From contig NZ_JAAHHG010000014.1 of the NCBI RefSeq assembly GCF_010692555.1, forward strand, positions 1 to 32,657: 32,657 nucleotides of DNA. The letters are read 5' to 3'. Under the pieces are notes generated by a model. It was given only the letters and a program-made list of their open reading frames with translations. It made no database searches and was not told the DNA's origin. Shown here in pieces: positions 1-32,657 of this stretch; within the stretch, counting starts at the first letter, position 1; each line of letters starts with the position of its first letter. The position numbers and the translations under genes are program-made. The DNA comes from Okeania sp. SIO3B5. GTDB taxonomy: Bacteria > Cyanobacteriota > Cyanobacteriia > Cyanobacteriales > Microcoleaceae.

Positions 1-516
1 TAAGACCTTGCGCTTAAGGACGAGGTTTAAATGAATGTAGACTTTGGAGCTGACTTTTAGCCAGATTTTTCTAGCTTAATTAAATATTGCTTTTATCACT
101 CACTAAAAGCAATAGCTGATAGCTGATGGCTGAATGCTTACTTATTAAGCTAAAAAATATATATTTTTTTACAAAGGACAAATAAGGTAAATTTCAAATA
201 GTATATGAATTATTTTTTATTCAAAAATTAATTTTTTTTAAACTTTCTTCTGGAACACTTAACCTCAATATATAGGAAATTCAAAACAAAGTAAGGTTAA
301 AATTTTCACACCAACTATTAAAAGCGAACAAAACACAGTTAACATTAAACAGAAGTAGATAACAAAAGGAATCAAAAAAATTTTTTTTGACTTTTGCAAT
401 AGGTCTAGTCAAGAACCAAGATAGAAATAAACTTTCCTGAATTTTACCGATAATGACTGATTAACCTGAATATGATAATCTATCAGCAATAAAATTCTGT
501 TCAAGGAATCTAAATA
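1..516. other. A/T-rich intergenic region without gene
   Basis: No coding region is supported here. The stretch contains a degenerate 'agctgatagctgatggctgaatgctta' block at about 111-140, of a kind repeated elsewhere in this window, followed by long A/T runs. It presumably holds the ddl promoter, but I cannot place one with confidence. Confidence 0.5.
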
Positions 517-1620
517 ATGACAAAATTACGAGTAGGCATATTATTTGGTGGGTGTTCCGGGGAACATGAAGTATCCCTTAATTCGGCAAAAGCGATCGCT
601 ACTGCTTTAACTCAAGGTCAAAATACAGACAAATACGAATTAATGCCAATTTACATCCAAAAAGATGGTCGTTGGCAACCAACTGATTTTTCTCAACAAG
701 TTCTAGAGTCTGGCAACCTACCATCATTGTCGCTTACAGATGATAATTCCGAGATTGAAACCAGCTCCTCTATTGCTTCTCAAACCTCGTCTCACCTCTG
801 GCAAACCCCTCCTCAAGCAGCTCAGATAGATGTGTGGTTTCCAGTGCTTCACGGTCCCAATGGCGAAGATGGTACCATACAGGGCCTACTGAAGTTAATG
901 CAGGTTCCGTTTGTGGGATCTGGAGTTTTGGGATCGGCAATGGGTATGGATAAGATCGCGATGAAAATGGCTTTTGCTCAGGCAGGTTTGCCTCAAGTAA
1001 AATATCAGGCAGTGACGCGATCACAGATTTGGTCTAATCCTTGTGTGTTTCCCAAATTGTGTGATGATATTGAGGCAGCTTTAGAATATCCCTGTTTTGT
1101 TAAGCCTGCTAATTTAGGCTCATCAGTAGGTATTGCTAAGGTGCGGTCGCGAGCGGAGTTGGAAACTGCTTTGGATAATGCCGCTAGTTATGACCGTCGA
1201 ATTATTGTTGAAGCGGGTGTAGAAGCGAGAGAGTTAGAATGTGCGGTACTGGGAAATGATGTCCCGAAAGCTTCTGTGGTGGGAGAAATTACTTTTGAGA
1301 GTGATTTTTATGATTATGAAACCAAGTATACAGAAGGAAAAGCAGACTTATTTATTCCAGCGCGAGTCAGTGAGGCGATCGCTGCTCAAATTCAAGAAAT
1401 GGCAACTCAAGCATTTTTAGCTGTGGATGCTGCGGGTTTAGCTAGAGTAGATTTTTTCTATGTAGAGAAAACAGGGGAAATTTTGATTAATGAAATTAAT
1501 ACAATGCCTGGTTTTACTACGACAAGTATGTATCCTATGCTCTGGAAAGCTAGTGGAATTCCTTTTTCTGAATTGGTAGACTGTTTAATTCAATTAGCTT
1601 TAGAAAGACATTCTCATTGA
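517..1620 (+). CDS. ddl: D-alanine--D-alanine ligase
   Basis: ATP-dependent cytoplasmic ligase that joins two D-alanines for the peptidoglycan precursor pentapeptide. The 367-aa length fits the longer Ddl subgroup. The N-terminus has the family's [10 protein letters not shown] signature (residues 11-20). The segment [14 protein letters not shown] and then [17 protein letters not shown] follows in the first third, and the ATP-grasp C-terminus carries EINTMPGFT. These are classic Ddl motifs. A Ser/Thr-rich stretch around residues 70-95 is a variable insert between conserved blocks. The ATG is preceded by AAGGAA at good spacing. The gene is single and convergent with the ABC ATPase downstream. 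The family assignment is secure. Confidence 0.96.
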
Positions 1621-1648
1621 AGAAGGCAGAAGGCAGAAGGCAGAAGGG
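1621..1648. repeat. Short tandem repeat, unit GAAGGCA
   Basis: About four copies of a 7-nt unit start directly at the ddl stop codon. The same unit occurs at 6532-6565 and 14430-14450. It belongs to the heptameric tandem-repeat type common in filamentous cyanobacteria. Confidence 0.85.
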
Positions 1649-1721
1649 AAAATCGCTTATGGATAGTTACAGCAGATTCCAAGTATATGAAGCACAGATA
1701 TTAAAATGAAATGTTCTCAGT

Positions 1722-1738
1722 GCGGGCATCTTGCCCGC
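1722..1738. terminator. GC-rich hairpin between convergent genes
   Basis: GCGGGCA-TCT-TGCCCGC forms a perfect 7-bp stem in the gap between ddl (+) and the ABC ATPase (-). It could end transcription from both sides. There is no T-tract, so it may equally be a repeat-type hairpin. Confidence 0.4.
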
Positions 1739-1786
1739 GTGAGTGTACCTCACCAAGGTGAAATCCGCTGTAACATTTTGATGTAG

Positions 1787-1814
1787 GTTGGGTTGAGCGA
1801 CAGCGAAACCCAAC
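1787..1814. repeat. GTTGGGTT/AACCCAAC inverted repeat
   Basis: GTTGGGTT, 12 nt, then AACCCAAC. From general knowledge, this 'GTAGGTTGGGTT...AACCCAAC' form is an interspersed repeat seen in many cyanobacterial genomes. Confidence 0.6.
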
Positions 1815-1871
1815 ATTTATCTTTTTTGTCAATCTTAAGTAGACAGTAGTGGCGCTCCTGACTCCTCTAAA

Positions 1872-3881
1872 TTAAGAAACCTTCAACTTCTCTAAATCTC
1901 CAGTAGGAATAGAAGCAATAAGTTGTCGCGTATACTCTCGTTGCGGTTGATTATAAACTTGTTCGGCAAGACCAATTTCTTCAATTTTACCTTGATTCAT
2001 TACCATAATTCGATCGCTCATAAATTTGACTACACTCAAGTCATGGGAAATAAATATGTAAGTTAAACCAAACTCATCTTGCAATTCTTTAAACAAATTC
2101 AACACTTGCGCTTGCACCGATACATCTAAAGCTGAAACGGACTCATCACAAATAATCAATTTAGGATTCAAAGCTAAAGCACGAGCAATACAAATTCGTT
2201 GACGTTGGCCACCAGAAAAAGCATAAGGATAACGATTTAATGAATCAACAGTTAATCCTACCCTTTCTAATAAATATGCTGCGCGATCGCGTCTAACTTG
2301 GGAATTATTGCCTACCCGATGAATTAACATTGGTTCCATTACTGCAGCACCAACAGTTAAACGAGGATCTAGAGAACTAAAGGGGTCTTGAAAAATAATT
2401 TGCATATCCCTTCGCAACCTCCGCATCAATTGCTTAATTCCTGACTTACCATGGGAGTTTGTAATTTCTTGATCCTCAAAAAATACCTGCCCACTTGTAA
2501 TAGGAATCAATTGTAATATTGCTCTAGCTAAGGTACTTTTACCACAACCAGATTCTCCCACTAAACCCAAAGTTTCACCGGGAGCAACACTAAAAGAAAC
2601 ATCATTAACTGCCATATATAAACGTTTAGTTTGACCAAACATTCCTTTTACTGGGAACCCCACTCGCAAATTATTAACTTGTAAAATTGGATTTTCCGTT
2701 GTTTGGGGAGCTGTTTGTTTTACCAAATCTACATTTTGTTTTTCTGCTGTTACTGTTATCTTTTTTTCCCTAATTTCTCTTTCGCCATTGGAGTTTGTTA
2801 CCTCTTCCATAAAATCAGAAACAGTAGGTAGACGCAAAATTTTTCCATCGAGGGGAGGACGACAAGCTAATAAACCTTTTGTGTAGGGATGCTGCGGCTG
2901 AGTAAATATTTGTCCGATCTCGCCAAACTCAACTATTTTACCTTGATACATTACTGCTACAGTGTCCGCAACTTCAGCCATTACTCCTAAGTCGTGAGAG
3001 ATAAATATAACTGACATTCCTCTGCGTTCCCCCAACTCCCGCAGTAATTCTAAAATTCTCGCCTGCACTGTGACATCTAAAGCTGTTGTGGGTTCATCTG
3101 CAATTAATAAAGTGGGACTACAAGAAATCGCCATTGCGATCATCACTCTTTGCAATTGACCTCCAGAAAGTTCGTGGGGATAACGATCTAGCATGGCCAG
3201 CTTTTTTTTGTTGACTTGTAGCATAATTTCGCGATCGCTTGCGCCACTACTTATTTGTGTTTGACTCACAAAAGGTTCACTTAAAGCATCTAATCTTTTT
3301 GCCTGATTTTGAGCCATACCGCTTCTTCCTTCATTCTCCTTCCTTCTTCCTTCTTCCTTCTTCCTTCTTCCTTCTTCTGTTATTTCTTCTATAGATTTTT
3401 GTCGTAACACTTCATCATTGGGCAGAAGTTTTACTTCTTGAAGTAGAGATGCTGCTTGACGTCGTGCTTCTGCTGGTGAAATATTTTGATGAAATCTAAT
3501 AGCTTCTGTTAACTGAAATCCAATGGTATAAACAGGGTTTAGAGAACTCATCGGTTCTTGAAAAATCATGGCTATTTTGCCACCCCGGTATTCTTGTTTT
3601 TGCTCTTCTGGTAACTGTAATAAATTTATTGGTTGAGAATTTAGTTCATTTTTAGCAGAATTATTGAACCAAATTTCACCGCTAATTTGGCAAGATTTAG
3701 TTAGTAATAAACCCATAATTGCCAGAGATGTAACAGATTTTCCAGAGCCTGATTCTCCTACAATTCCTAGAGTTTGCCCTCGTTTGACGGCAAAAGATAT
3801 ACCATCAACAGCTTTTAGGAGTTTTTCTTCTGTTGTAAATTGAACTCTAAGGTCACGAACATCTAGTACAATATTGCTCAT
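1872..3881 (-). CDS. Peptide/nickel-type ABC transporter, fused dual ATP-binding protein
   Basis: Cytoplasmic ATPase subunit of an oligopeptide-type importer. Two complete nucleotide-binding domains are fused head to tail, as in GsiA/YejF and Dpp/Opp-type fusions. The first Walker A is GESGSGKS (residues 42-49), with signature LSGGQLQRV and Walker B LLIADEPTTALD. The second domain has GESGCGKS, signature FSGGQRQR and IICDESVSALD. Each domain ends with the oligopeptide-type C-terminal extension (QPQHPYTKGLL and QPQREYTRQL). The permease and binding-protein genes are not adjacent, so the substrate is unknown. Oddly, domain 1 contains an inserted low-complexity segment (about residues 165-210, with EEGRRK repeats) encoded by the heptameric repeat at 3322-3377. 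It lies between the Q-loop region and the signature. The frame stays open. Confidence 0.92.
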   Translation of the reverse strand: MSNIVLDVRDLRVQFTTEEKLLKAVDGISFAVKRGQTLGIVGESGSGKSVTSLAIMGLLLTKSCQISGEIWFNNSAKNELNSQPINLLQLPEEQKQEYRGGKIAMIFQEPMSSLNPVYTIGFQLTEAIRFHQNISPAEARRQAASLLQEVKLLPNDEVLRQKSIEEITEEGRRKKEEGRRKENEGRSGMAQNQAKRLDALSEPFVSQTQISSGASDREIMLQVNKKKLAMLDRYPHELSGGQLQRVMIAMAISCSPTLLIADEPTTALDVTVQARILELLRELGERRGMSVIFISHDLGVMAEVADTVAVMYQGKIVEFGEIGQIFTQPQHPYTKGLLACRPPLDGKILRLPTVSDFMEEVTNSNGEREIREKKITVTAEKQNVDLVKQTAPQTTENPILQVNNLRVGFPVKGMFGQTKRLYMAVNDVSFSVAPGETLGLVGESGCGKSTLARAILQLIPITSGQVFFEDQEITNSHGKSGIKQLMRRLRRDMQIIFQDPFSSLDPRLTVGAAVMEPMLIHRVGNNSQVRRDRAAYLLERVGLTVDSLNRYPYAFSGGQRQRICIARALALNPKLIICDESVSALDVSVQAQVLNLFKELQDEFGLTYIFISHDLSVVKFMSDRIMVMNQGKIEEIGLAEQVYNQPQREYTRQLIASIPTGDLEKLKVS
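3322..3377. repeat. In-frame TTCCTTC tandem repeat inside the ABC ATPase gene
   Basis: A run of TTCCTTC-like heptamers lies inside the coding region. The same unit occurs in non-coding DNA at 10238-10277 and 13005-13034. Read in frame it gives a charged E/G/R/K stretch. Confidence 0.85.
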
Positions 3882-3912
3882 TATAAACTAAGTATTAATA
3901 ATCAGGTTAATT

Positions 3913-4099
<187 letters not shown>

Positions 4100-4300
4100 A
4101 TATAATTTTTTTTAAAATTATATAACAAGACTATAATTTTGTCAATTTTTTTTAATAATTAAAATATTCTCTAGTTGTAAGTATTCAGCAGTCAGCCAGC
4201 TTCCCATAGTCGGAACTGCGGACTTCAGCTATCAGCTATTTGTTATTAACTCATTATCATACTAGAGATGAATTATCCACCAAGGAGAATTAAAATTCAT

Positions 4301-4438
4301 TAGACATCTCCAAAAATTAAAAATAAAATCAATTATTATCCATAAATTATCAATTATTCCCCTCCTGGGAGGGGTTGGGGGTGGGTTCCCTGTTCCCAGC
4401 TCCGGTGTTCCCTGTTCCCTCTTTTCTGGAGATGTCTA
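4301..4438 (+). mobile_element. 138-bp MITE with TAGACATCTCCA ends, intact copy
   Basis: The ends are inverted repeats: TAGACATCTCCAAAAA on the left and TTTTCTGGAGATGTCTA on the right. Both start with TA, as expected for IS630/Tc1-like insertion at TA (inference). The centre has a CCCCTCCTGGGAGGGG palindrome. A second copy at 22726-23088 is split by another insertion, so this one serves as the undisturbed reference. Confidence 0.8.
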
Positions 4439-4607
4439 TTAATGAAATTGGCTATAACCTAACCTCAGTTATTGCTTGCATAATTTCACGCATCTGATGA
4501 CTGTTTGCACAGCATGACAAACGGAAATGCTTACCTCTAGTTTTTAATTTGCCCAACTCGATACTCAACAAATTCAGTATTGGATCTAAAAAGTTATTAA
4601 GGTAAAA

Positions 4608-4652
4608 TAGTTACTAACTATTATTTATTTAGTAGATAATAGTTAGTAACTA
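4608..4652. other. 17-bp perfect inverted repeat upstream of the response regulator
   Basis: TAGTTACTAACTATTAT, 11 nt, then its exact complement. It lies about 90-110 nt before the start of the REC-PAS-GGDEF gene. It could be an operator, an RNA hairpin or a repeat remnant. There is no T-tract typical of a terminator. Confidence 0.6.
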
Positions 4653-4761
4653 AATAATAACTAATGTGAAAAAAATCATCTTTTTTTAGATAATTTTACT
4701 GAAATATTTCAATGAATTTAGTTATAGCAAATTACTAATTTATGTGTATATACTTAAAATT

Positions 4762-6528
4762 ATGTATAACAATCAATTTAAAGAATTTTTGGGTGATATC
4801 CTAGTAGTGGATGACCAACCTAATAATCTCCGAATTTTAGCTAAAATACTATCTAAAAAAGGGTACAAAGTTAGGGAAGCAACTAATGGAGAAATGGCAT
4901 TAATAGCTATCGAATCACAAGTGCCAGATTTAATCTTATTAGATATTATGATGCCAGAAATAGATGGTTATAAAGTTTGTCAACACCTAAAAGAAAACCC
5001 TAAAACGAAGGATATTTCTATCATTTTTGTTAGCGCTCTTAACGGTTCTGCAGATAAAGTAAAAGGATTTTCTTTGGGAGGAGTAGATTATATTACTAAA
5101 CCACTACAAATAGAAGAATTATTAGCTCGTGTAGAAAATCAAATGATGGTAACTAAAGAAAAACAAAAATTACAAGAAGAAAATACTCAACTCAAACAAG
5201 AGATTTTAGAACGTCAACAAACCGAGGAGGAATTACAATTATTACACAGAGCAATTGATGCTTGTCAAAATGGGATAATGATTACTGACTCTACTCAAAC
5301 AGATAATCCAATTGTTTATGTCAATCAAGGCTTTGAAAAACTGACTGGTTATTCAAAAGCAGAAGTAATGGGCAAAAATCCTAGATTTTTACACAAAAAT
5401 CACCCACATCAAACTGCTCTGAGAGAAGTCTCTATAGCTCTGCAAGAACAAAGAAAATGTAATGTAATTTTACAAAATACTCGTAAGAATAGCACAAGAT
5501 GGTGGAATCAACTATCTATTTCTCCGGTACCAGACACTACAGGAACACTACTAACTCACTTTATCGGTGTGCAAACTGATATAACTCAACGCCAAGAAAC
5601 GGAGTTAGCGCTACGATTATCTGAAGAAAAATTTGCCAAAGCATTTAGTACTAATCCAGCTCCAATGATGATTTGTACCCTCAGAGAAGGACAGTTACTG
5701 GATGTAAATAATAGTTTTTGTTCCTTGAGTGGCTATAACAGAGAAGAATTACTTAGCCAAAGCACCATAGATTTAAGAATTTGGGTAGACTCAAAAGAAC
5801 GCAGTCGCATTACTAAAATATTAACGTTAAAAGGAAAATTCAAAAACCAAGAAGTTAATTTTCGCACCAAGTCAGGGAAAATTATCACGACTCTCCTATC
5901 CGCAGAAGTTATTAACATAGATCGAGAAGCTTGTGTAGTAGCAGTAGGGAAAGATATCACAGATCGTAAACAGATGGAAACAGCTATGTCAATAGCTAAT
6001 CAAGAGCTGGAGATCCTTGCTAGCATAGATAGTTTAACTGCAATAGCAAACCGTCGTGAATTCGATCAATATTTCAGTCAACAGTGGCAAGTATTGAAAC
6101 GGGAACAGTTGCCTCTAACTATGATTATGTGCGATATAGATGACTTTAAAAGCTATAACGATACTTATGGCCATCAAACAGGAGACTATTGTTTAAGGCA
6201 AGTTGCTCAAGCTATTAAGCGCTCGGTGAAACGTCCTGCAGATTTAGTGGCACGTTATGGAGGCGAAGAATTTGCCGTAATTTTACCTAATACTGTAATT
6301 GAAGGGGGTATTCATGTAGCAGAAAGAATTCAGCAGCAAGTAAGACTATTAGAAATAGTACATCATTTATCTAATGTGAGTAGATATGTAACTGTCAGTA
6401 TGGGGGTTGCTAGCATAGTTCCTAATCCACAATTGTCTCGTGAAGTTTTAATTTTTGCTGCTGATCGAGGGCTTTATAAAGCGAAGAGACAAGGAAAAAA
6501 CATGATTGTGAGGAATGACATATTATAG
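4762..6528 (+). CDS. Response regulator with REC, two PAS and GGDEF domains (diguanylate cyclase)
   Basis: Predicted soluble c-di-GMP synthase controlled by phosphorylation. A receiver domain fills about residues 10-130 with acidic pair DD and phospho-acceptor Asp in LILLDIMMP (Asp61 from this start). A coiled coil (about 130-170) follows, then two PAS domains, the first with ITDSTQTDNPIVYVN and LTGYSKAEVMGKNPRFL. The C-terminal GGDEF domain has an active-site GGEEF (about 500-504). An RPAD lies five residues upstream and fits the RxxD product-inhibition site. The partner histidine kinase is not in the window. I chose ATG 4762. A GTG at 4744 in the same frame would add six residues. Neither start has a strong ribosome site. 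Confidence 0.93.
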   Translation: MYNNQFKEFLGDILVVDDQPNNLRILAKILSKKGYKVREATNGEMALIAIESQVPDLILLDIMMPEIDGYKVCQHLKENPKTKDISIIFVSALNGSADKVKGFSLGGVDYITKPLQIEELLARVENQMMVTKEKQKLQEENTQLKQEILERQQTEEELQLLHRAIDACQNGIMITDSTQTDNPIVYVNQGFEKLTGYSKAEVMGKNPRFLHKNHPHQTALREVSIALQEQRKCNVILQNTRKNSTRWWNQLSISPVPDTTGTLLTHFIGVQTDITQRQETELALRLSEEKFAKAFSTNPAPMMICTLREGQLLDVNNSFCSLSGYNREELLSQSTIDLRIWVDSKERSRITKILTLKGKFKNQEVNFRTKSGKIITTLLSAEVINIDREACVVAVGKDITDRKQMETAMSIANQELEILASIDSLTAIANRREFDQYFSQQWQVLKREQLPLTMIMCDIDDFKSYNDTYGHQTGDYCLRQVAQAIKRSVKRPADLVARYGGEEFAVILPNTVIEGGIHVAERIQQQVRLLEIVHHLSNVSRYVTVSMGVASIVPNPQLSREVLIFAADRGLYKAKRQGKNMIVRNDIL

Positions 6529-7625
6529 ATGAAGGCAGGAGGCAGAGGGCAGAAGGCAGAAGGGAAGAGGTTTAAGTTCTACTTTACTTTTTGTTACCTA
6601 ATAATTAATAATTAATAATTAATAATTAAACAATTCTGGTTTAAAGCCTCCCCTTTTAAGGGGAAAAAAAGAAATAATATCTCCTTATATTCAATTCCGT
6701 AGCGGTTTTAACCAGAGGTAATTATCAATTATCAATTATCAATTAATGAAATACTTAGTTTTTTTCGTGCCTATCTACTTAATATTTATGTATAACTTTT
6801 ATTATACTAAATCTGGTTTATAGAGTACCCTTTATTCAACCGAACATGATATTAAGTCTAATAAGTCTAAGTAATTAGTCATAATAAAAATATTTTCTCT
6901 GATAAATTTCTCCTAGTTCCCAACTCCGGTGTTCCCTGTTCCCTAAAATTTTTATTGTGGGTATTTAAAGAGACATGATATAATTATTAAAGGTAAACTT
7001 ATCTTTGAGTAAAAATAGGCCATAGCTGAAAAAAGTTTATTGCACCACCCAGCACCTTAGAAGCCTAGGGAAAGCAAGCTAACTCCCCTGTAGCTACTAA
7101 CTTCACTAAACAAATCTGAAATGGTGCATTTCTCTTATTTCTATTTGTAGTCAGCTTTTTTCTGTAAGTATAATTTCTGATCGGCCTACAGCTATTATGT
7201 ATCCAAGAGCTTTGGGTCATCAAAATTATTTATTTTCAGTACCGAGGATAAAAATTAGTAAAATATTTGACTAAATTATTGGAAGTATTCAAACAGGAGA
7301 ATCAAAAACTAAATATTCAAAATATATCTTATTGAATAAAATATCTAGTAGAAGAGGACGGGAATAACTAACCAGTTACAAAATCCTAAAAGTCTTACTA
7401 ATCAATACTTTTGACCTTTTAGTTTTGACTTTTGACTTCCGCGTAGTGGCACTAGCTCCTAAAAATTAGAAATTCTTGGATAAAACACAAGTGATGTACT
7501 GTATGATAAATCACTTTAATCTTTTCCACTTTCAATAGATACTCTTAAGTAATTAGGAACTTTCTCAGATTAAAGTAATTCATAAGTACTTAGATAGTTT
7601 AATTTTTATTCGTTAATCAAAGATT
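6529..7625. other. Long repeat-rich intergenic region
   Basis: I see no gene in this 1.1 kb. It holds tandem repeats at 6532-6565 (GAAGGCA-type), 6598-6628 (AATTAAT-type) and 6720-6745 (AATTATC-type). A lone TTATTCAACCGAACATGATAT end (6832-6852) belongs to the CATGTCCGG element family. A fragment near 6915-6945 resembles the centre of the TAGACATCTCCA element. A possible structured block lies at 7041-7133. Confidence 0.6.
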
Positions 7626-8168
7626 ATGAAGATTAAAGCTTTATTTTGTACTGTTCAACAATATCCCCATAGACTAATATCCCAGTCTTTATTAGTCGCA
7701 ACTCTTTCTACATTAGGCTTAATGATGGGTATAGTACCTACTAAGTTATCTGGCTCATTATTGCCTGTATTTGATACAGCTGTCCAAGCTCAGGAATCTT
7801 TTACAGATGAAGAAGCAAACTTTACAAATGAAGAGATAACTAAATATAGCAAAGCAGTCTTACAAATCGAAGACTTAAGAATAGGAGTTTATACAGACAT
7901 TAAAAATGAATTTGAAAAACAAAGTCCAGGAGGAGCTATTCCTCCAATTATTTGTAATCAGAAAAGTAGTGTTAACGATCTACCACGAAATATTAAAGTA
8001 ATTGCCGTGAATTACTGCAATAAAGCTAAGGACATTATTAATAGCAATGATATGACCGTGACTCTGTTTAATCAGATTACAATGGCTCAAAAGATTAATC
8101 AAAGCTTACGAGAAAGAATTCAAGAAGAGTTGCTCCGTCTTCAACAAGAGCAAACAAGTGGTCAATAA
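7626..8168 (+). CDS. Secreted DUF4168-like protein
   Basis: 180-aa protein with an N-terminal export signal: a basic start, a hydrophobic run around residues 18-40 (LLVATLSTLGLMMGIV) and a likely cleavage near AVQAQE (about residue 55). The mature part is helical and charged. FTNEEITKYSKAVLQIEDLR and FNQITMAQKINQSLRERIQ match my memory of the cyanobacterial/proteobacterial DUF4168 family, whose role is unknown. Two cysteines (in IICNQ and VNYCNK) could form a disulfide after export. It is a single gene between long repeat-rich gaps. Confidence 0.7.
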   Translation: MKIKALFCTVQQYPHRLISQSLLVATLSTLGLMMGIVPTKLSGSLLPVFDTAVQAQESFTDEEANFTNEEITKYSKAVLQIEDLRIGVYTDIKNEFEKQSPGGAIPPIICNQKSSVNDLPRNIKVIAVNYCNKAKDIINSNDMTVTLFNQITMAQKINQSLRERIQEELLRLQQEQTSGQ

Positions 8169-8170
8169 AA

Positions 8171-8358
<188 letters not shown>

Positions 8359-8374
8359 AACATTAAGACTAGCA

Positions 8375-8812
8375 ATGGTAATTTTAACCCAACGTTTAGC
8401 TGCCGATCAAAATGCAGTGGTTTGTTTGACCTTGCCTCTGACTGCAGTACAACGCACCAGGAGTCGCTATCGTTTTGATACAGAGACTGGGGAAATTTTA
8501 CATCTACGTTTGTCTAGAGGAACAGTGCTACGCGATCGCGACTTATTGGCAAATGAGACAGGTGAGTTTATAGTCAGAATAATTGCCAAACCAGAACCCA
8601 TCCTGAAAATAACAGGGAAAACTTCTTTAGATTTACTTAAAGCAGCTTATCATTTAGGTAATAGACATATACCAATAGAAATTACTCCTACAAATTTAAA
8701 GTTATCTCCAGATCCAGTGTTAAAAGATATGCTCGAACAATTAGGTATGGAAATTATAGAAGAAATCTCTCCATTTCAACCAGAAATAGGAGCTTATGGT
8801 CATAGTCATTAG
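8375..8812 (+). CDS. ureE: Urease accessory protein UreE
   Basis: Cytoplasmic nickel metallochaperone that delivers Ni(II) to the UreFDG maturation complex. The 145-aa length is normal. The N-terminal half has the UreE fold pattern (TAVQRTRSRYRF, LRLSRGTVLRDRDLL). The C-terminal half holds AAYHLGNRHIPIEI, the conserved metal-binding region with His. The tail ends GHSH, a very short version of the His-rich tail of some homologues. It is followed by ureF and ureG on the same strand but separated by repeats. The structural genes ureABC and ureD are not in the window. Confidence 0.93.
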   Translation: MVILTQRLAADQNAVVCLTLPLTAVQRTRSRYRFDTETGEILHLRLSRGTVLRDRDLLANETGEFIVRIIAKPEPILKITGKTSLDLLKAAYHLGNRHIPIEITPTNLKLSPDPVLKDMLEQLGMEIIEEISPFQPEIGAYGHSH

Positions 8813-9351
8813 GGGTGGGGAGTAGGGGAGTAGGGGAGTAGGGGAGTAGGGGAGTAGGGGAGTAGGGGAGTAGGGGAGATATTTGGTAATGGTTGAAGAT
8901 GGAACATTTTTTTATCCCGAATTAAACGGATTTGATATTTGATATAAGATATCACTTTTAACTTTTGACTTTTGACTTTAGTGAATTGGGAGATGAGGAG
9001 ATATTTGGTAATGGTTGAAGATGGAACATTTTTTTATATCGAATTAAGCGGATTTGATATAAAATATCACTAAGCATTCAGCTATTAGCTGTCAGCTATC
9101 AGCAACAAGACACTGTCCTTTAGGACAGTGTTTAAATTAACAACTGACTTTAAGGGAAAGGGAACCAACTTTTGTAGTAAGACAATTAATAAAGCTTTTA
9201 TCCTAAATTAAAAGCAATAGCTGTTAACGCAGTTCCTCCGATAGGAGGCTAGCTGATGGCTGACGGCTGAATGCTTACAAATATCACTTCTAACTTCTAA
9301 CTTCTAACTTCTAACTTTTGACTTTTGACTTTTGAATTTTGAATTTAAATA
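8813..9351. repeat. Repeat block between ureE and ureF
   Basis: An eight-nucleotide GGGGAGTA array (8813-8876) is followed by two direct copies of a unit of about 65 bp (8876-8940 and 8998-9060, both starting GAGATATTTGGTAATGG). A perfect hairpin CACTGTCC-TTTA-GGACAGTG (9111-9130) follows, and a TTCTAAC/TTTTGAC heptamer array (about 9288-9342) ends just before the ureF start codon. There is no gene. Confidence 0.8.
9111..9130 (+). terminator. Possible intrinsic terminator after ureE
   Basis: An 8-bp perfect stem with TTTA loop is followed by TTTAAATT. If it works, ureF needs its own promoter. The T-tract is short, so this is moderate evidence. Confidence 0.45.
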
Positions 9352-10065
9352 ATGCACTATCAAAACCAGGGAGCAAACCAACTTTTATCTCTTTTACAGT
9401 TAGCAAGTCCAGCATTACCTGTAGGAGCTTATAGTTATTCAGAAGGTATTGAAGTATTAGTAACTACAGGAAAAATTTCCGATTATGATAGTCTCAAAAA
9501 TTGGTTTATAGATTCTCTCAAATTTGGAAGTATTCGATTAGAAGCAGCATTAATAGTTAGAGCTTATAGGGAAACTAATTCAGTAAATTTACAGCTTTTA
9601 AATAATTGGAATAATTGGGCGACTGCAGTTAAAGAAACAGAAGAATTGCGTTTACAAAGTTTACAAATGGGTCGAACTTTGATTCGTTTATTTATGAATA
9701 TTCAGCCAGATTTACCAACCGAATTAATGAAGTTTATTCAAAACAAACTTGACACAGAAACAAATTTTTGTAACTTCGCGATCGCTTATGGTCTAATTTC
9801 TGCTTGCTGGAAAATTGAGATTGAAAATGCAATTTTAGGTTATCTACATAGTTGGGCAACTAATCTAATTAATGCTGGTGTAAAATTAATTCCCCTCGGT
9901 CAAACAGTAGGACAAAAGTTATTATGGGAATTGCAAAATCAAATAGTTTTGAGTGCAAAAGAAATCCTCAAATTAAAAGATGACGAGTTAAATAGTTGTA
10001 GTTGGGGATTATCTCTAGCAAGTATGGCTCACGAAGTTCAATATACTAGATTATTTAGAAGTTAG
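9352..10065 (+). CDS. ureF: Urease accessory protein UreF
   Basis: Helical cytoplasmic protein of the UreD-UreF-UreG complex that gates GTP hydrolysis by UreG during nickel insertion. 237 aa is slightly long but normal for the family. Family landmarks are visible: [19 protein letters not shown] near the N-terminus, [16 protein letters not shown] in the middle and [11 protein letters not shown] in the last third. The start codon lies directly after a heptamer repeat array with no clear ribosome site, so translation or the start could be unusual. It is separated by about 540 bp of repeats from ureE and 240 bp from ureG. Confidence 0.94.
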
Positions 10066-10237
10066 GTTATTTCAGTTATCAGTTATCATACCAAATCCGG
10101 TTATGAAAAGCTAATTTGTCCAAATCATTTTTTCGGTAAACTATTGTTTGAGAAGTCTGTCAATTATAATTATAGCAGTCGAAGCAAAGGGCGCGGAAAG
10201 TTCAAAAGTTTAAAACTCAGACAAAGTAATGCTTTTC

Positions 10238-10277
10238 CTTCTTCCTTCTTCCTTCTTCCTTCTTCCTTCTTCCTTCT
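10238..10277. repeat. TTCCTTC tandem repeat before ureG
   Basis: Five to six copies of the heptamer, about 30 nt before the ureG start. It is the same unit as inside the ABC ATPase gene. Confidence 0.85.
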
Positions 10278-10304
10278 GCTATACCCATTAACAATTAGTA
10301 ACTT

Positions 10305-10907
10305 ATGAACGTTTTTCGGATTGGAATAGCTGGCCCAGTAGGCTCAGGTAAAACAGCTTTAGTTGATGCCTTATGTAAGTCAATGCGACAAGAATATAAT
10401 ATTGCAGTTGTCACCAATGATATTTATACCCAAGAAGATGCCCAATTTTTGGTGCGAAGCCAAGCATTAGATAGTTCGCATATAATAGGAGTAGAAACAG
10501 GTGGTTGTCCTCATACAGCTATCAGGGAAGATGCTTCTATTAATCTTATTGCTATTGAGCAGTTAGAAAATAAATTTACCGATCTAGACTTAGTATTTGT
10601 CGAAAGTGGCGGTGATAACTTAGCAGCAACTTTTAGTCCCGAGCTAGTCGATCTAACAATCTATGTGATTGATGTAGCTGCTGGTGATAAAATACCCAGA
10701 AAAGGAGGTCCAGGTATTACTAAATCCGATCTACTTGTGATTAATAAAATTGACCTTGCTCCCCATGTAGGAGCAGACCTGAATATTATGGAAAAAGATA
10801 CTAAAAAGATGCGAGGCGATCGCCCTTTTGTCTTTACTAACCTCAAAACAAAAGTTGGTTTAGAAGCAGTTTTAGACTTTATCCACAGATATCTAATTGT
10901 AGATTAA
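10305..10907 (+). CDS. ureG: Urease accessory GTPase UreG
   Basis: SIMIBI-class GTPase that powers nickel insertion into urease. The P-loop [10 protein letters not shown] is at residues 10-19, a Walker B-like [18 protein letters not shown] follows, the metal-binding CPH is in [11 protein letters not shown], and the guanine-specificity motif is NKIDLA. The 200-aa length is exact for the family. It is the last gene of the ureEFG series here and carries a HIP1-like site inside. No other urease gene follows. Confidence 0.97.
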
Positions 10908-10941
10908 AGAAGTGGTTAGCACTCAGTAATCAGTAGAATCA

Positions 10942-11062
10942 TTTTTTTTACGCCCTATAAGGGGATTTTAACCCCTCCTCAACCATCCAGCGCTTGGGTT
11001 GCTGGAGATTTTTACCCAGAGCTGCTAAAAGCTGATAGCTGATAGCTAAAAGCTGATAGCTT
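10942..11062. repeat. Hairpin repeat plus AGCTGAT array
   Basis: The block from TTTTTTTTACG through TTTTTACCC (about 10942-11020) is homologous to 20211-20290 and contains stem-loops in both. An AGCTGAT-type tandem array follows (11028-11062). Confidence 0.6.
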
Positions 11063-11095
11063 AACTCAATTTTCCTAACTCTATTAACTTAAAAC

Positions 11096-11515
11096 ATGAA
11101 TAATATTTGGCAACGTTTGAAAAGTTTACCTTGGCAAGAACTCTTTTTAGTAAGTTTCATTGCTACTTTAGCAGTTGTAGCAACAGAAGTATTATTAATC
11201 TTAAGCTTCACTTATTTTTTTGCGCTCCTGAAACCATTAAGTATGCTATTTTCCTCTCCAATTTTTGGGGTGTTAATACCTATAGGAGCAGCAGTAGGAA
11301 TGGGAGCATTAGCAGTTTATTTATTAGAATTCTGGCAAAAGCAGTGGCTATTGAACAATTCTAGTCTTTGGGCGCTAGTTTTATGTTTATTTATTGGGTT
11401 ATTATTAAAGTCTTTATTTCCTCTGCCTCCTGTATTAGTTACTGTATCTAGAGCTTCATTAATAAGTCTAGCTATAGGGGTTTTCTGGAAAGGAAGACCT
11501 TATTGGCGACGTTAA
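11096..11515 (+). CDS. Small integral membrane protein, function unknown
   Basis: 139-aa very hydrophobic protein with about four predicted membrane segments: residues 15-45 (ELFLVSFIATLAVVATEVLL), about 52-75, 90-108 (SLWALVLCLFIGLLL) and 112-130. The termini are short and basic (KGRPYWRR at the end). I do not recognise a family. It follows ureG on the same strand about 190 bp later, but the gap contains repeats, so no functional link to urease can be claimed. Confidence 0.65.
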   Translation: MNNIWQRLKSLPWQELFLVSFIATLAVVATEVLLILSFTYFFALLKPLSMLFSSPIFGVLIPIGAAVGMGALAVYLLEFWQKQWLLNNSSLWALVLCLFIGLLLKSLFPLPPVLVTVSRASLISLAIGVFWKGRPYWRR

Positions 11516-12700
11516 AAAAATTATGAGCGTTGCTGAATTAATGTATGATATTAGTCTTAATTACTTAGGAGTCAGGTAGGGGAGCCGTCGGTAGGGCTTG
11601 TAACTGTTGGCTAAAATCTGGTATAATCTATAAAAATCTGGGATTATCTGTTTTATGTTACTAGGATTCCAAACTGAACTGCACCCAAATAAACAGCAAA
11701 AAACATTACTGGCTAAACACGCAGGTGTAGCCCGTCACGCTTGGAATTGGGGATTATGGTTAACCAGAAATATATTGAATCATAACCACCATAATCCAGA
11801 CAGCAAACTTAAGTTTCCTACTGCCATTGACTTACATAAGCTTTTGGTATCAATGGTTAAACCAAAAAACTATTGGTATTATGAAGTGTCTAAGTGCGCT
11901 CCGAGCTATGCTTTGAGATATTTATCTCTAGCTTGGAAACGTTGCTTTAACAAAGTGTCTGGCCAACCTAAATTTAAGAAAAAAGCCAGGGATAATAGTT
12001 TTACTCTAGACGGTTCAATCACAGTAGGTTTTAATCGTATCAAACTACCTCGAATTGGATGGATTAAAACCTATGAAATACTGCCAGGCAATGTTACTCT
12101 GTCGTCTGTAACTATTAGCAAAACAGCAGATAAATGGTTTGTTAGTTTCGCTCTGAGAAGCAGAGCCTCAAATTACTGAAAAATCTGTAGATGTAGTTGG
12201 TGTTGATTTAGGAGTAAAAACTTTAGCAACATTGTCAACAGGGGAAGTATTCGATGGTGCTAAACATATGCAAAAATTTAGAATCCAAACTATCACGATT
12301 ACAATACCTAAACAGACATAAAACTAAGTTCTCGAACAACTGGAAAAAAGCACAGCTAAAAGTAGCTAGGCTACACAGTAGGATAGCCAAAATCAGAAAA
12401 GATACATTGCATAAACGCGCCTACCTATTTGGCTAAAAACCACAGCCAGATAGTAATAGAGGACCTTAATGTATCAGGGATGATGGCAAATCACAAGCTA
12501 GCTAAGGCTGTTGGCGACATGGGTTTTTATGAATTCAGAAGACAGTTAGAGTACAAGTGTGAGTTATATGGTTCTAAGTTAATCATTGTTGATAGATGGT
12601 TTCCTAGTTCTAAAACTTGCAGTAGGTGTGGAACTGTTAAAGAGTCTCTGTCTTTATCGGAGCGTGTATTCAACTGTGAACACTGCAATTTTAGCTGTGA

Positions 12701-12726
12701 TTGCTCCGCAACGCTAGCGCGAACGA
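12701..12726. repeat. 26-bp palindromic repeat inserted in tnpB, copy 1
   Basis: TTGCTCCGCAACGCTAGCGC followed by GAACGA. It interrupts the codons for the RuvC-III motif. The second copy at 12766-12791 differs by one base. Confidence 0.8.
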
Positions 12727-12765
12727 GACTTAAATGCAGCGTTAAATTTAGCTATGGCGGTCAGT

Positions 12766-12791
12766 TTGCTCCGCAACGCTAACGCGAACGA
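12766..12791. repeat. 26-bp palindromic repeat inserted in tnpB, copy 2
   Basis: Same sequence as 12701-12726 except AACGCTAAC for AACGCTAGC. It lies near the 3' end of the tnpB remnant. Confidence 0.8.
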
Positions 12792-12923
12792 CCGTGACAG
12801 CTTGTGGACTGGACAGGCGCCGACGTTGCCAGATTGAAGCAAGAATAGAACAGATTATTTATAGAAAATCATAGATTTATATAGATAATCATAGGTTTCT
12901 AAGAACGGCAACGTACAGGAGTC

Positions 12924-13073
12924 ATATCATGTCCGTTGGTATCGTTTGTGTATAAAGTTGGGGAAATATCTAGCGCCATATAAGGTTTTTCCTTTTCTTA
13001 AAGCTTCTTCCTTCTTCCTTCTTCCTTCTTCCTTACCTTCTCTATACAATACCGATGCTACCGGACATGATAT
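12924..13073. mobile_element. CATGTCCGG-family miniature element A
   Basis: 150 bp with inverted ends. The left end begins ATATCATGTCCG. The right end reads ATATCATGTCCGGTAGCATC on the minus strand. It contains a TTCCTTC array (13005-13034) and no coding potential. It interrupts an AGGAGTC/CAGGAGGG context that is continuous in the related element at 8171-8358. Confidence 0.7.
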
Positions 13074-13321
13074 CAGGAGGGAAGAAAGAAGAAGAAAGAG
13101 GAATAGAAGAAGAAAGTTTTTTGGTCGTGGAGCGCGGAACAGATTTCTATCGCGCTCTTACTTAATATAATAGTTTTCATAAGGCATACAGTACATCAAT
13201 GATCCCCCGCGCATCCCCCTTAAAAAGGGGGACTTCCAGTTCCCCCCTTTTCAAGGGGGGTTAGGGGGGATCTCCTGACTCCTCTGTTGTTATTTATAAC
13301 TATTCAACCGGACATCATATT
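13074..13321. other. Repeat debris with C/G-rich hairpin
   Basis: 13074-13165 resembles the right half of the element at 8171-8358 (GGGAAGAAA..., AAGTTTTTT, CTCTTA). 13203-13272 holds CCCCCTTAAAAAGGGGG and related palindromes, an intergenic repeat often seen in cyanobacteria. 13301-13320 is one end (TATTCAACCGGACATCATAT) of the CATGTCCGG family. No gene is supported. Confidence 0.55.
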
Positions 13322-13582
13322 AGACATCCTTTGTATAGCGGTTTAATTTTCTTGACTCTCGGTTGGAGCGTTTTTCAACTTAGCTTGTCTCATTTTGTAG
13401 CTGTTATTGTAATTTTTTTATTTCTTGATCTGAAAGCAAGGCGAGAAGAAACCTGGTTAAGTGAAAAATATCCAGAATATTCAGATTATCAACAACGGGT
13501 TATTTCAGTTATCAGTTATCAGTTATCAGTTATCAATTATCAGTTATCAGTTGTAAAAAAATTAATTCCAAGGATTTATTAA
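13322..13582 (+). pseudogene. C-terminal fragment of an isoprenylcysteine-methyltransferase-like protein
   Basis: The translation starts abruptly inside the family motif RHPLYSGLIFLTLGW and continues with a membrane segment and LDLKARREETWLSEKYPEYS and DYQQRV. This is the C-terminal half of ICMT/PEMT-type integral membrane methyltransferases. The N-terminal half is missing: upstream DNA is a CATGTCCGG-type repeat end. Between QQRV and the closing KKLIPRIY an AGTTATC heptamer array adds about 18 residues (ISVISYQLSV-like) in frame. Truncation plus repeat expansion argue for a dead gene. Confidence 0.75.
13503..13550. repeat. AGTTATC heptamer array inside the gene fragment
   Basis: About six copies of CAGTTAT/CAATTAT. 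The same unit occurs at 20293-20325. Confidence 0.85.
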
Positions 13583-13948
13583 TCAAGTATTAATTCACAA
13601 GATTTGGTTATGAGCAGTGATTTATTTATTATAAATATAATGAAATAATAAAAACAGTATATTAAATAACATTTAATCAATACTTATTATTTTCATAACA
13701 ATTTTTTAAAGTAATTCTACTGAATATTCTGCTAAACTGTGAATAATAGTAATTTTTTCAGCTTCAATTATTTGATTTTTGGAATAACAAATTTTGGCGA
13801 TAAAAGCTAGTTATTTTAAACAAATATCAACAGATTTCATCTAATCTTCACAATACTAGGATAAAAATTAAAGTAATTGTGAAAATTTGCAAAATCAGGC
13901 CAAATTGACTATACAAGAAAGTGAGATCGAAGTTAGACTGAAAATATA
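13583..13948. other. A/T-rich intergenic region
   Basis: Only A/T-rich DNA without repeats I recognise or coding signal. It presumably contains the promoter of the following gene. Confidence 0.5.
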
Positions 13949-13984
13949 TTGACAGAGCTAGTTTATATATCAGACAATCTAATT

Positions 13985-14299
13985 ATGAGTTCTATTACAG
14001 GTATTTCACACCAAGCCACTCAAGCAAACCATAACTACCTAGATAAACTACTGCAACCAATTCGCGAATATCTTGATAGTGTAGAAATAAATAATCAAAA
14101 AATGGCACATTTGCTGTGTCACTTGATCCCGGCTCAATGCCCTTTTGAGAGAGATGTGAAACTATTCGGACATCTACTATTTCATATTCCTGCAATGTGT
14201 AAACTTAATCCTTTGTATGACCAATTTATCGGCTTACGATTTCGTGCTTTAACTTTTCTAGCGGATGTTTGTGGAGAGGATATTACGGGTTATTGTTAA
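13985..14299 (+). CDS. Mo-dependent nitrogenase C-terminal-domain family protein
   Basis: Small cytoplasmic protein (104 aa from ATG 13985) of the cyanobacterial Mo-nitrogenase C-terminal (Mo-nitro_C) family. The signature LLQPIREYLDSVEI...LCHLIPAQCPFERDVKLFG...HIPAMCKLNPLYDQF...LRFRALTFLADVCGED covers nearly the whole protein. It has five conserved-looking Cys residues. The biochemical role is not established. The family name comes from its occurrence as a C-terminal domain in some nitrogenase-linked proteins, and standalone copies occur in cyanobacteria. An upstream TTG (13949) could extend it by 12 residues, but the ATG is preferred. No nif genes are near. Confidence 0.88.
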   Translation: MSSITGISHQATQANHNYLDKLLQPIREYLDSVEINNQKMAHLLCHLIPAQCPFERDVKLFGHLLFHIPAMCKLNPLYDQFIGLRFRALTFLADVCGEDITGYC

Positions 14300-14376
14300 A
14301 ATATACTTTTGGATTTTAAATACTTGCTTCTAAATTTTCTCTTATAGTAGCTCAATGATATTTAGGTTATACTACC

Positions 14377-14409
14377 AAGAGCTTAGTTTTTCTATGGAAC
14401 TAGGCTCTT
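14377..14409 (+). terminator. Intrinsic terminator after the Mo-nitro_C-domain gene
   Basis: AAGAGCTTAGTT and AACTAGGCTCTT form a nearly perfect 12-bp stem followed by TCTTATT, about 80 nt after the stop codon. Confidence 0.7.
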
Positions 14410-14492
14410 TCTTATTGTCGAACGCGATCGCAAAAGGCAGAAGGCAGAAGGAAAAATCTGGCGTTGTCTGAGTTTTAAGCTTTTGATATTTC

Positions 14493-14689
14493 CAGGACTT
14501 ATACTAAATCCGGTTTATAAAGAACCGTTATTGTGAAGGTAAGGCAGAAGGCAGAAGGGTTAGAGAAGAATTTGAAAAACGGACTTTTGATAACCGGATG
14601 TGGTATTACCCGTAACCTCCACATAAAGTAGGGGTTAACGGCCGTTAACCCCTAAAAATGCTATATAATTTCCTCTTTTGCGTAAGTCC
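14493..14689. mobile_element. GGACTTA-ended element containing an ATCCGGTT-type element
   Basis: The outer ends GGACTTATAC and GCGTAAGTCC are partial inverted repeats of the GGACTTACGCA type common in cyanobacteria. Inside, ATACTAAATCCGGTTTAT (14501) and GATAACCGGATGTGGTAT (to about 14608) form another inverted pair, with GAAGGCA repeats between them. A 22-bp perfect palindrome with half-site GGGGTTAACGG lies at 14631-14652. Confidence 0.5.
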
Positions 14690-14740
14690 CGAGCAGTTAT
14701 CAGAATAAAAAATCTAGGACTTCAGCAAATATGCTACACA

Positions 14741-14945
14741 CAAACATGATAAAATTTGACTACTCCCCGCAGCTGTTGCCGAGGGGATTCTAAGTTGATA
14801 CTACGCAACAGGATAAATCCATGTTGCTTCGTTTTTTCGAGCGCTGACCAAAGATATAATCTTTGGGGACAATTTCCGCGGTGCCCCTACACAGTCGGCT
14901 TAAGTTTAACCCTAGCCTTCTGCTTACTTTATGTCTTAACATTTG
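14741..14945. other. Possible IS200/IS605-type end remnant
   Basis: GACTACTCCCCGCAG...GAGGGGATTCTAAG has the CTCCCC/GGGGATTCT hairpin form I associate with ends of cyanobacterial IS200/IS605 elements. The rest has no coding signal despite short open frames. This is recognition by eye only. Confidence 0.3.
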
Positions 14946-15099
14946 TATATTAAGATAATAGCACAGGACAACTTTAGTTGTCTAGTCTAAACGACTCGCT
15001 TGTTTTCATCCCCCGGTTAAAACACGCTTGCTCTCAACGTCGCTTTTCGGTAATATCCAAATTTTTTTCCTTCCTACTTCTGTCTTCCGTCTTTAACTA

Positions 15100-16116
15100 A
15101 TGGCAAAATCCCTAAAACCTGAAGCATTTTTCCAAACACCAGGAGTCATTCTCGATGTCCGTAGTCCCGGCGAATATGCTCAAGGTCATATTCCTGGAGC
15201 TGTTAATTTTCCTCTATTTAATAATGATGAACGTGCCTTGGTGGGAACTTGCTATAAACAAAAAGGTAAAGATGAAGCAGTCGAATTAGGGTTAGCGATC
15301 GTCGGTCCGAAATTAGCTGATTTTGTTGCCCGTGCCAAGGTATTAGCTCCAGAACGTCAAGTTAGAATTCACTGTTGGCGGGGTGGAATGCGTAGCGCTT
15401 CAGTTGGTTGGTTACTAGAAACTGCTGGATTTAATGTGGCTCTACTTATTGGCGGTTATAAAGGGTTTCGACGTTGGACGCTTTCTCTATTTTCGGTTCC
15501 CCAAAAAATGATTATTCTAGGGGGAATGACTGGCAGTGGTAAAACAGAGATATTGTCTGTTCTGGGTTCTATGGGAGAACAAGTGTTAGACTTGGAAGCT
15601 CTTGCTAACCATCGGGGTAGTAGTTTCGGTGCTTTGGGGCAGTTACCTCAACCTACTAATGAGCAATTTTGGAATGCGATCGCCATGGAATGGGCAAAAT
15701 TCGACCGGAGTCAAGTTTTATGGGTTGAAGCAGAGAGTAAGCGTATTGGAATGTGTCGTATTCCCCAAGATATTTTTGAGCAAATGGAAAGGGCGAAAGT
15801 TATTGAGATAAGTCGCAGTCGTCAGGAAAGAGTAGCATTTTTGGTCGAAATTTATGGAGAAGCGGATATTAATGATTTGATTGCTGCAACCGAACGTATT
15901 AGGAGGCGGTTAGGAGGTGCACGGGCGCAAAAAGCAATTAATTGTCTGAGGGAAGGGAATTTGGCAGCAGCTTCAGATTTAATTCTTCACTATTATGACA
16001 AGACCTATACTTATGATTTGGAAAAAAGAGGAGTTAGTATTCATAAAGTAGATGTTTCTGGTTTGTCGGCAGTTGATGCTGCCATTTTGGTGCGGGATAA
16101 AAGTCAACAGATATAG
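15100..16116 (+). CDS. mnmH: tRNA 2-selenouridine/geranyl-2-thiouridine synthase MnmH
   Basis: Converts 2-thiouridine at the tRNA wobble position (Lys, Glu, Gln tRNAs) through geranylation to 2-selenouridine. An N-terminal rhodanese domain (about 1-130) has VRSPGEYAQGHIPGA and the active-site Cys92 in HCWRGGMRS. A P-loop domain follows with GGMTGSGKTE (141-150). The 338-aa length and domain order match MnmH (SelU/YbbB). No selD lies nearby, so the selenium supply must come from elsewhere or the enzyme may only geranylate. It is a single gene in repeat-rich DNA, and the start follows CTTTAACTA without a strong ribosome site. Confidence 0.95.
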   Translation: MAKSLKPEAFFQTPGVILDVRSPGEYAQGHIPGAVNFPLFNNDERALVGTCYKQKGKDEAVELGLAIVGPKLADFVARAKVLAPERQVRIHCWRGGMRSASVGWLLETAGFNVALLIGGYKGFRRWTLSLFSVPQKMIILGGMTGSGKTEILSVLGSMGEQVLDLEALANHRGSSFGALGQLPQPTNEQFWNAIAMEWAKFDRSQVLWVEAESKRIGMCRIPQDIFEQMERAKVIEISRSRQERVAFLVEIYGEADINDLIAATERIRRRLGGARAQKAINCLREGNLAAASDLILHYYDKTYTYDLEKRGVSIHKVDVSGLSAVDAAILVRDKSQQI

Positions 16117-16421
<305 letters not shown>

Positions 16422-16880
16422 CTAAATTTGTGAGATTAAATAATTTGTTTCTATTGCCCACAAATCAAAGGCTGTAGGGAATAAGTTTAGTGAATTTAGG
16501 TCAATGACTTCCGACACAACAGAATCTTGCCTGACAGTATGGTTTAAACCGATAGCGTGTACTACTTCGTGAGATATCACATACTGTTGTAAATATTGAT
16601 TTTCAACATATAGCAATTCATCAGATAAGAAAATATCGCTGTTGATTGGACGATCTCCAGGGAAGTAAGCATAGCCAAGATAAGGAGTATTGAAATCTAT
16701 ACTAATTTTTATTTCTGCTGTATTGTAGTCTACTTGTTGAAAGTCTAAATAAGTTCTGCTTTCTATGTAGTTGAAAGTATTGTTAAATAAGGCTTGAAGT
16801 TGTGGTGTAATACTACTGTCATAGCCATAAGTTGCATTTGGACTTAAAGCAAGTCCAGTTAGAATATCGTAATCGTACAT
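16422..16880 (-). CDS. Small metzincin-like (serralysin/matrixin type) metalloprotease, degenerate
   Basis: 152-aa protein with the zinc motif HEVVHAIGLNH (residues 104-114), the full HExxHxxGxxH with catalytic Glu105. Upstream, FNTPYLGYAYFPGDRPINSD resembles the serralysin 'aGyAyyPg...gD' region, and the end LFPTAFDLWAIETNY resembles the serralysin 'lDiaAiqylYG' helix. There is no signal peptide, propeptide or calcium-repeat tail. The Met-turn SVMSY of serralysins is SVVSE here (120-124), so both the Met and the Tyr ligand are replaced. Activity is therefore uncertain. It is last of the minus-strand series and has a weak ribosome site. Confidence 0.75.
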   Translation of the reverse strand: MYDYDILTGLALSPNATYGYDSSITPQLQALFNNTFNYIESRTYLDFQQVDYNTAEIKISIDFNTPYLGYAYFPGDRPINSDIFLSDELLYVENQYLQQYVISHEVVHAIGLNHTVRQDSVVSEVIDLNSLNLFPTAFDLWAIETNYLISQI

Positions 16881-17157
16881 AACTAATTTTCAAGAGTAGA
16901 AAAAAAAGAAAGTAGTGATGCTACTTGTATTTACATCAAGCTAGTAATTTCTATAGTTAGAAATAGCATCCTACTCATTTAGGTGTTATTTGATGTCCAA
17001 TTGAATACTTACAACCGGTATTTCACAGCTAAAGCTGGTAGCGATCGCTCAGTTCTCACATTAGGAAAGGTTGAGTGTTACTGTAACAACCCAACCTATA
17101 ACCTAACAATTGAGAAAGCGCAGTGAGCTATTACTAAAGCACTTTACCAGTTATCTT

Positions 17158-17706
17158 TTAGGAGCGAGTAATGTGATACCGAACGTTGTAATCCCAGGTA
17201 GAAAAACCCAAACCTTTTTCACTCATTTTCCACTCTCGTGTTTCATTAGCTGGTCCTGTAGCAGAAATTTCTAATTCGGTAGAACCTAGTAAGTCGTCTT
17301 TATCAAGACTAGCGAGTATACCTATCCCTTTCGTAGCTACTTTAAGAATCGTTGCCGCAGTAGCTCCTTGTGGGCCTGTCGCTGCTAAAGCACCTGAAAC
17401 AGTATTAGTAATACTATTAACTGTATCAGCGTAACCATTATTCCAGTCTTTGGCAGCATCTTCGTCATAAGCTTGTAATCCGCCTTTGATACTTTCCCCT
17501 GATTGGATTTCTCCTTCAAATAAAAGGGCATCTTCTGGGCGAAAACTTTTTCTTTGCTGATCATTAATTTTGATAGGGTGCGTCAGGATTGGTTTTGTAA
17601 TTCCCCCACCAACTAAAGAACCAACAAGATAAAAATCGTCAGCTCCGGTTACATCTTCAGTATCTGCACAATAAACGTCAATCAATTCCACTTTGACTTT
17701 GACCAT
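17158..17706 (-). CDS. Uncharacterised protein, possibly C2-like/beta-sandwich
   Basis: 182 aa from the ATG at 17706, chosen because AGGAGAAAA stands six bases before it. An in-frame upstream start at 17820 would add 38 residues but lacks this. The N-terminal half (VKVELIDVYCADTED, TGADDFYLVGSLV, HPIKINDQQRK, LLFEGEIQSGESIKG, LQAYDEDAAKDWNN) alternates beta-like stretches with acidic loops, reminiscent of a calcium-binding C2-type fold. That is an impression, not a match. The middle has a Gly/Ala-rich hydrophobic run (SGALAATGPQGATAATILKV). A rearranged fragment of the same gene lies upstream of the patatin gene at about 19490-19560. It sits between the patatin and metalloprotease genes and could be a membrane- or Ca-binding partner. 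Confidence 0.65.
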   Translation of the reverse strand: MVKVKVELIDVYCADTEDVTGADDFYLVGSLVGGGITKPILTHPIKINDQQRKSFRPEDALLFEGEIQSGESIKGGLQAYDEDAAKDWNNGYADTVNSITNTVSGALAATGPQGATAATILKVATKGIGILASLDKDDLLGSTELEISATGPANETREWKMSEKGLGFSTWDYNVRYHITRS

Positions 17707-18195
17707 TTTTTCTCCTATGTGTTTTGTGTTTGCTTTATAAGGAACATATTTGCTAGTTCCATTATTAAGACGATCTACGATGTCAATTTCTGAATTTTTT
17801 TTGAAGTATTTGAGGATCAACTAAACCCCAGAACTTTTTTATGGCTCAGACAACAGTGAAATCAAACAATTACAGGACTTTTCAGGTTGATATCATGTCC
17901 GGTAGCATCGGTATTGTATAGCAAGAGTAGGGAACAGGGAACAGGGAAGAGTCAGGAATACCTAAGAGCAAGAAAAAAACTTAAATTTCCTGTAGATATT
18001 CACCTTTGGGTTTACACGCTCCGATACCAGCGGACATGATATGATTCACCACATTGCCACGACCAAAACTAAGTAGGGACGTTCTATGGAACGTCCCTAC
18101 AGTTGTCTACCTAAATGACAAATAATCACGCACTATTTCAGGTGAAACAATCCATTACAAGAACGACGATCGCACTGTTAGCCATTATTCGCCTC
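17707..18195. other. Gap with element B and GTAGGGACGTTC hairpin
   Basis: Contains CATGTCCGG-family element B (17890-18042) and a 12-bp perfect stem GTAGGGACGTTC / GAACGTCCCTAC at 18073-18100. No gene. Confidence 0.6.
17890..18042. mobile_element. CATGTCCGG-family miniature element B
   Basis: 153 bp. The left end is ATATCATGTCCGGTAGCATC. The right end, read on the minus strand, is ATATCATGTCCGCTGGTATC. The inverted terminal repeats extend over about 24 bp with few mismatches. Non-coding centre with GGGAACA repeats. Confidence 0.75.
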
Positions 18196-19458
18196 TTAAA
18201 AAAACTGAGGAAATCTGGACTTTACATCACTTAATTCGTTCGTGCTTAAATAAGGTATTAATTGACTAACGTTGTCGAGTTCTAACTCAATGCCAGCGTT
18301 ATCGTAATAAAGCTTATACCATTCCTTTGCTGCATCGTAACCTGCCGTTGCAAGTTTGCCTTTGTCTTCTGGGGTCAAATTGAAATTATATGTACTATAC
18401 CCCAAGTCTGGTATTTGAATAGTACGCTGTGCATATTTGGCGTAAGTACCTTGATCAGTTGCCTTGGAGGCATTGACGTAATCCACTCCAACACATAAAC
18501 TAGCTACTTTATTTTTAACCCCTTTAATTAAGGAAGCAAACCATCCCGTGTTATCTTCCTTAGCTCCTTCCCAAAAGATCTTCCGCATCTCCTCTTCGCT
18601 ATCCACTTTTAGACCAAGAGTACAAAGGTTTTGACCGTATTCACCTATAGTGAGCTTTATCTGATCTTGCTTAAGATAGGGAGGACGATCAAAAATCCCC
18701 ATAGGGTAGTTATCTAAACAACCGCCATCCATATACTCTTTTCCTTTATACTTGACACTTTTAAAGAACCAAGGTAACGATACAGAAATTCTTACAGCTA
18801 AGTCAACTGGCATATCAGGTGTGGTCTGATAGCTAAAAATCTCCAATGTCTTGTCGGTGTAATTGGTTCCTGTAAAAGCCATGTCCTTAATACCTAGTTT
18901 AGGGAATTTTTTGCCTAATTCTTTAAGTTCTTGGAACGTCAAGTGTCCGCCTTTTTCCTTTAACATTTTTGCAAGCGTAAGCCTTGAGCTGTTTTCTTTT
19001 CTGGCAATTGTATAAGCTTCCTCAACCCGCTGATTAATAACACGTTGTATCCATTGTTGTAGTTTATCCCCAAGATAGAGACCTCTCCCTTGTTGTGAAG
19101 AACCAAATAAAAGATTTGATAAACCTTTTTTGGTCTCAGATAGCTTACCGAAAATTCCCGATACTTGATGATCTTGAACATCGGTAAAGTCGTTAATATC
19201 TTGTTTATAAACAATCTTTTTTATTTCATCAGCACTGTACCCTAATCCAGCAACCAAGGCTGTCATAGCTCCTGCAGAACTACCACCTACATTTTTAGCC
19301 GAACCTAAGATACCCTTTTCTTCCAAGAGTTTGTTTGCACCTACATAAACAAGTCCTTTCGGTCCTCCCCCCTCAAAAATCAGATTTTCAATAGGCGCCT
19401 GCGCTACAATAGCGCCAATTTTACCGTTAGGTTTAGGGTACATATTATCTATTTGCAT
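18196..19458 (-). CDS. Patatin-like phospholipase
   Basis: 420-aa Ser/Asp-dyad acyl hydrolase predicted to cleave membrane phospholipids. The oxyanion-hole motif GGGPKG is at residues 30-35, the nucleophile elbow GSSAG has Ser61, and the second catalytic residue Asp244 is in DGGCLDNYP. There is no signal peptide. The length exceeds a bare patatin domain (about 200-250 aa), so the C-terminal 150 residues are extra and unassigned. A good ribosome site (AAGGAGAATAAGC) precedes the ATG. It lies downstream of the protease/precursor/methyltransferase genes on the same strand, but gaps with mobile elements separate them. Upstream there is a fragment of the neighbouring 182-aa gene, a sign of local duplication. 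Confidence 0.92.
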   Translation of the reverse strand: MQIDNMYPKPNGKIGAIVAQAPIENLIFEGGGPKGLVYVGANKLLEEKGILGSAKNVGGSSAGAMTALVAGLGYSADEIKKIVYKQDINDFTDVQDHQVSGIFGKLSETKKGLSNLLFGSSQQGRGLYLGDKLQQWIQRVINQRVEEAYTIARKENSSRLTLAKMLKEKGGHLTFQELKELGKKFPKLGIKDMAFTGTNYTDKTLEIFSYQTTPDMPVDLAVRISVSLPWFFKSVKYKGKEYMDGGCLDNYPMGIFDRPPYLKQDQIKLTIGEYGQNLCTLGLKVDSEEEMRKIFWEGAKEDNTGWFASLIKGVKNKVASLCVGVDYVNASKATDQGTYAKYAQRTIQIPDLGYSTYNFNLTPEDKGKLATAGYDAAKEWYKLYYDNAGIELELDNVSQLIPYLSTNELSDVKSRFPQFF

Positions 19459-19488
19459 TGCTTATTCTCCTTGAATGGTTAGACACCT

Positions 19489-19562
19489 GTCGTTGCTAAA
19501 GCACCTGAAACAGTATTGGTAATACTGTTAAGGGTGGGTCAGGATTGGTTTTGTAATACCAA
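19489..19562 (-). pseudogene. Remnant of the 182-aa gene, internally deleted
   Basis: CCTGTCGTTGCTAAAGCACC...GTATTGGTAATACTG matches 17380-17425, and GTGGGTCAGGATTGGTTTTG matches about 17578-17600 of the intact gene with one to a few differences. The roughly 150 bp between them are missing. It lies just upstream of the patatin start, so the region once held a second copy. Confidence 0.75.
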
Positions 19563-19587
19563 GCGTGATCAATGTTTGTTACAAATG

Positions 19588-19615
19588 GTACGGACGTTGC
19601 ATGCAACGTCCGTAC
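19588..19615. repeat. 28-bp perfect palindrome
   Basis: The half-site GTACGGACGTTGCA is followed by its complement. It is related to the 18073-18100 hairpin. From general knowledge this is a frequent dispersed palindrome in cyanobacteria. Confidence 0.75.
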
Positions 19616-19642
19616 GAAAGAAGGAAGAGGGAAGAAGGGGTA

Positions 19643-19771
19643 ATATCATGTCCGGTAGCATCGGAGCGTGTATAAAATTAAGGTGAAAAAAGGAGAAAAC
19701 CTTCTACCTCCTGCCCCCAGCATAGCTGCCTTCCTTCCACCAAAGTCTAATTATTCAACCGGACATGATAT
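19643..19771. mobile_element. CATGTCCGG-family miniature element C
   Basis: 129 bp. The left end ATATCATGTCCGGTAGCATC pairs with the right end AACCGGACATGATAT. The right arm belongs to the TTATTCAACCGG variant, also seen alone at 6832 and 13301. Non-coding. Confidence 0.7.
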
Positions 19772-19920
19772 AAATATTGATTGATGGACTTCTCTGGCAA
19801 CTCCACAGTATTCAGAAAATTTTGACTGGCAGTAAGGATGAACTTGAATAATCAAAAATTGCCTAATTGGAAGTAATAGCATTTATCAAAAGTAATGCTA
19901 CACTCTGTCGAATTTAGCTT

Positions 19921-20157
19921 CTAAACAATGCCACAAGTAGCAAAACACATTGCCCTTGACAGCCCAGACAATATCCGACACCCACAATCAACCTGCTCTG
20001 AAAATTTAACGGGATCGTTTAGATTCACATTAGAACCCCGCACAAAACTATATTTTTGTTGCAAATTGCCTTTACTGTCTCGAAACTTTACTAAAACAAG
20101 TTCCGGATCTAGAATTTCTCTCCTGTTTACAGGTAAAGATTGGTTGGGAAGTTTCAT
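19921..20157 (-). CDS. Candidate peptide precursor 1, Cys-rich core
   Basis: 78 aa from the ATG at 20157, which has AAAGGAGTAGTT just before it. A longer frame from 20208 lacks this. The N-terminus MKLPNQSLPVNR fits the LPxQxxPVxR-type start shared by the other precursors here and similar to cyanobactin precursors. A longer middle part (residues about 13-55) is charged. The C-terminus carries four Cys in VDCGCRILSGLSRAMC and FATCGIV. It lacks a GxEAS-type cleavage motif. The C-terminal part aligns with that of precursor 4 (SG-L-S-R-A-M-C-F-A against TG-M-A-R-N-M-C-M-A). It probably encodes a secreted or processed peptide. The modification is unknown. Confidence 0.72.
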   Translation of the reverse strand: MKLPNQSLPVNRREILDPELVLVKFRDSKGNLQQKYSFVRGSNVNLNDPVKFSEQVDCGCRILSGLSRAMCFATCGIV

Positions 20158-20737
20158 AACTACTCCTTTTGTTTTGTTAAATAGCAGCCAGCAGTCAGCG
20201 GTCAGCATTAGGACTTTTTTTTACGTTGAGTTAGGGATTTAACCCCGACTTAACCATCCGGCTTTTAGAAGCCGGGGATTTAACCCAAGGTAATTTCAGT
20301 TATCAGTTATCAGTTATCAGTTGTCAGTACCTCTGGCTTCAGTCAGAGGCTTGAAATACTGAATTAAAAATTTTTCATCCCCTTGAAAGGCGAGGCTTGA
20401 CACCTTATTTTTTGGTCAAAAAGCTGATAGCTGATAGCTAGTTGAGAATAGCAATACAACATCAGAGGTTGTATTAATCGACAAAGTGAAACTAAATCAT
20501 TGCAGTATTTTCTACGATGATTTACCTCAGCCTTGACTTTCAATTTGGCATTGCATAATTGCGGGATGATTTTGTCAGAGAGCAAAAAGCATAATCCCCG
20601 TGTCTCCGTGTCTCCGTGTCTCCCTGTCTCCGTGTCTCCGTGTCTCCGTGTCTCCGTGTCTCCGTGTCTCCGTGTCTCCATGTCTCCGTGTCCCCGTGTC
20701 AGCCGAAATCATCCCAGTATTCAGCAACGCCTTCAAT
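20158..20737. repeat. Repeat-filled gap between methyltransferase and precursor 1
   Basis: 20211-20290 is homologous to 10942-11020 and contains the CCGGCTTTTAGAAGCCGG hairpin. 20293-20325 is a CAGTTAT array. CCTCTG...CAGAGG forms a small hairpin at 20332-20352. 20597-20700 is a long TCTCCGTG array (about 13 units), flanked by GGGATGATTTTG (20563) and its inverse GAAATCATCCC (20705). Short open frames across it are repeat artefacts. Confidence 0.8.
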
Positions 20738-21595
20738 TTAGTGGCGCTTTAGTAAAATAAAGCCAGACATCCTCCGCCACATTTCCCAATGTTCCGGCGT
20801 TTGTAATTGAGCCAGCAGCGATTTAGGCAAGACTTCCCGATGTAAGCGCTGGCCTTCTTCCAGCAGCGATCGAAATTCAACGCTCTTCCAACCATATTGC
20901 CGAAAGAATTCAGTTCCTTCTTCAGGGGCAAATTTCAAAGTTGCTTCACCGGAATTAAGCGAACTATTTACGCTTTTCTGGAAATATCGCAACGCACTTG
21001 GCGAGGCAAGATCTGTTAACCACCACTGAAACTGGGGCTGTGCATACAAGTCAGTCGCCAGTGTAGCAACTTGTTCGACAGTCATATAAATCAGCAGCCC
21101 TTCCGTAACTACCAGTCCTGCTTTTGCTGCCATACCGACACTCTGAAAGAAAGTCTGGCGAGCAATAATGTCAGTAATATCTAAAGCAACTGATTCCAGA
21201 ATACACCTTGATGGCACACCAGCAAGTTTGTCAGCTTTGTAAGCCAGGACAACGGGCAGATCGCATTCGTACCATCGCAGGGAAGTCGGTAGAGGCAGTC
21301 GATAAGGTCTTGTATCCAAACCCGCTCCCAAACTCAGCACTGCATCAACGCCATTTTCTGTAACAGTCCGCAGAATCAACTCATCCATCACGCAAGTACG
21401 CACCGCACAGCCTGCTGCTCCTGCTTTTCCTCCTGGCATTGCCTCGACAAGCTTTTTGCCCCGCTCCCCAGCTAAAATTTGGGCGTGGGCATCCTGGAAC
21501 AAAGAATCTGAACGCTCAGTTTCCAAGGCCCGATAGGTTGCAGTCAAGAAGGCTGTATCATAAATAGATTCAACAGGTAAAGAAGTCAGATTCAT
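20738..21595 (-). CDS. LCM-family SAM-dependent O-methyltransferase
   Basis: 285-aa class I methyltransferase of the leucine-carboxyl-methyltransferase (LCM, PF04072-type) family. The SAM site is VLSLGAGLDTRPYRL (about residues 86-100), with acidic WYECDLP after the second strand and LVVTEGLLIYMT around 160-171, all family hallmarks. Eukaryotic members methylate the C-terminal Leu carboxylate of PP2A. Bacterial ones act on diverse carboxyl or hydroxyl groups. It is embedded in the precursor series on the same strand, so a peptide substrate is plausible, for example the free C-terminus of precursors ending in Leu or Ile (inference). By eye it is more G+C-rich than the flanks, which hints at acquisition together with the protease. 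Confidence 0.88.
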   Translation of the reverse strand: MNLTSLPVESIYDTAFLTATYRALETERSDSLFQDAHAQILAGERGKKLVEAMPGGKAGAAGCAVRTCVMDELILRTVTENGVDAVLSLGAGLDTRPYRLPLPTSLRWYECDLPVVLAYKADKLAGVPSRCILESVALDITDIIARQTFFQSVGMAAKAGLVVTEGLLIYMTVEQVATLATDLYAQPQFQWWLTDLASPSALRYFQKSVNSSLNSGEATLKFAPEEGTEFFRQYGWKSVEFRSLLEEGQRLHREVLPKSLLAQLQTPEHWEMWRRMSGFILLKRH

Positions 21596-21666
21596 TGTGC
21601 GGTTTTTAGTACGAGTTCATTCAGGGATTGACTTGGCATTCAGGGTTCTGCAACTTTTTAAGAAAT

Positions 21667-21699
21667 GCTCGATGCTTGTTTTCCATACAACCACCGAGC
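21667..21699 (-). other. Intercistronic hairpin r3
   Basis: On the minus strand GCTCGGTGGTTGT pairs with ACAAGCATCGAGC. It is homologous to r1 and r2. The base changes keep pairing: GCTCGG/CGAGC here against GTTCGG/CCGAAC in r1. Confidence 0.65.
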
Positions 21700-21770
21700 A
21701 AGTTATTTGGTTGCAGTTTCCTATTGATATAGGATAGGATGGTATGGTTATGATTAATGCTTTGGGGACT

Positions 21771-21805
21771 GGCTTGGTAGTTGTTTTACATACAACCACC
21801 GAACC
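21771..21805 (-). other. Intercistronic hairpin r2
   Basis: On the minus strand GGTTCGGTGGTTGT pairs with ACAACTACCAAGCC around a short loop. Lies between precursor 2 and the methyltransferase gene. Confidence 0.65.
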
Positions 21806-21858
21806 AACCATAGGGCTACTGTTTGCTAGCAACCTAGACTAGGTTGCTTCGCTCAGAG

Positions 21859-22026
21859 TTAGATCAGAGAAGTGAGAATTGGAGCAGCAATTGGAGCTAC
21901 ATGCTTGGCAATATCCAGAGCTGTGTTATACCAAGCGCTGGCTTCAACACCATTTTGCTCTGAAATTGCACCCGGAGTTAGAGTTAGATTCCGTTCGACG
22001 GGTGTAGATTGTTTGGGCAGGTTCAT
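21859..22026 (-). CDS. Candidate peptide precursor 2, amphipathic proline-hinged core
   Basis: 55-aa gene with an AAAAAGG-type ribosome site. Leader: MNLPKQSTPVER, matching LPxQxxPVxR, then NLTLTPGAISEQ and the motif GVEAS. After GVEAS the last 25 residues start AWYNTALDIAK and include AKHVAPIAAPIL. They would form an amphipathic helix with two prolines. PatE-type cyanobactin precursors have the same order: QPVxR near the start, then G(L/V)E(A/P)S directly before the core. There is no AYDG/SYDD-type macrocyclisation signal after the core, which ends in Leu-Ile. It is paired with precursor 3, whose sequence is clearly homologous. Confidence 0.78.
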   Translation of the reverse strand: MNLPKQSTPVERNLTLTPGAISEQNGVEASAWYNTALDIAKHVAPIAAPILTSLI

Positions 22027-22059
22027 AATTTTGCCTTTTTATCCTTAATGTTTTTAGAA

Positions 22060-22093
22060 CTTGTTCGGTAGTTGTTGACAACCACCGAACAAG
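22060..22093 (-). other. Intercistronic hairpin r1
   Basis: On the minus strand CTTGTTCGGT-G-GTTGT-CA-ACAAC-T-ACCGAACAAG is an almost perfect stem of 15 bp with one internal mismatch. Lies between precursors 3 and 2. It could act as a partial terminator or a stabilising end for the upstream message. Confidence 0.7.
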
Positions 22094-22152
22094 GAATGTT
22101 GTTACCGCTGTTTAGCTAGGCTGATTAACCAGGCTGATTAGCGATCGCTGAA

Positions 22153-22344
22153 TTACAGATGACTCACAACGTTAGCAGCAATGGGAGCTACTTTCTTAGC
22201 AACATCTAAAATGTGATCGAAGAACCCACTGGCTTCAATACCACTTTGGTCTGAAATTGCAGCTGGAGATAGACTCCTTTCCACAGGGGCAACTTGCTTA
22301 GGGAAGTTCATCATTTTAGGCGTAACTTGTTTGGAAATGTTCAT
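22153..22344 (-). CDS. Candidate peptide precursor 3, amphipathic proline-containing core
   Basis: 63 aa. The first ATG has AAGGAAAAGTA upstream, and the internal Met12 has none, so the longer form is preferred. The leader motif appears twice in tandem: MNISKQVTPKM, degenerate, then MNFPKQVAPVER. SLSPAAISDQS and GIEAS follow. The 24-residue tail starts GFFDHILDVAKKVAPIAA and ends in His-Leu. Like precursor 2 it should fold as an amphipathic helix, with Pro in the middle. It carries two Lys, two Asp and two His, so it is not strongly cationic. A GxEAS site directly before the tail suggests cleavage by the PatA-like protease (inference). Confidence 0.78.
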   Translation of the reverse strand: MNISKQVTPKMMNFPKQVAPVERSLSPAAISDQSGIEASGFFDHILDVAKKVAPIAANVVSHL

Positions 22345-22396
22345 TACTTTTCCTTGTTTTTTCTTGAGTGTTTACTTGTTTTGTGTCTCCGGATAC

Positions 22397-22444
22397 TTAC
22401 CACTGGTGACGTGGTACGTGTCCGGCCTGGATTGGCACTTTCAT
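22397..22444 (-). CDS. 15-codon ORF carrying only a leader-like motif
   Basis: ATG preceded by CAGGAGAAACTACG, as good a ribosome site as those of the real precursors. The product MKVPIQAGHVPRHQW matches the pattern (L/V)PxQxx-x-VxR that starts the other precursors and then stops after three residues. It lies between precursors 4 and 3. It may be a truncated precursor, a decoy or regulatory leader, or chance. Confidence 0.45.
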   Translation of the reverse strand: MKVPIQAGHVPRHQW

Positions 22445-22491
22445 CGTAGTTTCTCCTGTTTGAGTAATTTTTAATCGGTAATCACTGATTT

Positions 22492-22680
22492 CTAATAGGC
22501 AGCCATACACATATTCCTAGCCATACCTGTTAGCTTATAACAGTCATTAAAGTCAGAACTGCTGACACCTGAACTATCTAATAAGGGGGATGTATGGTTT
22601 AAATCCCGAAGTACGGGCTGAGATTGCTTAGGCAGATTATTCATCAGTATGGGCTGGGATTGCTTGGACAGATTATTCAT
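22492..22680 (-). CDS. Candidate peptide precursor 4, Cys-pair core
   Basis: 62 aa with a very strong ribosome site (AGGAGGAG seven bases before ATG). The leader motif is duplicated: MNNLSKQSQPIL, then MNNLPKQSQPVLR. DLNHTSPLLDSS and GVSSS follow, the position where precursors 2 and 3 have GVEAS/GIEAS. The last 20 residues DFNDCYKLTGMARNMCMAAY hold two Cys separated by ten residues. The end resembles precursor 1. It is the first precursor after the protease gene, separated from it by the disrupted MITE. Confidence 0.75.
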   Translation of the reverse strand: MNNLSKQSQPILMNNLPKQSQPVLRDLNHTSPLLDSSGVSSSDFNDCYKLTGMARNMCMAAY

Positions 22681-22725
22681 ATCAATACTCCTCCTAAATT
22701 TGGCAAATTTTTACAAGATTTTTAA

Positions 22726-23088
22726 TAGACATCTCCAAAAATCAAAAATAAAATCAATTCTTACCCAGAAATTATCAATTATTCCTCTCCCCTCCTGGGA
22801 GACATGGCTGTTTTAAAGTCCCGTAAGTTAACGATTTAGGGATAACGAGAGATGAGAAGATAGTGGAACAGTGAAATTAACCAAAATTTGCCGATTTTTC
22901 AGCAAAGTACGCGTCTTTAAGCTCTGAGAGAATCTGGTTCAACGCTACTTAAAAGCCTCGATCCCCGTGTCTGGTGTGTCTCCGCGTCCCCGTGTCTATC
23001 GAGAATGAAACAGCCCTGCCTCCTGGGAGGGGCTAGGGGTGGGTTCCCTGTTCCCTGTTCCCTGTTCCCTCTTTTCTGGAGATGTCTA
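22726..23088. mobile_element. TAGACATCTCCA-ended MITE, copy 2, split by a nested insertion
   Basis: The left part (22726-22801) and right part (23019-23088) together match the intact copy at 4301-4438. The TA-GACATCTCC ends are preserved on both sides. It lies between the protease stop codon and precursor 4. Confidence 0.8.
22802..23018. mobile_element. 217-bp insertion nested in the MITE, with target duplication
   Basis: Flanked by the direct repeat CCTCCTGGGAG (22791-22801 and 23019-23029), present once in the intact MITE. The ends CATGGCTGTTTT and, inverted, CAGGGCTGTTTC are 12-bp inverted repeats. No coding sequence. CAGGG-type ends and a target duplication of about 10 bp recall ISAs1-family elements (inference). 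Confidence 0.75.
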
Positions 23089-23109
23089 ATGAGATTATGC
23101 AGGATATTT

Positions 23110-25149
23110 TTAGTCAGACATAGACCAGGTACGCATCTGACCAATCGTGACTGGCATCATATCGCTCACATCCACAGTAAATCGAAATATTTTTTTTGCC
23201 CGGCGATCGTTCTCTGGATCGAAAAACTTCAGTTTGACATCCCAACAATCTGAATCCATCCGACAGATTGGGCTTTTTTCTGTCTCAATGCTGGCGAGCT
23301 GCATTCCCTTACCAGTTGCCTCAGTTAGTGCTTGTGCTGCTTGGAATGCATTTGTCGCTGCGAAATTGAGGGCGCGCTCATGGGATGTTTGACCCAGATT
23401 CCGAAATTCGTAGTACATCCGATTGAGAAATTCCTTCAGAGAAGCTCGCGTAGCTTCTTCCTGCTGATTAGCATGGGCTTGCTGATTAGCCTGGGCTTGT
23501 GGTGTAGCTGTTTGTGGTGTAGCTGTTTTTGCTGCCTCAACCGCCATTGATACCAATTGGTTAACATTCCACTCGTACATCCCCCGAACTTCTGGAACGA
23601 TCACAGGAACAACTTGTCCAGAAAATAACCTGACGCTCTTACCTGTCAATACCCCTGGAATTGAAACCCGGGAAACATATTCAGGATCGTCTTCTGGTTT
23701 GATCTGCCCCTTGAGAGCTGAAATCAAGTTGTGATAAGCTTGCTCGGTAAAAGCTCCACCAGGTTCAATTGCGTAAATGGGTGTTAGCTCTAGGTTTAAC
23801 GTCCAAATCAGTGATTTTGCTTCGTAGGAGCTTTGTTCGAGATAATCCACCATCTGGCTAAGAACGTATGGATTTGGCGGGAAAGGTGGCTCCCCTGCAA
23901 CATAAGGCATTAGCTGTTTAAAGCTGTCTCTACGAGCCTCTGTGCCGAAATCGTAACTAACTGTTCCCATCACATAAACTAGGGATTTTGCACCACCGTT
24001 ACAACCACAGTCTTCAGAAGCTACCACGCCACTAGGGGTGACAGCAGGTGTTGCTAGTTGGCTAGGCGTTACAGTCATTGTATTCTCCAAATTACTTACA
24101 GTTTCTGGGACAAGTTCAGATGTTATGACTTCTGCCACTATCTCGCCTGTATCTGCTAGCTGGTTGGCGGATGCCTCAAGATTGAAGTCAGTCGCCTCAC
24201 TAGGTTGAATCATTTCTTGCTCTAATTTTTCCTCAGACAATTCTTTTGTTCCTCCTTGTGATATTAAGGCATAAGCCTCTGGAATATTTAGACTTCCGAC
24301 CAAAAAGCGACGGCAATCTGAACCCGCTTCTGGGGTGCAAGGCAAAGCACTCTTAAGAATAGCCTCGCGGACGGCATTGGGGTCTGGCTTTTCACCACGC
24401 TGTAACTGCACACTCAGTAGCAGCGCCACAATTCCAGATACAATGGGAGTTGCAAAGCTGGTGCCGCTTTTGAGAGCAGTACCGCCCCCCGATGCTGCAC
24501 CCAAAATGTTTTCACCAGGAGCGAGAATGCCTTGGGTTTGATATGTCTCCCCCCAATTACTGAAATCGAAGGGCAATCCCTGTGAATTCATTGCACCCAC
24601 AGCCAAAACTGAAGGTAAGGCAGCCGGAACGTGAAGACACTGACACCCATCATTTCCTGTGGCAGCAACAATCAGAACGTTACTGTCGTTACAGAATTTG
24701 ACTGCTTTCGCCAGCATTGGATCTGCCTCTGTCCCTTGAGCAAGTTGACCCCCGCTAATATTAATTACATGGGCACCTGCTTCAACCGCTTGATTGATAG
24801 CGCGTGCGAGGTCTAGCTGGGAAAGGGAACCACTGCGATTATCGGAAAAGACTGGCACAATCAGTCCGCGGCAGCCAGGAGCAATACCGGGAACGTTATT
24901 GCCATGCTGACCGAAGATGATGCTGGCAATGTGGGTTCCGTGACTCGACATCCGCCCAACTGTAGCGTTCTCGGAAATTGTGGTTTGAACTCTGGTGAGG
25001 TTAGCACCGTCAAAGCAGGGATGAGATTGGTCTACTGGACCGTCAAGAATGGCTACACAGATTTGGGAGTTGCCTTTGGTCTCAGACCACAGTTGTTTGA
25101 GTCCCGGTAATTCTGAAATCTCAGTAACGTTTGTTTGTGTAGCTGCCAT
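23110..25149 (-). CDS. PatA-like subtilisin protease (PatA/PatG cyanobactin-maturation family)
   Basis: 679-aa S8 serine protease. The catalytic triad is visible: Asp36 (AILDGPVD), His70 (SSHGTH), Ser231 (SGTSFATP), with oxyanion Asn166 (ATGNDG). There is no signal peptide or propeptide. A linker (about 300-385) leads to the C-terminal domain found in PatA/PatG-type proteases (DCGCNGG...LVYVMGTVSYDFGTEARRDSF and, at the end, DVSDMMPVTIGQMRTWSM). The Asp-His spacing of 34 is short: it leaves no room for the capping-helix insertion of PatG macrocyclases, so hydrolytic leader removal like PatA is more likely than cyclisation. It is the first gene of the minus-strand series and probably driven by the 25235-25284 element. 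The substrates are inferred to be the downstream precursors with G-x-E-A-S sites. Confidence 0.9.
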   Translation of the reverse strand: MAATQTNVTEISELPGLKQLWSETKGNSQICVAILDGPVDQSHPCFDGANLTRVQTTISENATVGRMSSHGTHIASIIFGQHGNNVPGIAPGCRGLIVPVFSDNRSGSLSQLDLARAINQAVEAGAHVINISGGQLAQGTEADPMLAKAVKFCNDSNVLIVAATGNDGCQCLHVPAALPSVLAVGAMNSQGLPFDFSNWGETYQTQGILAPGENILGAASGGGTALKSGTSFATPIVSGIVALLLSVQLQRGEKPDPNAVREAILKSALPCTPEAGSDCRRFLVGSLNIPEAYALISQGGTKELSEEKLEQEMIQPSEATDFNLEASANQLADTGEIVAEVITSELVPETVSNLENTMTVTPSQLATPAVTPSGVVASEDCGCNGGAKSLVYVMGTVSYDFGTEARRDSFKQLMPYVAGEPPFPPNPYVLSQMVDYLEQSSYEAKSLIWTLNLELTPIYAIEPGGAFTEQAYHNLISALKGQIKPEDDPEYVSRVSIPGVLTGKSVRLFSGQVVPVIVPEVRGMYEWNVNQLVSMAVEAAKTATPQTATPQAQANQQAHANQQEEATRASLKEFLNRMYYEFRNLGQTSHERALNFAATNAFQAAQALTEATGKGMQLASIETEKSPICRMDSDCWDVKLKFFDPENDRRAKKIFRFTVDVSDMMPVTIGQMRTWSMSD

Positions 25150-25234
25150 GCTTGAACCTCATAATTTTGTCAGTTGCCGAAAGTTTTCTGTCGGTATTGG
25201 ACCGGAGACAAGGTTAAATTTTTCTTTTTCCTGT

Positions 25235-25284
25235 CTTCTACTAATAAGACGATTTTGCTCTTCACTTTCTGAATTTTTCGAGTA
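25235..25284 (-). promoter_or_regulatory. Shared upstream element, copy 3 (before the protease)
   Basis: On the minus strand it reads TACTCGAAAAATTCAGAAAG, then CGTCTTATTAGTAGAAG after 13 nt, 86 nt before the protease ATG. It follows the pattern TCAGAAAkTG-N11-CGTCTTATT-N2-TAGAA also present upstream of 25809 and 28143. Confidence 0.75.
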
Positions 25285-25646
25285 GATTTTTTTCTTAACT
25301 CGATGCACACCCTGAAACCAGTATTAAGAATTTGAGTGGATTACTGGGAGAGAGCGAAAGGAAAAACATATCTTACACTTGCTAATAACTCAATTGGAAT
25401 AGTTGATAATGGACTACATCAAGTCCCTACAAAGTTGTAGTTTTGACTGTATAGTTAACCGTTCTCAAAAGTGTTATGAGTGTAAGCCTCAAAATGTGTG
25501 GCCTTAAAAAGAAAGGGACTTCGATGGAAAAATTTCCTGTCTTTTTTACCTTCCACTTATATGACGTTTCCCAGCAGTAATTTCTGAATTTTTAATCGAC
25601 TATTTTGATTAAAGTTTTTATTCAATTTATTCTCAAAGTCTTTCTA
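25285..25646. other. Divergent intergenic region
   Basis: Spacer between the minus-strand protease series and the plus-strand peptide gene. Apart from the two copies of the shared element that flank it, I see no gene or repeat. Confidence 0.5.
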
Positions 25647-25712
25647 TATCTATTTTTTAGCTCCCATGTCAGCCTATAAAATTTATAAAATAAAATTTTT
25701 CTCCTTAAAATC

Positions 25713-25764
25713 TCACTCAAAAAAAGTCAGAAATTGATAAGCATGATCGTCTTATTAGTAGAAC
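25713..25764 (+). promoter_or_regulatory. Shared upstream element, copy 1 (before the secreted repeat peptide)
   Basis: TCACTCAAAAAAAGTCAG, AAATTG, eleven bases, CGTCTTATTAGTAGAAC. It ends 45 nt before the ATG at 25809. Homology with copy 2 extends further upstream, from about 25647 (TTTTAGCT-CCATGT-AGCCTAT). Confidence 0.78.
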
Positions 25765-25808
25765 AACAAAATTCTGATTGACAAACTTGATTCGGAGGAA
25801 GTCCAAAA

Positions 25809-26099
25809 ATGAAATCAGTAATTCGCATGGCTCTTGTTTTGCTACTGGTTATTGGTAGCTGGTCTGGTGTTTTCACCGATAATGCTCGGGCAGGTATGAA
25901 CGACTACATTGCTCAGGCTTACCAAAGAACAGAGGCAGGCACAAACCCTAAAGAAAACAGCAATAAAAAGGAAGAAACAAACGCTAGTAACGTTAGTAAC
26001 GTTAATGTTCGGGCAGGTATGAACAACTACATTGCTCAGGCTTACCAAAGAACAAACGCAGACACAAATGCTAAAGAAAACAGCAATAAAAAGAAATAA
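25809..26099 (+). CDS. Secreted peptide with two tandem RAGMNxYIAQAYQRT repeats
   Basis: 96 aa with a very good ribosome site (GGAGGAAG). The N-terminal signal peptide is MKSVIRMALVLLLVIGSWSG with likely cleavage after NARA (about residue 28). The mature part is two repeats of RAGMNxYIAQAYQRT followed by a polar TNxKENSNKK tail, linked by Asn/Ser/Val-rich NASNVSNVNV. No family is recognised. The DNA repeat (about 126 bp) runs on past the stop codon: ACAAACGCTAGTAACG recurs directly after TAA, and the stop itself lies where the first unit has a GAAGAAACAAAC. It carries the shared upstream element and is thus probably co-regulated with the protease and the hydrolase. Confidence 0.75.
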   Translation: MKSVIRMALVLLLVIGSWSGVFTDNARAGMNDYIAQAYQRTEAGTNPKENSNKKEETNASNVSNVNVRAGMNNYIAQAYQRTNADTNAKENSNKKK

Positions 26100-26208
26100 A
26101 CAAACGCTAGTAACGGTAGTAATTTTAGTAATGTTGCTTTGCTTAACATTGATTCTATTAATGGCTGATTGATTTTGTGGAGATGTAATTGTATCTTTTA
26201 GATATACA

Positions 26209-26296
26209 GGACTTACACAAAACCTAGGTCATTAATATCATTGCTACAAGAGGAAGCAATTTCAAATCCTTATGTTTCATTAAAATGCGTAAGTCC
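26209..26296. mobile_element. 88-bp element with GGACTTAC ends
   Basis: GGACTTACACAAAA at the left and TGCGTAAGTCC at the right are inverted repeats of the GGACTTACGCA type. Non-coding. Another such end is at 31278. Confidence 0.6.
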
Positions 26297-26585
26297 ATAA
26301 AGGCGATTATTTTTACAGCACTTTTGACTATGCTGAGGTACAGCTGAAGAATCTTTATCTTTGCAGTTCAAGCATCCTGCTTATTACAGGCTGGAAGCTT
26401 GTGTTACCAAAGTTACTAAAGAAAATTTTGTACCTCACTAACTCCGAAATTGCTGTAAATTCAAAAATAAATCGTCTTTTTTCCTTGCATTGACAAAATA
26501 TTAACAAGCTTGGGAGAATTGATTCATACTAGAAATCCCACAAATCTAGACAACTCCCCTATTTGCTATATGGAGAAAAAAATTT
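26297..26585. other. Upstream region of patatin 2
   Basis: TGAGGTACAG (26333) and TTGTACCTCA (26428) are inverted repeats around a hairpin-rich stretch. ACTCCGAAATTG and ATCGTCTT near 26440-26478 look like a degraded or differently spaced version of the shared upstream element. TTGACA (about 26491) could be a -35 box. Confidence 0.35.
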
Positions 26586-27722
26586 ATGAGTTTTAAGATT
26601 CTTTGTCTAGATGGTGGAGGTATCCGGGGTGTTTTATCAGCCAAACTTCTGCAAGAGGTTGAAACCACTGTCAGAGAAAAAAAAGGACAAGAGTTACACG
26701 AATATTTCAACTTAATTTCTGGTACATCCACTGGCTCTATTCTGGCTGCGGGAGTTGTCTGTCAGATGAAAGCTAAAGACATGATTGATATCTACTTAGA
26801 AGAGGGAAAAAATATCTTTTTAGAGTCAGTACGTCAGCAGCGAAACTCTTTTCGACCTTCTACTATAATGCGAAAAATGATGGGGAGTTATGCCTTATAT
26901 CCCCACGAACAGGGAGAGCAGGGTTTGGCTAAAATATTGCAGAAAAAATTGATTCACCAAGAGTTGGGTTCTGCAAAAATTAGCGAGATCACGCGACCCC
27001 ATATTCTGATTCCTGCTTATGACGTTTATTCCCGAAATACAACGTGGTTTACTAATAATCCCCCCAATGCAGGATTATGGTATGACAATATCGAATTATG
27101 GAAAATCTGCACTGCCTCAGCTTCTGCTCCTACCTTTTTTCCCCCTTATGAACTTCCCTATAATGAAGAGGAAAATCTGCCTTATATTGATGGGGGAGTA
27201 TCGGCCAATAATCCCGTTTTAGTGGCGATCGCTCATGCCTTATTGATTGAAAAAAACAATGGACTAAATTTGAAGGATATTGCGGTCCTTTCTATCGGCA
27301 CTGGCAATACAACTTGTCCCTACAGTTATGAAGAAATCAAAGAATGGGGATTACTAGGTTGGGTGCAGCACATACCGGATATTTTTATGAATCCTGCTGC
27401 GAAAAATTCGCAGGATATCTGTAACCAAATTCTAGATAGTGTAGGGGGCGATATCCTGCGTTTGGATTTCGATCTTAATGATCGCTTAGAAAGGGAAAAA
27501 CAGCCCGGCAGAGTCAGAAAACTACTAGAAAAACCTCATAATAGATATATTAGGGATAAAAGAAACCACTATCAAGAAATAAATGAAGATATCGACGATC
27601 CTAATAATTGTCAATACTTGATCGATGCTGCTGAATGTTATCTTGACTGTGGGGATGTTTATTATCAGAAGCCAAGGGTTCCAGTGCGAGAGGCTCTTCA
27701 AAAGTTTATCGGAGCTCATTAA
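26586..27722 (+). CDS. Patatin-like phospholipase, DGGGIRG type
   Basis: 378-aa acyl hydrolase with oxyanion motif DGGGIRG (residues 9-15), nucleophile GTSTG (Ser48) and Asp202 in DGGVSANNPV. FNLISGTSTGSILA is typical of the patatin group that includes plant patatins and CapV-type bacterial phospholipases. No cyclic-nucleotide synthase or other CBASS gene is adjacent, so a CBASS role is not supported. No signal peptide. It differs in family type from the minus-strand patatin (GGGPKG), so the two are not recent duplicates. It lies between the secreted repeat peptide and the alpha/beta-hydrolase on the same strand. Confidence 0.93.
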   Translation: MSFKILCLDGGGIRGVLSAKLLQEVETTVREKKGQELHEYFNLISGTSTGSILAAGVVCQMKAKDMIDIYLEEGKNIFLESVRQQRNSFRPSTIMRKMMGSYALYPHEQGEQGLAKILQKKLIHQELGSAKISEITRPHILIPAYDVYSRNTTWFTNNPPNAGLWYDNIELWKICTASASAPTFFPPYELPYNEEENLPYIDGGVSANNPVLVAIAHALLIEKNNGLNLKDIAVLSIGTGNTTCPYSYEEIKEWGLLGWVQHIPDIFMNPAAKNSQDICNQILDSVGGDILRLDFDLNDRLEREKQPGRVRKLLEKPHNRYIRDKRNHYQEINEDIDDPNNCQYLIDAAECYLDCGDVYYQKPRVPVREALQKFIGAH

Positions 27723-27910
27723 GCATTTAGACAGTTTTTTCTAAGGAATGAGAATTAAATAAAGTCCAGAATTTTTTTTCAGAACTCAGACGCTATGGAA
27801 ATTAGGCAATTTAACTTCTGTAGATAATAAAATTCTCATTCCTAATCTATCTTTTAGCTTCCATGTTAGCCTATGAATTTTATTTGAAAAAAATTTTTTT
27901 CTGAAAATTT

Positions 27911-27960
27911 CACTCAAAAAATTCAGAAATTGGGAAGCATGAGCGTCTTATTTATAGAAG
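27911..27960 (+). promoter_or_regulatory. Shared upstream element, copy 2 (before the alpha/beta-hydrolase)
   Basis: CACTCAAAAAATTCAGAAAT, TG, eleven bases, CGTCTTATTTATAGAAG. It ends about 180 nt before the ATG at 28143. Homology to copy 1 starts already at 27845. Confidence 0.75.
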
Positions 27961-28142
27961 TGAGAAAGGAACTCAATCAATCTCTGTTTTGAAATACTGA
28001 AAGTTAAGGGCGGAAAAGTTTCTCTAGGAATATCCATCTTTAAAATCAGTAATTTCAGCCCATCGCGATCGTATTACCCAATACGGCTCGCTGTTGCTTT
28101 TTGCGCATCAAATCACAATTACAAATTAAGACGGAGAATAAC

Positions 28143-29345
28143 ATGGCTAATAATCTTCTTATTGTTTTTGGTGGAACAACAGAATCGGATGTTGTTTTTC
28201 CAGTCATTGATACTCAAGATAAATCTCTCAAATCTTCAGGACTATTCACACAAGATGAATTAGATCTGGTCAAGGTAGATGTTTTACAATTTAATCTCCT
28301 TACAAGTGAACCTAATATTAATTTTTTTGCCAATAAAAATAGTTACTTTGACAACTCATGCCAAAGGTTGACAAACAAAAGTAACAGTTGGTTCAAAAGG
28401 GATTTGATAATGACAAAAAAAGAATTTGATTTTCAAGATAAAACTGTTTTAGAAAAACTGGACGATCTATTAAAGACAATCGAAGATATAAACTGGAGTT
28501 CTTTGAATTACAGTGAAAATTCAGATGGGCGAGGAATGACTGTCGAAGCATTCAACAATTTTTCAGAAATGTCACGAGAGTTAATTGTCAGCTTTTTAGA
28601 ATACTTAGAAAACAAAAAAAATAATTATGATAAAGTGTTTATGTTGGCTCACAGTCGAGGTTGTGCTTTAGCACTTCAATTGTTATCGGATCGATCTGTT
28701 AACACACAAGATGATACTCAACTTATTCAATTAGCCGATAATTTACTAACAAAAAAGCTCAAACGTATCGTGCTGCTAGATCCAGTCTCAAAAAACGCCA
28801 CTAACACATTCTCTTGGAGTACGGATGCTAATAATGTTGTCAGTCCTGCAAATGCGAAAATTGTTAAACTCCTCAGCACCATAAAAGATGAAAACAAGGA
28901 GATACACATTATTTCCAAGGCTAAATCAGCAAAGATAATCAACTACGAGAGTTATGCAGATCGTTTGGTTGGTACGAAACAAGCTAACAAAAATAACAGT
29001 AGCGATTCTCCTAATATGAGCAATGTTTATGTAGATATTGCTGATATGGTCCACGAGGGAATGTTGTCGGGTGACTTGTATAAAAAGGGTAATTTTACAG
29101 AGTACACAAAAATAATATCCGACAGTCCATGGAATACAACTTATGTTGGCGATCAAGACGTTGATTTAGAGGAGATGAAAAAATCTAAGGCTCTGAAAGA
29201 ATACATTGAAGGGAATAAAAGTGCAAACGAATTAACACCAGGAGATGGAGATCCTCTGAAAGACTTCTACGAAAAAATTGAGCAAAAAGATCGCCGAAGA
29301 GCCTTTGTACATTGTCTGGCCAGAAAAGTTCAGTTGCTTTCCTAA
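28143..29345 (+). CDS. Alpha/beta-hydrolase-like (lipase-type) protein
   Basis: 400 aa from the ATG at 28143, chosen because ACGGAGAATAAC stands before it. An in-frame upstream start at 28101 lacks this. The nucleophile elbow is LAHSRGCALAL with Ser171, preceded by a hydrophobic strand (KVFMLA), then a helix and KRIVLLDPVS, the usual alpha/beta-hydrolase order. A His in MVHEGML near residue 300 is a candidate catalytic base. The N-terminus MANNLLIVFGGTTESD suggests the first strand and oxyanion loop. No signal peptide. The exact substrate cannot be read. With two patatins nearby, a lipid ester is a reasonable guess. It carries the shared upstream element. Confidence 0.72.
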   Translation: MANNLLIVFGGTTESDVVFPVIDTQDKSLKSSGLFTQDELDLVKVDVLQFNLLTSEPNINFFANKNSYFDNSCQRLTNKSNSWFKRDLIMTKKEFDFQDKTVLEKLDDLLKTIEDINWSSLNYSENSDGRGMTVEAFNNFSEMSRELIVSFLEYLENKKNNYDKVFMLAHSRGCALALQLLSDRSVNTQDDTQLIQLADNLLTKKLKRIVLLDPVSKNATNTFSWSTDANNVVSPANAKIVKLLSTIKDENKEIHIISKAKSAKIINYESYADRLVGTKQANKNNSSDSPNMSNVYVDIADMVHEGMLSGDLYKKGNFTEYTKIISDSPWNTTYVGDQDVDLEEMKKSKALKEYIEGNKSANELTPGDGDPLKDFYEKIEQKDRRRAFVHCLARKVQLLS

Positions 29346-29514
29346 AGCTTGGGACAATTTCTGAAAGCCGAGCGCCCCCAACATATCCAGAACAAAAGGG
29401 GGCGATCGCTCCCTTTGATCATATTTCTTTATTCAGTCGCATCCATAAAACCTAGAAAAAACCACTGCTAATTAGAAAAATTCAGAAACCCATCTAATTG
29501 CTATAGATATCAAG

Positions 29515-31272
29515 ATGAGACTAATAAAAAAACTCCTTTTACAAACTCTCACTGTATCAATAATAATTCTCCTAACTCAGTATGCCGTTACTAGCATTAG
29601 CCTAACCGATAACCCACTAAGGCCACCTGCCACTAATAGTCCCCGCACCACCCTCTCAGGATTTATGAACAATATGAATCAGGCATATAGACTCATTATG
29701 GAGGCTCAACAGCAGTCAAAAAGAGAAAGGGGATTATGGCATTCTCAGACAGTGCAGAGAAAAGGTTATGAAGCAGAATTAGCTCTAGATCGGGCGATAG
29801 ATGCCTTAAATCTTGTAGATATTCCCCCAATTAATCGTCAAGATTTTGGTACAGAGTCTGCACTAATGCTTAAGGAGATATTAGATCGCCTTAAATTACC
29901 TCCAGTCAATATGATTCCTAGTACAAACGATGTTGTATCTCAATCCCTAACGCGCTGGGAAGTTCCAGGGAGTGAAATTGCAATTCAGTTAGTTGAGGAA
30001 GGTTTCGATGTCAATGAATTTCTCTTCACCCCTGAAACAGTTAAGCGTATCAAAACATTTTATGAATTGATTGAAGAATATCCCTACTATCAATTCAATC
30101 CCTGGAAAACATCTCCAGGGTTCTACAGATTCTATATTACTACACCTGGCCATCTCCTACCTCCCAAGTGGAATAGATGGTTACCAAGGGAGAAAAATAC
30201 TATATTGCTGTATGGCCAAACTCTCTGGCAATGGTTTGGTATGGCTATAATAACCTTCATAGTATTCGCTATCATTTTTGGGGTCATATTTTTACTCAGA
30301 CGATATGTTAATATCGCTAACCCCTACAAAAAAGTATGGTTGGAATTATTGATACCAGCTTTCACACTGTGGATGATTACTTTTTGGGAAGTTATGATAG
30401 ATGAAGGCATTAATATCACGGGCACACTCCTGCAAAATATACTGAAATTATCAACTATTGTGGAAGGTAGTGTTTTGGCTTGGTTGGCTTTTATGCTATT
30501 CAATGCTATTGGTTCGACTATTCTCCTCAATATGTGTCAAGAAAGTACATCCCTTGAAGCAGTAGTCGTTCGCAATGGAGTTCGCTTGCTAGGGGTTCTA
30601 GCAGGATTCATAGTTTTTTACACCACCAGCCAAGAAATTGGCATAGCGGTTGGACCAATAATAGCTAGCTTTGGAATTAGCAGTATTGCTATTGGGTTGG
30701 GAGTTAAACCATATATAGAAAATTTAGTAGGTGGTTTAACTTTATTTTTGAACCGTCCAATAAAGATTGGTGATTTTTGTGAATTAGGTGGTGTCATCGG
30801 TACAGTAGAAGATATTAGTTTGCGCTCAACATTGATTCGCACGCCAGAACGCAAGCTGATTTATGTCCCTAATACAGTGGTCTCCACATCGCAAATTGTT
30901 AATCATAGTAAGCGTGACAAATATTTTTTCGATCAGACACTTTCATTGAGCTATGACAGTGTTCACGAAGAGTTAGGCCACATTATGGAAAACCTGCGAA
31001 ATATGCTTGCTCAACATCCAAAACTTTCTGAAGAAAGTATTAGTATTGCTAGTTTGAGTCATAAGATAATTAATCTTGATATTTTCGCATATATCCTAAC
31101 TACAGATTTAGCTGAATCTATCTTTATTCAAGACGAAATACTGCTCAAAATTAACCAAATTCTCGATCTCACAGGAGCAAAGGTACTCGCACTCACTGTA
31201 TCAAACAAAACAGAATCTTCTAGTGTAATACCAATTCACTATAAAAATGTCACAGATAGTTTCAAACTTTAG
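29515..31272 (+). CDS. MscS-family mechanosensitive channel
   Basis: 585-aa membrane channel that opens on membrane tension to release solutes. The N-terminus has a signal-like hydrophobic segment (residues 5-30) followed by a periplasmic-type region of about 200 aa. Membrane segments lie around 242-262, 280-300, 320-345 and 355-375. The pore-lining MscS helix is about 380-410 (IIASFGISSIAIGLGVKPYI, ENLVGG). The beta domain follows with RPIKIGDFCELGGVIGTVEDISLR and VYVPNTV-like LIYVPNTVVSTSQIVNHS, both classical. Upstream AAAAATTCAGAAA near 29478 recalls part of the shared element. It is downstream of the hydrolase by about 170 bp and could relieve membrane stress caused by lipid hydrolases or membrane-active peptides (inference). 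Confidence 0.94.
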   Translation: MRLIKKLLLQTLTVSIIILLTQYAVTSISLTDNPLRPPATNSPRTTLSGFMNNMNQAYRLIMEAQQQSKRERGLWHSQTVQRKGYEAELALDRAIDALNLVDIPPINRQDFGTESALMLKEILDRLKLPPVNMIPSTNDVVSQSLTRWEVPGSEIAIQLVEEGFDVNEFLFTPETVKRIKTFYELIEEYPYYQFNPWKTSPGFYRFYITTPGHLLPPKWNRWLPREKNTILLYGQTLWQWFGMAIITFIVFAIIFGVIFLLRRYVNIANPYKKVWLELLIPAFTLWMITFWEVMIDEGINITGTLLQNILKLSTIVEGSVLAWLAFMLFNAIGSTILLNMCQESTSLEAVVVRNGVRLLGVLAGFIVFYTTSQEIGIAVGPIIASFGISSIAIGLGVKPYIENLVGGLTLFLNRPIKIGDFCELGGVIGTVEDISLRSTLIRTPERKLIYVPNTVVSTSQIVNHSKRDKYFFDQTLSLSYDSVHEELGHIMENLRNMLAQHPKLSEESISIASLSHKIINLDIFAYILTTDLAESIFIQDEILLKINQILDLTGAKVLALTVSNKTESSSVIPIHYKNVTDSFKL

Positions 31273-31300
31273 ATATCAGGACTTAGGCAAAATATCAAGT

Positions 31301-31499
31301 TATAGCATTTCTCAAAAGTTTTGCTACATTTCCTTGTGAGTAGGGAGTAGGGAGTAGGGAGTAGGAAGTAGGGTTTAAAGGTATAAGATATTTTGGATTA
31401 ATGCCTATAATCCTTACAAACATTACTGAATCATTATTATTACTTAATAACTGAAGTCCTATTGGAAGTATAGCATTATTTTTGGTAATTGGTATTATA
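31301..31499 (+). mobile_element. Miniature inverted-repeat element, copy 2
   Basis: Same element as 3913-4099: TATAGCATTTCTCAAAAG at the start, TTTGGTAATTGGTATTA at the end. The internal array is GTAGGGA instead of GTAGGCA (31338-31367). A GGACTTAGGCAAAATA end lies just before it at 31278. Confidence 0.75.
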
Positions 31500-31670
31500 C
31501 ACCACTTACCTATAACCCTATACTACCAGATTTTGGGTCTCTATAAGTTCATGTTAATCCCAATAATTAAATTATCAATAAAATGTTAAGATTTATTAAA
31601 ATACTATTTTTAGCATTTAATTAGAGCTTATGATAGTTTTTAGTTCTCTACAGGGGCTAAATAGCATCTA

Positions 31671-32129
31671 ATGATAGATAGCAATAGAAAAACAAGGTCT
31701 GAAAAAATATCTGTCACTATGTCCGCAGGAACCTATCGACAGCTAGAGGAAAGAGCTTTACAAGAAGAGCGAACTTTGGTTAGTCTAGCCCTATTTTACA
31801 TAGAGAGTGGATTAGCAAGGAACAGAGAATATGATGTTCTGCATGAATTAAGTTTTGACTATAAAAAGGCTTTAGCAGAGCAACAAGCAAGAATCAAAGC
31901 TCTTGAAGCCAAAATTGATAACTCTCATTCCCCTTTAGACAATCTTGTCAGAGGGGCGATCATTAAATCAATTTCGGGTCAACCCTTAAATAATGTAGAT
32001 ATCAGCCTCATATGCGAGTACCTTGATTACGATCAGGAATTGCTACCCGATCGAGTCTACGCAGATAACATCCTAGAACAGAATACAGATGATGAAGAAG
32101 AACAAAGGCAATCAGAGCCTATTCCTTAA
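31671..32129 (+). CDS. Ribbon-helix-helix-like protein with coiled coil
   Basis: 152 aa. The N-terminus KISVTMSAGTYRQLEERALQ, EERTLVSLALFYIESGL (about 12-50) has the strand-helix-helix pattern of CopG/Arc-type DNA-binding or plasmid-type small proteins. A heptad-like helix follows (KKALAEQQARIKALEAKI, 66-84), then a helical domain and an acidic tail ending EEEQRQSEPIP. It could be a transcriptional regulator. It overlaps the next gene by about 40 nt, so the two are translationally linked. No partner toxin was recognised. Confidence 0.65.
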   Translation: MIDSNRKTRSEKISVTMSAGTYRQLEERALQEERTLVSLALFYIESGLARNREYDVLHELSFDYKKALAEQQARIKALEAKIDNSHSPLDNLVRGAIIKSISGQPLNNVDISLICEYLDYDQELLPDRVYADNILEQNTDDEEEQRQSEPIP

Positions 32130-32657
32130 TGGATGGACTGAAGCCGTATTTAACCAGGGGATTGTCTTCATTGCTCCTATTTACTATAGAAAAGAAGACG
32201 TGATTATTATCTACCATCAATATCAAGGTTGGTTTGATTTGTTAGCTACTAAGTGGGGTGAAGTTCGCCTCATTTGGAATGGAGCAAAACAGGGAATTAG
32301 AATCATAGGGAAAAAAGTAATGATTAAAGAACTAGGTAAAAGTCTAATTGAGATTTACGGCGAGGTTAACCCGCAGTTTATCACTGATGTGAATACTAAC
32401 GAGGTTATTTGGATGAATCAAGCCGCCATTGTTGCTAACAGTAACCAACCAATGAATAAGATTGTTGGTCAGCAAGCTAAGGATTTATGGCAACCTGGTG
32501 AATTGAACAAAATGCTAGATTTCTTGGATAAAGACCTTTATCTTCCTCGATATGAAGTTAAAGGCTATAGGTTTCTTCCCGATGGAGAAAAGGAAAAATA
32601 TACTACATTGAACGAGTACAGAATTATCAATGCTTTTGGCAAAAAATGTCGATGGTA
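32089..32657 (+). CDS. Partial gene with PAS-like region, running off the window
   Basis: Open frame from ATG 32089 (or the adjacent ATG 32092) to the window end without a stop, about 189 residues visible. It starts inside the preceding gene in another frame. Features: FLNGWTEAVFNQGIVFIAPIYY, then a basic stretch WNGAKQGIRIIGKKV, then QFITDVNTNEVIWMNQAAIV and GQQAKDLWQPGELNKML, which has the look of a PAS sensor domain (strand, N-Q-A, then G-x-x-A-x-x-L-W). YEVKGYRFLPDG and NEYRIINAFGKKCRW continue the fold. A regulatory pair with the upstream ribbon-helix-helix-like protein is plausible. The C-terminal part is not visible. Confidence 0.65.
   Translation, partial: MMKKNKGNQSLFLNGWTEAVFNQGIVFIAPIYYRKEDVIIIYHQYQGWFDLLATKWGEVRLIWNGAKQGIRIIGKKVMIKELGKSLIEIYGEVNPQFITDVNTNEVIWMNQAAIVANSNQPMNKIVGQQAKDLWQPGELNKMLDFLDKDLYLPRYEVKGYRFLPDGEKEKYTTLNEYRIINAFGKKCRW

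What the first reader, a model, noticed from the sequence alone, without database searches (positions are those of the whole stretch)
19921..25149. Candidate cyanobactin-related peptide locus without the usual modifying enzymes
A PatA-like protease is followed on the same strand by four small genes whose products begin with variants of LPxQxxPVxR, and by an LCM-type methyltransferase. Three of the four have G-V/I-x-x-S before a short C-terminal tail. In known cyanobactin precursors (PatE type) the same two signals, QPVxR near the start and GLEAS/GVEPS before the core, surround the processed peptide. No YcaO, PatG macrocyclase, PatF-like gene or exporter is seen, and the precursors lack AYDG/SYDD-like C-terminal signals. 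The products may therefore be linear, cleaved and perhaps methylated peptides.
Basis: partly seen in the sequence, partly recalled or inferred. Interest (0 to 1): 0.92.

Follow-up and report, generated by a model that had tools for sequence, protein, structure and literature searches.

The report
Protease-released peptide cluster without cyanobactin enzymes
A cyanobacterial gene cluster pairs one cyanobactin-type leader-cutting protease with several tiny peptide genes and a methyltransferase, and related one-protease clusters, found in several bacterial phyla, seem to release linear helical or cysteine-rich peptides instead of the rings such proteases are known for.

Summary
On the minus strand lie a PatA-type protease, three precursor genes with RSI (LPxQxxPVxR) and RSII (G-V/I-x-x-S), an LCM-type methyltransferase, and a fourth RSI gene that is a PatB relative. 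Eight loci (window included) share protease, RSI peptides and methyltransferase; wider PatA-only loci reach Acidobacteriota and Actinomycetota. Their proteases fall, 25 of 26, in a separate clade (SH-aLRT 98). In all 58 protease loci, 78 RSI ORFs lie just downstream of the protease, 14 elsewhere. Five 99-100%-complete genomes with such loci have no YcaO and one PatA-family gene, among them G386 with the full LCM-type cluster. PatC was found in 0 of 26 PatA-only loci and 8 of 8 controls. In one pair of species a leader is joined to another gene's core at the RSII repeat. New here: a micro-ORF (AGHVPR motif) about 100 nt upstream of a precursor start in 13 loci, and a first peptide (CxxLxGxAxxMC) shared by Cyanobacteria and Streptomyces. 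Best reading: PatA removes the leader, giving linear amphipathic or disulfide peptides, perhaps C-terminally methylated. Product chemistry and function are inferred.

The parts
23110..25149 (-). PatA-type leader protease (S8 domain, catalytic D36/H70/S231, plus C-terminal DUF)
   Evidence: TIGR03895 821.6 bits, PF00082/PF18047/PF18065; Asp-His spacing 34 as in other PatA-type rows, 32-35; model (mean pLDDT 72.3, pTM 0.47) matches PagA 4h6w Z 40.9 and PatG-DUF 4uvq Z 33.8
22492..22680 (-). pep1: precursor with doubled RSI leader, RSII GVSSS and CxxLxGxAxxMC loop core
   Evidence: same loop in the first peptide of a Streptomyces plasmid and of a Nocardioidaceae MAG
22397..22444 (-). RSI-like, core-less micro-ORF (15 aa, AGHVPR motif) 100 nt upstream of pep2
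   Evidence: 14 copies in 13 loci; in 8 of 8 LCM-type loci it is the only start codon with a Shine-Dalgarno-like site in the 130 nt before the first helical precursor, third codon positions variable 8/11 against 6/22 for the others, p 0.02
22153..22344 (-). pep2: precursor, doubled leader, RSII GIEAS, amphipathic core GFFDHILDVAKKVAPIAANVVSHL
21859..22026 (-). pep3: precursor, RSII GVEAS, amphipathic core AWYNTALDIAKHVAPIAAPILTSLI
20738..21595 (-). LCM-type SAM methyltransferase
   Evidence: PF04072 E 5e-27, TIGR00027 107 bits (cut-off 93.55); copies 69-94% identical downstream of the protease in 7 other loci; in 388 genomes at E<=1e-40 only G000 and G386 exceed 48% identity
19921..20157 (-). 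PatB-like protein with RSI start and CGCRILSGLSRAMC tail
   Evidence: TIGR04220 E 0.0009, 18.8 bits (cut-off 55); alignment with canonical PatB; loop similar to pep1
26586..27722 (+). patatin-like phospholipase, linked gene (possible accessory)
   Evidence: PF01734; best NCBIfam CBASS_lipase 159 bits, cut-off 200; copies 51-94% identical in 5 of 6 LCM-type loci (not L015) and in L126
18196..19458 (-). second patatin-like phospholipase beside the cluster
   Evidence: PF01734; no relative at E<=1e-6 in the 57 fetched loci

Best explanation
A PatA-only processed-peptide cluster. Small precursors share one leader (RSI) and one cleavage signal (RSII, GV/IEAS). The PatA-type protease cuts after RSII and frees linear cores: two 24-25-residue amphipathic, probably membrane-active helices with variable sequence (pep2, pep3), and a conserved Cx10C loop peptide (pep1) likely closed by a disulfide. 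No heterocyclisation or macrocyclisation follows. The LCM methyltransferase, whose gene adjoins the helical-peptide genes in all eight loci, probably caps their C-terminal carboxylate as a methyl ester. Shown here: gene content, conservation, separate protease clade, genomes without YcaO or a second PatA-family gene, one clear case of leader-core rejoining. Inferred: cleavage site, methylation, disulfide, membrane activity and an antagonistic role.
For: Protease is PatA-like by HMM, PDB sequence match (399 bits to PagA against 201 to the PatG macrocyclase), triad and fold. It lies in a 29-row clade (SH-aLRT 98) holding 25 of 26 PatA-only rows, all 8 LCM-type ones among them, plus 2 Bacteroidota and 2 others. 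RSI genes 78 near the protease against 14 elsewhere in all 58 loci; RSII in 35 of 56. No YcaO in 6 of 17 genomes of such loci, of which 5 show one PatA-family match and one (G017) two pieces; in the 388-genome sample G386, G173, G054, G070 and G179 likewise, G386 with the full LCM cluster. PatC in 0 of 26 PatA-only loci, 8 of 8 controls. L017 helical precursor: leader 98.8% identical to L018 pepA but core 53%, core 80% to L018 pepB but leader 77%, with one large alignment gap bounded by the RSII repeat. Helical moment at or above the 91st shuffle percentile in 11 of 13 Cys-free cores of LCM-type loci listed. In L019 the LCM gene lies between two helical precursors.
Against: No peptide, transcript or enzyme activity was seen. 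Core net charge is about zero, unlike classic cationic antimicrobial peptides. This organism has two YcaO genes and further PatA-family matches on contigs C346 (over cut-off) and C206 (365 bits, under cut-off, at a contig end), so modification in trans is possible here; G133, another PatA-only genome, has a YcaO about 15 kb away on the same contig. Between window and L014 the pep2 core is less alike than its leader (82.5 against 90.6% DNA identity) but not significantly (p 0.15), and pep1 and pep3 cores are identical. No exporter or immunity gene was identified. Helical cores also occur in loci without the LCM gene (L020, L023, L053, L069). L052 falls outside the clade, and holding the named 29 rows together (L052 in, L177 out) was rejected (p-AU 4e-7).
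Confidence: 0.7

Rival explanations
1. Decayed canonical cyanobactin cluster: YcaO, PatC and PatG were lost and the precursors are relics.
For: Leaders give weak matches to the anacyclamide model in 15 of 18 helical precursors, best E 0.0003; Tolypothrix L049, in the same protease clade, still has a PatG-type gene about 4 kb away and a 387-aa ORF giving one 29-residue match to a YcaO query.
Against: Same gene content in eight loci with intact reading frames; a micro-ORF kept at one spacing in 8 of 8 of them; separate clade with cross-phylum members; leader kept while core is exchanged.
Confidence: 0.09
2. Precursors are modified in trans by YcaO or PatG encoded elsewhere in the genome, giving ordinary cyanobactins.
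For: Two YcaO genes and further PatA-family matches on other contigs of this genome; RSI directs heterocyclisation in patellamide-type systems (PMC4663559 passages).
Against: Same architecture in genomes with no YcaO and one PatA-family gene; no RSIII-like end; helical cores of the LCM-type loci are 12-29 residues and Cys-free.
Confidence: 0.11
3. The small RSI proteins are regulators or inhibitors of the protease, or act with leader attached, and are not released peptides.
For: RSI also occurs in PatB proteins and, in variant form, in a core-less micro-ORF, so it is not proof of a precursor.
Against: RSII plus differing cores, and joining of one leader to another core at RSII, fit precursors.
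Confidence: 0.1

Closest known systems
Cyanobactins (patellamide, anacyclamide/piricyclamide types)
   Same: PatA-family protease with DUF, RSI leader, RSII before a variable core, PatB relative, several precursor genes
   Different: No PatG macrocyclase, PatC, YcaO or RSIII in the locus; cores mostly 16-47 residues, helical or Cys-rich; different protease clade
Linear cyanobactins aeruginosamide/viridisamide
   Same: Linear product idea and C-terminal methyl ester idea (PMC4663559 and PMC11285071 passages)
   Different: Those are 3-5 residues with thiazole, made with a bimodular methyltransferase-prenyltransferase; here an LCM/TIGR00027 enzyme and longer cores without azole machinery
LahSB-type C-terminal methylation of lanthipeptides
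   Same: A methyltransferase that esterifies C-termini of several precursors without needing the leader (PMC11285071 passages)
   Different: Lanthionine enzymes were not among the window families scanned (not all ORFs); sequence relation between LahSB and this LCM protein not tested
Leader-cleaved unmodified bacteriocins
   Same: Protease-released linear helical or disulfide peptides (recalled)
   Different: Double-glycine/C39 exporters are usual there (recalled); here an S8 protease with RSI/RSII

Membership tests
Cyanobactin gene cluster (A, G, E and two genes 'B and ...' always present, PMC4663559 passage; the passage was cut, C is recalled) | PatA-type N-terminal protease | tested here: met
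Cyanobactin gene cluster (same definition) | PatG C-terminal protease/macrocyclase | tested here: not met
   One PatA-family gene in the window contig, others on other contigs; one PatA-family match in G386, which has the same cluster
Cyanobactin gene cluster (same definition) | Precursor with RSI and RSII | tested here: met
Cyanobactin precursor | RSIII-like C-terminal signal (AYDG, SYDG, AGDDAE) | tested here: not met
   Window cores run to the stop without it; present in canonical and anacyclamide-type precursors
Cyanobactin gene cluster (same definition) | PatB | tested here: inconclusive
   Relative at 18.8 bits against cut-off 55
Cyanobactin gene cluster (same definition) | PatC | tested here: not met
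   tblastn with one PatC query: 0 of 26 PatA-only loci, window included; 8 of 8 controls
Azoline-bearing cyanobactin | YcaO in the cluster | tested here: not met
   None on the window contig, two on other contigs; none of the window ORFs matched
Prenylated cyanobactin | PatF-like gene | tested here: inconclusive
   No PatF match among 10 window ORFs scanned against NCBIfam; not every window ORF was scanned, and PatF was not searched genome-wide
Linear cyanobactin with C-terminal ester | Methyl ester on the mature peptide | not testable with these tools
   needs mass spectrometry

The most novel reading that the evidence does not exclude
A cross-phylum class of peptide systems in which one PatA protease, with its DUF as reader of the RSI leader, releases a mixture: a conserved CxxLxGxAxxMC loop peptide, variable helical or Cys-rich peptides that diversify by recombination at the RSII repeat, and a core-less RSI-like micropeptide that regulates or loads the protease; in the LCM branch the helices are methyl-esterified and act together with a patatin phospholipase against membranes.
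Probability: 0.28. Interest if true: 0.88.

Novelty: new variant of a known kind. Interest (0 to 1): 0.75.

Why it matters
It would show that the cyanobactin leader system also serves, on its own and in several phyla, to make longer linear peptides, and that RSI persists where no YcaO exists, so something else must read it. That bears on two open questions: what the conserved PatA/PatG DUF does (PMC4259220 passages: PatG-DUF showed no binding to PatE by NMR) and what PatB is for. It also points to a source of variable helical and Cys-rich peptides; on the Gloeocapsa plasmid inspected, the precursor is absent from the gene table used, which is known to be incomplete.

Tried and rejected
LCM structure model from 8 sequences: mean pLDDT 41.5, unusable, no fold search made. 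PDB sequence search with the two helical cores: 0 hits at E up to 10 each. Curated models: 18 helical precursors matched at best TIGR04446 (E 0.0003) and DUF5840 (E 9e-5); 12 Cys-rich ones at best TIGR04446 (E 0.0014); bit scores against cut-offs were shown only for the first member of each set (below cut-off or no match). The 7 sequences of alignment A3 were not scanned as a set. Literature: searches list no paper recognisable by title or abstract start as one on PatA-only clusters, and one search finds no paper with the micro-ORF motif; only open-licence PMC text is held and listings were capped, so absence from print is not shown. I saw search listings, and passages of PMC10885120, PMC4663559, PMC4603692, PMC4558948, PMC11285071 and PMC4259220; no paper was read whole. 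Resemblance of the helical cores to frog-skin helical peptides is recalled, not tested. One clade for all named PatA-only rows was rejected, so a second origin (L052) is likely. In one search the window/L014 leader comparison was out of register; one search is the valid one. In one search the L014 next-start coordinate is one base off (mended). I lowered the main confidence from 0.72 to 0.70 and the novel case from 0.30 to 0.28, and raised two rivals by 0.01 each, for these reasons. The loop pattern was written after seeing the sequences.
Full report
WHAT IS THERE. The window is a whole contig (C46) of an 11 Mb draft genome. On the minus strand, in order: a 679-aa PatA-type protease (23110-25149), three small RSI genes (22492-22680, 22153-22344, 21859-22026), an LCM-type methyltransferase (20738-21595) and a fourth RSI gene (19921-20157). 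The protease scores 821.6 bits on TIGR03895 and has S8, PatG_D and PatG_C domains. Its triad D36/H70/S231 is invariant in 24 aligned sequences, the window's included; Asp-His spacing is 34, as in other PatA-type rows, 32-35; the closest solved chain is PagA, 399 bits against 201 for the PatG macrocyclase; the predicted model (mean pLDDT 72.3) fits PagA at Z 40.9 and the PatG DUF at Z 33.8.

THE SMALL GENES. pep1 and pep2 begin with a doubled leader; all three have RSI and G-[V/I]-x-x-S before a core that runs to the stop. In all 58 protease loci (57 and the window) 78 RSI ORFs start within -200 to +4500 nt of the protease end on its strand (245 kb) and 14 in the remaining 1,875 strand-kb (canonical precursors and PatB genes count too). 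In 18 PatA-only loci, chosen after their RSI genes had been seen, it is 56 and 1; RSII occurs in 35 of these 56 against a shuffled mean of 3.0; the 56 include PatB-like genes and two fragments of the protease's own 3' end (L017, L018). pep2 and pep3 cores are Cys-free, about neutral, with helical moments at the 100th and 99th shuffle percentile; over the Cys-free cores of LCM-type loci listed in that of 13 reach the 91st (best of several windows per core, in the shuffles too). The fourth gene aligns from its start with PatB proteins (TIGR04220, 18.8 bits against cut-off 55), and canonical PatB proteins also start with RSI, so RSI alone does not make a precursor.

CONSERVATION. A scan of genome contigs with the protease gave 57 loci. 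Six (L014-L019: Okeania, Oscillatoria PCC 10802, UBA2566, two Roseofilum, Symploca) carry an LCM protein 69-94% identical; a genome of the same family, G386, brings the eighth with the window (L126, 83%). In 388 class genomes, at E <= 1e-40, the LCM protein exceeds 48% identity only in G000 and G386. A profile of the helical precursors matches 16 of these 388 genomes at E <= 0.01, most of them weakly. In L019 the LCM gene lies between two helical precursors, some 3 kb from the protease. A patatin-like phospholipase 51-94% identical to window 26586-27722 lies within the flanks of 5 of these 6 loci (not L015); the only other hit in the remaining 51 is at 27% (L053); Fisher p 8e-6, relatedness not corrected. 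It is also in L126, and L129 has a 28% relative. The own genome has 6 patatin matches, 5 over the cut-off, two of them beside this cluster.

NO YcaO, NO PatG, NO PatC. Of 17 genomes holding PatA-only loci, 6 have no YcaO match (L016, L017, L018, L046, L052, L069); of these, 5 show one PatA-family match at E <= 1e-60 and one (L069) two pieces; three of the six are MAGs, and completeness is not given for any of the 17. In a class sample of 388 genomes 29 have a PatA-family match at E <= 1e-100 and 42 have YcaO. I identified PatA-only loci in 10 of the 29, having looked at the loci of 17 (two by coordinates shared with named loci: G179 as L052, G367 as L023); five of the ten (G386, G173, G054, G070, G179; 99-100% complete) lack YcaO and have one PatA-family gene (G070 as two pieces of one frame). 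The other five, the window's genome among them, have YcaO; in G133 it lies about 15 kb away on the same contig. PatC was found by tblastn in 8 of 8 control loci and 0 of 26 PatA-only loci (L069 included, L052 not). The window organism has two YcaO genes and further PatA-family matches on C346 (over cut-off) and C206 (under it, at a contig end), so trans modification cannot be excluded there.

PHYLOGENY. In a 62-row tree, 25 of 26 PatA-only proteases (8 LCM-type among them; L052 included, L069 not), two Bacteroidota and two others form a 29-row clade (SH-aLRT 98), next to YcaO-associated PatA of Bradyrhizobium and Sphingomonas and apart from the canonical cyanobacterial PatA and from PatG; L052 lies outside, and a test holding the named 29 rows together (L052 in, L177 out) was rejected. 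The clade includes Terriglobia (Acidobacteriota), Geodermatophilus and a Streptomyces plasmid. The two Bacteroidota loci have small downstream ORFs whose leaders look similar by eye only. L049, in the clade, has a PatG-type gene about 4 kb away; I had labelled it PatG-free.

HOW CORES CHANGE. Between two Roseofilum species, the single helical precursor of L017 has the leader of L018 pepA (98.8%; core 53%) and a core like L018 pepB (80%; leader 77%), with one large alignment gap bounded by the RSII-coding repeat: leader and core are re-joined at RSII. Window against L014: pep2 leader 90.6% and core 82.5% DNA identity (difference not significant, p 0.15), protease 95.6%, LCM 94.1%, pep1 core and pep3 leader and core 100%. 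Copies of the last part of the protease gene lie between peptide genes in L017, L018 and L062, which look like scars of gene duplication.

TWO FURTHER CONSERVED PIECES. (i) A micro-ORF, M-x-[V/I]-[P/A]-[I/M]-x-AGH[V/I]PR, 13-35 aa, starts 85-123 nt before the next precursor start in all 14 copies found, in 13 loci. In 8 of 8 LCM-type loci it is the only start codon with a Shine-Dalgarno-like site in the 130 nt before the first helical precursor; there third codon positions vary in 8 of 11 and the others in 6 of 22 (p 0.02; the stronger figure rests on copies found by an amino-acid pattern). In the canonical loci only one unrelated antisense match turned up (L030), and none in L127, L130, L131 or L175-L182. 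It resembles an RSI without a core. (ii) pep1, the first gene after the protease, ends in CxxLxGxAxxMC; the loop recurs in the first peptide of a Streptomyces plasmid and of a Nocardioidaceae MAG, and as a relaxed CxxLxGxSxxxC in PatB-like tails: 12 of 14 sequences picked, L020 and L064 missing it; shuffled mean 0.005, pattern written after seeing them.

MECHANISM. The protease, with RSI and RSII intact, most likely removes the leader and frees linear cores. Since RSI is kept where no YcaO exists, something else must read it; the protease DUF is the shared candidate, though PatG-DUF did not bind PatE by NMR (PMC4259220, passages). The LCM enzyme probably esterifies the C-termini of the helical peptides, which would remove a negative charge; LahSB and aeruginosamide are precedents for RiPP C-terminal methylation (PMC11285071, passages). 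Membrane action and antagonism are inferred from amphipathicity, variability and the linked patatin.

VERDICT. Real, conserved and outside the published definition of a cyanobactin cluster (PMC4663559, passages: A, G and E genes and two genes 'B and ...', cut there; C recalled). It works like the front half of cyanobactin maturation, but is not filed as a cyanobactin because PatG, PatC and RSIII were tested and not met.

Noticed in passing
window 22397-22444 (-); L014 12466, L015 12268, L016 12265, L017 3887, L018 12400, L019 5907 and 7596, L023 12149, L050 11935, L053 13149, L126 7998, L128 2909 (-), L129 7365: AGHVPR micro-ORF, RSI-like and core-less, about 100 nt upstream of a precursor gene; function unknown.
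   Followed up: partly
L017 3493-3681, L018 12006-12194, L062 3926-5080: Partial copies of the protease 3' end between peptide genes, those of L017 and L018 with an RSI start: probable duplication scars.
   Followed up: partly
L008 853-1053 (-), L030 13664, L037 12998 (-) and window 19921-20157 (-): PatB-family proteins begin with the RSI motif of precursor leaders; in several PatA-only loci they add a Cx10C tail.
   Followed up: partly
L127 (G173:C83): Nine RSI genes around one protease, mixing helical, Cys-containing and PatB-like products, in a genome without a YcaO match.
   Followed up: partly
L183 6870-7578 (Gloeocapsa PCC 7428 plasmid): Cys-rich RSI precursor absent from the plasmid gene table, next to an annotated PatA/PatG family protease; CAP-domain and crystallin-like genes lie upstream, and L049 has an ORF with similar-looking sequence (by eye) upstream too.
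   Followed up: no
window 16422-16880, 17158-17820, 28101-29345: Matrixin-like, no-family and alpha/beta-hydrolase genes flanking the cluster; relatives recur near the cluster in L014 (all three), L018 (two) and L017 (one).
   Followed up: no
L056, L057, L066 (Bradyrhizobium, Sphingomonas): Cyanobactin-like loci with YcaO, PatA- and PatG-type proteases and LAELSEE precursors in Pseudomonadota.
   Followed up: no
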